Shown: piece by piece, positions 1 to 34,910 of the stretch
How the letters are laid out: each line of letters starts with the position of its first letter
Numbering within the stretch: position 1 is the first letter of the stretch
Source: Candidatus Avelusimicrobium vaccinum
GTDB taxonomy: Bacteria; Elusimicrobiota; Elusimicrobia; Elusimicrobiales; Elusimicrobiaceae
Reading direction: 5' to 3'
Assembly: GCA_902794895.1 (NCBI GenBank)
Contig: CADBIY010000016.1
Location: 1 to 34,910 of the forward strand
DNA length: 34,910 nt
The notes under the pieces: generated by a model
What the model was told of the DNA's origin: nothing
Seen by the model: the letters and a program-made list of their open reading frames with translations, nothing else
The model's database searches: none
Program-made: the position numbers and the translations under genes

Positions 1-625
1 GTTGGCGTTTGTAGTAGGGGGGAGTGTTACTTTCTGCGCGTTTTTGATTGGTCTTTTGGTGGGGGGGATTGCGGCTTATTTCGGTGGAAAAATAGACGAA
101 ATGTTAATGCGTCTTACTGACATTGTTTTTGCGGTTCCTTCGTTGGTGTTAGCCATGGTGATTGCCGCTATGCTGGGGCCGGATGTTAAAAATATGATGA
201 TTGCTTTAACGGCCGTGGCATGGCCTTCGTACGCGCGTTTAATTCGCGGGGATATTTTATCGGTCAAGCGCCGTGATTACGTAACTGCCGCAAGGACGTT
301 AGGGGCACGCGGTCCCCGCATTTTACTGCGGCATATTTTGCCTAATTCCATTTATCCTTCGGTGGTAGTAGCCAGTTTAGATATTGGTTATATGGTGTTG
401 ACGGCCTCTTCGTTGTCCTTTTTAGGGTTGGGGGCACAGCCGGGTACGGCCGATTGGGGACAGTTAATTGCCATGGCGCGTAACTGGGTATTAGGTACAG
501 CCCAAAATCCGTTTGCGTACTGGTACACGGTTGTTGCTCCGGGAGGAGCCATTTTCCTGTTTGTGTTGGGATGGAATTTGCTGGGAGATGCTTTTCGCGA
601 TATTTTAGACCCCAGACAGGGCTAA
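1..625 (+). CDS. ABC transporter permease, DppC/OppC type (5'-truncated by window edge)
   Basis: This is the C-terminal part (about 207 residues) of an inner-membrane permease for oligopeptide or dipeptide/nickel-type ABC importers. Family members are about 280-300 residues, so roughly the first third lies outside the window; the TTG at position 2 is a codon inside the gene, not a start. Visible features are several hydrophobic segments and the cytoplasmic EAA loop (YVTAARTLGARGPRILLRHI, residues about 95-114), which contacts the ATPase. The following stretch (LPNSIYPSVVVASLDIGYMV, then SLSFLGLGAQP) is typical of DppC/OppC. It would pair with a DppB-like permease, a binding protein and ATPases encoded upstream. 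The substrate cannot be told from this part. The stop is TAA at 623-625. Confidence 0.9.
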   Translation, partial: LAFVVGGSVTFCAFLIGLLVGGIAAYFGGKIDEMLMRLTDIVFAVPSLVLAMVIAAMLGPDVKNMMIALTAVAWPSYARLIRGDILSVKRRDYVTAARTLGARGPRILLRHILPNSIYPSVVVASLDIGYMVLTASSLSFLGLGAQPGTADWGQLIAMARNWVLGTAQNPFAYWYTVVAPGGAIFLFVLGWNLLGDAFRDILDPRQG

Positions 626-670
626 ATTTTACTACAATAAATGTATACCCTATGTAACGAGGTGTGAATT

Positions 671-2296
671 ATGATTCGCCGTAAAGATTTATATACTTCT
701 TTAGCCGACAGTGCGTTCCGTTTCCCGGATAAAGTGGCTTTGGTGGAAGCGGGCACCGGTAAAAAAGTTTCCTATCATGAACTTTTAATCCAAGTGGACC
801 GTGCTGCGGATATGTTCTTTGAACACGGAATCCGCAAAGGGGATCGCGTAGGTATCGTTTTAAGAAATTCCATTGATACGGTGGTAGCCAATTACGGGCT
901 CTATAAATTAGGAGCCGTAAGTATTCCCATAAATTTTATGGTTACCAAACAAGAAGAAGTACAATATATCCTGAATAATGCCGCAGCTAAGGCGGTCGTT
1001 ACGCAGGCCGAATTTATTCGTCATTATGTAAAGGCTTTGCCGGATACCCCCAGTGTACAAGTTATTTTTACAACGGATGAAATCCCTTCTTCCGCAGCAG
1101 AATGCCCGGCTGTAAAAAAGTTTTGGGAAGAAATTGAAAAATCTACTTACCATGAGGAAACTGCTTCCCCGCAAGCAGGCTTAGATGATCTTGCCTTTAT
1201 TTTGTACACTTCTGGAACGACAGGATTACCAAAAGGCGCCATGATTTCCCACGGAAACTTAGCCTCTAACGTTATTTCATGCGCACAGATTTTTAAAATT
1301 ACGGATGATGATTGTTTCTTATGTTTATTGCCGATGTTCCACTCTTTTGCGTGGACGACGTGTGTGGTAATTCCGCTTTACTTGAATTTAAAAGTAGTTA
1401 TTGTAGCCAATGTAATGCCGGCTAGCAAATGGTTAGGAGCCATGGGCACAGAAAAAGTAACGCTCATTTTGGCAGTTCCGCAAATTTACGCGGTACTTTC
1501 TAAAGAAGCCAAAGGTCTTAAACAACTTTATTTACGTTTCTGGCCGTTTAAATCGGTACGCTTTGCCGTGTCCGGTGCGGCACCCTTGACGCAAGAAATT
1601 AAAGACCGGTTTGAACAAAAAATCGGCGTGCCGATTTTGGAAGGGTATGGCCTTACCGAAACGAGCCCGGTTGTTAGTGTAAATACCGAAGAACTTCAAA
1701 AAATTAAATCTGTCGGCCCGGCACTCCCGGCGGTAAGTACCTTGGTAGTAGACGACGAAGGCCGCGAAGTGCCTCGCAACCACGAAGGTGAACTGTGTGT
1801 AAAAGGCCCGAACGTGTTCCGGGGTTATTGGGGCAATGAGAAGGCTTCCAAAGAAGCATTTACTGAAGACGGTTGGTTCAAAACCGGTGATATTGTGGAA
1901 ATTGATGATGACGGTTTTATTTTCATTAAAGACCGTAAAAAAGACATGATTATCATCAAAGGTCTTAAAGTTTTCTCCGCACAAGTGGAAGCCATTATTT
2001 GTGAATATCCGGCGATTGAAGAATGTGCTATTATCGGCGTACCGGATGGCCGCGGCGGCGAATTTATTAAACTCTATGCCGTTAAAAAAGAGGGCGTGGA
2101 AGTGAATGAAAAAGACTTTCGTATGTTCCTTAAAACCCACTTGGATAACTACAAACGTCCGCGTGATTTTGAATTTGTGGAATCATTGCCTAAAAACGCG
2201 CTTCGCAAAGTGTTAAAACGCGAACTTCGCAAAGATGCGGTTGCTAAACTGGCTGCCCGTGTGGCCGCTACGCCAGCGGAGGACGGCCTTGAATAA
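671..2296 (+). CDS. AMP-forming acyl-CoA synthetase (long-chain fatty-acid-CoA ligase family)
   Basis: A 541-residue adenylate-forming enzyme that activates a carboxylic acid, probably a fatty acid, to acyl-AMP and then acyl-CoA in the cytoplasm. The family signatures are intact: P-loop YTSGTTGLPKG (179-189), GYGLTET (325-331), FKTGDI (403-408), hinge DRKKDMI (421-427) and the C-terminal catalytic lysine in LPKNALRKVLKREL (about Lys513). The length is normal for FadD-like ligases. The ATG at 671 follows GAGGTG with good spacing. A TACAAT at 633-638 could be a -10 box, but no convincing -35 is seen. The gene overlaps the start of the downstream tRNA nucleotidyltransferase by 8 nt, so the two are probably translationally coupled. 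Chain-length specificity cannot be read from the sequence. Confidence 0.92.
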   Translation: MIRRKDLYTSLADSAFRFPDKVALVEAGTGKKVSYHELLIQVDRAADMFFEHGIRKGDRVGIVLRNSIDTVVANYGLYKLGAVSIPINFMVTKQEEVQYILNNAAAKAVVTQAEFIRHYVKALPDTPSVQVIFTTDEIPSSAAECPAVKKFWEEIEKSTYHEETASPQAGLDDLAFILYTSGTTGLPKGAMISHGNLASNVISCAQIFKITDDDCFLCLLPMFHSFAWTTCVVIPLYLNLKVVIVANVMPASKWLGAMGTEKVTLILAVPQIYAVLSKEAKGLKQLYLRFWPFKSVRFAVSGAAPLTQEIKDRFEQKIGVPILEGYGLTETSPVVSVNTEELQKIKSVGPALPAVSTLVVDDEGREVPRNHEGELCVKGPNVFRGYWGNEKASKEAFTEDGWFKTGDIVEIDDDGFIFIKDRKKDMIIIKGLKVFSAQVEAIICEYPAIEECAIIGVPDGRGGEFIKLYAVKKEGVEVNEKDFRMFLKTHLDNYKRPRDFEFVESLPKNALRKVLKRELRKDAVAKLAARVAATPAEDGLE

Positions 2297-3809
2297 TTTG
2301 GCACGCCTTTTGAATGAAATCATTCCCCAGGGGTATTACGTGGGGGGGATTGTTCGTAGCAGTTTACTGAAGCGTTTTTCTACCGATATTGATATTGCCT
2401 TGCCGCCGGAAGATGTAAAAACGGCGGCCTATGCGCTTGCAAAAAAATTAAAAGCCGCCGTATTTGAAATGGACCCGGAATTGGGGGTATGGCGGTTGGT
2501 AACCCATAAAGAAAAACTGCAAATTGATTTAACCGCTTATCAAGGTAAAGATTTAAAAGCCGATTTGCTCCGCCGGGATTTTGCATTTAACGCACTGGCG
2601 TATCCGGTATCTTGTTTACCGGAAATTCATATTGAGAAACAAAAAAACGGAAACGCAAAAATTTTACTTAAACGCTTGCGTAAAAATCAAATGATTGATT
2701 ATGCAGGCGGCTTGGAAGATATTATTGCAAAAAGAATAGAGATGACATCTCCGCGCGTATTTAAAGACGATCCTTTGCGGATGCTCCGTGCCTTTCGGTC
2801 ATCGGCCGAATTGGGTTTTTCCATTTCGGCGCGCACCTTAAAACAAATTAAAAAAGATGCCTCTTTAATTGTTCAACCGGCGGGGGAGCGGGTACGCGAA
2901 GAATTAGAACGTTTATTTTCAACGGATCGGGCCTATGAAAATTTAAGTTTAATGGAAAAATGCGGTTTACTGACCGCCTTACTGCCGGAATTGGAGCCGC
3001 AGCGTGCCTGCGCCGAAGTATATTACGGTAAAGGCGGGGTACTTAAACACACGTTGGACGTATTTCGCCGGGAAGAACAGTTGTTGGCCCGTCTGGATAA
3101 AGCATTCCCGAAATATGCAAAAAAATTAGCACCGTTTGCCGAAAAAAAATCATTGCAAAAAATGGCTGCCCTGTTACATGACATCGCCAAACCTGCTACG
3201 GCTAAAATGAAAGACGGGCGGTTGCGGTTTTTTTACCATGAGCAAAAAGGGGCCAAAATGGCTAAACAGGTGTTGGAACGGTTGCATTATAGCCGCGCTG
3301 AAATCCGATTGATTTGCGCTATGATTGGCGAGCATTTGCGTCCCAGTAATTTAGCCAGCAACGATGTGATTACAGACCGGGGCGCCTACCATTTCTTCCG
3401 CGATTTAGGGGAAGCGGCCCTTCCCATGTTGTTATTATGTTGGGCCGATTACACCAGTTATATTACGGATGATCAGTTAAAACGTATTTTACCCAAAAGT
3501 GCGGACCGAATGATGAGTTTGGCACAAGCCCAAAAAAAAGCGAATGTCGGTAAAACACTGAGACATTTGCAAGTACTCTCTTTACTTTTAAAAAAATATT
3601 TTGAGCAACCGAAAAAAATTTTGCCTACCCGTATTATTACCGGGCGTGATGTGATGGACGCGCTATCCTTACCGCCCAGCCCTAAAATCGGGGAAATTTT
3701 AGAAGCGGTTGCGGTGGCTCAAGTGGAAGGAAAAGTAACGGACCGGGCAAGTGCTTTGCAGTTTATAAAAACCTTGCAAGTACCGGTGGTACCGGGTAAA
3801 ACCGTGTAA
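2289..3809 (+). CDS. cca: CCA-adding enzyme / poly(A) polymerase family protein with HD domain
   Basis: A class II nucleotidyltransferase of about 506 residues, likely maturing or repairing tRNA 3'-CCA ends. The N-terminal domain has GGIVRS...STDIDIALP, with the metal-binding DID intact, followed by LLRRDFAFNALAY, the conserved RRD-type motif. The usual Asp of GGxVRD is Ser here. An HD-type domain follows (LKHTLDVF, then LLHDIAKPATAK). I chose the TTG at 2289 because GGAGGA (2278-2283) lies 5 nt upstream; an ATG at 2235 would add 18 residues, lies deep inside the ligase gene and has no visible ribosome-binding site. A pure poly(A) polymerase (PcnB) is the alternative. The adjacent tRNA-Gly lacks an encoded CCA, so such an enzyme is needed. 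Confidence 0.85.
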   Translation: MNNLARLLNEIIPQGYYVGGIVRSSLLKRFSTDIDIALPPEDVKTAAYALAKKLKAAVFEMDPELGVWRLVTHKEKLQIDLTAYQGKDLKADLLRRDFAFNALAYPVSCLPEIHIEKQKNGNAKILLKRLRKNQMIDYAGGLEDIIAKRIEMTSPRVFKDDPLRMLRAFRSSAELGFSISARTLKQIKKDASLIVQPAGERVREELERLFSTDRAYENLSLMEKCGLLTALLPELEPQRACAEVYYGKGGVLKHTLDVFRREEQLLARLDKAFPKYAKKLAPFAEKKSLQKMAALLHDIAKPATAKMKDGRLRFFYHEQKGAKMAKQVLERLHYSRAEIRLICAMIGEHLRPSNLASNDVITDRGAYHFFRDLGEAALPMLLLCWADYTSYITDDQLKRILPKSADRMMSLAQAQKKANVGKTLRHLQVLSLLLKKYFEQPKKILPTRIITGRDVMDALSLPPSPKIGEILEAVAVAQVEGKVTDRASALQFIKTLQVPVVPGKTV

Positions 3810-3814
3810 AAGTA

Positions 3815-3843
3815 TTGTGCCCGATAAAAAACTTTGCTAAAAT
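3815..3843 (+). promoter_or_regulatory. Sigma70-type promoter of tRNA-Gly
   Basis: TTGTGC (3815-3820), a 17-nt spacer and TAAAAT (3838-3843) give a good housekeeping promoter. Transcription would start near 3850, about 16 nt before the mature tRNA. It lies just after the cca-like gene stop, where no terminator is visible, so read-through could also occur. Confidence 0.6.
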
Positions 3844-3865
3844 AATTAAGCGGAAACGCAATGAT

Positions 3866-3936
3866 GCGGGCGTGGTTCAATGGTAGAATGGAAGCTTCCC
3901 AAGCTTTAGACGAGGGTTCGATTCCCTTCGCCCGCT
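3866..3936 (+). tRNA. tRNA-Gly, anticodon CCC
   Basis: The cloverleaf can be drawn by eye. The 7-bp acceptor stem is GCGGGCG (3866-3872) with CGCCCGC (3929-3935) and the discriminator is T3936. The D arm carries GGTA. The anticodon stem is GAAGC/GCTTT with loop TTCCCAA, placing anticodon CCC at 3898-3900. The T arm is AGGGT-TCGATTC-CCTTC less one loop base. It closely resembles E. coli tRNA-Gly(CCC). No CCA is encoded; a T run follows directly and may serve in termination. CCC reads GGG codons. Confidence 0.95.
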
Positions 3937-3955
3937 TTTTTTAACAGGGTGCGCT

Positions 3956-4594
3956 ATGGAAAACGAAAACCTGGATTTAGAATCAAAACCAGCCGGAAAT
4001 AAAGACCTTTGGTTATTTTTAATTACCGTGGATATTGTATTTTTATGTATCTTCGGTTTTTTCTTATATAGACATTTTTCTGCCGGGCTTTTTCAAACAC
4101 CGGCCGCGCCGGAAGGTACCTCAGTTGTTGAAACGATAGAAGAAGTGGAAGAAGTAATAGCGTCCGAACCGGAACCTGTTACTCCTGCCTCTGTATCCCA
4201 GCCCGAGCCGGTTGCCGAACCGGTGCCAGTGGCTTCCGCCCCGATTGAAGAAGTTCCGTTGTCTGCTGTGTTGGAACAAGAAACAAAGCCGGAAGCAGTT
4301 GTACAACCGGTGGCTCTTGCCGAGCAAAAAGAAAGCATTGTGTTAGATCCTTCTTCCAAAGGGAAATACCGCAAAGTAACGTTCCGTTGGTTTGGAGAAG
4401 GAAAGAAAGTTCAAATCGTCAGCGGATTTACCATGTCTAAGCCGCAATCTTTAAAGAAAAAGGGTGACCATTGGGAAACCACGCTTTCTATTGCGCCCGG
4501 TACATACAAATTTTTATACATCATTGACGGCGAAAACCGCACCGATCCGTACGCTCCGGAAAAGGACGGCCGAAGCGTAGTTGAAGTAAAATAA
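3956..4594 (+). CDS. Membrane-anchored protein with C-terminal glycogen-binding (CBM48/AMPK-type) domain
   Basis: A 212-residue protein in three parts. Residues about 16-42 form one hydrophobic transmembrane anchor (LWLFLITVDIVFLCIFGFFL). Residues about 50-125 are a low-complexity Glu/Pro/Val/Ala linker. Residues about 140-212 resemble the early-set glycogen-binding fold of AMPK beta subunits and isoamylase N-termini (KVTFRWFGEGKKVQIV, then WETTLSIAPGTYKFLYIIDG and TDPYAPEKDG). I infer that it tethers or senses a polysaccharide at the membrane; no catalytic domain is present. The translation start signal is weak (ACAGGG). It follows tRNA-Gly by 19 nt and ends at a strong hairpin shared with the convergent pilin. 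The domain call rests on fold-level pattern recognition. Confidence 0.7.
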   Translation: MENENLDLESKPAGNKDLWLFLITVDIVFLCIFGFFLYRHFSAGLFQTPAAPEGTSVVETIEEVEEVIASEPEPVTPASVSQPEPVAEPVPVASAPIEEVPLSAVLEQETKPEAVVQPVALAEQKESIVLDPSSKGKYRKVTFRWFGEGKKVQIVSGFTMSKPQSLKKKGDHWETTLSIAPGTYKFLYIIDGENRTDPYAPEKDGRSVVEVK

Positions 4595-4619
4595 ATTTGA
4601 TTTATAAAAAGATATAAAA

Positions 4620-4648
4620 CCCCGGGTATAAGCCCGGGGTTGTTTGTT
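4620..4648. terminator. Bidirectional terminator between converging genes
   Basis: The stem CCCCGGG (4620-4626) with CCCGGGG (4633-4639) and loop TATAAG is flanked by A-rich sequence on the left and TTGTTTGTTT on the right. It can therefore stop the plus-strand CBM48-like gene and the minus-strand pilin. Confidence 0.85.
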
Positions 4649-5160
4649 TAGGAAGGAATTGCAATCGTCCAGTTTGGATCATTTCCGGCTATGGTATTGC
4701 AAAAATCCTTTCCATTATCTGTGGTGTAATTGTATTGGCAAGTACGAGTGATTGTATTTGTATTTTCATCGTAGGCTATCATAATAGATGCAGATCCAAA
4801 GTAGTAACCGGAGTATCCACTTAAGAGCCAAGTGCCGTTACTATGTACATGAGGTAAGTCGGATGTCCAAAGGTCATTTGGAAATATTCCCTGTTGACCT
4901 GCCGGAATATCAATGGAGCTAAAATAGGGTGTAAAATCCATGTCTAAATCGCTCCAAGATGATAGTGGGGTATTTCCGTTTGCCAGTATATACACATTAA
5001 CCGCTTTTTCTAATGCACTATAAAACTGTTTAATTTGCATAGCTCGCGTTTTTAGTACCGCTTTTTGATATTGCGGTACGGCCACCGCCGATAAAATGCC
5101 GATAATCAGCACAACAACTAACAGTTCAATGAGTGTGAAACCGTTTTTGTTTTTCTTCAT
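4648..5160 (-). CDS. Type IV pilin-like protein (PulG/PilA family)
   Basis: A 170-residue prepilin. A short basic leader (KKNKNG) is followed by the peptidase site [19 protein letters not shown], with Glu at position +5 of the mature protein, then a hydrophobic helix and a variable C-terminal domain containing two Cys near the end (TCQYN, DFCNT). The leader would be removed and the first residue methylated by a PilD-type peptidase, giving a pilus or pseudopilus subunit. The ATG at 5160 follows AAAGGAG. The gene stands alone, not in a pil operon. The other pilins here (19404, 22501, 34850) share the N-terminus but differ afterwards. Unlike those three, its upstream T run is only 7 nt and no TTGACA-type -35 is seen. 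Confidence 0.92.
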   Translation of the reverse strand: MKKNKNGFTLIELLVVVLIIGILSAVAVPQYQKAVLKTRAMQIKQFYSALEKAVNVYILANGNTPLSSWSDLDMDFTPYFSSIDIPAGQQGIFPNDLWTSDLPHVHSNGTWLLSGYSGYYFGSASIMIAYDENTNTITRTCQYNYTTDNGKDFCNTIAGNDPNWTIAIPS

Positions 5161-5552
5161 TTTTGTTCTCCTTTAGGTCGGGCTCAAGGGTAACAAAAAA
5201 ACGGCCGTTATCTTTGAGCCTAGCGAAGTGACCCAAAAGACAACAGCCGTGGCTTGCCACTCTTGCGAGTGGCAAACGCTCGGCACAAAACAACCGGGTA
5301 ATTAAGCCGTTTGTTTTGTGCCTGATAACGAGCCGTTTTTGGACTTCGCTATGGCCCTTGGTACCAAGGGCTATCCGCGTTCTTCACGCGGTTCCAAAAA
5401 ACAGATTTCAAATTGTATTACTACTTTCTTATTCTACGTAATTTTTCTTTTGAATTGCAAGGGGGAAAACAAATTAAAACCGGGTGTGCTAAATGCACAC
5501 CCGGTTGAGGTTACAACTAATTCCCCGGGATTACCCGAGGAGTCAGGAAGAT
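5161..5552. other. Hairpin-rich 392-nt intergenic region
   Basis: No convincing gene is seen here. Between the pilin and lexA lie several perfect inverted repeats: a 9-bp stem with a TTGC loop (5254-5275), a 12-bp stem (5282-5293 with 5311-5322), an 18-nt uninterrupted palindrome (5354-5371) and a 6-bp stem (5375-5391). The lexA terminator follows. Segments 5196-5212 and 5221-5229 also have near-complementary partners at 5324-5340 and 5343-5351. The region may be a structured RNA or an intergenic repeat family. Confidence 0.55.
5478..5506 (-). terminator. Rho-independent terminator of lexA
   Basis: A perfect 12-bp stem (5478-5489 with 5495-5506) has a 5-nt loop and is followed on the minus strand by TTTTAATTT. 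A weaker second hairpin (about 5521-5538) lies between it and the lexA stop. Confidence 0.85.
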
Positions 5553-6161
5553 TTAACAATTAAAACTGCGTTTAATAATACTGCGTACAATCCCTTCCAC
5601 GTGAAAGGATGTTTTGTCCGCGATAATAGGAGTATAGTGCGGATTTTCCGACTGTAAAATCACATTTTCTCTGTCTTGTGTAAAGCGTTTTACCAGCACT
5701 TCGCCGTTATTGACGCATACCACTACATCTTTATTTTTCGGTTGGTGGTTTTGTTCGACAATCAGCCAATCTTTGGGAGAAATTAAACTTTCCATGGAGT
5801 CGCCTTTGGCTTCTACCATAAAACCCTTGCAGGCCGGAAAATAAATCATGCTCGGGTCTACCGGTACAATGCGGGTGGGTTGTCCGTCTAAGATCGTTCC
5901 CTCCGGGCCGCATTTGGCCATACCATACATCTTTAAATAGATCACGTTGCGTTCCGGGTCCTTTAAAATAATGTAATCGCGCGGATTGGCGGGGTTACGT
6001 TTTAAATAGCCTTTCTTTTCCAACTGTTTGATGTGGTGAAAAACCACGCTTTTCCCACTTACATTTAACCGCTCTGCTAATTCTTCCATGGTTAAAGGAT
6101 CGCTAATATTGGTCTTTAAAATTTCTAATAATTCGGTTTGTTTGGGGTGTAATGCTTTCAT
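5553..6161 (-). CDS. lexA: LexA-type SOS repressor (S24 self-cleaving)
   Basis: A 202-residue protein, the normal LexA length. The N-terminal winged helix (residues about 5-65, including LTMEELAERLNVSGKSVVFHHI) binds DNA. The C-terminal domain has the S24 dyad: Ser122 in KGDSME and Lys158 in VLVKRF. A Cys84-Gly85 pair sits exactly where E. coli LexA has its Ala84-Gly85 scissile bond; UmuD also uses Cys-Gly. It would repress DNA-damage genes until RecA-stimulated self-cleavage. The ATG at 6161 is preceded by AGGAGG. Upstream lies a tandem 12-nt repeat likely to be its own operator (6194-6217). It is monocistronic, with a terminator at 5478-5506. Another S24-family regulator is possible but less likely given the length and residue positions. 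Confidence 0.85.
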   Translation of the reverse strand: MKALHPKQTELLEILKTNISDPLTMEELAERLNVSGKSVVFHHIKQLEKKGYLKRNPANPRDYIILKDPERNVIYLKMYGMAKCGPEGTILDGQPTRIVPVDPSMIYFPACKGFMVEAKGDSMESLISPKDWLIVEQNHQPKNKDVVVCVNNGEVLVKRFTQDRENVILQSENPHYTPIIADKTSFHVEGIVRSIIKRSFNC

Positions 6162-6193
6162 CTTTGGTGCAACCTCCTAAACTTTTACTTATT

Positions 6194-6230
6194 ATTATGT
6201 TCTATATTATGTTCTATAAAATTATTTCAA
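6194..6230 (-). promoter_or_regulatory. lexA promoter with tandem 12-nt operator-like repeat
   Basis: ATTATGTTCTAT occurs twice in perfect tandem (6194-6205 and 6206-6217), giving GTTC-N8-GTTC. On the minus strand this overlaps a plausible promoter: TTGAAA (complement of 6225-6230) and TATAGA (complement of 6201-6206), 18 nt apart. The placement, 33-56 nt before the ATG, suits autorepression. Direct-repeat LexA boxes (GTTC-N7-GTTC) are known in alphaproteobacteria; assignment here is inference. Confidence 0.55.
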
Positions 6231-6309
6231 AAAAGTAAAGTTAATTTTAAAAATAATTAAAATATAAGTATTTTTTAATTTATAAATAAAAAATTTCGTT
6301 TCATAAAAT

Positions 6310-6339
6310 AAAACGCCCTGCGTGTTTTCAGAGCGTTTT
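6310..6339 (-). terminator. Terminator of the gal operon
   Basis: AAAACGC-C-CTG (6310-6320) pairs with CAG-A-GCGTTTT (6329-6339) with one mismatch. On the minus strand it is followed by a T-rich tail (TTTTATTTTAT). It lies 21 nt after the galT stop. Confidence 0.8.
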
Positions 6340-6360
6340 ACAAAGAATGATTTGAAGGGT

Positions 6361-7866
6361 TTATAGTTTCTTAATAAACCGTTCAAAGGCCGCTTTCCCT
6401 TCTGCGGTACGTTTATAAACACCGGCATATTCAAGCACTTGGGCAAACACTTTCCCTACTTCCGCTTGCAAGATTTGTGTGGCATTTTTAGTAGTAAACG
6501 TATGCTTGCGGAGCAGTTCTTCTGCCCAATCTGCGTGTTTTGCTAGGGTTTCGTTTTGGCGAATACCGGCAACATCTTTGCGGAGGAGGTACGGCTCCAA
6601 ATCTTTCAGTTCTTTAGCAAGCCGCGCCGGTAAAACTGCCAGACCCATCACTTCAATTAAGCCGATATTTTCCTTTTTAATATGGTGTACTTCGGCGTGA
6701 GGGTGGAAAATACCCATCGGGAACTCGTCCGTGGTTCGGTTGTTTCGCAGTACTATATCCAGTTCGAACGATTTGCCGCGCCGCCGGGCAATCGGGGTAA
6801 CCGTGTTATGTGGGGTGTCTCCCGTTTTGGAAATAATATCGGCTTTGGGGTCGTTATAGGTGCGCCATTTTTTGAGGATGTAATCCCCGGCTTCTATTAA
6901 ATCTTTTTTAGAGCCGTTTAGACGGATGACGCTCATCGGCCATTTCACGATCCCGGCTTTGACGCGCGGGAATTTAGTCAGTTTAAATGTTTGTTCCACC
7001 GGGGCTTTTTCCATGGCAAACGTGTAGCGGCCGCCTTGGAAATGGTCGTGCGTGAGGATAGAGCCGCCGACGATAGGTAAATCCGCATTAGAACCAATAA
7101 AATAGTGTGGCAATAGATCCACAAAGTTAAGTAGTCGCGCGAAACTTTTTTTGGTTAGTTTCATCGGTTCGTGTTTGCCCGAAAGACAAATACAATGCTC
7201 ATTGTAGTACACGTATGGCGAATATTGCAGGTACCACGGTTCTGCGTCTTTGAGTAAATCCAATGGAATTAAACGAATGGTTTGCCTCGCCGGATGATTG
7301 ATTCGCCCGGCATAGCCTTCGTTTTCTTTACAAAGTAAACATTTTGGATACGAAGAGGCTTTCATTTTAAGTGCGGCTGCAATATCCTTGGGATCTTTTT
7401 CCGGCTTGGACATGTTGATTGTAATATCCAAATTGCCGTAAGCGGTACGTGCTTTCCAGGCGCGGTTTTTTGCCACGCGTGCCGTGCGGATGTAGTCCAA
7501 AGCACGGGCATCATGATAAAATTTATCAGTGGCTTTTTTGGGATTTTTTTTGTGTAGCGTAAAAAATTCTTTTATAACTTCGCCGGGGCGTGCCGCAAAT
7601 ACACCCATTAGTTTCGTGTCAAATAAATCGCGCATAGTGATCGTGTCCGGCGCGATAAGCCCCTTTTGGGCGGCCCAATCACAAATTTTAGCAAGAATTT
7701 CACACGGATAATCCGGAGTTTTTCCATTAAAACCGCTTGGCGTATATTCTTCTAATTTTAAGATACCCAGAAGTTCGTTAACAGCCCAATTTTTATCTTG
7801 GAGAGTAATTAAATGTTGGCGGATTGCATAGGTTACTAATTGGTCAATCAAGAGGTTTATATCCAT
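6361..7866 (-). CDS. galT: Galactose-1-phosphate uridylyltransferase, class II (GalT)
   Basis: A 501-residue enzyme exchanging UMP between UDP-glucose and galactose-1-phosphate in the Leloir pathway. Its length and N-terminal half (YGNLDITINMSKPEKDPKDI) are those of the Firmicutes-type GalT2 family, about 490-500 residues, not the 350-residue E. coli type. The active-site motif is H273-D-H275-FQGG. A CLLCKENEGYAGR segment (176-188) is also typical. The ATG at 7866 follows AGGAG, and the gene starts 8 nt after galE ends. It is the last gene of the operon, with a hairpin terminator after it. The clostridial-type enzyme in an otherwise Gram-negative-looking genome hints at family distribution or old transfer, which cannot be resolved here. 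Confidence 0.93.
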   Translation of the reverse strand: MDINLLIDQLVTYAIRQHLITLQDKNWAVNELLGILKLEEYTPSGFNGKTPDYPCEILAKICDWAAQKGLIAPDTITMRDLFDTKLMGVFAARPGEVIKEFFTLHKKNPKKATDKFYHDARALDYIRTARVAKNRAWKARTAYGNLDITINMSKPEKDPKDIAAALKMKASSYPKCLLCKENEGYAGRINHPARQTIRLIPLDLLKDAEPWYLQYSPYVYYNEHCICLSGKHEPMKLTKKSFARLLNFVDLLPHYFIGSNADLPIVGGSILTHDHFQGGRYTFAMEKAPVEQTFKLTKFPRVKAGIVKWPMSVIRLNGSKKDLIEAGDYILKKWRTYNDPKADIISKTGDTPHNTVTPIARRRGKSFELDIVLRNNRTTDEFPMGIFHPHAEVHHIKKENIGLIEVMGLAVLPARLAKELKDLEPYLLRKDVAGIRQNETLAKHADWAEELLRKHTFTTKNATQILQAEVGKVFAQVLEYAGVYKRTAEGKAAFERFIKKL

Positions 7867-7874
7867 AATTTCTC

Positions 7875-8849
7875 CTAGTATTTACGGTGTTGTTCCCAAT
7901 TCCAAGCGGTTTCGATAATGCGCGTGAGCGAATATTGCGGTTTCCACCCCAACACTTGCTGTGCTTTGGTGCTATCCGCTACTAAAACAGCGGGGTCGCC
8001 TGCTCGTCGGGGAGCCACTTCCACTTTAAAATCAACGCCGGTAATTTTTTTGGCTTCTTTGACGAGTTCGGCAACGCTAAATCCGGATCCGCTTCCCAAA
8101 TTAAAACGTTCACTTTTATTTTCTTTAATCATTTTTTCCAGGGCGAGGATATGTGCACGTGCCAAATCATTAACGTGTACATAATCGCGCACACACGTTC
8201 CGTCGGGAGTGGGATAGTCATCCCCAAACATTTTAATGCTGGGGCGTTTGCCGGCTGCGGCTTGCAACACAATGGGAATGAGATGTGATTCCGGATTGTG
8301 TGATTCGCCAATTTCGCCGGAATCGTCTGCTCCGCTTGCGTTAAAATAACGCAACGCCGTGGCTTTTAACCCATAGGCAGTATCAAAATCCGCGAGTATT
8401 TTTTCCACCATTAATTTAGTATTTCCATACGGATTAATAGGTTGTTGCGGGTGGGTTTCGTCGATTTTGGCCTTGACGGGTTCTCCAAAGGTTGCGGCGG
8501 TAGAAGAGAACACAAAATAGTTGATATGGTTTTCTACCATCGCATCTAATAAATTAAGTACTTTGGAAACATTGTTATGATAATATTTAGACGGTTCTTT
8601 CACACTTTCGCCTACTTCAATAAAAGCGGCAAAATGCATAACTGCTTCGATTTTATATTTTTTAAAGACTTCACTTAGGCGGGCTTTGTCTCCTAAATCG
8701 CCCAGTTCAAACGGATAATCGGCTACCGCTTCGCGATGCCCTTTGGATAAATTATCAAATACGATAGGATTATATCCTTGCTTGGCAAGCATACGTACCG
8801 TATGAGAACCGATATACCCTGCGCCACCAATAACTAAAATATTTTTCAT
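7875..8849 (-). CDS. galE: UDP-glucose 4-epimerase (GalE)
   Basis: A 324-residue extended short-chain dehydrogenase interconverting UDP-galactose and UDP-glucose with bound NAD. The Rossmann motif GGAGYIGS spans residues 8-15. The catalytic Tyr141-x3-Lys145 pair lies in NPYGNTK, and SSTAAT at 115-120 supplies the active-site Ser/Thr. Length and C-terminus (GWKPQYSLTRIIETAW) are standard. The ATG at 8849 follows AAGGAG, 9 nt after galK. It regenerates UDP-glucose for GalT in the same operon and may also supply UDP-galactose for cell-surface polysaccharide. Confidence 0.95.
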   Translation of the reverse strand: MKNILVIGGAGYIGSHTVRMLAKQGYNPIVFDNLSKGHREAVADYPFELGDLGDKARLSEVFKKYKIEAVMHFAAFIEVGESVKEPSKYYHNNVSKVLNLLDAMVENHINYFVFSSTAATFGEPVKAKIDETHPQQPINPYGNTKLMVEKILADFDTAYGLKATALRYFNASGADDSGEIGESHNPESHLIPIVLQAAAGKRPSIKMFGDDYPTPDGTCVRDYVHVNDLARAHILALEKMIKENKSERFNLGSGSGFSVAELVKEAKKITGVDFKVEVAPRRAGDPAVLVADSTKAQQVLGWKPQYSLTRIIETAWNWEQHRKY

Positions 8850-8858
8850 AAGGACTCC

Positions 8859-10031
8859 TTAATATATTTTTTCCATTGGGCGTGCGGGGCCGCCGATAGA
8901 GGCAATGTAGAAATCTGCCTTCAAACCTGTTTTTTCGTGGTAAATTTTTCCGACGGTATCAATCACATTTTTAACGGCTTCGTCTTTAACAAGCGCTACG
9001 GCACATCCGCCAAAACCGCCGCCGGTAATGCGTGCGCCTAATACGCCGGGAATTTTCCAGCAAGTTTCCGCAATAATATCCAATTCCGGACAACTTGTTT
9101 CGTAGTCATCCCGTAGTGAAATGTGGGACTGATTCATCAGTTTACCAAAAGTTTCCAAATCACCTGCTTTGAGGGCTTGCGTGGCTTGTAGCGTGCGTTG
9201 ATTTTCGTATACAGCGTGCTTGGCACGTTTGCGTTCAATCGGATCTTGGATTAAATCTTTGTTTGCTTCAAATTCTTCAATAGTTAATTCCCCCAGCGAT
9301 TTGATGGGCAGTTTTGTTTGCAAGGCTTTTAACGCATTTTCACTCTCTCTCCGGCGGTCGTTGTAGGCAGAGGTAACAAGAGAATGTTTCTTGTTGCTGT
9401 TGATAATTAAAATGGAAATACCTTGCAAATTGAGCGGAACATGTTCGTATTTAAGGGTGTTACAATCTAACAAAATGGCGTGATTTTCTTTTCCCATGCC
9501 ACTGGCAAATTGGTCCATGATGCCGCAATTCATACCGACAAATTTATTTTCTGCTTCCTGACAAAATTTAACGAGTTCTATTTGCGGAATGTGCAGATTG
9601 AAAACTTTGTTCATCGCAACGGCGGTTGCCAGTTCAATGGAGGCGGAAGAAGATAACCCCGCTCCATTGGGAATATCGCCCCAAAAGAGAAGTTCAAAAC
9701 CGTAGGTTAGCGGATAACCATGGTTTTGGAGCGTTTTAATAACGCCTAACGGATAATTGGCCCAATCATTGGCTTTATCATATATAATATGGTTTAAATC
9801 TGCCTCAATAATTCCTTTTTGTGGTAGATTGAGGGAGTGTAGCCGGATTTTTTGGTCATCGCGTTTACAAAATACACAATGAGTCCCGAAAGATAGCGCG
9901 CACGGAAACACGTGCCCGCCGTTGTAATCGGTATGTTCGCCGATTAAATTTACCCGGCCTGGTGCAAAAAAGTATAATTTTTCTTTTTTAAAAACCTCAT
10001 TAAACTTACTGCGTAATGCTAATTGGTTCAT
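8859..10031 (-). CDS. galK: Galactokinase (GalK)
   Basis: A 390-residue GHMP-family kinase phosphorylating galactose at C1 with ATP. The galactokinase signature GRVNLIGEHTDYNGG is at 25-39, the ATP-binding GHMP motif PNGAGLSSSAS at 121-131, and the third motif ITGGGFGGCAVAL near residue 340. All key motifs are intact and the length is typical. The ATG at 10031 follows GGGAG. It sits between galM (22 nt upstream) and galE (9 nt downstream), so the pathway order is mutarotase, kinase, epimerase, transferase. No galactose transporter is in the window. Confidence 0.95.
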   Translation of the reverse strand: MNQLALRSKFNEVFKKEKLYFFAPGRVNLIGEHTDYNGGHVFPCALSFGTHCVFCKRDDQKIRLHSLNLPQKGIIEADLNHIIYDKANDWANYPLGVIKTLQNHGYPLTYGFELLFWGDIPNGAGLSSSASIELATAVAMNKVFNLHIPQIELVKFCQEAENKFVGMNCGIMDQFASGMGKENHAILLDCNTLKYEHVPLNLQGISILIINSNKKHSLVTSAYNDRRRESENALKALQTKLPIKSLGELTIEEFEANKDLIQDPIERKRAKHAVYENQRTLQATQALKAGDLETFGKLMNQSHISLRDDYETSCPELDIIAETCWKIPGVLGARITGGGFGGCAVALVKDEAVKNVIDTVGKIYHEKTGLKADFYIASIGGPARPMEKIY

Positions 10032-10053
10032 AAGATACTCCCTATAATTTAGG

Positions 10054-10992
10054 TTAACGAATTGTCATTTTTAACGTCCATTCCTCAGTTCCTTTGGGGG
10101 GAATTACAGCCGCTCTGCGGATTTTATTTGCTACATATAAATCGTCGTAAACGCCGGTACAGGGTTCTAAGGCAATATTATAATCTCCCCGATAGCCGCC
10201 TTGTGTTTTCCATACCCCTAAGTAGGGTATTTTGTCTGACGGATACGTATACAAAAGTTGTTCGTGGGTATCGGTATGTTCGATGCCGCACCAGCCGGCT
10301 ACATTGGGTGAAGTAAAATAGAATTTTTCACAATTCTTTGCCGTAATAGGTTCGGTTTTAGACAAATCAATTACTTTTCCATGTACATCCGTCGTCCGAG
10401 GGTAAGAATGGAAGGTTCCCCAAGGCCCCAGATGCTGGGTGGAATGTTCTACAGAAATAATTTCTGTTAAATTCTGCGGAATTAACAATTTGGTTGTGGG
10501 GGAACACGCCAGCAGGCAATGCGGGGTCCAAATAAATTTAAATTCAATGTCGGCTTTGTTTTCTACAGCATATTCAAACAATATATTATTGTCTTGTAGT
10601 GTTACCGTGCGGGAAAGCGCATAAGGAAGTTTTTGACTTTCTACAATGGATTTGACGCTTTTTCCATTGGGAGAGAAAGCACTGGCCCAGGGAAGCGTCC
10701 ATACTTCACCATGGTCCGGAATTTGCGTTCCTTGGAATGGGCCGTCCGGGTAAGGGCAAGCATCAATGGAAGGAAACACTTCGTCAAAACCACTTGAATC
10801 ATAATCGGAAAAAGCAGCTCCATAAGCAGGAATGGTTAATTTGTCTTTATCGGACTGAAATAGAAATTCCCGATTCGTTTTTTTGGAAACCAGACTGGCC
10901 AATTTGCAACCATATTGGGGCAAAAAAGTAAGCCGCAGAAAATCATTTTCCAGCACGTGAGCAATGAGCCCTTTGTAAAGTATTTGCGACAT
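10054..10992 (-). CDS. galM: Aldose 1-epimerase family protein (galactose mutarotase-like)
   Basis: A 312-residue protein of the aldose 1-epimerase/GalM fold, starting with the characteristic beta-strand series (NDFLRLTFLPQYGCKLASLVSKKT). It probably interconverts alpha and beta galactose, supplying the alpha anomer for GalK. The canonical NHxYFN motif of E. coli GalM is not seen. A candidate catalytic His is in FIWTPHCLL, and a conserved-looking acidic residue lies in IALEPCTGVYDD, so it belongs to a divergent branch and its exact sugar is uncertain. The ATG at 10992 has AGGAGG close upstream. It follows cdd by 32 nt on the same strand, so all five genes may be one transcript. Confidence 0.75.
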   Translation of the reverse strand: MSQILYKGLIAHVLENDFLRLTFLPQYGCKLASLVSKKTNREFLFQSDKDKLTIPAYGAAFSDYDSSGFDEVFPSIDACPYPDGPFQGTQIPDHGEVWTLPWASAFSPNGKSVKSIVESQKLPYALSRTVTLQDNNILFEYAVENKADIEFKFIWTPHCLLACSPTTKLLIPQNLTEIISVEHSTQHLGPWGTFHSYPRTTDVHGKVIDLSKTEPITAKNCEKFYFTSPNVAGWCGIEHTDTHEQLLYTYPSDKIPYLGVWKTQGGYRGDYNIALEPCTGVYDDLYVANKIRRAAVIPPKGTEEWTLKMTIR

Positions 10993-11024
10993 ATTCCTCC
11001 TATAAAAACACGCAGACAGGCGTA

Positions 11025-11462
11025 TTATTTTTCAGTAAATTTGGTAAAAGCAAACGGCATTAACTCGTCTAATGTTTTTGTGTAGACGGTTCTTTTTTTG
11101 CCATTTAATACCGCAATATAAATAGGGGTATTCGGAGCCATAAATTCGCTCATCACTTGGCGACAGGCTCCGCAAGGAGACCCAAATTTAACACCGGGTA
11201 CTTTTTGTGTAATTAAGGCAAGCGCTTTAAAGTGCCGTTGCCCGGCTCCTACGGCGGAAAAAATGGCATTTCGTTCTGCACAGACGGTCAGCCCGTACGA
11301 AGCATTTTCAATATTAGTTCCTGTAAAAATTTGTCCGGATTTAGTTAATACGGCTGCCCCTACCTTAAAATTTGAATAGGGAGAATACGAATATTCCCGT
11401 GCCTGTTGTGCAGCATCTACAAGCCGGATAACGTCGTTCTTGCTCAGTAGTAATTTGCTCAT
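11025..11462 (-). CDS. cdd: Cytidine deaminase
   Basis: A 145-residue tetrameric-type cytidine deaminase converting cytidine or deoxycytidine to uridine or deoxyuridine in pyrimidine salvage. The zinc site is complete: Cys61-Ala-Glu63 in TVCAERNAI, where Glu is the proton shuttle, and Cys97/Cys100 in SPCGACRQ. There is no ribosome-binding site. Instead TTGACT-N16-TAAAAT lies with 6 nt between the -10 box and the ATG, suggesting a leaderless mRNA. It is the first gene of the strand-minus run leading into the gal genes and diverges from the SGNH hydrolase gene. Confidence 0.93.
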   Translation of the reverse strand: MSKLLLSKNDVIRLVDAAQQAREYSYSPYSNFKVGAAVLTKSGQIFTGTNIENASYGLTVCAERNAIFSAVGAGQRHFKALALITQKVPGVKFGSPCGACRQVMSEFMAPNTPIYIAVLNGKKRTVYTKTLDELMPFAFTKFTEK

Positions 11463-11496
11463 ACTTTTATTTTATAATAACCGCTCAAAAAGTCAA
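11463..11496 (-). promoter_or_regulatory. cdd(-gal) promoter, leaderless arrangement
   Basis: On the minus strand: TTGACT (complement of 11491-11496), a 16-nt spacer, TAAAAT (complement of 11469-11474), then 6 nt and the ATG. The predicted first transcribed base is at or next to the A of the start codon. Confidence 0.6.
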
Positions 11497-11540
11497 CCCC
11501 CTCGCGCGTTCGACAGGCTGGCAAAGAAGCAGTCTTTTGT

Positions 11541-11552
11541 TATAATAAACAT
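11541..11552 (+). promoter_or_regulatory. -10 box of the SGNH hydrolase gene, leaderless arrangement
   Basis: A consensus TATAAT (11541-11546) is followed by 6 nt and then the ATG at 11553. No Shine-Dalgarno sequence is present. A clear -35 hexamer at normal spacing is not seen. Confidence 0.5.
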
Positions 11553-12152
11553 ATGAAAAAAATAGTTATTCTAAGCGGAATTTTAATAGTAGGATGGTAT
11601 ATGTGGCCGTTTAAAAGTGAAATTAAAAATGCGGGCAAGCCGGTCCATGTAATTGTGGCGTTTGGGGATAGTTTAACGGCTGGGTATGGCGCGGGTTCTA
11701 AGGAATCGGCGTATCCGGCAGTTTTAGCGAAACTGACGGGGAAAACCGTTATTAATGAGGGAGTAAGTGGCGAAACCGCGGCGGATGCTCCTAAGCGTCT
11801 ACAAGCCGTACTTGCGCATCAACCGCAAATGGTCCTTATTGAATTTGGCGCCAATGATTTCATGCGAAGTATGAGCCGCGAACAGGCTGTTTCCGCGGTG
11901 GCTTCTATCGTAGATGCGGTTCAAGCGGCGGGGGCGGTAGCGGTAATTGTTGATACCGGCGGCCCCGGAATGGGGGCCTATTCCCGTGCTTATAAACAGT
12001 TAGCCAACGAAAAAAAAGCCCTCTTCGTATCGGGTATATTAACACCGGTATTTCATAAACGCGGTTATATGTCGGATATGGTTCATCCGAATGCGAAAGG
12101 CTATGAAATTGTGGCAAGCCATGTGGCAAAACAGATTTCCGCGTATCTTTAA
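11553..12152 (+). CDS. SGNH/GDSL hydrolase (TesA-like lysophospholipase/arylesterase)
   Basis: A 199-residue esterase with an N-terminal signal or anchor (KIVILSGILIVGWYMW), so it likely acts outside the inner membrane. The SGNH blocks are visible: GDSLTAGYG with nucleophile Ser40, Gly in INEGVSGET, Asn101 in FGAND, and Asp175/His178 in SDMVHPNAKGY. Family members hydrolyse acyl esters, lysophospholipids or thioesters; the substrate here is unknown. The ATG is only 6 nt from a TATAAT, with no ribosome-binding site. The PLD-family lipoprotein gene begins 10 nt after its stop, suggesting joint action on envelope lipids. Confidence 0.88.
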   Translation: MKKIVILSGILIVGWYMWPFKSEIKNAGKPVHVIVAFGDSLTAGYGAGSKESAYPAVLAKLTGKTVINEGVSGETAADAPKRLQAVLAHQPQMVLIEFGANDFMRSMSREQAVSAVASIVDAVQAAGAVAVIVDTGGPGMGAYSRAYKQLANEKKALFVSGILTPVFHKRGYMSDMVHPNAKGYEIVASHVAKQISAYL

Positions 12153-12162
12153 TTGCAGGTTG

Positions 12163-14163
12163 ATGCGGCAACTATTTTCTCTTTTTTGCTGTATGCTCGT
12201 TGCAGGATGTGCGCATGTATCCCGCCAGCAGGATGTTTTGCGTCAAATTGCCACCCATCAATTCATTCTGGAGCAGGCATTTATCAATGGGCGAAAATTA
12301 TATTTGCAGTATCAAATCGAAGGAAAAGCGTTCGCTTTGATGGGTGATTTAGACCAAATTCGGGGAAACGGTACCGAGCAGAAAATATTGCTTTCAGCCC
12401 ACCGTGAAATTCCGTTTCGAAAAAACCTTCCTGTCCATGTGGTATCGCATGGATTTAATGAACTTATTAAATATACTTTACTGCCTTTAATTCCGCCGGT
12501 TAGCGGGCAGGGAGTTTTGGTGTTTATGGATACGTATGAAATGCTTCTCTATCGCTCGAAAGAAGGTAAACCCCGGTTAGTTTTTTTAAAAGATGCTCCG
12601 GGAGATATTGACATAGTCGGTCAAATTAGCGCAGAACAATTTACGGCGCTTTATTATCAGGAATTAAAAAAAATCCAGCAATCTTCCGGAAGCGAACAAA
12701 CTCGCTTTTTATTGCGCCTGGAAGAGGTACCGCTATCACCTTTTATTTATATTGACACCCGGACAGGCGACAATATCCGGTTGGAACTGCCGGAGTATTA
12801 TCAAATAAAAAAAGAAATGACGACGATCGGTTTTTCAGGTGCGATGATTTATTCCTTTATTATTAAAAGTCATTTATGGAGCAGTATTAAAGCCCCGTTT
12901 ACCACCGCGCACCGTTTGGCTGCGGTGGGGACATCCACTCTTTATACGTTCCTACCCACTCGTTTAACGGATGCAGAGCGGATTTTGCCACTCAACCGGC
13001 AGGCACGTCCTATGGACTTAAACGATTTTAACCAATGGTTGGATAAACAGGTAAGCCGGCAAGTTTATAAAGCGCGTGTTAAATTATTGATTGACGGTGA
13101 AGAATTTTTTCCGCACTGGATGCTTGCTATGCAGCGGGCAAAAGAAAGTATTTTTACTAACGTCTATATTTTTATGACGGACCCGTATGGTTTGTCGGTA
13201 GCGGACGTGATGCGAAAACGGGCGGCAGAGGGAATTGATGTGCGCGTGGTGGTAGATGAATTAAATACGGTCTTAAATTCGGGGAAAAACCCGGAACTGA
13301 AACCGGCGGAAAATTTTGTTATGCCCAAATATATTACCTCCTATTTGCGGAAAAAATCTTCTGTAAAAGCCCGTACCCATTTAAATCCGTGGAGCACTTT
13401 TGACCATAGTAAAGTATTTATTATTGACCGCCAATTTGCTTATACCGGCGGCATGAATATCGGGGAGGAATATCGCTATACATGGCACGATATGATGGTC
13501 TTTTTGGAAGGGCCGGTGGTGGGAAGATTGGTAAAAAATTTTTATAAAAACTGGTCTTTTACCGGAGTGGGGGGAGATTTCTCTGCCGGATACCGCCAAC
13601 TATTTAGCAAAAAACAACGCAAAGTAAACCGTGCCAGCGCTGATATGGTGGACGTTCGCTTAATGTATACTAAACCGCACAAATCCCAAATTTTTGAAGC
13701 CCAATTAGAGGCGATTAAACGTGCCACTCGGCGTATTTATATTGAAAATGCGTATTTTGCGGATGACCGTATCGTGCAGGCCTTGATTGCGGCACGGGCA
13801 CGCGGAGTGGATGTACGGGTTATTTTGCCGGGTAAAAATGATGTGGCTATTATGGATAAAAACAACCGCTACATGGCCAATAAATTATTTCATAATGGTG
13901 TCCGCGTTTATTTTTATAATGGAATGACACATGTAAAAGCGGCGATATATGACGGTTGGGCGGTGGTAGGTTCTGCTAATTTTGATAAAATGAGTTTGCA
14001 TATTAACCGAGAGATGAGTTTGGGAATAGCGGATACTCATTTTGTCAATGAATTACAGGAACGGTTATTTGAAAAAGATTTTTCGAACTCACAGGAAATG
14101 ACGGAGCCGTTGGATCTTTCCTGGACCTACGCTATTATTACCAGTTTAACCAGCCAGTTGTAA
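12163..14163 (+). CDS. Phospholipase D superfamily lipoprotein (cardiolipin synthase-like)
   Basis: A 666-residue protein with two complete HKD motifs (HSKVFIID at about 415-422 and HVKAAIYD at about 590-597), as in cardiolipin synthases and other phosphatidyl transferases or phospholipases. The ATG at 12163 is preferred over an in-frame ATG at 12091 because it gives a lipoprotein signal, MRQLFSLFCCMLVAGC, with the lipobox Cys at 16; the earlier start lies inside the SGNH gene. About 300 N-terminal residues precede the catalytic domains and are not recognised. Being a lipoprotein is unusual for cardiolipin synthase, so it may act on periplasmic-side lipids with the upstream esterase. Its stop is 8 nt from the convergent rimO stop and no terminator is visible between them. 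Confidence 0.85.
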   Translation: MRQLFSLFCCMLVAGCAHVSRQQDVLRQIATHQFILEQAFINGRKLYLQYQIEGKAFALMGDLDQIRGNGTEQKILLSAHREIPFRKNLPVHVVSHGFNELIKYTLLPLIPPVSGQGVLVFMDTYEMLLYRSKEGKPRLVFLKDAPGDIDIVGQISAEQFTALYYQELKKIQQSSGSEQTRFLLRLEEVPLSPFIYIDTRTGDNIRLELPEYYQIKKEMTTIGFSGAMIYSFIIKSHLWSSIKAPFTTAHRLAAVGTSTLYTFLPTRLTDAERILPLNRQARPMDLNDFNQWLDKQVSRQVYKARVKLLIDGEEFFPHWMLAMQRAKESIFTNVYIFMTDPYGLSVADVMRKRAAEGIDVRVVVDELNTVLNSGKNPELKPAENFVMPKYITSYLRKKSSVKARTHLNPWSTFDHSKVFIIDRQFAYTGGMNIGEEYRYTWHDMMVFLEGPVVGRLVKNFYKNWSFTGVGGDFSAGYRQLFSKKQRKVNRASADMVDVRLMYTKPHKSQIFEAQLEAIKRATRRIYIENAYFADDRIVQALIAARARGVDVRVILPGKNDVAIMDKNNRYMANKLFHNGVRVYFYNGMTHVKAAIYDGWAVVGSANFDKMSLHINREMSLGIADTHFVNELQERLFEKDFSNSQEMTEPLDLSWTYAIITSLTSQL

Positions 14164-14171
14164 CGTGTATT

Positions 14172-15455
14172 TTAAACAATCGGTTCTAATTCGCGTTCGT
14201 ACCCTTGCGCGGCAACTACTTTTGCTTTAAAAATAGTGCCGGTTTTAACGGGTGTTGTGAAGGTTACTTTGCCGTCAATATCCGGAGCATCTTTATAAGT
14301 GCGTCCAAAATCCGGTCCGTCCGCGATGGCTTCCAAGGTGGTGCCGATCAGCTGCTTATTGATTTGATCAATAACGCGGCTTTGTACTTCTTCCAATTCC
14401 CGGGCGCGTTTGTGTTTAATAGCAGCCGGAACTTGTTTCATAGTGTACGCTGCAGTCCCTTTTTCGCGGAAATATTCAAATACGCCCATATTGTCAAATT
14501 CATATTCTTTCACGAATTTTTTCAATTCATTGAAATCTTTTTTCGTTTCTTCGGGGAAGCCCACAATAAAATTGGTGCGTAACGAAATATCGGGTACTTC
14601 TGTTTTAAGCATGTCCAACGTACGGCGTATTTGGGCCGCATCACAATGGCGGTTCATGCGTGTAAGTACGGGATCTGCAATATGTTGGAGCGGAATATCC
14701 ATATAATGAAAAATTTTGTCCGTAGAAGCCATTAAACGGGCAATTTCTTTGGTAACACGGTGCGGATACCCATACATAATACGCAAACGGCCTAATCCGC
14801 GCAATTTAAGTAATTTTTCCAATAATTCCAAGAGTTGGGGTTTGCCATATAAATCCATTCCGTATGAAGTTGTGTCCTGGGCAATTAGAGAAATTTCTTT
14901 CACGCCGTTTTGAATCATCAGCCGTGCTTCCCGCACTACATCTTGCATGGGTTTAGACCGGTAATTGCCGCGGATAAAGGGAATGGTACAATAAGCGCAA
15001 CGGTTATTACATCCGTCCGCTATTTTGAGGTAGGCCGTGTGCGGGGCGGTTAAACTCATCTTATATTCCGGCAAGTAAAGTGATTTTGCAATCGGCGGCA
15101 AAAGTGCTCCTTTCTTTTTTAAGGTGGATTCTATTTGCTCTTGCGCGCTGATCGAAAACAACGTGTCTATTTCCGGAAATTCTTGCAATACTTGTTCTTT
15201 GAAGCGTTCCACCAGACAACCGGTAACGGCTACTTTTTTCACTTTCCCGGCTTTTTTTAGTTCCAGCGCATAGCGGATTTCTTCTTTGGCTTCCTGAATG
15301 GCAGAAGCAATAAATCCGCAAGTATTGATGATGATTTCGTCGGCTTGTTCAGGAGAAAAAACCAGTTTATTACCATGCGCAAGCAGGCGTGCGGAAAATT
15401 CCTCGCTGTTGGTTAAATTTTTGGGACATCCTAAACTGATTAAATAGAATTTCAT
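14172..15455 (-). CDS. rimO: Ribosomal protein S12 methylthiotransferase RimO
   Basis: A radical-SAM enzyme of about 427 residues adding a methylthio group to an Asp of ribosomal protein S12. The N-terminal cluster Cys are C10 (LGCPKN), C46 (NTCGF) and C80 (TGCLV). The radical-SAM triad is C149-x3-C153-x2-C156 (CNNRCAYC). A C-terminal TRAM-like region follows. The LGCPKN start and length separate it from MiaB. The ATG at 15455 lies 4 nt after the KtrB stop; an in-frame ATG at 15473 overlapping that gene is possible and would add 6 residues. Neither has a strong ribosome-binding site, so translation is probably coupled to the upstream gene. Confidence 0.92.
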   Translation of the reverse strand: MKFYLISLGCPKNLTNSEEFSARLLAHGNKLVFSPEQADEIIINTCGFIASAIQEAKEEIRYALELKKAGKVKKVAVTGCLVERFKEQVLQEFPEIDTLFSISAQEQIESTLKKKGALLPPIAKSLYLPEYKMSLTAPHTAYLKIADGCNNRCAYCTIPFIRGNYRSKPMQDVVREARLMIQNGVKEISLIAQDTTSYGMDLYGKPQLLELLEKLLKLRGLGRLRIMYGYPHRVTKEIARLMASTDKIFHYMDIPLQHIADPVLTRMNRHCDAAQIRRTLDMLKTEVPDISLRTNFIVGFPEETKKDFNELKKFVKEYEFDNMGVFEYFREKGTAAYTMKQVPAAIKHKRARELEEVQSRVIDQINKQLIGTTLEAIADGPDFGRTYKDAPDIDGKVTFTTPVKTGTIFKAKVVAAQGYERELEPIV

Positions 15456-15459
15456 ATTT

Positions 15460-16839
15460 CTATACTGCCACATCTTCGGTGGATACCGGTTTTTTTTCTT
15501 TGTCAGAATCTTCTTCGCTGGCTAATACGGCGGTACCAAAGGTCAGTACCCCAATACGGCCTACAATCATAGTTCCGATAATAATGAGTTTTCCAAGTAG
15601 GGACAGTTCGCTGCTAATTCCGGTGGATAGCCCTCCGGTACTCAATGCTGCCGCGGACTCCATCACTAAACTTAAGAAGGGCAAATGCTCGGTCCATGTG
15701 AGCATAAAGATACTGATGAATAAAAAGAGGGTATATAATAAAAAAGTGGAGGTTGCTGCATATAAGCGCGGAAGGGGCAGACGCCTACCTAAAAGGGAAA
15801 CACGGGATCGCAGTTGCAATCGGGCCCGCATAATTGCTACGACTGTACAAAACGCAGTTATCTTGATACCGCCAGCAGTGCCGGCCGGAGCACCTCCAAT
15901 GCACATTAATAGTACCAATACTAATAAGGAAGCGGAGGATAATAAACTGACATTTACCGTGCTAAATCCGCAGGTGGTCATAGCCGCCACCGATTGAAAA
16001 AATGCTTCGGTCAAAGTTAGAGAAGGGGTTGTGATAAATAGTGTGAGCGTTCCTAAACAAAGCAGAGCCATCGTAGCAAGTACAATAATTTTTGTGGTTA
16101 GGGAAATTTCTTTCGTTTTTCGTCGGATAAAATTGGAAACATCTGCAATCACAATAAAACCGATAGAACCGGCCAATGCCAAACAGGAAATAACGGTATT
16201 GATGGTTCCGCTATCTGCAAAGTTTTCCAAACTGTTATTCCAGAGGGAAAACCCGGCCGTACAAAAAGCAGACACGCTATGAAAAACACTATACCATAAG
16301 GCTGTCCAAGTCCCAAAGTCATTTGCACGAAAATAATTGTATAAGATCACGGCACCAATACTTTCAGCAATCGTAGTAAATACAACGGCAGACCAGAGAA
16401 AATCGGTCATTTTTAAAGTTTTTGGTAACGAGACTTCGGTGGATAATGCTTCCTGTTGATGTAAACGTAAGTGGTGCCTTTGAGAGAAAGAAATAAAGAT
16501 AAAAGACGAGAAGGTCATGTATCCAACGCCGCCGATTTGAATGAGTAATAAAACCACTAATTTCCCTAACAATGTATAAGAATCGGCAAAATTGACCGTG
16601 CTAAGCCCCGAGGTGGATACAGCCGCCGCCGCGGTAAACAGGTTGTCAATGATTGATACGCGTGCGGTTGTCATAAAAGGAAGACATAATATCAGCGTTC
16701 CTAATACAGTGTAAGAAAGCACGGTTTGGGCAATGTTTTGGTGCGGGGTAAGCCGTAACAAGAATAAGGAGTATTTCTTAAACGAAAGTTTAAGAAAATC
16801 GTCTGTTTTATCACAGAAATTACGCCAGTTAATTTTCAT
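15460..16839 (-). CDS. K+ uptake transporter subunit, KtrB/TrkH family
   Basis: A 459-residue inner-membrane protein made of four M1-P-M2 repeats, each with a selectivity-filter Gly: AAVSTSGLSTV, VSAFCTAGFSLW, AAMTTCGFSTV and AALSTGGLSTG. The size is that of KtrB. It imports K+ (coupled to Na+ in KtrAB systems), usually gated by a cytosolic RCK subunit (KtrA/TrkA). No such gene lies in this window, so the partner must be encoded elsewhere. The ATG at 16839 has no ribosome-binding site; TATAAT lies 8 nt before it, so the message would have almost no leader. It is probably co-transcribed with rimO. Confidence 0.9.
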   Translation of the reverse strand: MKINWRNFCDKTDDFLKLSFKKYSLFLLRLTPHQNIAQTVLSYTVLGTLILCLPFMTTARVSIIDNLFTAAAAVSTSGLSTVNFADSYTLLGKLVVLLLIQIGGVGYMTFSSFIFISFSQRHHLRLHQQEALSTEVSLPKTLKMTDFLWSAVVFTTIAESIGAVILYNYFRANDFGTWTALWYSVFHSVSAFCTAGFSLWNNSLENFADSGTINTVISCLALAGSIGFIVIADVSNFIRRKTKEISLTTKIIVLATMALLCLGTLTLFITTPSLTLTEAFFQSVAAMTTCGFSTVNVSLLSSASLLVLVLLMCIGGAPAGTAGGIKITAFCTVVAIMRARLQLRSRVSLLGRRLPLPRLYAATSTFLLYTLFLFISIFMLTWTEHLPFLSLVMESAAALSTGGLSTGISSELSLLGKLIIIGTMIVGRIGVLTFGTAVLASEEDSDKEKKPVSTEDVAV

Positions 16840-16913
16840 ATAATTATATTATACAAATTCAACGAAACAAACAAGTTCTCCTGCTTAGGGAAAATAGAAA
16901 AATAGAAAAGGAC

Positions 16914-16942
16914 TTTACAAATATTAATAATTTTATTACAAT
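16914..16942 (+). promoter_or_regulatory. Sigma70 promoter of tRNA-Asn
   Basis: TTTACA (16914-16919), a 17-nt spacer and TACAAT (16937-16942). The predicted start is near 16949, about 19 nt before the mature tRNA. Confidence 0.7.
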
Positions 16943-16967
16943 AAATATGTAATCGAAAACGATTTAT

Positions 16968-17042
16968 TCGCCCTTAGCTCAATGGTGGAGCGACCGGCTG
17001 TTAACCGGTAGGTTGAAGGTTCGAGTCCTTCAGGGCGAGCCA
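16968..17042 (+). tRNA. tRNA-Asn, anticodon GTT, CCA encoded
   Basis: The acceptor stem is TCGCCCT (16968-16974) with AGGGCGA (17032-17038), discriminator G17039, and an encoded CCA at 17040-17042. The anticodon stem is ACCGG/CCGGT with loop CTGTTAA, placing GTT at 17000-17002. D and T arms are normal (GGTTCGAGTCC in the T arm). It differs from the tRNA-Gly in this window, which has no encoded CCA. Confidence 0.95.
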
Positions 17043-17045
17043 TTT

Positions 17046-17075
17046 AAAAACCACGCGAGAAGCGTGGTTTTTATT
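17046..17075 (+). terminator. tRNA-Asn terminator
   Basis: AAAAACCACGC (17046-17056) pairs with GCGTGGTTTTT (17062-17072), with a GAGAA loop and a trailing ATTTT. Confidence 0.85.
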
Positions 17076-17235
17076 TTGCCCTGAGCAAGCAAACTGCTTT
17101 GCTTGCGTAAGGACACGAAAGCCGGAACGATGTATGAGTTTGAGCGAAGCGAAAGGCGAATACCGTGAGGCGGGGCAGCGAGCGGCGAGGGTCAACGAGC
17201 CGACTTGTTGCCGAGTCCTTCAGGGCGAGCCATTT

Positions 17236-17262
17236 AAAAACCACGCGGGAAGCGTGGTTTTT
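17236..17262. terminator. Second copy of the tRNA-Asn terminator, serving the minus-strand lipoprotein gene
   Basis: The same 11-bp stem (17236-17246 with 17252-17262) is flanked by T runs on both strands, so it can act in both directions. Confidence 0.75.
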
Positions 17263-17263
17263 A

Positions 17264-17491
17264 TTAATAATAACGCATCATAGGCCGTGGAACGGTAGAC
17301 CGATGTATGGGGCGCGGCGGGTGTTTTACAGGAGGGGCGGGAATTGCCCGCACATAATGTACCGGGCGGGGGCGTTTAGAAGCCGCAGTCGGAATAATAT
17401 AGGAGACACGTCCTCCGTAATCGCCGGATACCATAGTTACACATCCACTTAATAATCCGATACAACTAAGCAGTAATATTATTTTCTTCAT
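17264..17491 (-). CDS. Small proline-rich lipoprotein, hypothetical
   Basis: A 75-residue protein I do not recognise. MKKIILLLSCIGLLSGC is a clear lipoprotein signal with the lipobox Cys at 17. The mature part is short, Pro/Arg-rich (KRPRPVHYVRAIPAPPVKHP) and ends in RYY. The ATG at 17491 has AGGAGG 7 nt upstream; an upstream in-frame ATG at 17518 is ignored because it would spoil the signal peptide. It diverges from the J-protein gene and ends inside the duplicated terminator. The strong ribosome-binding site and signal make it a likely real gene. Confidence 0.7.
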   Translation of the reverse strand: MKKIILLLSCIGLLSGCVTMVSGDYGGRVSYIIPTAASKRPRPVHYVRAIPAPPVKHPPRPIHRSTVPRPMMRYY

Positions 17492-17546
17492 AATATACCT
17501 CCTTTTATTTAAAAACACATTTTTAAATTTTTTATTGCAAAATAGT

Positions 17547-17576
17547 TTGTTTTAATTTGTTCAAAAGATATACAAT
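17547..17576 (+). promoter_or_regulatory. Promoter of the J-protein/OsmC operon
   Basis: TTGTTT (17547-17552), an 18-nt spacer and TACAAT (17571-17576), 24 nt before the ATG, which has its own ribosome-binding site (AAGGGGG). This is a housekeeping-type promoter; no heat-shock sigma or CIRCE element is seen. Confidence 0.5.
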
Positions 17577-17600
17577 AGTATCCACAAGGGGGAAATTGTT

Positions 17601-18572
17601 ATGGCAGATTATAAAGATTACTATAAAATTCTAGGAGTTACTAAAAACGCTTCGGATGCAGAAATAAAAAAAGCGTTTAAAACCATGGCGCGCAAATATC
17701 ATCCGGACATGCACCCGGAAAATGAAAAAGCAACATGGACAGAAAAATTTAAAGATTTAAACGAGGCCTATACCGTTTTGTCCGATAAACAAAAACGGAC
17801 GATTTACGATCAGGTTGGACAGGCTGATTATCAAAATTACGCGCGTGGTGGAGGCGCATCTTCGGCACGTGGCCGCGGAGCCGCTGGGGGAAATCCTTAT
17901 CAGCAATATCAGCAATATACGTATAATAATGCTGGCGGTTTTAGTGGTTTCTCTGGTGGAAATACGCAATTTTCCGGCGGGTTTAGCGGGGGAGATTTTA
18001 GCGATTTCTTTCAAAGCATTTTCGGCGGTTTAGGCGGCATGCAAGGATTTGGACAAAATTTCGGGCGTAGTACGGCTTCCGGGCAAGCAGCAGGTGATGT
18101 GGAAGCCGAATTGACCCTAAATTTGGAAGATGCACATCGTGGCGGACCTATGCAAATGACGCTTCCCAACGGCCGTACGGTAACAGTTAAATTGCCGGCC
18201 GGAGTGAGCGAAGGGAAAAAAATTAAATTAAAAGGAATGGGAAACCCTACCCAGCGCGGAACCGGAGATTTGTATTTAATTATTAAAATCCGTCCGCATG
18301 CGATGTTCCGGTTAGAAGGGGAAGATTTGCATGTCCCCGTTACGGTGATGCCTTGGACGGCTGCATTAGGCGGTACAATTTTTGTTCCCACGTTAGATGG
18401 GCCGGTGCAGGTAAAAGTTCCCGCCGGAACGCATAGTGGAAAAAAATTAAAATTAAGCGGTAAGGGCCTTAGCAGCAAGGGGAGTTTGTATGTAACCTTA
18501 ACGATCGATGTTCCACGCACGTTAACTAAGGAACAAAAAGAACTGTTTAGTCGGTTAGCAGCATTAAATTAA
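17601..18572 (+). CDS. J-domain co-chaperone, CbpA-like (DnaJ family without zinc finger)
   Basis: A 323-residue Hsp40. The J-domain (residues 5-70) has the HPD motif at 34-36, which stimulates DnaK ATPase. A Gly/Phe/Ser-rich linker (about 82-155: SGFSGGNTQFSGGFSGG) leads to the DnaJ C-terminal substrate-binding domains (about 165-320: LPAGVSEGKKIKLKGMG, VPAGTHSGKKLKLSGKG). There are no CxxCxGxG repeats, so it is CbpA or DnaJ-like rather than canonical DnaJ. The ATG follows AAGGGGG. It is probably co-transcribed with the OsmC gene 17 nt downstream, which hints at a stress-response unit. Confidence 0.92.
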   Translation: MADYKDYYKILGVTKNASDAEIKKAFKTMARKYHPDMHPENEKATWTEKFKDLNEAYTVLSDKQKRTIYDQVGQADYQNYARGGGASSARGRGAAGGNPYQQYQQYTYNNAGGFSGFSGGNTQFSGGFSGGDFSDFFQSIFGGLGGMQGFGQNFGRSTASGQAAGDVEAELTLNLEDAHRGGPMQMTLPNGRTVTVKLPAGVSEGKKIKLKGMGNPTQRGTGDLYLIIKIRPHAMFRLEGEDLHVPVTVMPWTAALGGTIFVPTLDGPVQVKVPAGTHSGKKLKLSGKGLSSKGSLYVTLTIDVPRTLTKEQKELFSRLAALN

Positions 18573-18589
18573 ATCAAGGGGGAAGTAAA

Positions 18590-18973
18590 ATGGCTGTAAT
18601 TACAACCAAATTAGAAGAAAATTTAGCAACACTTGGCGGAGTGGAAACCCGTCAACCGGTTCGTACGGAGTATAATGAGCCGCGTGAAAATATGAATCCG
18701 GGGGAATTATTGGCGGCTTCGCTCGGGGCTTGTATGATGACCATGGTGGGCTTTTTGGCAGCCCGCCGCGGAGAAAAGGTGGAGGGAACGTCCGTGCAGA
18801 TAGAACCGGGGTTTGACGAAAAGCATTCGCGAATTATTTCGTTTACAGTTACATTCCATTTCCCGGATACATTGACGCAAACGCAGAAGGATTTTTACGC
18901 GAAAGCGGCGCAAGGTTGCCCGGTGCATAATAGTTTACGGGAGGATATTACCTATAAAGTAATTGTGAAGTAG
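18590..18973 (+). CDS. OsmC/Ohr family protein (thiol peroxidase-like)
   Basis: A 127-residue OsmC-fold protein. The two reactive cysteines are present: Cys48 in LAASLGACMMTMVG and Cys110 in AAQGCPVHNSL. Family members reduce organic hydroperoxides; the YhfA-like subgroup is less well defined and this short form could belong there. An AGGGGGAAG ribosome-binding site precedes the ATG. It is the second gene after the J-protein and is followed by a strong terminator. Confidence 0.9.
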   Translation: MAVITTKLEENLATLGGVETRQPVRTEYNEPRENMNPGELLAASLGACMMTMVGFLAARRGEKVEGTSVQIEPGFDEKHSRIISFTVTFHFPDTLTQTQKDFYAKAAQGCPVHNSLREDITYKVIVK

Positions 18974-19347
18974 TTTGGCTAAACGCAAACGGCTGTTCGT
19001 ATGACCACGTAATTCGCAGAAAAGGGACAATGAAGAATTGTCCCTTTTCTTGCTATTAAGGGCCAACGATTTTCCAAATTCTGCCAATTTGCGTGTGATT
19101 GGTGCTTGCCGTACCTGGCAGTACGGCTCTGCGCGCCACTTACCCACGCACCTTGGAGCGAATTTGAAAAATCAGGACAATCTTCCATAGTGTTAGTTTG
19201 CTATGCACGACATTTTTACGTTATTCGCGGTGTATTTTGAAGGGGTTGGACAAACGTCGTTTGGCGCGATCTGCCCGTGCGGCGAGCACCTTGTCAAGCC
19301 CATTTTTTGGCCTATTTATCGTCGTAGAAATTAAAAGATGCTGTTTG
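18974..19347. other. Intergenic region with structured segment, no convincing gene
   Basis: After the osmC terminator (19018-19050), about 300 nt remain before the pilin promoter. There is a perfect 7-bp hairpin (19108-19114 with 19121-19127) enclosed by GGTGC (19101-19105) and GCACC (19148-19152). A 69-codon minus-strand reading frame covers part of it but has no ribosome-binding site and no recognisable protein. It may be a structured RNA or an intergenic repeat; I cannot tell. Confidence 0.4.
19018..19050 (+). terminator. Terminator of the J-protein/OsmC operon
   Basis: A perfect 14-bp stem (19018-19031 with 19037-19050), GAAGA loop and a TTTTCTT tail. Confidence 0.9.
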
Positions 19348-19370
19348 TTTTTTTTTTTTTGATATATAAT
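19348..19370 (+). promoter_or_regulatory. Pilin promoter with T13 tract before TATAAT
   Basis: A run of 13 T (19348-19360) is followed by GATA and a consensus TATAAT (19365-19370). A clear -35 hexamer is not visible. A small hairpin (AGGGA-CAGC-TCCCT) precedes the ribosome-binding site AAGGAG. Confidence 0.5.
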
Positions 19371-19403
19371 TTAAAGAGGGACAGCTCCCTAAGGAGAAAT
19401 GAT

Positions 19404-19931
19404 ATGAAGAACAAAACATCTAAAAAGGGGTTTACGTTAATAGAACTCTTAGTAGTGGTGTTAATTATCGGTATTTTAGCAAGCGTAGCATTACCGCAGT
19501 ATGAAAAAGCGGTGGAAAAGTCGCGCGCGGCGGAAGCGTGGGCGACACTCAACGCTATTATGAAAGCGGAAGGAATTAAAAATATGGAAGAAGGTACTGA
19601 TACAACGACCTATCCGGTCAGCGAGTTGGCCCTTTCATTTGTAGATAAAAACGGAAATTCCGTTACGGAAACGTCTTGGTACGGAAAAGATTTTTATTAT
19701 GGAGTGGGAGGGTATCAGAGCACAGCAGAACGTTCTGGTTCCAAATATACTTTATCTCTTTCAGCGGATGGGAAGCGGCGTTGCTGGGATGGAAATAGTG
19801 AGTCTCTAACTAGAGGAAACTGTAAAAAATTGGGGTTTTCCACGGCAGCGGGCAAAACCTGTTTGTCAGGAGGCGGATCGGATTCTCCTAATGATAGTGA
19901 TGCTTTGGAATCTGACTGTTGGACGGAATAA
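19404..19931 (+). CDS. Type IV pilin-like protein (PulG/PilA family)
   Basis: A 175-residue prepilin with leader MKNKTSKKG and mature start [20 protein letters not shown]; Glu5 is present. The segment [21 protein letters not shown] continues the N-terminal helix and is nearly identical to the pilin at 22501. The C-terminal half is different and carries four Cys (CWDG, NCKK, TCLSG, DCWTE) likely to form disulfides. The ATG at 19404 has AAGGAG 7 nt upstream; an earlier in-frame ATG at 19338 would put non-pilin residues before the leader. It is a single gene with its own promoter and a bidirectional terminator. Confidence 0.93.
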   Translation: MKNKTSKKGFTLIELLVVVLIIGILASVALPQYEKAVEKSRAAEAWATLNAIMKAEGIKNMEEGTDTTTYPVSELALSFVDKNGNSVTETSWYGKDFYYGVGGYQSTAERSGSKYTLSLSADGKRRCWDGNSESLTRGNCKKLGFSTAAGKTCLSGGGSDSPNDSDALESDCWTE

Positions 19932-19950
19932 ATTGCTTTATTAAATACAA

Positions 19951-19980
19951 AAAAACCCGGGACAGTTTCCCCGGGTTTTT
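19951..19980. terminator. Bidirectional terminator between pilin and SPFH gene
   Basis: AAAAACCCGGG (19951-19961) pairs with CCCGGGTTTTT (19970-19980), with an 8-nt loop and T runs on both strands. Confidence 0.9.
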
Positions 19981-19990
19981 CGTTAAATAT

Positions 19991-21013
19991 TTATTTGCTT
20001 TGGGTAGCTGCGGCACCGCCGGTTAAGTCTTTAATGGCGGCAACGGCTCCGAGTACGTTGCTGGCTTCGTAAGGCATATAGATAATTTTATTGTCTTTGC
20101 CTTCCGTCATGGCTTGCAATGCTTCAATGTATTTCAGCGAAATCATATAACTGGCTGGATTGGAAGATTGCGCTACGGTGTTGGCTACAATTTTAACGGA
20201 TTCGGCTTCCGCTTGAGCTACTTTAATTTTGGCTTCGGCTTGTCCTTCCGCTTCCAAGATGGCGGCTTGTTTCAACCCTTCGGCTTTTTTGATTTCCGAT
20301 TCCCGTACGGCTTCCGCTTTTAAAATTTGAGCGGTCTTCGTACCTTCGGCTTCGGTTACCATGGCGCGGCGGTCGCGTTCGGCTTTCATTTGTTTTTCCA
20401 TGGCTTCGCGGATAGCCGCGGGGGGAATAATATCTTGTAATTCTACCCGGTTAACTTTTACACCCCATTTATTGGAAGCATCATCTAAGATCACTTGCAA
20501 TTTGCTATTGATAATTTCGCGGGATGTTAAGGTTTGGTCCAAGTCCATTTCACCGATAATATTTCTCAGTGTGGTTTGGGTTAATTTTTCAATTGCTGTT
20601 GGTAACGATTCCACTTTGTAAGCGGCTTTAATGGGGTCGGTAATTTGGAAATATAACAACGCATTAATTTCAATACCTACGTTATCTTTGGTAATTACAC
20701 TTTGTCGCGGGAAATCGTACACTGTTTCACGCATATCAATCGTATCACGCATTTCCATATAGGGTACAGAACGTGTGCGCCCGGCGGAATCTACATATTC
20801 GCGGCTGTTGCGCCATTCCATATGGTGCGGTTTATCCATTACCGGGATAATCCAGTTAATTCCGGGGTTCAATACGGTTAGGTATTTCCCGAAACGTTCA
20901 ATAATGACTACTTGTGCTTGTTTTACAATCACAATACCTTTGGCAATAATTACAATGACAAACAAAATAAATGCTGCCAAAAATACAAACCCTAAGGCTC
21001 CTGCTTCTTCCAT
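19991..21013 (-). CDS. SPFH/stomatin-family membrane protein (QmcA-like)
   Basis: A 340-residue protein: an N-terminal transmembrane segment (LGFVFLAAFILFVIVIIAKG), an SPFH/band-7 domain (about 25-200: VVIIERFGKYLTVLNPGINW, then DNVGIEINALLYFQITDP), a long Ala/Glu-rich coiled coil (EAEGTKTAQILKAEAVRESE onwards) and an oligomerisation tail. Such proteins form ring-like membrane microdomain scaffolds and work with NfeD proteins; the NfeD-like gene lies 34 nt upstream. The ATG at 21013 is chosen over 21031 because AGGAGG sits 6-7 nt before it. It is the last gene of a three-gene operon with the SirB1-like gene. Confidence 0.92.
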   Translation of the reverse strand: MEEAGALGFVFLAAFILFVIVIIAKGIVIVKQAQVVIIERFGKYLTVLNPGINWIIPVMDKPHHMEWRNSREYVDSAGRTRSVPYMEMRDTIDMRETVYDFPRQSVITKDNVGIEINALLYFQITDPIKAAYKVESLPTAIEKLTQTTLRNIIGEMDLDQTLTSREIINSKLQVILDDASNKWGVKVNRVELQDIIPPAAIREAMEKQMKAERDRRAMVTEAEGTKTAQILKAEAVRESEIKKAEGLKQAAILEAEGQAEAKIKVAQAEAESVKIVANTVAQSSNPASYMISLKYIEALQAMTEGKDNKIIYMPYEASNVLGAVAAIKDLTGGAAATQSK

Positions 21014-21047
21014 GTGTTTCCTCCTAATCAAATAACTTCGTACAGAT

Positions 21048-21473
21048 TTATTTGGTTCGTACCGTTAAGGTAACCCCGTCCAGTTTTTCCACGATACAGA
21101 CGGTGCCCGCCGGTAATGGTTCCCGGGCGGTGGCCTTCCAACTTTCCCCGGACACTTTTACGCGGCCCGTTCCGGCTACTGGATCCAAGGCCGTTTCCAC
21201 CACGGCTTCCTGGCCGATCACATCTTCCGCCGGCGTTTTAATATATTTAGATTTTCCGTATAAATGTTTGAGGGCAAACGGACGAATTCCAATCCAACAA
21301 CCGGAAGCAACGAATGCAAACACAAACACCTGCATCCAAATACCCCATCCGAACCAGGAACTTAAAGCGGCACCCAAGGCGCCGATTCCTAAGCACGCCA
21401 GCGAAAATTCCATGCTAAACATTTCGCCGACAAAACACCCTACAGCGATAATTAGGTAAACATAATAGTTCAT
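21048..21473 (-). CDS. NfeD-like membrane protein
   Basis: A 141-residue protein with hydrophobic helices in the first 70 residues (YLIIAVGCFVGEMFSMEFSL; MQVFVFAFVASGCWIGI) and a C-terminal small beta-barrel (OB-type) domain (VIGQEAVVETALDPVAGTGRVKVSGESWKA). This is the short YbbJ-type NfeD without the protease part. It partners the SPFH protein encoded next. A GAGGTG lies near the ATG at 21473, 9 nt after the SirB1-like gene. Confidence 0.88.
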   Translation of the reverse strand: MNYYVYLIIAVGCFVGEMFSMEFSLACLGIGALGAALSSWFGWGIWMQVFVFAFVASGCWIGIRPFALKHLYGKSKYIKTPAEDVIGQEAVVETALDPVAGTGRVKVSGESWKATAREPLPAGTVCIVEKLDGVTLTVRTK

Positions 21474-21482
21474 AGTACACCT

Positions 21483-22328
21483 CTAATTTTTGATGATTTC
21501 TAAATAATTGCGTACGTACGTTAAGCGCCGGTCATCGTGGCTTTTGTTTAACGTGTAAATCATATTGGCCAAGAACCGGCGGACAATTTGACGGGAGGAT
21601 AGCGGGGTAAAGAAATCGTCTGTCCACGCTAAACAACGCGCTTCAATGTATGTTCGGCAATCTTCAGCAGATAAAATTTTGCCGTTATCCAGCGGATCAA
21701 TAAAGAAAAATTCCCGGTCGGTATTTCCTTGTAAATAGACTAGAACACGTCCGGCTAAATCGATAAGTCCGGTTTCTAACCCATATCGTTGTCCGAGGAC
21801 CATATACAGACAGGCCACACATAATCCGGCCCCCTTTTTTTTACGGAGAAACCGGGCAAAAGATAAATTCTTAATATCTTGGTTTACGGGAAGTGCTTGT
21901 ATTTGCAGTATGCGGAAGAAATAGTTACTTAAAATAGTAGCAATTTCTTCGTAGTTTTTTGCATTTAATAAAGGGGTTTTTAGCGGTTGTGCCCATTGAT
22001 CCACTCGGTCCGAAATATCTGCACGTTCGGAAGCCGTTTCAATAAACTTAGCAATTAAGGCAAGCCCTTCTTCCAGATCCGGGTTGATTTTGGCAGCAAA
22101 CCGGGCAAAAGCATGAGTTAAATCTTCCCAGCAGATCTCTTCTAGGGTATGTACAACCGGTAAAGGGGTATTACCGGAAAATTCATTTTCTAATACGAGG
22201 TGCACCTGACGAGGATTTTCCTTTAAGGCAGCCGCAATTTCGCGCTTGATGACGGAACCGTAAGTGTCTGCTTCGGTTTTAAGTAACTGGAATAAAGCCT
22301 TTAGGCGTACGTCATCATAGATTTGCAT
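21483..22328 (-). CDS. SirB1-like transglutaminase-fold protein
   Basis: A protein of about 281 residues whose centre resembles the SirB1/UPF0162 transglutaminase-like core: KKKGAGLCVACLYMVLGQRYGLETGLIDLAGRVLVYL, split here as KKKGAGLCVACLYMVL and the rest, followed by FFFIDPLDNGKILSAEDC. The molecular role of this family is not established, and the TPR tail of E. coli SirB1 is absent. I choose ATG 22328 because TATGCT lies 6 nt before it, matching the leaderless layout of other genes here. The alternative ATG at 22364 adds 12 residues encoded partly by an A9 run and has no ribosome-binding site either. It leads the operon with the NfeD-like and SPFH genes. Confidence 0.7.
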   Translation of the reverse strand: MQIYDDVRLKALFQLLKTEADTYGSVIKREIAAALKENPRQVHLVLENEFSGNTPLPVVHTLEEICWEDLTHAFARFAAKINPDLEEGLALIAKFIETASERADISDRVDQWAQPLKTPLLNAKNYEEIATILSNYFFRILQIQALPVNQDIKNLSFARFLRKKKGAGLCVACLYMVLGQRYGLETGLIDLAGRVLVYLQGNTDREFFFIDPLDNGKILSAEDCRTYIEARCLAWTDDFFTPLSSRQIVRRFLANMIYTLNKSHDDRRLTYVRNYLEIIKN

Positions 22329-22436
22329 ACTGATAGCATAGCAAATTAGTGTTTTTTTTTCCATAGTTTTTGAAATGTTATTTTCTTTTTAATGTAAGTT
22401 TTCCGCGAGGAAGATTTGCGGTTATTAACAGAACGC

Positions 22437-22463
22437 TTGACATCTTTTTTTTTTTGATAAAAT
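22437..22463 (+). promoter_or_regulatory. Pilin promoter with T11 tract in the spacer
   Basis: A consensus TTGACA (22437-22442) and TAAAAT (22458-22463) are separated by only 15 nt, 11 of which are an uninterrupted T run (22445-22455). Adding two T would give the optimal 17-nt spacing. Confidence 0.65.
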
Positions 22464-22500
22464 TTGATTTATAGTAGATATAAAAGGAGGGATACATATT

Positions 22501-23007
22501 ATGAAAACAAATCAAAATTTAAGCGGTTTTACCTTGATAGAATTGCTTGTAGTGGTGTTAATTATCGGTATTTTGGCCAGTGTTGCGCTGCCGCAATACC
22601 AAAAAGCGGTGGAAAAAAGCCGGGCGGCAGAGGCTTGGAGTACGCTAAAGGAGATCAATGATGCCGAACAATTTAAAAATATGGAAGAAGGAACTACGGG
22701 CATCGTTTATAACTTTAGCGAATTACCGATTAATTTTCTCAATAAATATGGCACATCCGCTACAGAACGTGAAATCTTGGGAACTAATTTTAATTTTTAT
22801 ATCTATGAAGGCGGGGTATTGGGTACTAGTGGTGAGTATGAGCCGGCGTGGGCAGAGGCAACGGGGCATGGAAGATGGTATCGCTTAGGATTTTCCCAAG
22901 GTAGAAAAGTATGTACTGAAAGCGTGAGTGATAATTTTTGCAAAAGTATTTTAGGGAGTAGTAGGGCTATAGATTGCGGCACTTCGGTCAGTTGTTATGT
23001 AGAATAA
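22501..23007 (+). CDS. Type IV pilin-like protein (PulG/PilA family)
   Basis: A 168-residue prepilin with leader MKTNQNLSG, mature [20 protein letters not shown] with Glu5, and the helix continuation [20 protein letters not shown]. The first 50 residues nearly match the pilin at 19404; the rest diverges, ending with Cys residues (KVCTES, FCKS, DCGTS, SCYVE). AGGAGG precedes the ATG at 22501. Its promoter contains a T11 tract. The 3' end overlaps the end of the minus-strand rbfA remnant by 20 nt. Confidence 0.93.
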
Positions 23008-23237
23008 AATAGGCTCCAATTTCTTTTCGCAGCAGATCAAGGGCTTCTTGCGTTTTTTTGCGGTCATCCGGACTTCCAAAGACGGAGAAAAAAACTTTTA
23101 CGTGGATTAAATCTTTGGAAAGATGAACGGCTGTAATGGTTACAAAACCGCCAAAATCGCCATTGGCGGCCATTTTGGTAATAAGCGTATTATAAAATTT
23201 CTAACCGTTTAATTCTATCTATCATGTTTTTTAGCAT
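22988..23237 (-). pseudogene. rbfA: Broken ribosome-binding factor A (rbfA) homologue
   Basis: Two overlapping frames together read as RbfA. From 23237 (or the internal ATG at 23225) the sequence reads [11 protein letters not shown] and stops. One base away, the next frame continues [16 protein letters not shown], then [20 protein letters not shown] and [19 protein letters not shown], matching the RbfA core (FVTVT-V-VS-DL--AKVYVSVLG). Removing one T from a TTTT run (complement of about 23194-23197) joins them. The C-terminus stops early ([12 protein letters not shown]), lacking the final 25-40 residues, and overlaps the end of the pilin gene. No ribosome-binding site is visible. RbfA normally assists 30S maturation and sits beside infB or truB; neither is here. 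A sequencing error could explain the shift but not the short C-terminus. Confidence 0.6.
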
Positions 23238-23309
23238 TTTGTTTTTTATCCATTGTAAAAATAAATGTGAGAAACCGCGAATTTCTTGCAGATGGGGTGG
23301 CAGAGGGAC

Positions 23310-23390
23310 TTGACATCTTTTTTAGGGGGGAGGAAATTTTAATTTATAGTGAATATGAAAGGAAGGATCTTTTTATGAAGAAAACAAAAT
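23310..23390 (+). pseudogene. Relic of a pilin promoter, leader and start codon
   Basis: From TTGACATC (23310) through the ribosome-binding site (AAAGGAAGGAT) to ATGAAGAAAACAAAA (23375), this stretch parallels the promoter and leader of the pilin at 22501 (TTGACATC, T tract, then AATTTATAGT against GATTTATAGT, then AGGAGGGAT). The T tract is cut to 6 and a G6 run follows. After five codons typical of a pilin leader (MKKTK), the sequence runs directly into a terminator hairpin; no FTLIE segment remains. Confidence 0.6.
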
Positions 23391-23417
23391 GCCCCAATCA
23401 ACAGATTGGGGCATTTT
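23386..23417. terminator. Terminator of the OmpA-domain lipoprotein gene
   Basis: A perfect 14-bp stem (23386-23399 with 23404-23417), AACA loop, with T runs on both sides. It serves the minus-strand gene ending at 23432 and would also end any transcript from the pilin relic. Confidence 0.9.
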
Positions 23418-23431
23418 TGATATTGCGGTGT

Positions 23432-24067
23432 TTATTGAATATCTTTTTCGTTTGCCGTAATGGACAAAACTACGCGGCGGTTGGCGGCACGTCCTTCTTC
23501 GGTATCGTTGCTGGCTACCGGATTGGAAGCACCGAAACCAACATAGGTGATGCTTAACGTTTTTAAACCGCTGCCCAACAAGAAATCATAGACCGCTTTT
23601 GCACGGGCAGTAGATAACTTTTGGTTGATAGCAACAGAACCGGTAGAATCGGTATATCCTTGTACCACAATGCGGTTTTTCGGATATTTTTTAAGTACAC
23701 GGTTTAAATCCGTCAAGGTTTGCAAAGAAGCCGCGGAAAGTTCGGCGCTTCCTACGGCAAACAGGATATCATTCTTTAAGTATACTTGAATTCCGTTGGC
23801 AGATTTAACGACGTCCGCAATAGCGGCTAATTCTTTGGCTTGTTTATCGTAGTAATTACCCAAAGCACCGCCGGCCGCAGCCCCGGTTAAAGCACCGATA
23901 ATGGCTCCAGTTCCGCTTTTTCCGCCGGTGTTGTGGGAAATGATCGCTCCGGCCGCAGCGCCTACTGCAGCACCTCCGGCTGCACCCCAAGCCGTCCGTT
24001 TACCGGGCGTGGTGCAGGCAGAGAGTAACAACGCACAAACTGTGCATAGTAACAACGCTTTTTTCAT
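23432..24067 (-). CDS. OmpA-family lipoprotein with glycine zipper
   Basis: A 211-residue outer-membrane lipoprotein. The signal MKKALLLCTVCALLLSAC has its lipobox Cys at 18. Residues about 28-72 form a glycine-zipper region (GAAGGAAVGAAAGAII, GAIIGALTGAAAGGALG). Residues about 95-205 form the OmpA peptidoglycan-binding domain (VQGYTDSTGSVAINQKLSTA, then GFGASNPVASNDTEEGRAAN and RRV). This is the YiaD-like arrangement and would tether the outer membrane to peptidoglycan. AAGGAG precedes the ATG at 24067. It lies next to a second OmpA-domain lipoprotein but is separated from it by a terminator. Confidence 0.92.
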   Translation of the reverse strand: MKKALLLCTVCALLLSACTTPGKRTAWGAAGGAAVGAAAGAIISHNTGGKSGTGAIIGALTGAAAGGALGNYYDKQAKELAAIADVVKSANGIQVYLKNDILFAVGSAELSAASLQTLTDLNRVLKKYPKNRIVVQGYTDSTGSVAINQKLSTARAKAVYDFLLGSGLKTLSITYVGFGASNPVASNDTEEGRAANRRVVLSITANEKDIQ

Positions 24068-24149
24068 GTGTGTTTGTTCTCCTTATATAAGTGATAAGTA
24101 TGCTATATTCTACTTTTTTTCGGGAAATACGGAAAGGTTTTTTTCATAA

Positions 24150-24175
24150 AAAAGGCTCCCGGACGGGAGCCTTTT
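24150..24175 (-). terminator. Terminator of the Cys-rich OmpA lipoprotein gene
   Basis: AAAAGGCTCCC (24150-24160) pairs with GGGAGCCTTTT (24165-24175) with a 4-nt loop and a T-rich tail on the minus strand. Confidence 0.88.
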
Positions 24176-24190
24176 GGATAGTTAAAGAAA

Positions 24191-24826
24191 CTATTTGTTT
24201 TTTACTTCTAATTCTACGCGGCGGTTAGCAGCGCGGCCTTCACGGGTTTTGTTGGTAGCAACCGGGTTTTGGGCACCATAACCGATAAAGGATACGTTTT
24301 CAGCGGCTACACCGTTGTTGACGAGTTCCATGGCAACGGCTTTCGCGCGGCGTTGGGAGAGGTCAACGTTGTAGTCCGGGTTTCCTAAAGAATCGGTATA
24401 ACCGGCTACACGGACGGTGTTGTTCGGATATTTTTTAAGAACTTCAGCGGTCTTTTTGATTTGATTTAAAGAATCAGTTGCAATTTTGTCGCTGTTATAA
24501 GCGAAGTTAATCGGTTCTTTAAAAGAAAGAACAGTTGTATCCGCTTTTTGTTGTACATTCGCAACAGTAGCCAAGGCAGCATCGTCGCTCACTTTCGGAG
24601 CCGGTTTCGGAGCTGGCGGAGGCGGAGGCGGCAACGGTTTTTCCGCTTTTTTGAAGCAGCCTTCTTTTTGGCACTTCGGGCATTTGCAACCTGCTTTATG
24701 ATGATGTTTGCATTGGCAGGCGGCCTTTACGCACGTGTTAGAGCGGTTAGGCGTGGTAGTACATTTGGTGCAGTGGCAGGCGCCTAAAAAAATAGCAGCT
24801 GCCAAAACAGTCATTACTTTTTTCAT
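24191..24826 (-). CDS. OmpA-family lipoprotein with Cys/His-rich N-terminal segment
   Basis: A 211-residue lipoprotein (MKKVMTVLAAAIFLGAC, lipobox Cys at 17). The mature N-terminus is unusual: within about 45 residues it has some 12 Cys plus several His (CHCTKC, CQCKHHHKAGCKCPKCQKEG, C), like a small metal-binding module. A Pro-rich linker (PLPPPPPPAPKPAP) leads to the OmpA domain (RVAGYTDSLGNPDYNVDLSQ, then GYGAQNPVATNKTREGRAAN). The OmpA part binds peptidoglycan; a metal-binding or disulfide role for the Cys cluster is inferred. AAGGAG precedes the ATG at 24826. It starts 42 nt after folK on the same strand; a TTGTTAA/TTAACAA inverted repeat lies between them. Confidence 0.88.
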   Translation of the reverse strand: MKKVMTVLAAAIFLGACHCTKCTTTPNRSNTCVKAACQCKHHHKAGCKCPKCQKEGCFKKAEKPLPPPPPPAPKPAPKVSDDAALATVANVQQKADTTVLSFKEPINFAYNSDKIATDSLNQIKKTAEVLKKYPNNTVRVAGYTDSLGNPDYNVDLSQRRAKAVAMELVNNGVAAENVSFIGYGAQNPVATNKTREGRAANRRVELEVKNK

Positions 24827-24868
24827 TGGTTTCTCCTTTGTTAAAGTAAACAGCTTAACAAATATATT

Positions 24869-25366
24869 TTACAATATCCTGCAAGTAGGGGAGCCCTTTT
24901 TTTTCATTAATTCGCGGTAAAGCCGGTAAATGGGCTTGTTAAGCGTCGGATGTATATAATCCGGCAGAATATAGGAAAGGGGTTTTAACACAAACTCCCT
25001 CTCGTGTAAGCGCGGATGCGGGATGATTAAAAAATAATCCGGCTCATCTTCAAAAATTTCTTGATCCTCATAAAAAAGAATATCTAAATCAATCACACGC
25101 GGTCCGTTTTTGAAAGTAGGGGTTCGCCCTAACTCTTTTTCCAACGTTTTTAATTTTTTGAGTAAAGGCATGGGCGCATAAGGAGTACTTAAAACGGCTA
25201 CGGTATTTACAAAATCGTCCTGATGTTCAAATCCTTCCGGCTTAGAAATAATGTAAGGAGCCACTTCTTTTACAGTGCCGAGCGAAGGGAGTACGGCTAA
25301 AGCGCGGTCTATATTTTCTTTGGCGGGGGGGATGTTACTGCCAAGCCCCAAAATTACTTGTGCCAT
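24869..25366 (-). CDS. folK: 2-amino-4-hydroxy-6-hydroxymethyldihydropteridine pyrophosphokinase (FolK)
   Basis: A 165-residue HPPK transferring pyrophosphate from ATP to 6-hydroxymethyl-7,8-dihydropterin, the step before dihydropteroate synthase. It has the N-terminal LGLGSNIPPAKENIDRAL, central LEKELGRT and GPRVIDLDILFYED, and IPHPRLHEREFVLKPL, all family signatures. The length is normal. Its start codon directly abuts the PTPS-like gene (stop at 25367), indicating coupling. It is the last gene of the folate run. Confidence 0.95.
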   Translation of the reverse strand: MAQVILGLGSNIPPAKENIDRALAVLPSLGTVKEVAPYIISKPEGFEHQDDFVNTVAVLSTPYAPMPLLKKLKTLEKELGRTPTFKNGPRVIDLDILFYEDQEIFEDEPDYFLIIPHPRLHEREFVLKPLSYILPDYIHPTLNKPIYRLYRELMKKKGSPTCRIL

Positions 25367-25717
25367 TTATTCTTCTCCGGTGTACGTAATCCAACGGTCG
25401 GGTGCTTCGGCCAATTTAACGCTTTTTAATTGGGAAAATTCGTTTTTAAGAACCCCGAAAATCCAAATACAAATAATTTCGGTTGTCGGATTTTCAAATA
25501 AATCGTTGAGGGTTTTACCTTCTAAAATACGATTGATTTTTTTATCTAAAACAGCGGCAATTTGGCGAAAATCCAGCAAATATCCTTCTTTATTTAGCGG
25601 ACCGTAAAGTGTGATTTCATAGGTAAAAGTGTGCGGATGTATTTCTTCCGCCAGAGTGCCTGCGTGTCCGTGGCGCGCCGTAAAAGAGCCGGTATGAGTT
25701 AAATAAATATTAGGCAT
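25367..25717 (-). CDS. 6-pyruvoyl-tetrahydropterin synthase family protein, PTPS-III candidate replacing FolB
   Basis: A 116-residue T-fold protein. Zinc ligands appear as His16 (SFTARHGH) and His27/His29 (EEIHPHTFTYEI). The catalytic Cys of QueD (C-x3-HGH) is absent; Glu24 lies three residues before His27, the E-x2-H arrangement described for PTPS-III proteins, which make 6-hydroxymethyl-dihydropterin from dihydroneopterin triphosphate and so bypass FolB. The location fits: the gene overlaps folP by 8 nt and abuts folK, exactly where folB is expected. The middle Gly of HGH is Pro here. A true QueD with the Cys is encoded at 27726, so this is not a second QueD. Function is inferred from motif and context. 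Confidence 0.78.
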   Translation of the reverse strand: MPNIYLTHTGSFTARHGHAGTLAEEIHPHTFTYEITLYGPLNKEGYLLDFRQIAAVLDKKINRILEGKTLNDLFENPTTEIICIWIFGVLKNEFSQLKSVKLAEAPDRWITYTGEE

Positions 25718-26504
25718 TTGACTGCTCCGTTTCCTGATAAAATTGTAGCATTTTGCGCGTATCTTTTACGTCATGTACGCGTAAAATGTCGGCTCCTTGT
25801 TGTAAAGCGAGCAAATTGGCGGCAAGTGTTTGCGGTAAGCGGTCTTTGGGCGTGTCGTTGGGGGTACTTAAAAAACTTTTGCGCGAAAGAGCGACTAGTA
25901 GCGGCACTTCAAGCGATTTCAATTCGCGTAAATTTTTAAGTAACAGATAATTTTGCGCGCGTGTTTTGGCAAAACCGAAACCGGGGTCAATAATAAGTTG
26001 GCCTTTGCAAAGACCTGCCGTTAATGCTTGTGAAATTTTTTCACTTAAAAAATCTTTTACTTCTCGTACTACATCTTGATACGCGGTATTTTGTTGCATG
26101 TTCTTGGGCGTGCCGCGTGTGTGCATTAAAACCAATCGGGCGTTGAATTTTTTAATCAGTTTAAATAAATCAGGGGAGGGATTGCCACTCACATCATTGA
26201 TAATTTGCACCCCATTTTTTAGGCCTTCTTCCGCGATAGACAGTTTGGTAGTATCCAACGATAAAGGCAACCCGGGCCATTCTTTATGTAATAATTGAAT
26301 TAAAGGAATTACGCGGGCGCGTTCGGTAACCTCGTCTACCGGGTCCGACCCAGGGCGGGTGGACTCGCCGCCGATATCTAAAACATCTGCCCCTTCTTGA
26401 ATAAATTGTTCGGCCCGTGCCAAAAGACCCGCGGTCGTATTTTGCGGATTACCGTCGTAAAAAGAATCGGGCGTTGCATTTAAAATGGCCATGACTTTTG
26501 GCAT
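25710..26504 (-). CDS. folP: Dihydropteroate synthase (FolP)
   Basis: A 264-residue TIM-barrel enzyme joining p-aminobenzoate to hydroxymethyl-dihydropterin pyrophosphate; the sulfonamide target. The signatures are MAILNATPDSFYDGN at the N-terminus, GADVLDIGGESTRPGSDPV (about 39-57), and IIDPGFGFAKT. The length is normal. It has its own promoter after the folE terminator: TTGCAT-N17-TAGAAT with 6 nt between the -10 box and the ATG and no ribosome-binding site, hence probably a leaderless mRNA. Its end overlaps the PTPS-like gene. Confidence 0.95.
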   Translation of the reverse strand: MPKVMAILNATPDSFYDGNPQNTTAGLLARAEQFIQEGADVLDIGGESTRPGSDPVDEVTERARVIPLIQLLHKEWPGLPLSLDTTKLSIAEEGLKNGVQIINDVSGNPSPDLFKLIKKFNARLVLMHTRGTPKNMQQNTAYQDVVREVKDFLSEKISQALTAGLCKGQLIIDPGFGFAKTRAQNYLLLKNLRELKSLEVPLLVALSRKSFLSTPNDTPKDRLPQTLAANLLALQQGADILRVHDVKDTRKMLQFYQETEQSNA

Positions 26505-26539
26505 ATTCTTATTCTATCAATCCAACCAGTGTGATGCAA
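26505..26539 (-). promoter_or_regulatory. folP promoter, leaderless arrangement
   Basis: On the minus strand: TTGCAT (complement of 26534-26539), a 17-nt spacer, TAGAAT (complement of 26511-26516), 6 nt, then the ATG at 26504. Confidence 0.65.
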
Positions 26540-26560
26540 ATATTATGCGAAATGTTTTAA

Positions 26561-26598
26561 AAATAACGATCCTCTGTAATACAAAAGGATCGTTATTT
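26561..26598 (-). terminator. Terminator of folE
   Basis: A perfect 13-bp stem (26561-26573 with 26586-26598), 12-nt loop, then TTTAAAA on the minus strand, 14 nt after the folE stop. It separates the queD-queE-folE unit from folP. Confidence 0.82.
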
Positions 26599-26612
26599 AA
26601 ATATAGATAATC

Positions 26613-27233
26613 TTATTTAATCATTTCTAAAAATTCGTTACGTACTTCCATTTTCTTAAATGCACCGCGGATAGCACTCGTTACCATCACGGCGTTATGC
26701 TTTTCAATACCGCGCGAACTGATACACATGTGTTTGGCTTTGCAGACGACCATTACGCCGTGCGGCTGTAAGGTTTCCATTAAACTGTCGGCAATCTGCG
26801 CGACTAATTTTTCTTGGATTTGTAAGCGCCGTGCAAACACTTCCACGAGCCGCGCCAATTTGGAAATGCCCAGCACTTTGCCTTTGGGTAAGTAGCCAAT
26901 GCTAATGGTTCCAAAGAAAGGTTGCAAATGATGTTCGCAGGTGGAATAAAATTCAATGTCTTTTAGCACCACCATTTCCTCGCAAGATCCTTCGGTAAAC
27001 GTTTTTAACACGTCTTGCGGTTTTTGTTTATAGCCGCCGTAAAGTTTTTTCCAACTGCGTAAAATGCGGTGGGGGGTTTCCAATAAACCTTCGCGAGATG
27101 GGTCATCCCCGATAAAAGTTAAAATTTCGCGCAAGTTTTGTAAAATTTTTTCTTCGCTCAGCGTACTTGAATTAACTTGTGTAACTGCACGCTTAGCCGT
27201 GCGGACGGATGTTCTTTTACCAGTTTTACGCAT
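26613..27233 (-). CDS. folE: GTP cyclohydrolase I (FolE)
   Basis: A 206-residue T-fold enzyme converting GTP to 7,8-dihydroneopterin triphosphate, the shared precursor of folate and of queuosine/7-deazaguanines. Zinc ligands Cys99 and His102 (STCEHHLQP) and Cys170 (KHMCISSRG) are present, with GISKLARLV and the REGLLETPHR motif. The ATG at 27233 has AGGAGA about 11 nt upstream and lies 76 nt inside the end of queE in another frame, an unusually long overlap. The extra basic N-terminus (RKTGKRTSVRTAKR) is encoded by that overlap. No good alternative start exists downstream. Confidence 0.95.
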   Translation of the reverse strand: MRKTGKRTSVRTAKRAVTQVNSSTLSEEKILQNLREILTFIGDDPSREGLLETPHRILRSWKKLYGGYKQKPQDVLKTFTEGSCEEMVVLKDIEFYSTCEHHLQPFFGTISIGYLPKGKVLGISKLARLVEVFARRLQIQEKLVAQIADSLMETLQPHGVMVVCKAKHMCISSRGIEKHNAVMVTSAIRGAFKKMEVRNEFLEMIK

Positions 27234-27751
27234 AAGTTGATATTCTCCTGTTTGTTACTTTCGGGTTGCAAATAAATTGTTGTTTTTTCGTTTTCGTAAT
27301 TATAGTATTTTTTTAGATCTTCTAAATCGGTCGTTTGGCTGACAACGAGTTTTATTACATCTGCTTTTTTTAGCATTTCCGGACTGACGTATTTTTTGGG
27401 GGAAACGCACACAAAATCTGCTTGGCTGACGTCACAATCATATGCGCCGTTGGTTTCCAGATGTACCACGTGCCCCGCCGATTTTAACGCACTGATTAGC
27501 CCCGGTAAATTTTGTTCGGACGGCTCGCCTCCGGTAATAACGACCGTTTTGCAGGGAAACTCGGCCAGCGCTACTAAAATTTGTAAACTATTCATTTCCG
27601 TGCCGCCGGAAAAAGCGTATTTGGTGTCGCAAAAATCACACCCCATGGTGCATCCGGCCAGCCGCAAAAAGACGGCCGGCATACCGGTATGGGCGCCTTC
27701 CCCTTGGACCGAATAGAAAATTTCGTTAACCTTCCATGATAGCGGCGGCAT
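27158..27751 (-). CDS. queE: 7-carboxy-7-deazaguanine synthase (QueE)
   Basis: A 197-residue radical-SAM enzyme making 7-carboxy-7-deazaguanine from carboxy-tetrahydropterin. The cluster motif is C34-x3-C38-x2-C41 (AGCTMGCDFCDTKY). SVQGEGAHTGMPAVFLRLAG precedes it and VITGGEPS follows. The C-terminus ARLSVQLHKLI is standard. The ATG at 27751 is chosen because GGGAG lies about 8 nt upstream and it matches the family N-terminus; it overlaps the end of queD by 26 nt. The longer open frame upstream is non-homologous. It overlaps folE by 76 nt. Confidence 0.93.
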   Translation of the reverse strand: MPPLSWKVNEIFYSVQGEGAHTGMPAVFLRLAGCTMGCDFCDTKYAFSGGTEMNSLQILVALAEFPCKTVVITGGEPSEQNLPGLISALKSAGHVVHLETNGAYDCDVSQADFVCVSPKKYVSPEMLKKADVIKLVVSQTTDLEDLKKYYNYENEKTTIYLQPESNKQENINLCVKLVKEHPSARLSVQLHKLIQVR

Positions 27752-28070
27752 TTTCACTCTCCCAAATTTCCAATGTTTTGAGTTTAAGCCCTTGTTTAGC
27801 CAATTCGGGACTAATTTTGTTGAATAGGTATTGTGCCAAATTCTCAGCGGTTGGATTTTCCAAAAGATCATTTAGTAGTTGATGATCCGGAAGAAGCGCG
27901 TCAAGTTGCTTTTTTACGATCTTAAAATCACAAACCATTCCGTCTTCCCGTACCGGCCCTTCAATGATAAAAATGGCTTTCCAAGTATGTCCATGCAAAT
28001 CATGGCAGGGGCCGTCATATTTCGGCAAGTGGTGGGCAGAACTGAACGATCGGATCAGTTTAATAAGCAT
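27726..28070 (-). CDS. queD: 6-carboxy-tetrahydropterin synthase (QueD)
   Basis: A 114-residue T-fold enzyme converting dihydroneopterin triphosphate to 6-carboxy-tetrahydropterin. Zinc ligands are His13 (SSAHHLP) and His26/His28, with catalytic Cys22 (CHDLHGHTW). The full C-x3-HGH motif distinguishes it from the PTPS-III-like paralogue at 25367. It starts directly after the DUF1189-like gene (stop at 28071) and overlaps queE. queC and queF are not in the window. Confidence 0.93.
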   Translation of the reverse strand: MLIKLIRSFSSAHHLPKYDGPCHDLHGHTWKAIFIIEGPVREDGMVCDFKIVKKQLDALLPDHQLLNDLLENPTAENLAQYLFNKISPELAKQGLKLKTLEIWESENAAAIMEG

Positions 28071-28811
28071 TTAGTTTTCCTCCGGAAACGTATTAAAAAT
28101 CTGTTGCATATAAATGATACATAAAAATACTTGCGCCAGCGTAAATAAAGGAATCGTAACCCATAGGCGTACGAACCAAAGCGCACTTAAGGGCCCTAAC
28201 AAAAAGAAAGCCCATGTTAAAATACGGTTTCTTGACACGCGGCGTGCCCGCAGCAAATTGAAAAACAGGCCGACGGAGGCAGCGATACAGAAATCAAACA
28301 GAAAAATAAAAGGAATAAAAAGGATCCCCATGATGAAGGAAAAAAAACGTAACGAAGCCGCCAATACGGGTTGATTTTTTTTTAAAAATTCCGGGGTAGT
28401 GGTAAAATTAAGGGTAGGGGGGAGCGGCTGGGCCTGCAATCCGTTTGCTCCCGGCATATAAAGGGTATTACCGCTGATCCATACAAGCGTTTGGGATTCG
28501 GTTAACTCGTTAAGAGTGGGGGGCATTTTACGGCCGGCCTCAAAAACCAGTTGGAACGGACTTTGCGGAATCGGTATTACGACCGGTTTTGAGGGAGACG
28601 TTAATACACCTTTTTCGAACGTAATTTGCGGAAAATTTTTCAGAAAAACAGGTAAATTTCGGTGAATAAAAGATCCTGAAAAAAAATAAAATACAAGTAA
28701 AGATAACAAAAATAAATAAACCGCAAACAAAGCACGGTGTTTACGTGTTGCAAAAGCAAGCAGATGATAACTGCGGAACGAAAATATAGTCTGTAAATGG
28801 ACCCAAATCAT
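28071..28811 (-). CDS. Polytopic membrane protein, DUF1189-like
   Basis: A 246-residue membrane protein. One helix near the N-terminus (FAVYLFLLSLLVFYFFSG) is followed by an extracytoplasmic domain of about 100 residues (LPVFLKNFPQITFEKGVLTS) and three C-terminal helices (FFSFIMGILFIPFIFLFDF, WAFFLLGPLSALWFV, IPLFTLAQVFLCIIYM). The layout and the FPQITFEKG segment recall DUF1189 proteins, whose function is unknown. TATAAT lies 5 nt before the ATG and there is no ribosome-binding site. As first gene of the queD-queE-folE unit it may simply share the promoter. Confidence 0.65.
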   Translation of the reverse strand: MIWVHLQTIFSFRSYHLLAFATRKHRALFAVYLFLLSLLVFYFFSGSFIHRNLPVFLKNFPQITFEKGVLTSPSKPVVIPIPQSPFQLVFEAGRKMPPTLNELTESQTLVWISGNTLYMPGANGLQAQPLPPTLNFTTTPEFLKKNQPVLAASLRFFSFIMGILFIPFIFLFDFCIAASVGLFFNLLRARRVSRNRILTWAFFLLGPLSALWFVRLWVTIPLFTLAQVFLCIIYMQQIFNTFPEEN

Positions 28812-28822
28812 ACTATATTATA
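28812..28822 (-). promoter_or_regulatory. -10 box of the DUF1189-queD-queE-folE unit, leaderless arrangement
   Basis: TATAAT (complement of 28817-28822) is followed by 5 nt and the ATG at 28811. No convincing -35 is seen. Confidence 0.45.
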
Positions 28823-28847
28823 GCAATTTAGCAGGAAACGCCCTTTT

Positions 28848-29423
28848 TTACTTAGAGATTGTATTTTTATCTTGGCACGTAATTTGGGCGCCTAAAAAGA
28901 AAATTTGATTTTTCTTAAACACACAGGATAATTTTTGGGAACGGGGTGAATTATCTGTTCCCGGAGGAAGTGGCCTTAAACAGGCAATTCGGGTGCAGGA
29001 ATAGGTCAGCCCGCACTCCGGAAAGGAGGAAGATGGAAAATTGTCAATGAACCAGGAAAAATCCAAATTATAGTTTAACGTTTTTAAAAAAGTGTCACAG
29101 TTCATTTCTTCAAAAGAACAAAGCGGCTCGGCTGAAGAATTTTCTTCTGTTAAAGTTTGGTTCAGCAGGGTATAGCGTTCGGAGTCGATAGGATCCCCTT
29201 GTACGCGGTATACATCATAACAGGTAAAGCCGGGGGCTTGCTCCTTCGTGCAGGTAAATTGATTAATAATATCATTGCCGGGGCAGGTGTCCTCTACGGC
29301 GGATGTATCCGTTGATAAATATTGGGCTTGGGCGCGCTGCGTGACGGGTTTATAGGGCTTATCCGCCGCATATAACGTGCTTGTCAAACAGGCCATCATG
29401 ATAAACATTCCAATCCATTTCAT
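28848..29423 (-). CDS. Secreted cysteine-rich protein, hypothetical
   Basis: A 191-residue protein I do not recognise. It has a classical signal peptide (MKWIGMFIMMACLTSTLYAA|DK). The mature part has ten Cys (DTCPG, FTCTK, FTCYD, LCSFE, NCDTF, ECGLT, SCTRI, ACLRP, SCVFK, TCQDK), an even number that suggests five disulfides in an exported protein. No lipobox, membrane anchor or known domain is visible. There is no ribosome-binding site; TACTAT lies 6 nt before the ATG. It diverges from the giant PAS-protein gene. Confidence 0.7.
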   Translation of the reverse strand: MKWIGMFIMMACLTSTLYAADKPYKPVTQRAQAQYLSTDTSAVEDTCPGNDIINQFTCTKEQAPGFTCYDVYRVQGDPIDSERYTLLNQTLTEENSSAEPLCSFEEMNCDTFLKTLNYNLDFSWFIDNFPSSSFPECGLTYSCTRIACLRPLPPGTDNSPRSQKLSCVFKKNQIFFLGAQITCQDKNTISK

Positions 29424-29529
29424 CTTTTTATAGTAGCAAATTGCGCGGAAAGGGAAAAGTGTTTTAAAGGTTGTAAAATAATTAGTTTAAGAATTTTCCG
29501 AACGCGGGCAATGCGCGTTCGGTAGTTAG

Positions 29530-29558
29530 TTGCAAGGAAACGCGGAATTTATTAAGAT
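29530..29558 (+). promoter_or_regulatory. Promoter of the PAS/GAF gene
   Basis: TTGCAA (29530-29535), a 17-nt spacer and TAAGAT (29553-29558). Just upstream is a perfect 9-bp hairpin (29498-29506 with 29514-29522) without a T run, possibly an operator or part of a divergent control region. Confidence 0.5.
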
Positions 29559-29600
29559 ATAACCGTATTTAGCATATTGTCTAAAACGGAGCGTGCATGT

Positions 29601-32600
29601 ATGGCCAAATCTCTTTTTCCTTTTTTTTCCAAATCGGATGATTCTCAACAGCCTATTAAAGTAATGACGGAAGAAATGTTTGCTTTTTTAAAACAGTTTC
29701 CTTCCGCGTTGTTATTATTAGATGTGACCGGCAAAATCACATTTGCTAATGCTCCGGCCGCAACCTTATTAAACACCTCTATTGATAAATTGGAAGGATC
29801 GGCCATTCATAAATGGGGTTTGTCCATGCAACAAGTGAACGCGCTGACACAGGCGCAAAATCCGCCTCAACCGCTTATTTTAGACAGAACAGAACTTCAA
29901 GCCCCCGTATTACAAATTACAGGGAAAGTGTTGGCAGATACCCCTTTTATTATGTTGACACTGAGTGCTGCTGCGCAATTTAAACAATTAACGGCAGATA
30001 AGCAATTTTTGACAGAGATTTTAAACCACTATCCGGAAGCGGTACTGGTGCAAAATGAAAAGAAACAATGTGTGTGGTGGAACCATTTGGCTGAAAAATT
30101 ATTTGGGATTTCCATGGACCAGGCCTTGGGTAAACATGTCGACCAACTGCTACCTAAGGAATTATATCCGCTGCTAGAACCCCTGGATAAGCAAGTGCTT
30201 GCAGGAACTTCGTGTGCGAATGTAGCGGTTACGTATCCGCTGTCTGAAAAAGAAAATTGTACCTTATCGGTTAGTAAATCGGTCTACCGGGTTTCCGGTT
30301 CTAAGGAAACCTATCTTATTAGCGTATTTGAAAATATCACTTCCCACTATGAAAATGACCAACAACTTCAACGCAGCCATACGTTATTACAGGCTATTTT
30401 GAACAATGTTCCCTTAGGATTGTATACCCGTGATTGCGATGGAAAGATGACTTATTTTAATAGCCAAAGTATGAAGGTTTTGAATGAAAAAGACAGCAGC
30501 CTGACAGATCATCCGCATGCTTTCCAAAATCAAGATAAAATTAAATTTCACCGCCAACGTGAAGCAGAAATTTTAAAAGAAGGAAAACCGTACGAATCTC
30601 CGGAAGAAGTATACGTGGATTCTTCCGGTAATGAAAAAATTCTGCATTTAATTAAAGTGCCTTTAATGGATGCCGGCCCAAAGCCATTGGTACTTTCTAT
30701 GGTAGAGGATATTACCAAACGCCACCAACAGGAACAGGAAGTCCAGCGGGTAAACCGGTTTTTATCGGCCATTGTACAAAATGCGCCAATCGGTTTATAT
30801 GCCCGCCGGGCAGATGGACATATGTTGTTGCGTAATAAACAGTGCAATGCAATTTTTGGAGACGTGAGTGAGGATGATTATGATGAGCGTGGTAAACTTC
30901 CGCATGAAACGCCGGAACAAGCCTCCCAATATTTGGGGCGCGAGTATGAGGTCCTTTTAAGCGGGCGAATTTTGGATATTCCAGAAGAAGAATATAAGAC
31001 CGCATCCGGAGAACGGAAATTACTTCACTTAGTAAAAGTTCCGATTATAGGAACCCGTGAAGAAGAACGCTTTGTAGTTACCTTGGTAGAAGATATTACG
31101 GAACGCCGCCAACAAGAACGTGATTTGTTGGAAACGAAAAATTCGCTCCAAAGTATTTTGGAGCACGTTCCGGTAGCCATTTACGCGCGCAGTGTAGATG
31201 ACAAGATCTCATTTATCAATAAACGGGCTCTGGAGATGTTTCCGGGAGAGACCGAGTATAAAAATGAAGATAATTTTTACGGCCATCGCGAGAAATCCAT
31301 TTTTGAAGAAGGAAAAATGTTGGAGTTCCCGGAAGAATGGTATACCACTAAAAATGGCGAAAAAATTCTCTTACATTTAATAAAGGCGCCTGTGTTTGAT
31401 AAAGAGGGCAAGCCTTTTATGGTGCTTACCGTAGCCGAAGATATTACCCATAAAAAAGAACAGGAACGCGCCATTGTGGATGCCAAAAATTTCTTACAAG
31501 CGGTTATTAACCAATTACCGGTTTCGCTATCCGTAAAAAATTATGACGGGAAATATATTTTATGGAATAAGAAGAGTGAGGAATTGTTTGGGGTTCGCGC
31601 AGAAGACGTTATTGGCCGCACTGCCTACCGGACCGATTTAAATAAAGATCAAGCCGAATTTTTACGCGAAGCAGATCTGCGGGTTTTTGAAAATAAGAAG
31701 GAACAAACCATTCCGCAGGAACTTATTTCTTCGGCGGAAGGTGGTATCAAAATTATGCATACGGTCAAAACGCCGGTTTTCAATCCTGACGGAACTCCCA
31801 ATTGCTTGCTCGTAGTGTCAGAAGATATCACAGCGAAAACGAAAATGGAAAAACAAATTCGTGAAGCAAACGATAAAAATACCCTCCTCATTGAAAATGC
31901 ACGGGAAGGGGTGATTATTGTTGAAGACGGTAAAATTATCTATGCAAACCATGCTTTCTGCCAGACGTTTGGTTTTCAAAAGTTAGAAAATATTAAAAAT
32001 AAACCGCTTGTTGATCTGGCAGTAGAGGAGCATAAGGAAATTTTGAAGGAAAAATATGAAGCCGTTGTGGCAGATTTACCGCAAGCCGATAAACCGGTGG
32101 TCCTGCGCATGAGAACGGTTTCCAAGAAAACAATCGAAGTGGAATTTTCTGCGATTGTGTCGCGGTACCTGGGCAGGCGAATTGTATTGGGATTCGTGCG
32201 TGATATTACGGAAGAAAACCGCAATTTGCGTGCCATTAAAACAGAACGGGACCATTTCCGTGCCGCATTTGAAAATAGTGTCAATCCGGTGTTAATCCTT
32301 TCCCATAAGGGGTATATATTGGTGATGAATGAGTCTTGCCGGAAACTGTTTGGTTTCACGGAAAAAGACCAAACGTTCTACCGAAATGTCTATATGAGAC
32401 CGGCCTTGACATTGGCGGTGCGACGCAAACTTAAATCCGGCCAGCCGGCCCAAATGGAATATACCTTCGATTTTGAACGGGCTGAACGGTTATTCCCAGG
32501 TCGGATACACGGAACCGGTTGTGTCAAATTTGACGTTACTTTTGTTCCGATTAATAAACGCGATGCAAAGGATGGGTCGGTGTCGGCGGATTATGTTGTT

Positions 32601-34628
32601 TTTTTAGTGTCCAAAGAGTCTAACCTTTCGTCTTCTTCGGGGAACGACCCTGTATTGCCGTTGCCGTCATTGGAACACCAACCGGCATCGATTGTTGAAA
32701 AATTAGTATTGCCCAATAGCGAACCGTATGTGCTGTGCGACAGTAATTTTTCTATAGAAACCTGTAATGAATTGTTCTGTTCGTTATGTCAATTACAACA
32801 GGATGAACTGGTTGGGCAAGATTTAATCCGTTTGTTTCCGGCCGATACCCATTTAGCATTAATGCAAGATTTACAGACCTTGCGTAAAGAAGGGAGCCTT
32901 TCTAACCGGGAATATGCCTTGTTGGTTGGAAGCAGTTTAGAAGTTTGTCAGGTGCGGATTAGTGCCGTTAAAGACTCTAACGGACGGTATTTATTTGTGT
33001 TGCGTAGTTTGGCATTCCAGCAGCAAATTATGAAAATTTTAGAAGAGCGTTCCGCCCATTTAACGGCGTTATTATCTGCCACTGGGGGGATTGTATTTTC
33101 TGTTCAGTTTGATCATGGAAGGTTTGGTAAAATTGAACCGGATAATGCCGCTTTGGCCGCAAAATTGGGTTATACGCCAGAAGAATTAACCACGCGTTCT
33201 TTGCGTGACTTATTTTTTGATCCTTCGCGGGAGGATCAAGATCCGGGGCTGGTATTAACGGAGGCAGAGAAACAAGTGAAAGCGGAGGGGAAATCTTCTT
33301 TCCGCTTGTCCATGCGTCCGAAAGATGCCATTGATTTTGATGCCCAAGTGACTGTGGTTTCGTTAGAACTTCCTGGAAAGGAAACCGCTCTGGTGGTGGT
33401 AAATGATTTAACAGCACAACTTAATGAGGTGGCCCGTGAGTCTCAACAAGCCCTGGAATTACAAAGTGTGCGTAAAACATTACCCGGTTTGTATATTAAA
33501 ATGAATGCAGATGGAATGGTGTTGGATGTGCATTCCAATTTAGATTATTTAAGCGTAGAAGAAGCGCAATCTTTATTTTTAAATAAAACACCGGAAGTTT
33601 TTTGGCCGAAAGAAACGGCGCAGCAAGTCATATTTTCTCTTAAAGAATCCTTGGCAATGCAAGTAGATGCAAAACTAAATATATCTTGGGAAATCGCCGG
33701 TAACGAACGCTATTTTGATGGAACGATGACCCCGATTAAAGGCCGCGATGAGGTTGTTTTGTGGTTGACGGATTCTTCTAATGAACAAACATACAGTGAA
33801 CATTTGCAGGAGATTTACCGTTTAATTCGTGAACCGGCCCGCGATTTGACAGATCAAGTAGAGGCCTTTTTGGCATTAGGGAAAAAAATTTTCCAAGCGG
33901 ATATTGGTATGGTCTTGCGTTTCCGGCAAGGGAAAACAACTCGGGAAAGTGTGGTTATGTATGCCCCTCAAAATGAATTTAATTTGCAGCGTCATATGGA
34001 GTTTAATGTCGAGGAGTGTTTAGACAGTGTTGCCGATGGTTCTCCCGTATTGTGGCCGGATTTGGGAAATATGTCTTGCCATCACTGTATTCATACCGAA
34101 AAACATTTTGGAGCCTTATTGGCCGCTCCGCTTAAAGTACATGGGCAAGTAATGGGGGCTCTGTGTTTCGCCGCAAAAGACCGCCGGCGGTCTTTTGATA
34201 CGGGGGCAGAAGAAATGTTGGGTGTCATGGCCCGACTGCTTAGTTTACGTTTGGAATTGCATAAAAACGGGCGTATGTTGGAATACAATTCGAAAGCGCT
34301 TCTTAAAGTATTAAGTTATTCACAAACCCCGGCCGTGGCACTGGATCCGGATTTTCAGATTACTTACGTCAATGAACCGTTATTACAGAAAACGGGTCAG
34401 CGGACTAGTAATTTATTAGGTCGGAATTTCTTTGAAGAATTAACACGGGATTCAGCGCTTTCCAAACAAATATTTAAAACCGCGGCTCAAGAGGAGTCTG
34501 CGGGAGAATTTTCTGTTAAATTAGATCTATTAAATACAGACGGACTTTATAAAGAGGTTCGTTGGACGGTATTTGCTTGCCAAGGCGGAACAGGAAACCT
34601 GGAAAGTTATATACTATTAGTAGATTGA
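29601..34628 (+). CDS. Giant multi-PAS/GAF sensor-like protein without output domain
   Basis: A 1675-residue, apparently cytoplasmic protein (no signal peptide or membrane segment). By eye it is a chain of about eleven PAS-like units from residue 20 to 1410, a GAF-like domain (about 1415-1550; FGALLAAPLKVHGQVMGALC) and a last PAS-like unit (about 1560-1675). Several units end in the PAS-linker motif VxDITxxxxxE (MVEDITKRHQQE, LVEDITERRQQE, VAEDITHKKEQE, VSEDITAKTKME, VRDITEENRN). Units 3-5 are close relatives and look like tandem duplicates. No histidine kinase, GGDEF, EAL, HTH or MCP domain is seen, and the protein ends on the PAS unit. The ATG at 29601 has GGAG upstream; a TTG at 29577 is less likely. 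Role is unknown: perhaps a scaffold or multi-input sensor acting through partners. Confidence 0.85.
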   Translation: MAKSLFPFFSKSDDSQQPIKVMTEEMFAFLKQFPSALLLLDVTGKITFANAPAATLLNTSIDKLEGSAIHKWGLSMQQVNALTQAQNPPQPLILDRTELQAPVLQITGKVLADTPFIMLTLSAAAQFKQLTADKQFLTEILNHYPEAVLVQNEKKQCVWWNHLAEKLFGISMDQALGKHVDQLLPKELYPLLEPLDKQVLAGTSCANVAVTYPLSEKENCTLSVSKSVYRVSGSKETYLISVFENITSHYENDQQLQRSHTLLQAILNNVPLGLYTRDCDGKMTYFNSQSMKVLNEKDSSLTDHPHAFQNQDKIKFHRQREAEILKEGKPYESPEEVYVDSSGNEKILHLIKVPLMDAGPKPLVLSMVEDITKRHQQEQEVQRVNRFLSAIVQNAPIGLYARRADGHMLLRNKQCNAIFGDVSEDDYDERGKLPHETPEQASQYLGREYEVLLSGRILDIPEEEYKTASGERKLLHLVKVPIIGTREEERFVVTLVEDITERRQQERDLLETKNSLQSILEHVPVAIYARSVDDKISFINKRALEMFPGETEYKNEDNFYGHREKSIFEEGKMLEFPEEWYTTKNGEKILLHLIKAPVFDKEGKPFMVLTVAEDITHKKEQERAIVDAKNFLQAVINQLPVSLSVKNYDGKYILWNKKSEELFGVRAEDVIGRTAYRTDLNKDQAEFLREADLRVFENKKEQTIPQELISSAEGGIKIMHTVKTPVFNPDGTPNCLLVVSEDITAKTKMEKQIREANDKNTLLIENAREGVIIVEDGKIIYANHAFCQTFGFQKLENIKNKPLVDLAVEEHKEILKEKYEAVVADLPQADKPVVLRMRTVSKKTIEVEFSAIVSRYLGRRIVLGFVRDITEENRNLRAIKTERDHFRAAFENSVNPVLILSHKGYILVMNESCRKLFGFTEKDQTFYRNVYMRPALTLAVRRKLKSGQPAQMEYTFDFERAERLFPGRIHGTGCVKFDVTFVPINKRDAKDGSVSADYVVFLVSKESNLSSSSGNDPVLPLPSLEHQPASIVEKLVLPNSEPYVLCDSNFSIETCNELFCSLCQLQQDELVGQDLIRLFPADTHLALMQDLQTLRKEGSLSNREYALLVGSSLEVCQVRISAVKDSNGRYLFVLRSLAFQQQIMKILEERSAHLTALLSATGGIVFSVQFDHGRFGKIEPDNAALAAKLGYTPEELTTRSLRDLFFDPSREDQDPGLVLTEAEKQVKAEGKSSFRLSMRPKDAIDFDAQVTVVSLELPGKETALVVVNDLTAQLNEVARESQQALELQSVRKTLPGLYIKMNADGMVLDVHSNLDYLSVEEAQSLFLNKTPEVFWPKETAQQVIFSLKESLAMQVDAKLNISWEIAGNERYFDGTMTPIKGRDEVVLWLTDSSNEQTYSEHLQEIYRLIREPARDLTDQVEAFLALGKKIFQADIGMVLRFRQGKTTRESVVMYAPQNEFNLQRHMEFNVEECLDSVADGSPVLWPDLGNMSCHHCIHTEKHFGALLAAPLKVHGQVMGALCFAAKDRRRSFDTGAEEMLGVMARLLSLRLELHKNGRMLEYNSKALLKVLSYSQTPAVALDPDFQITYVNEPLLQKTGQRTSNLLGRNFFEELTRDSALSKQIFKTAAQEESAGEFSVKLDLLNTDGLYKEVRWTVFACQGGTGNLESYILLVD

Positions 34629-34657
34629 TGTGATCAAATGATGTTGTTCTCGTCTGT

Positions 34658-34694
34658 CCCCAGTAAATAGTCATTTTCTGGGGATATTTACTTT
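34658..34694 (+). terminator. Possible terminator/attenuator-like structure after the PAS/GAF gene
   Basis: CCCCAG and CTGGGG can pair, and AGTAAATA can pair with TATTTACT; the two stems interleave, so they are alternative or form a pseudoknot. No good T run follows immediately. Weak support as a terminator. Confidence 0.35.
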
Positions 34695-34716
34695 GCAAGT
34701 TCGTTTCTACCCTCAC

Positions 34717-34749
34717 TTGACTAATCGTTTTTTTTTTTTTTGGTAAAGT
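34717..34749 (+). promoter_or_regulatory. Pilin promoter with T14 tract
   Basis: TTGACT (34717-34722), then AATCG, a run of 14 T (34728-34741) and TAAAGT (34744-34749). The spacer is 21 nt; losing about four T would bring it to 17. Confidence 0.5.
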
Positions 34750-34756
34750 TTTTCTA

Positions 34757-34839
34757 TATTGGATGAGGGGGGATGTATCCCCTGTTATTAAAACGCTTAT
34801 AAAGGCGTTTTAATAAGAAATAGTCATTTATATCCAATA
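34757..34839 (+). promoter_or_regulatory. Structured pilin 5' leader, possible three-way junction next to the ribosome-binding site
   Basis: TATTGGAT (34757-34764) can pair with ATCCAATA (34832-34839), enclosing two hairpins: GGGGA/TCCCC (34769-34782) and a perfect 12-bp stem (34785-34796 with 34805-34816). The closing stem ends just before AAGGAG (34839-34844). Confidence 0.5.
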
Positions 34840-34849
34840 AGGAGAACGT

Positions 34850-34910
34850 ATGAACCAACGGAAAAAGAAAGCGTTTACCCTGACGGAATTATTAGTAGTG
34901 GTAGTCATTA
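34850..34910 (+). CDS. Type IV pilin-like protein, truncated by window end
   Basis: Only the first 20 residues are in the window: MNQRKKKAFTLTELLVVVVI. The basic leader and hydrophobic FTLTELLVVVV segment with Glu5 identify a prepilin. Unlike the other three pilins here, the residue before the cleavage site is Ala instead of Gly, and Thr replaces Ile at +4. AAGGAG lies 5-6 nt upstream of the ATG. The leader is long and structured, with a T14 tract near the promoter. Confidence 0.85.
   Translation, partial: MNQRKKKAFTLTELLVVVVI

What the first reader, a model, noticed from the sequence alone, without database searches (positions are those of the whole stretch)
6194..6217. Tandem 12-nt repeat as a possible new LexA operator
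ATTATGTTCTAT is repeated exactly twice over the -10 region of the lexA promoter, giving GTTC-N8-GTTC. Direct-repeat LexA boxes are known in alphaproteobacteria with N7 spacing, whereas most LexA boxes are palindromic. If bound by LexA, this would be a distinct operator with a one-turn repeat period.
Basis: inference. Interest (0 to 1): 0.55.

Follow-up and report, generated by a model that had tools for sequence, protein, structure and literature searches.

The report
Direct-repeat switch site before lexA
A twice-repeated 12-letter DNA word in front of the DNA-damage regulator gene lexA of an Elusimicrobia bacterium is very probably the site where LexA shuts off its own gene; it belongs to an unusual branch of LexA whose sites point the same way instead of mirroring each other.

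Summary
The repeat is real: TATTATGTTCTA x 2.2 at 6193-6218, the only perfect 2x12 tandem in the window. It ends 31 nt before lexA (minus strand; Elusimicrobiaceae) and reads GAAC-N8-GAAC on the coding strand. All 63 lexA loci read (own plus 62 relatives) carry it, 62 with both GAAC exact; each other spacing or orientation occurs in at most 2 of 62. In a 66-row tree every row with the box falls in one LexA clade, which also holds Patescibacteria, Rickettsiales-like and other MAGs; 13 of 19 such loci found by protein alone have the box. Other Elusimicrobiota LexA promoters lack it (0 of 66). In relatives it also precedes recA (2 genomes), umuDC (3 genomes of one class) and a repair-linked radical-SAM gene (1). 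In the own genome lexA is the only site, so autoregulation only is likely here. Verdict: very probably a LexA operator, a direct repeat of 12-bp period; nine paper searches found none described (known: 11 bp in Alphaproteobacteria, 13 by my reading in Balneolaeota). New variant of a known kind; binding not shown.

The parts
6193..6218 (-). Proposed LexA operator: direct repeat, coding strand TATAGAACATAATATAGAACATAATA (GAAC-N8-GAAC, 12-nt period)
   Evidence: sequence, TRF, box in 63 of 63 lexA promoters read
6211..6214 (-). half-site 1 (gene-distal), GAAC core; extended TATAGAACA
   Evidence: GAAC in 62 of 63 loci, GAAT in L038; invariant in 29 non-redundant promoters
6199..6202 (-). half-site 2 (gene-proximal), GAAC core; extended TATAGAAC
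   Evidence: 63 of 63 loci
6234..6239 (-). weak -35-like hexamer TTTACT, 15 nt before TATAGA of the box; many relatives have TTGACA or TTTACA there
   Evidence: by eye; not returned by the scan
6173..6178 (-). ribosome-binding site AGGAGG of lexA
   Evidence: sequence
5553..6161 (-). lexA, 202 aa: winged-helix domain with a 3-residue gap against other LexAs and a PRDYIIL wing; Cys84-Gly85 and Ser122/Lys158 in the places of the cleavage site and dyad
5478..5506 (-). terminator-like hairpin downstream of lexA (12-bp stem, T-rich tail)

Best explanation
The tandem 12-mer is the operator of LexA in its own promoter. A LexA dimer binds two GAAC half-sites that point the same way, 12 bp apart (a little over one helical turn), over the -10/start region and keeps lexA low; after DNA damage RecA filaments trigger self-cleavage (Cys84-Gly85) and lexA is derepressed. 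The box goes with a LexA branch (3-residue gap in the DNA-binding domain, NPxDYxIL-like wing) found in Elusimicrobiaceae, some Patescibacteria, Rickettsiales-like and other MAGs. In some of these the same box also stands before recA, umuDC or a repair-linked radical-SAM gene; in the window's genome only lexA has it, so here the circuit is probably autoregulation only. Shown: the sequence, its conservation, its tracking of the LexA clade, its place before SOS genes in some relatives. Inferred: binding, repression, cleavage, dimer geometry.
For: Box in 63 of 63 lexA promoters read; in 29 promoters with under 60% flank identity both TAGAAC cores are invariant while part of the spacer and the flanks vary. 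Spacing control: GAAC-N8-GAAC in 61 of 62 Elusimicrobiaceae promoters, each other spacing from 0 to 20 and each other orientation in at most 2. 120 relatives at up to 1 mismatch: 69 places, 61 at lexA, 8 in or at the start of ORFs; reversed control 10. LexA homologues fetched by protein alone: 13 of 19 have it within 170 nt (12 of 18 without L340, which is L063 again), a 14th 587 nt upstream. Tree of 66 rows: all 21 rows with the box are in one clade of 28, SH-aLRT 99; of 66 other LexA-like promoters of the phylum 0 have it and 7 have GAAC-N4-GTTC. 25 genomes with this LexA clade: 22 exact TAGAACAN5TAGAACA matches, of which 16 lexA, 3 umuDC, 2 overlapping at recA of G271, 1 before phage-like genes. 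With 1 mismatch also recA of G066 (same family as the window) and a TIGR03916-like radical-SAM gene of G258. The box lies over the -10 region in the window's genus but just before TTGACA in L061, L331 and L332 (by eye), which speaks against a core-promoter element.
Against: No binding or expression data. No second site in the own genome: 25 matches at up to 3 mismatches against 27 for the reversed control, only lexA exact. recA and Y-family polymerase loci of the genus lack it. recA has it in only 2 of 21 clade-bearing genomes read. Of the 19 loci above, L345, L351, L352 and L355 have GTTC-N11-GAAC instead and L348 only GAAC-N10-GTTC; their genomes G272, G273 and G276 have no match at up to 1 mismatch. 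The L342 box is 587 nt from lexA and nearer to a divergent small gene. Of 22 one-mismatch matches 15 are coding, and the reversed control there gives 32 against 44 in all. Only three umuDC cases, all of one class. MAG binning and names may be wrong.
Confidence: 0.88

Rival explanations
1. The repeat is a core promoter element (extended -10 or start-site sequence) of lexA kept by transcription, not a LexA site.
For: It overlaps the -10 region in the window's genus; TATAGA lies about 15 nt after a TTGACA-like hexamer in many relatives (by eye).
Against: Not found before other genes of the own genome; in L061, L331 and L332 it lies before the -35-like hexamer; at umuDC it is inverted relative to the gene and follows a -10-like hexamer (by eye).
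Confidence: 0.05
2. The repeat is the site of another regulator that controls lexA.
For: No binding data exclude it.
Against: The box tracks the LexA clade across phyla and stands before recA, umuDC and a repair-linked radical-SAM gene in some members. Weak: the five genus genomes without a lexA hit (G005, G008, G019, G042, G055) also have no box at up to 1 mismatch.
Confidence: 0.05
3. A chance tandem duplication in AT-rich intergenic DNA without function.
For: AT-rich surroundings; the identical spacer of this window (TAA twice) is not shared by most relatives.
Against: Half-sites and period in 63 of 63 promoters with variable spacer and flanks.
Confidence: 0.01

Closest known systems
Alphaproteobacterial LexA box GTTC-N7-GTTC (Caulobacter and others)
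   Same: Direct repeat of the same GTTC/GAAC half-site as LexA box (PMC8565304 and PMC12907096, passages seen).
   Different: 11-bp period there, 12 here. No canonical alphaproteobacterial LexA protein was compared.
Balneolaeota LexA box TTACACATATTTTWTACATA
   Same: LexA direct-repeat operator found from lexA promoters and shown by EMSA, with recA and translesion polymerases as targets (PMC7739468, section 12 read).
   Different: TACA-like half-sites, period 13 by my reading of the consensus; other phylum.
Palindromic GAAC-N4-GTTC LexA box (recalled as the Gram-positive type)
   Same: Same GAAC half-site; found before 7 of 66 other LexA-like genes of this phylum.
   Different: Half-sites face each other with N4; here they point the same way with N8.
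Bacteroidetes non-canonical LexA-like repressors
   Same: S24 repressors with a diverged DNA-binding domain that run an SOS regulon (PMC8565304, passages seen).
   Different: Their motifs are palindromes (GGA-N5-TCC, CTAA-N5-TTAG).

Membership tests
LexA repressor family | LexA-type winged-helix domain plus S24 peptidase domain | tested here: met
   PF01726 and PF00717 over cut-off; TIGR00498 103.5 bits, below its 110.95 cut-off
LexA repressor family | self-cleavage site and Ser/Lys dyad present in sequence | tested here: met
   C84, G85, S122, K158 invariant in 6 sequences and aligned with the E. coli LexA stretches (E. coli residue roles recalled). Activity not tested
LexA repressor family | binds an operator in its own promoter | not testable with these tools
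   only conservation shown
SOS regulon controlled by LexA | same box before recA, translesion or repair genes | tested here: inconclusive
   not met in the own genome; met for recA in G066 and G271, umuDC in G258, G262, G263, radical-SAM in G258; recA 2 of 21
Alphaproteobacterial direct-repeat operator | GTTC-N7-GTTC spacing | tested here: not met
   N7 in 1 of 62, N8 in 61 of 62 promoters
Palindromic GAAC-N4-GTTC operator | inverted half-sites, N4 | tested here: not met
   0 of 62 Elusimicrobiaceae promoters
Balneolaeota direct-repeat operator | TACA-type half-sites, period 13 | tested here: not met
   half-site GAAC, period 12

The most novel reading that the evidence does not exclude
A cross-phylum LexA clade, probably spread by horizontal transfer, uses polar GAAC half-sites whose arrangement can evolve: two in direct repeat (N8), a third inverted one (GAAC-N8-GAAC-N10-GTTC), three in tandem (recA of G271) or outward-facing pairs (GTTC-N11-GAAC in a Rickettsiales-like branch). 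Several members head restriction-modification genes and may tie R-M expression to DNA damage, while in the window's genus the regulon has shrunk to lexA itself.
Probability: 0.4. Interest if true: 0.7.

Novelty: new variant of a known kind. Interest (0 to 1): 0.57.

Why it matters
Most LexA proteins described read mirror-image sites; few direct-repeat sites are known and, to my knowledge, how a symmetric dimer reads them is unresolved. Here a protein clade with a 3-residue gap and an altered wing tracks a 12-bp direct repeat, beside LexAs of the same phylum that have the same GAAC half-site face to face: a good set for testing how operator geometry switches. It also gives a predicted LexA operator for Elusimicrobiaceae and for some Patescibacteria, for which the paper searches found none.

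Tried and rejected
A wider regulon in the own genome: rejected. TAGAACANNNTATAGAACA at up to 3 mismatches gave 25 matches against 27 in the reversed control; besides lexA only 3 lie outside ORFs of 90 aa or more, and none of these keeps both GAAC. RGAAC-N7-RGAAC gave 21 against 8 in the control; 19 lie in ORFs, the other two are lexA and window 5379-5395. TAGAAC-N6-TAGAAC in 45 genomes of the genus: 39 lexA, 12 others, 11 in the control; all 12 others lie in ORFs or long stop-free frames.

recA and Y-family polymerase genes of the genus: no box. In 41 loci the best PWM score is -2.0, against 27 to 40 for lexA boxes (one lexA region 11.9). Exact GAAC or GTTC pairs with N8 occur somewhere in 7 of 42 loci, none within 250 nt of the gene (positions). 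Y-family polymerase was found in 11 of 41 genomes and not in the own one.

Class of G262, 85 genomes: 10 exact matches, 2 at lexA and 3 at umuDC of the same three genomes and 5 inside ORFs of five others (L386-L390); reversed control 3. L364 is intergenic, before an ORF that was not scanned. The viral collection gave one relative, 67 residues at 33%. No structure was predicted. A comparison with canonical alphaproteobacterial LexA proteins was wanted (one search failed) and not made.

Dropped rows: G022 (C-terminal lexA fragment at a contig start) of the 64 genomes; L415 (motif not read) of 22 recA loci; in the tree I put 42 of the 70 phylum loci L188-L257, L061, L062, L331, L332, L337-L355 and the window; the window's genus is one row there, L333-L336 were left out, L063 stands as L340. 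Gene starts were chosen by script. The list was cut by the tool; one search repeats it at 1 mismatch in full.

Papers: the Verrucomicrobia LexA paper is not held. 'Not in print' rests in an open-licence library only.

Full report
Observation. ATTATGTTCTAT is present twice in tandem at 6194-6217; TRF gives 6193-6218, period 12, 2.2 copies, no mismatch. No other perfect 2x12 tandem exists in the window. The gene that follows, 5553-6161 minus, is lexA: PF01726 and PF00717 are over their cut-offs, TIGR00498 falls short of its own, and the best solved relatives are LexA repressors. On the coding strand the site reads TATAGAACATAATATAGAACATAATA, two GAAC half-sites in the same direction, GAAC-N8-GAAC, ending 31 nt before the start codon.

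Conservation. A search of 120 genomes found this LexA in 64, own included. I read the upstream DNA of 63 (G022 has only a C-terminal fragment). All 63 have one such box; 62 have both GAAC exact and one (L038) has GAAT. Each other spacing from 0 to 20, and each other orientation, occurs in at most 2 of 62 Elusimicrobiaceae promoters. In 29 promoters with less than 60% flank identity both TAGAAC cores are invariant, while the flanks and part of the spacer are not. So the identical spacer of this window (TAA twice) is incidental; the half-sites and the 12-bp period are kept.

Own genome and genus. Only lexA has the box in the own genome. In 120 genomes up to 1 mismatch gives 69 places, 61 at lexA and 8 in or at the start of ORFs; the reversed control gives 10. 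recA and Y-family polymerase loci of the genus lack it; in the 7 genus recA loci printed the preceding DNA looks coding almost up to recA, so recA may have no promoter of its own (by eye). Five of 66 genus genomes show no lexA hit at 1e-15 and no box.

Other LexAs of the phylum. A PF01726 search found hits in 115 of 198 genomes. Of 66 LexA-like promoters read outside the window's family none has GAAC-N8-GAAC and 7 have GAAC-N4-GTTC; of the 42 phylum loci put in the tree 11 fit a loose TACA/TGTA palindrome pattern. The same half-site thus stands face to face in one family and head to tail in another.

Other phyla. A protein-alignment scan of GTDB genomes returned 107 relatives, best 80 kept. 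Nineteen of these (L337-L355) are 46-53% identical; the labels are Patescibacteria (among them Dojkabacteria, Peregrinibacteria, Magasanikbacteria, Gracilibacteria, Parcubacteria), Rickettsiales or Alphaproteobacteria, Proteobacteria, Aminicenantes, and one Elusimicrobia MAG (L340, the same gene as L063). Though found by protein alone, 13 of 19 (12 of 18 without L340) have GAAC-N8-GAAC within 170 nt of lexA; L342 has it 587 nt upstream, nearer to a divergent gene. Eight have GAAC-N10-GTTC, seven of them as a third half-site; L345, L351, L352 and L355 have GTTC-N11-GAAC instead. The tree (66 rows, quick method) puts all 21 rows with the box in one clade of 28 rows, SH-aLRT 99; the other seven are L255, L342, L348 and the four just named. 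All 28 rows show a 3-residue gap before the 'PLT' stretch, and a wing with YxI or YxV (often NPxDYxIL) where most other rows have SRG or ARG (by eye).

SOS genes. In 25 genomes with this LexA clade TAGAACAN5TAGAACA has 22 exact matches: 16 before lexA, 3 before umuD-umuC in G258, G262 and G263 (one Patescibacteria class, two of them labelled Dojkabacteria), 2 overlapping (three half-sites in tandem) before recA of G271, and 1 before phage-like genes of G128. Family scans: UmuC (PF00817) over the cut-off in all three, UmuD (NF007621, 166 bits over a cut-off of 110) in L378, the only UmuD scanned, RecA over the cut-off in both. The 22 one-mismatch matches are 3 lexA, recA of G066 (74 nt before the start; same family as the window; contig of 1,643,562 bases, by recall the size of the Elusimicrobium minutum genome), a TIGR03916-like radical-SAM gene of G258 (306.9 bits, below its 343.5 cut-off), one phage-like promoter (G125), one other intergenic place and 15 coding places; the reversed control gives 32 matches at up to 1 mismatch against 44. 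Three of the 25 genomes (G272, G273, G276) have no match. Of 21 recA loci read in these genomes 2 have the box. A radical-SAM protein belongs to the SOS regulons described in PMC7739468.

Mechanism. Most likely the LexA dimer occupies the two head-to-tail half-sites and blocks RNA polymerase; cleavage at Cys84-Gly85 after DNA damage releases it. In the window's genus the box overlaps the -10 region, in L061, L331 and L332 it lies just before TTGACA, at umuDC it follows a -10-like hexamer in the opposite direction (by eye); a repressor site tolerates this, a core-promoter element would not. How a symmetric dimer reads a direct repeat is not shown here; one DNA-binding domain would have to turn about its hinge (inference).

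Comparison. Known LexA direct repeats are GTTC-N7-GTTC (PMC8565304, PMC12907096, passages seen) and the Balneolaeota motif (PMC7739468, section 12 read). Nine searches turned up no listing or passage with a GAAC or GTTC N8 direct repeat or an Elusimicrobia LexA motif; most listed papers were not opened. It is filed as a new variant of a known kind.

Noticed in passing
L338, L339, L340, L343, L348, L349, L354: Outside Elusimicrobiaceae this lexA often heads restriction-modification genes: lexA-vsr-C5 methylase (L340, L343), lexA-N6 methylase with a convergent BsuBI/PstI-type endonuclease (L338, L339, L348, L349), lexA-Eco57I-like methylase (L354). Pfam scans cover both genes of L340 and L343, the methylase of L338, L349 and L354 and the endonuclease of L339; the rest by eye.
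   Followed up: partly
L345, L351, L352, L355 upstream of lexA: A Rickettsiales-like subclade (SH-aLRT 100) has outward-facing GTTC-N11-GAAC instead of the direct repeat.
   Followed up: partly
L398 at 1501-1519 and L399 at 1501-1519: The box stands before phage-like genes (by eye; a DnaC/IstB-like ATPase in L399) in two Elusimicrobiaceae genomes, perhaps prophages under LexA control.
   Followed up: no
L337, L341, L342, L349, L353: Small proteins that look like GIY-YIG nucleases lie next to this lexA, mostly divergent with the box between them; named by eye only.
   Followed up: no
window 5180-5415 and 5478-5506: Several inverted repeats in the gap between lexA and a prepilin gene; Rfam finds only two tRNAs in the window, elsewhere.
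   Followed up: partly
window 4648-5160, 19338-19931, 22501-23007: Three scattered genes with type IV prepilin-like N-termini ([17 protein letters not shown]); others lie near lexA in relatives.
   Followed up: no

What the first reader, a model, noticed from the sequence alone, without database searches (positions are those of the whole stretch)
23310..23417. Orphan pilin promoter and start codon ending in a terminator: a deleted pilin locus
The stretch from TTGACATC to ATGAAGAAAACAAAA matches the upstream region of the pilin at 22501 almost step by step but lacks the pilin body; five leader-like codons run straight into a terminator. The T tract has shrunk to 6 with an adjacent G6. This looks like a pilin gene lost by deletion after local duplication, showing turnover of the repertoire. 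Alternatively it now produces a very short RNA of about 80 nt ending at the hairpin.
Basis: seen in the sequence. Interest (0 to 1): 0.6.

Follow-up and report, generated by a model that had tools for sequence, protein, structure and literature searches.

The report
Dead pilin promoter, a gene-loss scar
In an uncultured gut bacterium that carries about sixty pilin genes, this stretch is the broken start of one more pilin gene whose body is missing, sitting in a recently inserted block that the nearest relatives lack, so it records pilin genes coming and going.

Summary
23310-23374 aligns with the upstream region of the pilin at 22501 (score 60; 0 of 1000 dinucleotide shuffles reach it) and belongs to one pilin promoter subfamily. 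No pilin body follows.

Three parts of the interpretation change. (1) The terminator belongs to the convergent ompA-like gene; relatives have one at the same place whether or not a pilin is present. (2) The "start codon and leader" are ambiguous: their A-rich letters fit pilin starts and the pre-terminator sequence of relatives about equally. (3) "Local duplication" is not supported: the relic is as close to a distant pilin (score 50) as to 22501 (51).

New context: the transglutaminase-ompA gap is 1067 bp here and at most 150 bp in 25 of 30 measurable relatives, and 82 bp in the two nearest. The extra block holds pilin 22501, a truncated, frameshifted rbfA copy (23013-23241) and the relic. 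Three relatives carry a pilin in this gap; a fourth carries a pilin whose 5' half was deleted between short direct repeats. A second remnant lies elsewhere in the genome.

Most likely a scar of pilin turnover; a short RNA is unlikely.

The parts
21483..22364 (-). transglutaminase-like gene, left border of the gap
   Evidence: ORF; Pfam PF13369 3.1e-22
22437..22500 (+). intact pilin promoter and 5' UTR: TTGACA, T11 tract inside the spacer, TAAAAT, AAGGAGGGAT
22501..23007 (+). intact type IV pilin-like gene (168 aa, [16 protein letters not shown]...)
   Evidence: Pfam N_methyl PF07963 6.8e-8
23013..23241 (-). broken copy of the 5' part of rbfA (to about codon 79, with a 14-nt deletion that shifts the frame); the intact gene is on contig C5
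   Evidence: 219/243 with 14 gap columns to own rbfA; Pfam RBFA 4.5e-9 for the 61-aa ORF; 211/225 to own rbfA against at most 186/225 for 10 relatives
23242..23309 (.). spacer of unknown origin between the rbfA copy and the relic
   Evidence: no similarity to 22370-22436; the match to the C5 locus ends at 23241; no hit covering it in the own genome or in the 36 relatives searched
23310..23374 (+). orphan pilin promoter/5' UTR relic: TTGACA, T6-A-G6, lost -10, AAAGGAAGGAT
23375..23389 (+).
23386..23417 (-). intrinsic terminator of the ompA-like gene (hairpin is near-symmetric, may also stop + strand transcripts)
   Evidence: a terminator at the same place in relatives
23432..24067 (-). OmpA-family gene with glycine zipper, right border of the gap
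   Evidence: Pfam OmpA 7.6e-22

Best explanation
23310-23374 is the decayed promoter and 5' untranslated region of a second pilin gene. It belongs to a block of roughly 1 kb (pilin 22501, a broken rbfA copy, a spacer, the relic) that most likely entered the gap between the transglutaminase-like and ompA-like genes after this lineage split from its nearest sequenced relative. Shown: the homology, the missing body, the block being absent in the nearest relatives, the loss of the -10 box. Inferred: that a pilin body was there and was deleted (about 0.55), as opposed to a copy that stopped at the promoter. Mechanism, inferred: pilin cassettes arrive with their own switchable poly-T promoter, rely on the terminator of the convergent neighbour, and are lost by recombination between short repeats. 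The relic itself most likely does nothing now.
For: Similarity far above shuffles and to a promoter subfamily of six pilins on four contigs. Gap 1067 bp in the window, at most 150 bp in 25 of 30 relatives with both border genes, and 82 bp in the two nearest relatives L154 and L155. The rbfA copy is closer to own rbfA (211/225) than to any of 10 relatives (at most 186/225), so it was copied after those splits. Order and orientation rbfA(-) then pilin promoter(+) equal those of the intact rbfA-pilin locus on C5. Pilins with poly-T promoters sit in the same gap and orientation in L188, L215 and L223; in L219 the pilin has lost its 5' half, with an 11-nt repeat at both deletion borders in L215 and one copy left in L219. 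A second promoter-plus-leader remnant at C22:12870-12953. Five of 62 pilin hits, away from contig ends, have open frames of only 62-108 codons.
Against: No fragment of a pilin body remains next to the relic, so deletion itself is not seen here. The start codon stretch is on average no closer to pilin starts than to pre-terminator sequence (mean scores 15.21 for 62 pilin starts and 15.19 for the pre-terminator set). The 68-bp spacer does not match the C5 rbfA-pilin spacer, so a single copying of rbfA plus promoter from the present C5 locus is not demonstrated. The genome is in 30 contigs and its named relatives are metagenome bins, so mis-assembly cannot be ruled out, although the rbfA copy differs from rbfA by 14 substitutions over 225 aligned bases and a deletion.
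Confidence: 0.72

Rival explanations
1. Fragment copy: the block was copied in with only the promoter end of a pilin cassette; no second pilin body was ever present here.
For: No trace of a pilin body beside the relic; the rbfA copy is itself a truncated fragment ending at about codon 79, so partial copies do occur; the similarity fades at the start codon.
Against: Intact pilins in the same gap of relatives L188, L215 and L223 end just before the ompA terminator, as a full second pilin would have done; internal loss of a pilin is seen in L219.
Confidence: 0.3
2. Live short RNA: the promoter still fires and makes an RNA of about 80 nt ending at the hairpin.
For: A strong hairpin; 23340-23425 folds at -27.5 kcal/mol, z -5.6, 0 of 200 shuffles fold as well.
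Against: The fold is mainly the terminator of the convergent gene. No -10 hexamer better than 3 of 6 at spacings 12-21 from TTGACA; 5 of 6 only at 22 and 29. The consensus promoter scan does not list the relic. No Rfam family at gathering score. In 22 same-genus genomes only two weak partial hits.
Confidence: 0.05
3. Antisense tail: when the poly-T switch of pilin 22501 is on, its transcript has no strong own terminator and runs through the rbfA copy, giving an RNA antisense to the rbfA start region (42 nt exact, 211 of 225 aligned bases in all), so that a surface switch would also touch ribosome maturation.
For: Orientation of the copy and the exact 42-nt stretch over the rbfA start codon; only a weak terminator-like site on the + strand between 23007 and 23386.
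Against: Block not seen in the relatives examined; no expression data; simple by-product of the insertion.
Confidence: 0.03
4. Chance resemblance in AT-rich sequence.
For: T and A runs are common in these intergenic stretches.
Against: 0 of 1000 shuffles, also without the T tract; only two sites above threshold in the window for the subfamily profile.
Confidence: 0.02

Closest known systems
Pilin gene remnants and silent copies in organisms with large pilin repertoires (for example pilS partial copies of Neisseria; recalled)
   Same: Incomplete pilin sequence kept near an intact pilin gene
   Different: pilS copies lack the promoter and start and keep the variable body (recalled); here the promoter is kept and the body is missing, so it cannot serve as a donor of variable sequence
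Phase-variable promoters with a homopolymer in the -35/-10 spacer (Bordetella fim, Neisseria porA/opc, Mycoplasma vlp; recalled)
   Same: Intact pilin promoters here have a T tract (6-17 in the 20 counted) between -35 and -10
   Different: The relic has T6-A-G6 and no -10 box; length variation between cells was not tested
Pilin-rich Elusimicrobiota genomes (Elusimicrobium minutum; its genome paper is not held; recalled)
   Same: Many N_methyl pilin genes, mostly scattered singly; 62 hits here
   Different: Poly-T pilin promoters and turnover scars: nothing on them seen in the listings or the passages (open-licence library only)

Membership tests
Type IV pilin-like gene (PF07963 N_methyl) | leader plus N-terminal methylation motif G-FTLIELL | tested here: not met
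   no N_methyl hit at 23375 onward among the 62 genome hits; the frame reads MKKTKCPNQQ (within ORF 23267-23557)
Promoter of the pilin subfamily (22501, C5:5032, C7:68232, C5:88557, C5:67190, C1:90896) | shared sequence from -35 through TTTATAGT..ATAT to GGAGGGAT | tested here: met
   homology by alignment and profile, with the -10 lost
Sigma-70-type working promoter | -10 hexamer of at least 4 of 6 at spacing 15-19 | tested here: not met
   best 3 of 6
Phase-variable homopolymer promoter | tract length differs between cells of one strain | not testable with these tools
   needs reads; only one assembly
Intrinsic terminator | GC-containing hairpin plus T run | tested here: met
   - strand 23417-23386, 14 pairs; same place in relatives
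Known small RNA family | Rfam gathering score | tested here: not met
   7 sub-threshold matches only, best 29.9 bits against a cut-off of 49
Gene remnant by deletion | intact version of the same gene at the same place in a related genome | tested here: inconclusive
   other pilins in the gap of L188, L215, L223; no intact version of this block; empty site in nearest relatives

The most novel reading that the evidence does not exclude
The gap between these convergent genes is a preferred landing site for pilin cassettes that carry a poly-T switch promoter but no terminator of their own and borrow the terminator of the neighbour. Cassettes are gained and deleted repeatedly, taking along flanking fragments such as the rbfA piece, and the relic is the scar of one cycle. 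This would be a mobile, phase-switched pilin repertoire with no known mobilising enzyme.
Probability: 0.25. Interest if true: 0.65.

Novelty: new member of a known kind. Interest (0 to 1): 0.36.

Why it matters
It turns a list of about sixty pilins into a dynamic repertoire: one gap can be compared across dozens of relatives and shows empty, occupied, scarred and double states. That makes the rate and mechanism of pilin gain and loss in uncultured gut Elusimicrobiaceae directly testable. The scar itself is an ordinary pseudogene-type remnant.

Tried and rejected
Local tandem duplication of 22370-23007: rejected as the simple origin, because the upstream parts are unrelated and the relic is equally close to C5:88557. 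Single-step copying of rbfA plus promoter from the present C5 locus: not demonstrated, the match stops at 23241; a former state of that locus remains possible. Searching relatives for the relic itself: 2 of 22 same-genus genomes gave weak partial hits, none of 14 same-order genomes did; I did not inspect those two places. Other lone promoters: of the pattern hits I fetched 15 stretches and printed 14 sites away from listed pilins; one (C22) is a remnant, the others look like coding or unrelated sequence by eye. A search with the promoter of the second subfamily gave 17 places; setting aside one 18-nt match, 15 of 16 lead into a listed pilin and C22:12870-12953 does not (compared by eye). Ten gaps over 150 bp in other relatives were read for pilin pieces: three hold a pilin, L219 a piece, six nothing. 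The tallies overlap in genomes and must not be added; gap lengths start at the first matched residue of the transglutaminase and so run a little long, and the L077 value rests on a weak match (E 0.49). Three loci and 27 had no measurable transglutaminase and were left out of the counts. Papers: listings seen; passages of PMC8809381 and PMC11257099 read; the E. minutum genome paper is not held.

Full report
What is there. The window is a whole 34.9-kb contig (C16) of a 1.45-Mb, 30-contig genome whose nearest named relatives are uncultured Elusimicrobium / Elusimicrobiaceae bins, several of them labelled as from rumen or faeces. The genome has 62 hits to the N_methyl pilin motif.

The resemblance is real. 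22400-22530 against 23242-23417 scores 60 where 1000 dinucleotide shuffles reach at most 37; without the -35 box and T tract it still beats all 1000. A profile from five other promoters of the subfamily, made without 22501, finds 22438-22511 (E 1.2e-13) and 23317-23388 (E 5.6e-4); the next site in the window has E 0.11. The resemblance begins at the -35 box: the 67 bases before it are unrelated (941 of 1000 shuffles do as well). In a whole-genome search with the pilin and its upstream region, 35 places match; only 23309-23390 is confined to the promoter/leader part.

The hairpin at 23386-23417 scores as a terminator on the minus strand, just after the ompA-like stop, and relatives without any pilin have a terminator at the same position. 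The ATGAAGAAAACAAAA stretch lies in the T-tail of that terminator on the other strand. Scored against 62 pilin starts and against the pre-terminator sequence of relatives, the means are 15.21 and 15.19; the best single matches are pilin starts (27), the best pre-terminator match is 23. So it may or may not be a pilin start. The relic is as close to the pilin at C5:88557 (50) as to 22501 (51), which speaks against a recent local duplication. The T tract is T6, then one A, then G6.

The broken rbfA copy. 23013-23241 is the 5' part of rbfA on the minus strand, 219/243 identical with 14 gap columns to the intact rbfA on contig C5, with a 14-nt deletion that shifts the frame. It is nearer to own rbfA (211/225) than to that of 10 relatives (at most 186/225), so it was copied within this lineage. 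On C5 rbfA stands back to back with a pilin of the same subfamily, the same order and orientation as rbfA copy and relic here. The exact match stops at 23241, four bases outside the rbfA start codon, and the 68-bp spacer that follows is unlike the C5 spacer, so one-step copying from the present C5 locus is not shown. In the two nearest relatives I saw no pilin in the 400 nt upstream of rbfA (read by eye).

The site in relatives. In 34 loci examined (window included), 31 had both border genes. The gap is 1067 bp in the window and at most 150 bp in 25 of the 30 relatives; the other five have 268, 350, 654, 768 and 1524 bp (one of the 25 rests on a weak match). In a second, overlapping set of 73 named loci, 46 had both genes, 36 with a gap of at most 150 bp; a pilin motif was found in three gaps (L188, L215, L223), all convergent with ompA. 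L154 (96 percent OmpA identity) and L155 (92 percent) have gaps of 82 bp. The block therefore arrived after the split from L154, or was lost cleanly there. How many separate gains the four occupied gaps stand for is not settled: L188 and L223 could share one, L215 and L219 do.

A deletion caught in a relative. L219 has a relative of the L215 pilin (194/244 over the 3' part) but without the start and 5' half. In L215 GAAAAA(A)GGAGC occurs at the RBS and again inside the gene, about 334 bp apart; in L219 one copy remains at the junction. This is what loss between short repeats looks like, in this very gap. In the window's own genome, C22:12870-12953 has the promoter, RBS and leader of another pilin subfamily followed by a 40-codon frame without FTLIELL that ends CLSGSVCYME, similar by eye to pilin C-termini such as SVSCYVE. 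Five of 62 pilin hits, away from contig ends, have frames of only 62-108 codons.

Does the relic do anything? Intact promoters have TTGAC, a T tract and a -10; by a strict rule 20 of 62 pilins show TTGAC plus at least six T within 130 bases upstream, tracts 6-17 (one of them interrupted by N). This count is a lower bound because some upstream regions are cut by contig ends and some -35 boxes deviate. The relic has no hexamer better than 3 of 6 at spacings 12-21. Its RNA would fold well (z -5.6), but mainly because of the terminator. Rfam gave nothing at gathering level. I judge it dead.

Verdict. A pilin promoter relic inside a young inserted block; deletion of a pilin body is likelier than a truncated copy, but not proven. 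Ordinary in kind, useful because the gap can be read across dozens of relatives as empty, occupied, scarred or double. Names of comparison systems (Neisseria pilS, Bordetella fim, Mycoplasma vlp, E. minutum) are recalled and come from no call, except that E. minutum is mentioned in the passages of PMC8809381.

Noticed in passing
22437-22460; 19344-19372; 34730-34760; other contigs: Many scattered pilin genes share a promoter with a T tract between the -35 and -10 boxes, which would change the spacer length: 20 of 62 by a strict rule. A genome-wide set of possible on/off pilin switches.
   Followed up: partly
L142 (own genome C22:12870-12953, -): A second pilin remnant: poly-T promoter, RBS and leader codons, no FTLIELL, short frame ending CLSGSVCYME.
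   Followed up: yes
L219 compared with L215: Pilin whose 5' half is deleted between 11-nt direct repeats, in the same transglutaminase-ompA gap of another bin.
   Followed up: yes
own genome C7:36358, C2:174988, C2:42371, C25:14167; relative L088: Some pilins seem to have an extra palindrome-rich stretch in the leader before FTLIELL (motif like catgctgaacttgattcagcatct), as if a repeat element had inserted in frame.
   Followed up: no
window 34859-34910 and the end of contig C15: Two contigs break in the same start of an MNQRKKKAFTLTELL pilin; two further genes with this start code for 529 aa, so these long pilin-like genes are repeats that break the assembly.
   Followed up: no
23013-23241: The rbfA copy would be transcribed antisense if pilin 22501 reads through; 42 nt over the rbfA start codon are exact.
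   Followed up: partly
window 22501-23007 against other own pilins: Paralogues share the promoter and about the first 64 residues at high identity, then differ (for example C5:88557, 73 percent over 64 aa; 87 percent DNA over 186 nt), which suggests exchange of 5' parts between pilin genes.
   Followed up: no

Follow-up and report, generated by a model that had tools for sequence, protein, structure and literature searches.

A long-conserved PAS/GAF protein without an output domain in Elusimicrobiota, with a candidate sensorless kinase partner

The stretch of DNA analyzed here (the window, 34,910 nucleotides) is the entire contig C16 of a 1.45 Mb genome that is 98.9% complete. It encodes a 1675-residue cytoplasmic protein that consists of input modules only, 12 PAS units and one GAF domain, and that is a genuine, long-conserved protein of gut Elusimicrobia without an output domain. 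The data suggest that sensing and signaling are divided between two separate genes. Tentatively, we propose that the chain works in trans, most likely on a 251-aa sensorless histidine kinase of the same genome, a pairing which we infer. No paper on this PAS/GAF chain was found in the literature searched, which was mostly outside subscription journals, and within that literature the architecture is, as far as found, new.

Domain organization of the chain

The reading frame opens with an ATG at 29601, at the conserved N-terminus MxNxxFSFFSK; an alternative upstream start, TTG at 29577, is possible. The chain and its parts are as follows.

29601..34628, + strand: PAS/GAF chain without output domain, 1675 aa (Pfam/NCBIfam, orthologs, AlphaFold model, Foldseek)
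29601..29636, + strand: conserved N-terminal motif (MAKSLFPFFSKS here; consensus M-x-N-x-[IL]-F-S-F-F-S-K)
29652..29975, + strand: PAS unit 1, residues 18-125; weak Pfam PAS, hhalign to PAS2/PAS6
30000..30371, + strand: PAS unit 2, residues 134-257; Pfam PAS, hhalign
30372..30749, + strand: PAS unit 3, residues 258-383; hhalign to PAS6 (E 5e-20), TIGR00229 in the genome search
30750..31133, + strand: PAS unit 4, residues 384-511; hhalign to PAS6 (E 2e-26), TIGR00229 in the genome search
31134..31484, + strand: PAS unit 5, residues 512-628; Pfam PAS, hhalign; copy number nearby differs between species
31482..31865, + strand: PAS unit 6, residues 628-755; among the best-conserved stretches of the chain
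31869..32249, + strand: PAS unit 7, residues 757-883; Pfam PAS (2e-12)
32250..32624, + strand: PAS unit 8, residues 884-1008; Pfam PAS, model
32700..33044, + strand: PAS unit 9, residues 1034-1148; Pfam PAS, model; preceded by a disordered linker
33048..33446, + strand: PAS unit 10, residues 1150-1282; Pfam PAS, model
33447..33791, + strand: PAS-like unit 11, residues 1283-1397; PAS-type secondary structure in the model only, no Pfam match
33792..34268, + strand: GAF domain, residues 1398-1556; Pfam GAF (1e-10)
34077..34094, + strand: CxxCxH motif in the GAF domain, C1493-x-x-C1496-x-H1498; conserved in alignments A1 and A3
34272..34625, + strand: PAS unit 12, residues 1558-1675; Pfam PAS, model; the chain terminates at the last strand of this unit

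Pfam matched PAS-type families and one GAF domain (residues 1416-1551) in the chain and nothing else, and PAS domains scored above the curated cut-off (TIGR00229 / Pfam PAS clan). When the chain was cut into units, Pfam PAS was found in units 1 (weakly), 2, 5, 7, 8, 9, 10 and 12, and GAF in its own segment, while units 3, 4 and 6 were backed by profile-profile similarity (hhalign) to units 2 and 6. Thus, the view from the sequence alone of about twelve PAS-like units and one GAF-like domain was borne out by Pfam, hhalign and the structure model, with unit 11 having no profile match. Among the units, 2-6 form a tandem group of close relatives (hhalign E between about 1e-18 and 1e-26), and the remaining units have diverged. 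Kinase names from NCBIfam also matched the chain, via their PAS parts and with scores far under the cut-off.

The CxxCxH motif is kept in most orthologs, and two further cysteines of the GAF domain, C1473 and C1522, are also conserved; judged from the sequence, the motif is a possible, putative metal, heme or redox site. A PDB sequence search with the chain gave only generic PAS matches, DosP among them. This match led us to consider unit 2 as a heme PAS of the DosP type, for which we make no claim either way.

No transmembrane segment was detected in the chain by a sliding Kyte-Doolittle analysis (maximum 19-mer, 1.32). The earlier statement that the chain has no membrane anchor therefore stood with respect to transmembrane segments; the short N-terminal motif looks amphipathic and could be a candidate peripheral membrane anchor.

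Search for an output domain, distribution and gene neighborhood

The sequence-only reading had stated that the chain lacks kinase, cyclase, phosphodiesterase, DNA-binding and methyl-accepting domains, and Pfam, NCBIfam, the structure model and Foldseek all agreed. No catalytic or DNA-binding domain was found by profile search over the full length or by AlphaFold and Foldseek over residues 866-1675. Neither HisKA with HATPase_c (profiles, model, Foldseek, orthologs) nor a diguanylate cyclase, phosphodiesterase, methyl-accepting or HTH effector (profiles, model, Foldseek) was present in the chain; GGDEF proteins are encoded elsewhere in the source genome. The AlphaFold model, built from a 47-row alignment, spans residues 866-1675, and residues 1-865 are covered by PAS profiles. 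It had a mean pLDDT of 81.5 and consisted of PAS, GAF and linking helices, with the last strand C-terminal; its pTM was only 0.37 and thus the relative placement of domains is unreliable. The matches of this model in Foldseek were proteins with PAS/GAF parts (DosP, PpsR, bacteriophytochromes). Structure prediction, which had been put forward as a way to find a degenerate kinase, HPT or other effector, thus revealed only PAS/GAF folds in residues 866-1675.

Approximately 50 full-length, intact orthologs were found in Elusimicrobiota, with 30-71% identity, far beyond chance. The survey of orthologs for fused output domains showed that the full-length proteins share the end point of the chain: of those that include their C-terminus, nearly all terminate 2-9 residues past the final PAS residue in the alignment (23 residues in L077). 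The stop codon of the chain is therefore real, and together with the profile search and the structure model this common end point upheld the claim that an output domain has not just been cut off. A 221-bp gap follows the stop codon, and then a further gene starts.

34850..34910, + strand: start of a prepilin-like gene (family F1), cut by the contig end

Ortholog length varied from 1431 to 1839 aa, partly because of gain or loss of units near unit 5. As dS between the window copy and its closest ortholog was saturated, no dN/dS value is given.

By profile search (E <= 1e-60), the chain was detected in 86 of 149 genomes of the order, all of them in family f1, to which the window genome belongs (genera g1, g12, g15 and g16). 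This corresponds to 86 of the 90 genomes of f1, and the sister family f2 had none. Within f1, it was not found in G091 and G120, which are both incomplete, or in G108 and G109, both larger genomes, and chain-less genera exist (g13, g14). A search of 60 relatives found the chain in 36 of 36 congeners (in fragments in G036), and the 24 order-level relatives gave only generic PAS matches. A plasmid search yielded only generic multi-PAS proteins, and no match reached 80% coverage of the query. The ortholog-bearing contigs belong to uncultured Elusimicrobium, Elusimicrobiaceae and Elusimicrobiales MAGs and to 'Candidatus Avelusimicrobium excrementipullorum'. Several of the MAGs are titled by source (rumen, colon, rectum, faeces), and two (L075, L076) are putatively termite-derived, as read from isolate names.

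Beside the chain lies a gene for an exported protein.

28848..29423, - strand: exported Cys-rich 191-aa protein (family F2), divergent neighbor of the chain; no Pfam match

Members of F2 have more than 10 conserved cysteines and, in some cases, a lipobox-like signal. The model of this protein was confident (pLDDT 88), and a fold search against PDB gave no match at E <= 0.001. In 47 loci, F2 adjoins the chain or lies within two genes of it; the gene context differs among these loci, and both relative orientations occur. In loci of the folate-gene context (25 rows in the tree set), F2 and the chain are divergently oriented; in the nadB-gene context (13 rows) they point the same way, and in a third context one gene lies between them. 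We assigned the context labels from the gene families present in a locus, in the case of 'nadB' by visual inspection; where a locus reaches a contig end, it is labeled 'none' or 'other' because sequence is missing there. F2 was absent beside the chain in the subclade L029, L030, L032-L034 and in the putative termite loci.

Other genes in these loci may be mentioned. A folate/pterin cluster (24869-27233, - strand), with HPPK, a PTPS-like protein, a pterin-binding enzyme and GTP cyclohydrolase I, adjoins the chain in one clade. Prepilin-like genes occur in the window at 22501-23007 as well as at 34850-34910, and such N-methylation genes are scattered across many related loci. In the divergent loci L075:14756-24608 and L076:14484-17459, very large exported-looking proteins come after the chain.

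A sensorless histidine kinase as candidate partner

Among the kinases of the source genome, only one is soluble and has HisKA and HATPase_c alone, both of which clear the Pfam cut-offs. We compared it with its best matches in the sister family f2.

G000:C2:193645-194397 (= L102:1084-1836): sensorless soluble histidine kinase, 251 aa; HisKA + HATPase_c only
L153:2828-4387: fused GAF-PAS-HisKA-HATPase kinase of f2, 520 aa

In the 43 loci read, about 17-32 residues separate the phospho-His of the kinase from its N-terminus (the local alignment shifted a few of these positions, and a contig end truncates L140). Other kinases of this genome showed a weak PAS_4 match (L104), a REC-HisKA arrangement (L098) or one apparent membrane segment (L100), and all eight sensory_box (TIGR00229) matches of the genome fall in the chain ORF. 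The ~250-aa kinase occurs once per genome in 37 of 37 genomes of the genus, and these copies are 57-71% identical to the one in the window genome. The proposed check for co-occurrence with histidine kinases was extended to 14 further chain-bearing genomes and found it in 13, including the divergent G066 and G067; in G065, a MAG that may be incomplete, neither the kinase nor its locus was found. Thus, except in G065, an input protein without a catalytic domain and a sensorless kinase are encoded in the same genomes. About half of the chain-less f1 genome G109 was read, and this part contained no close ortholog of either kinase form.

In f2, the best matches to the 251-aa kinase are about 510-570 aa long, and those read have a GAF-PAS-HisKA-HATPase organization. 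The kinase half of the L153 protein is the apparent ortholog of the sensorless kinase. Its input part resembles the chain in having GAF and then PAS at the C-terminal end, but it differs in being fused to the kinase and in having one GAF and one PAS only. The similarity between the GAF-PAS of the chain and that of the f2 kinase is weak (hhalign 63% probability, E 7e-5), with the same order. The gene upstream is also shared: the f2 kinase is preceded by a ~290-aa outer-membrane-type protein homologous to the one before the window genome's kinase (lowest phmmer E 2e-26, for L153), whereas the corresponding genes in L151, L152, L158 and L160 gave no match by single-sequence search. In the window genome, the gene run (L163:4754-7925 on C2) starts with the outer-membrane-type protein, continues with the sensorless kinase and a ~170-aa protein and ends with a ~350-aa membrane protein, and this order recurs in L181, L182 and L183.

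The occurrence of a sensorless kinase in the chain-bearing genus and its putative termite relatives and of a fused ortholog in f2 favors a sensor module that acts in trans, and the homologous outer-membrane-type gene in front of the fused f2 kinase makes this reading attractive. In such a system, the PAS/GAF units of the chain would read a ligand or redox state, and the sensed state would alter its binding to a separate signaling protein, most likely the 251-aa kinase. We infer that chain and kinase interact, and likewise which way the signal runs, what the ligands are and whether a response regulator acts downstream. It is also conceivable, if rather speculative, that the kinase lost its sensor and that a giant multi-PAS protein acting in trans took the place of this sensor and concentrates almost all of the PAS sensing in a reduced genome; the result would be a split two-component system of the type "sensor hub plus bare kinase".

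It should be noted, however, that the chain and kinase traits amount to one contrast between f1 and f2, and their association may be due to chance. No linkage of the two genes was found in any locus read (the kinase is on contig C2 and the chain on C16). G065, which has the chain and in which no such kinase was found, and the chain-less f1 genera g13 and g14 also count against the pairing, as does the fact that further kinases of the genome (L098, L100) have little sensor as well. In addition, the conserved, co-encoded ~170-aa protein could regulate the sensorless kinase instead.

Two other possibilities were considered. A descent of the chain from the detached sensor half of the f2 kinase has the weak profile similarity as its only support. 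A ~400-aa GAF protein, obtained with the f2 kinase as query, was rejected as the missing half, since by eye it looks like a GAF plus an HD-type phosphohydrolase.

Alternative readings and relation to known systems

The chain might instead be a NifL-like or adaptor-like hub, which binds transcription factors, other kinases or further proteins rather than the sensorless kinase, each PAS being a docking surface. The tandem-duplicate units 2-6 and the range of ortholog lengths fit a modular docking array, and Foldseek matched the chain model to the NifL-NifA complex, among others, although as a generic PAS match. However, no partner gene travels with the chain except the exported Cys-rich protein, and we regard such a hub as possible but doubtful. 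The recurrence of F2 near the chain across three contexts raises the question of whether this neighbor is the partner, for example if the chain controls its expression or senses the same condition. F2 carries an export signal and the chain none, which makes direct contact unlikely, and the loci in which the chain has no F2 beside it also speak against such a partnership, which we consider improbable.

A ligand- or cofactor-binding protein (heme, flavin, metal or thiol) that buffers rather than signals would agree with the conserved cysteines and CxxCxH of the GAF domain, but it could hardly account for twelve diverged PAS units and is thus very improbable. Finally, the chain could be a histidine kinase in decay, or it could have been truncated in the assembly. 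Isolated damage does occur: L068 has an in-frame TGA, G022 carries one stop, and L074 has a large internal deletion that removed units 9-11 and the GAF domain and kept the last PAS, a loss that is either genuine or introduced by assembly. This explanation is contradicted by the ORFs in most of f1, which are intact and share their end point, and there is hardly any chance that it is correct. The sequence-only reading had offered two possible roles, that of a scaffold with a partner encoded elsewhere and that of a sensor which acts by binding proteins. Its premise of an output-less chain that is not truncated stood, and a partner elsewhere is plausible and now has a named candidate, while the interaction itself is conjectural. 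As this candidate is a small soluble kinase, the question of what the chain does is directly testable in vitro.

The chain shares tandem PAS/GAF input with PAS S-box sensor kinases (TIGR00229 with HisKA/HATPase_c), but differs from them in having no kinase, cyclase, phosphodiesterase or DNA-binding domain, and its orthologs end alike. NifL and NreA-type co-sensors likewise consist of PAS or GAF proteins and act on a partner through binding; they are much smaller than the chain, lie beside the partner gene and have another architecture. The chain has no kinase-like C-terminal domain of the NifL type, and no activator was found among its neighboring genes in the window. PAS proteins usually end in an effector, and therefore an output-less PAS/GAF chain of ~1700 residues that has long been kept provides a natural test of sensing in trans.
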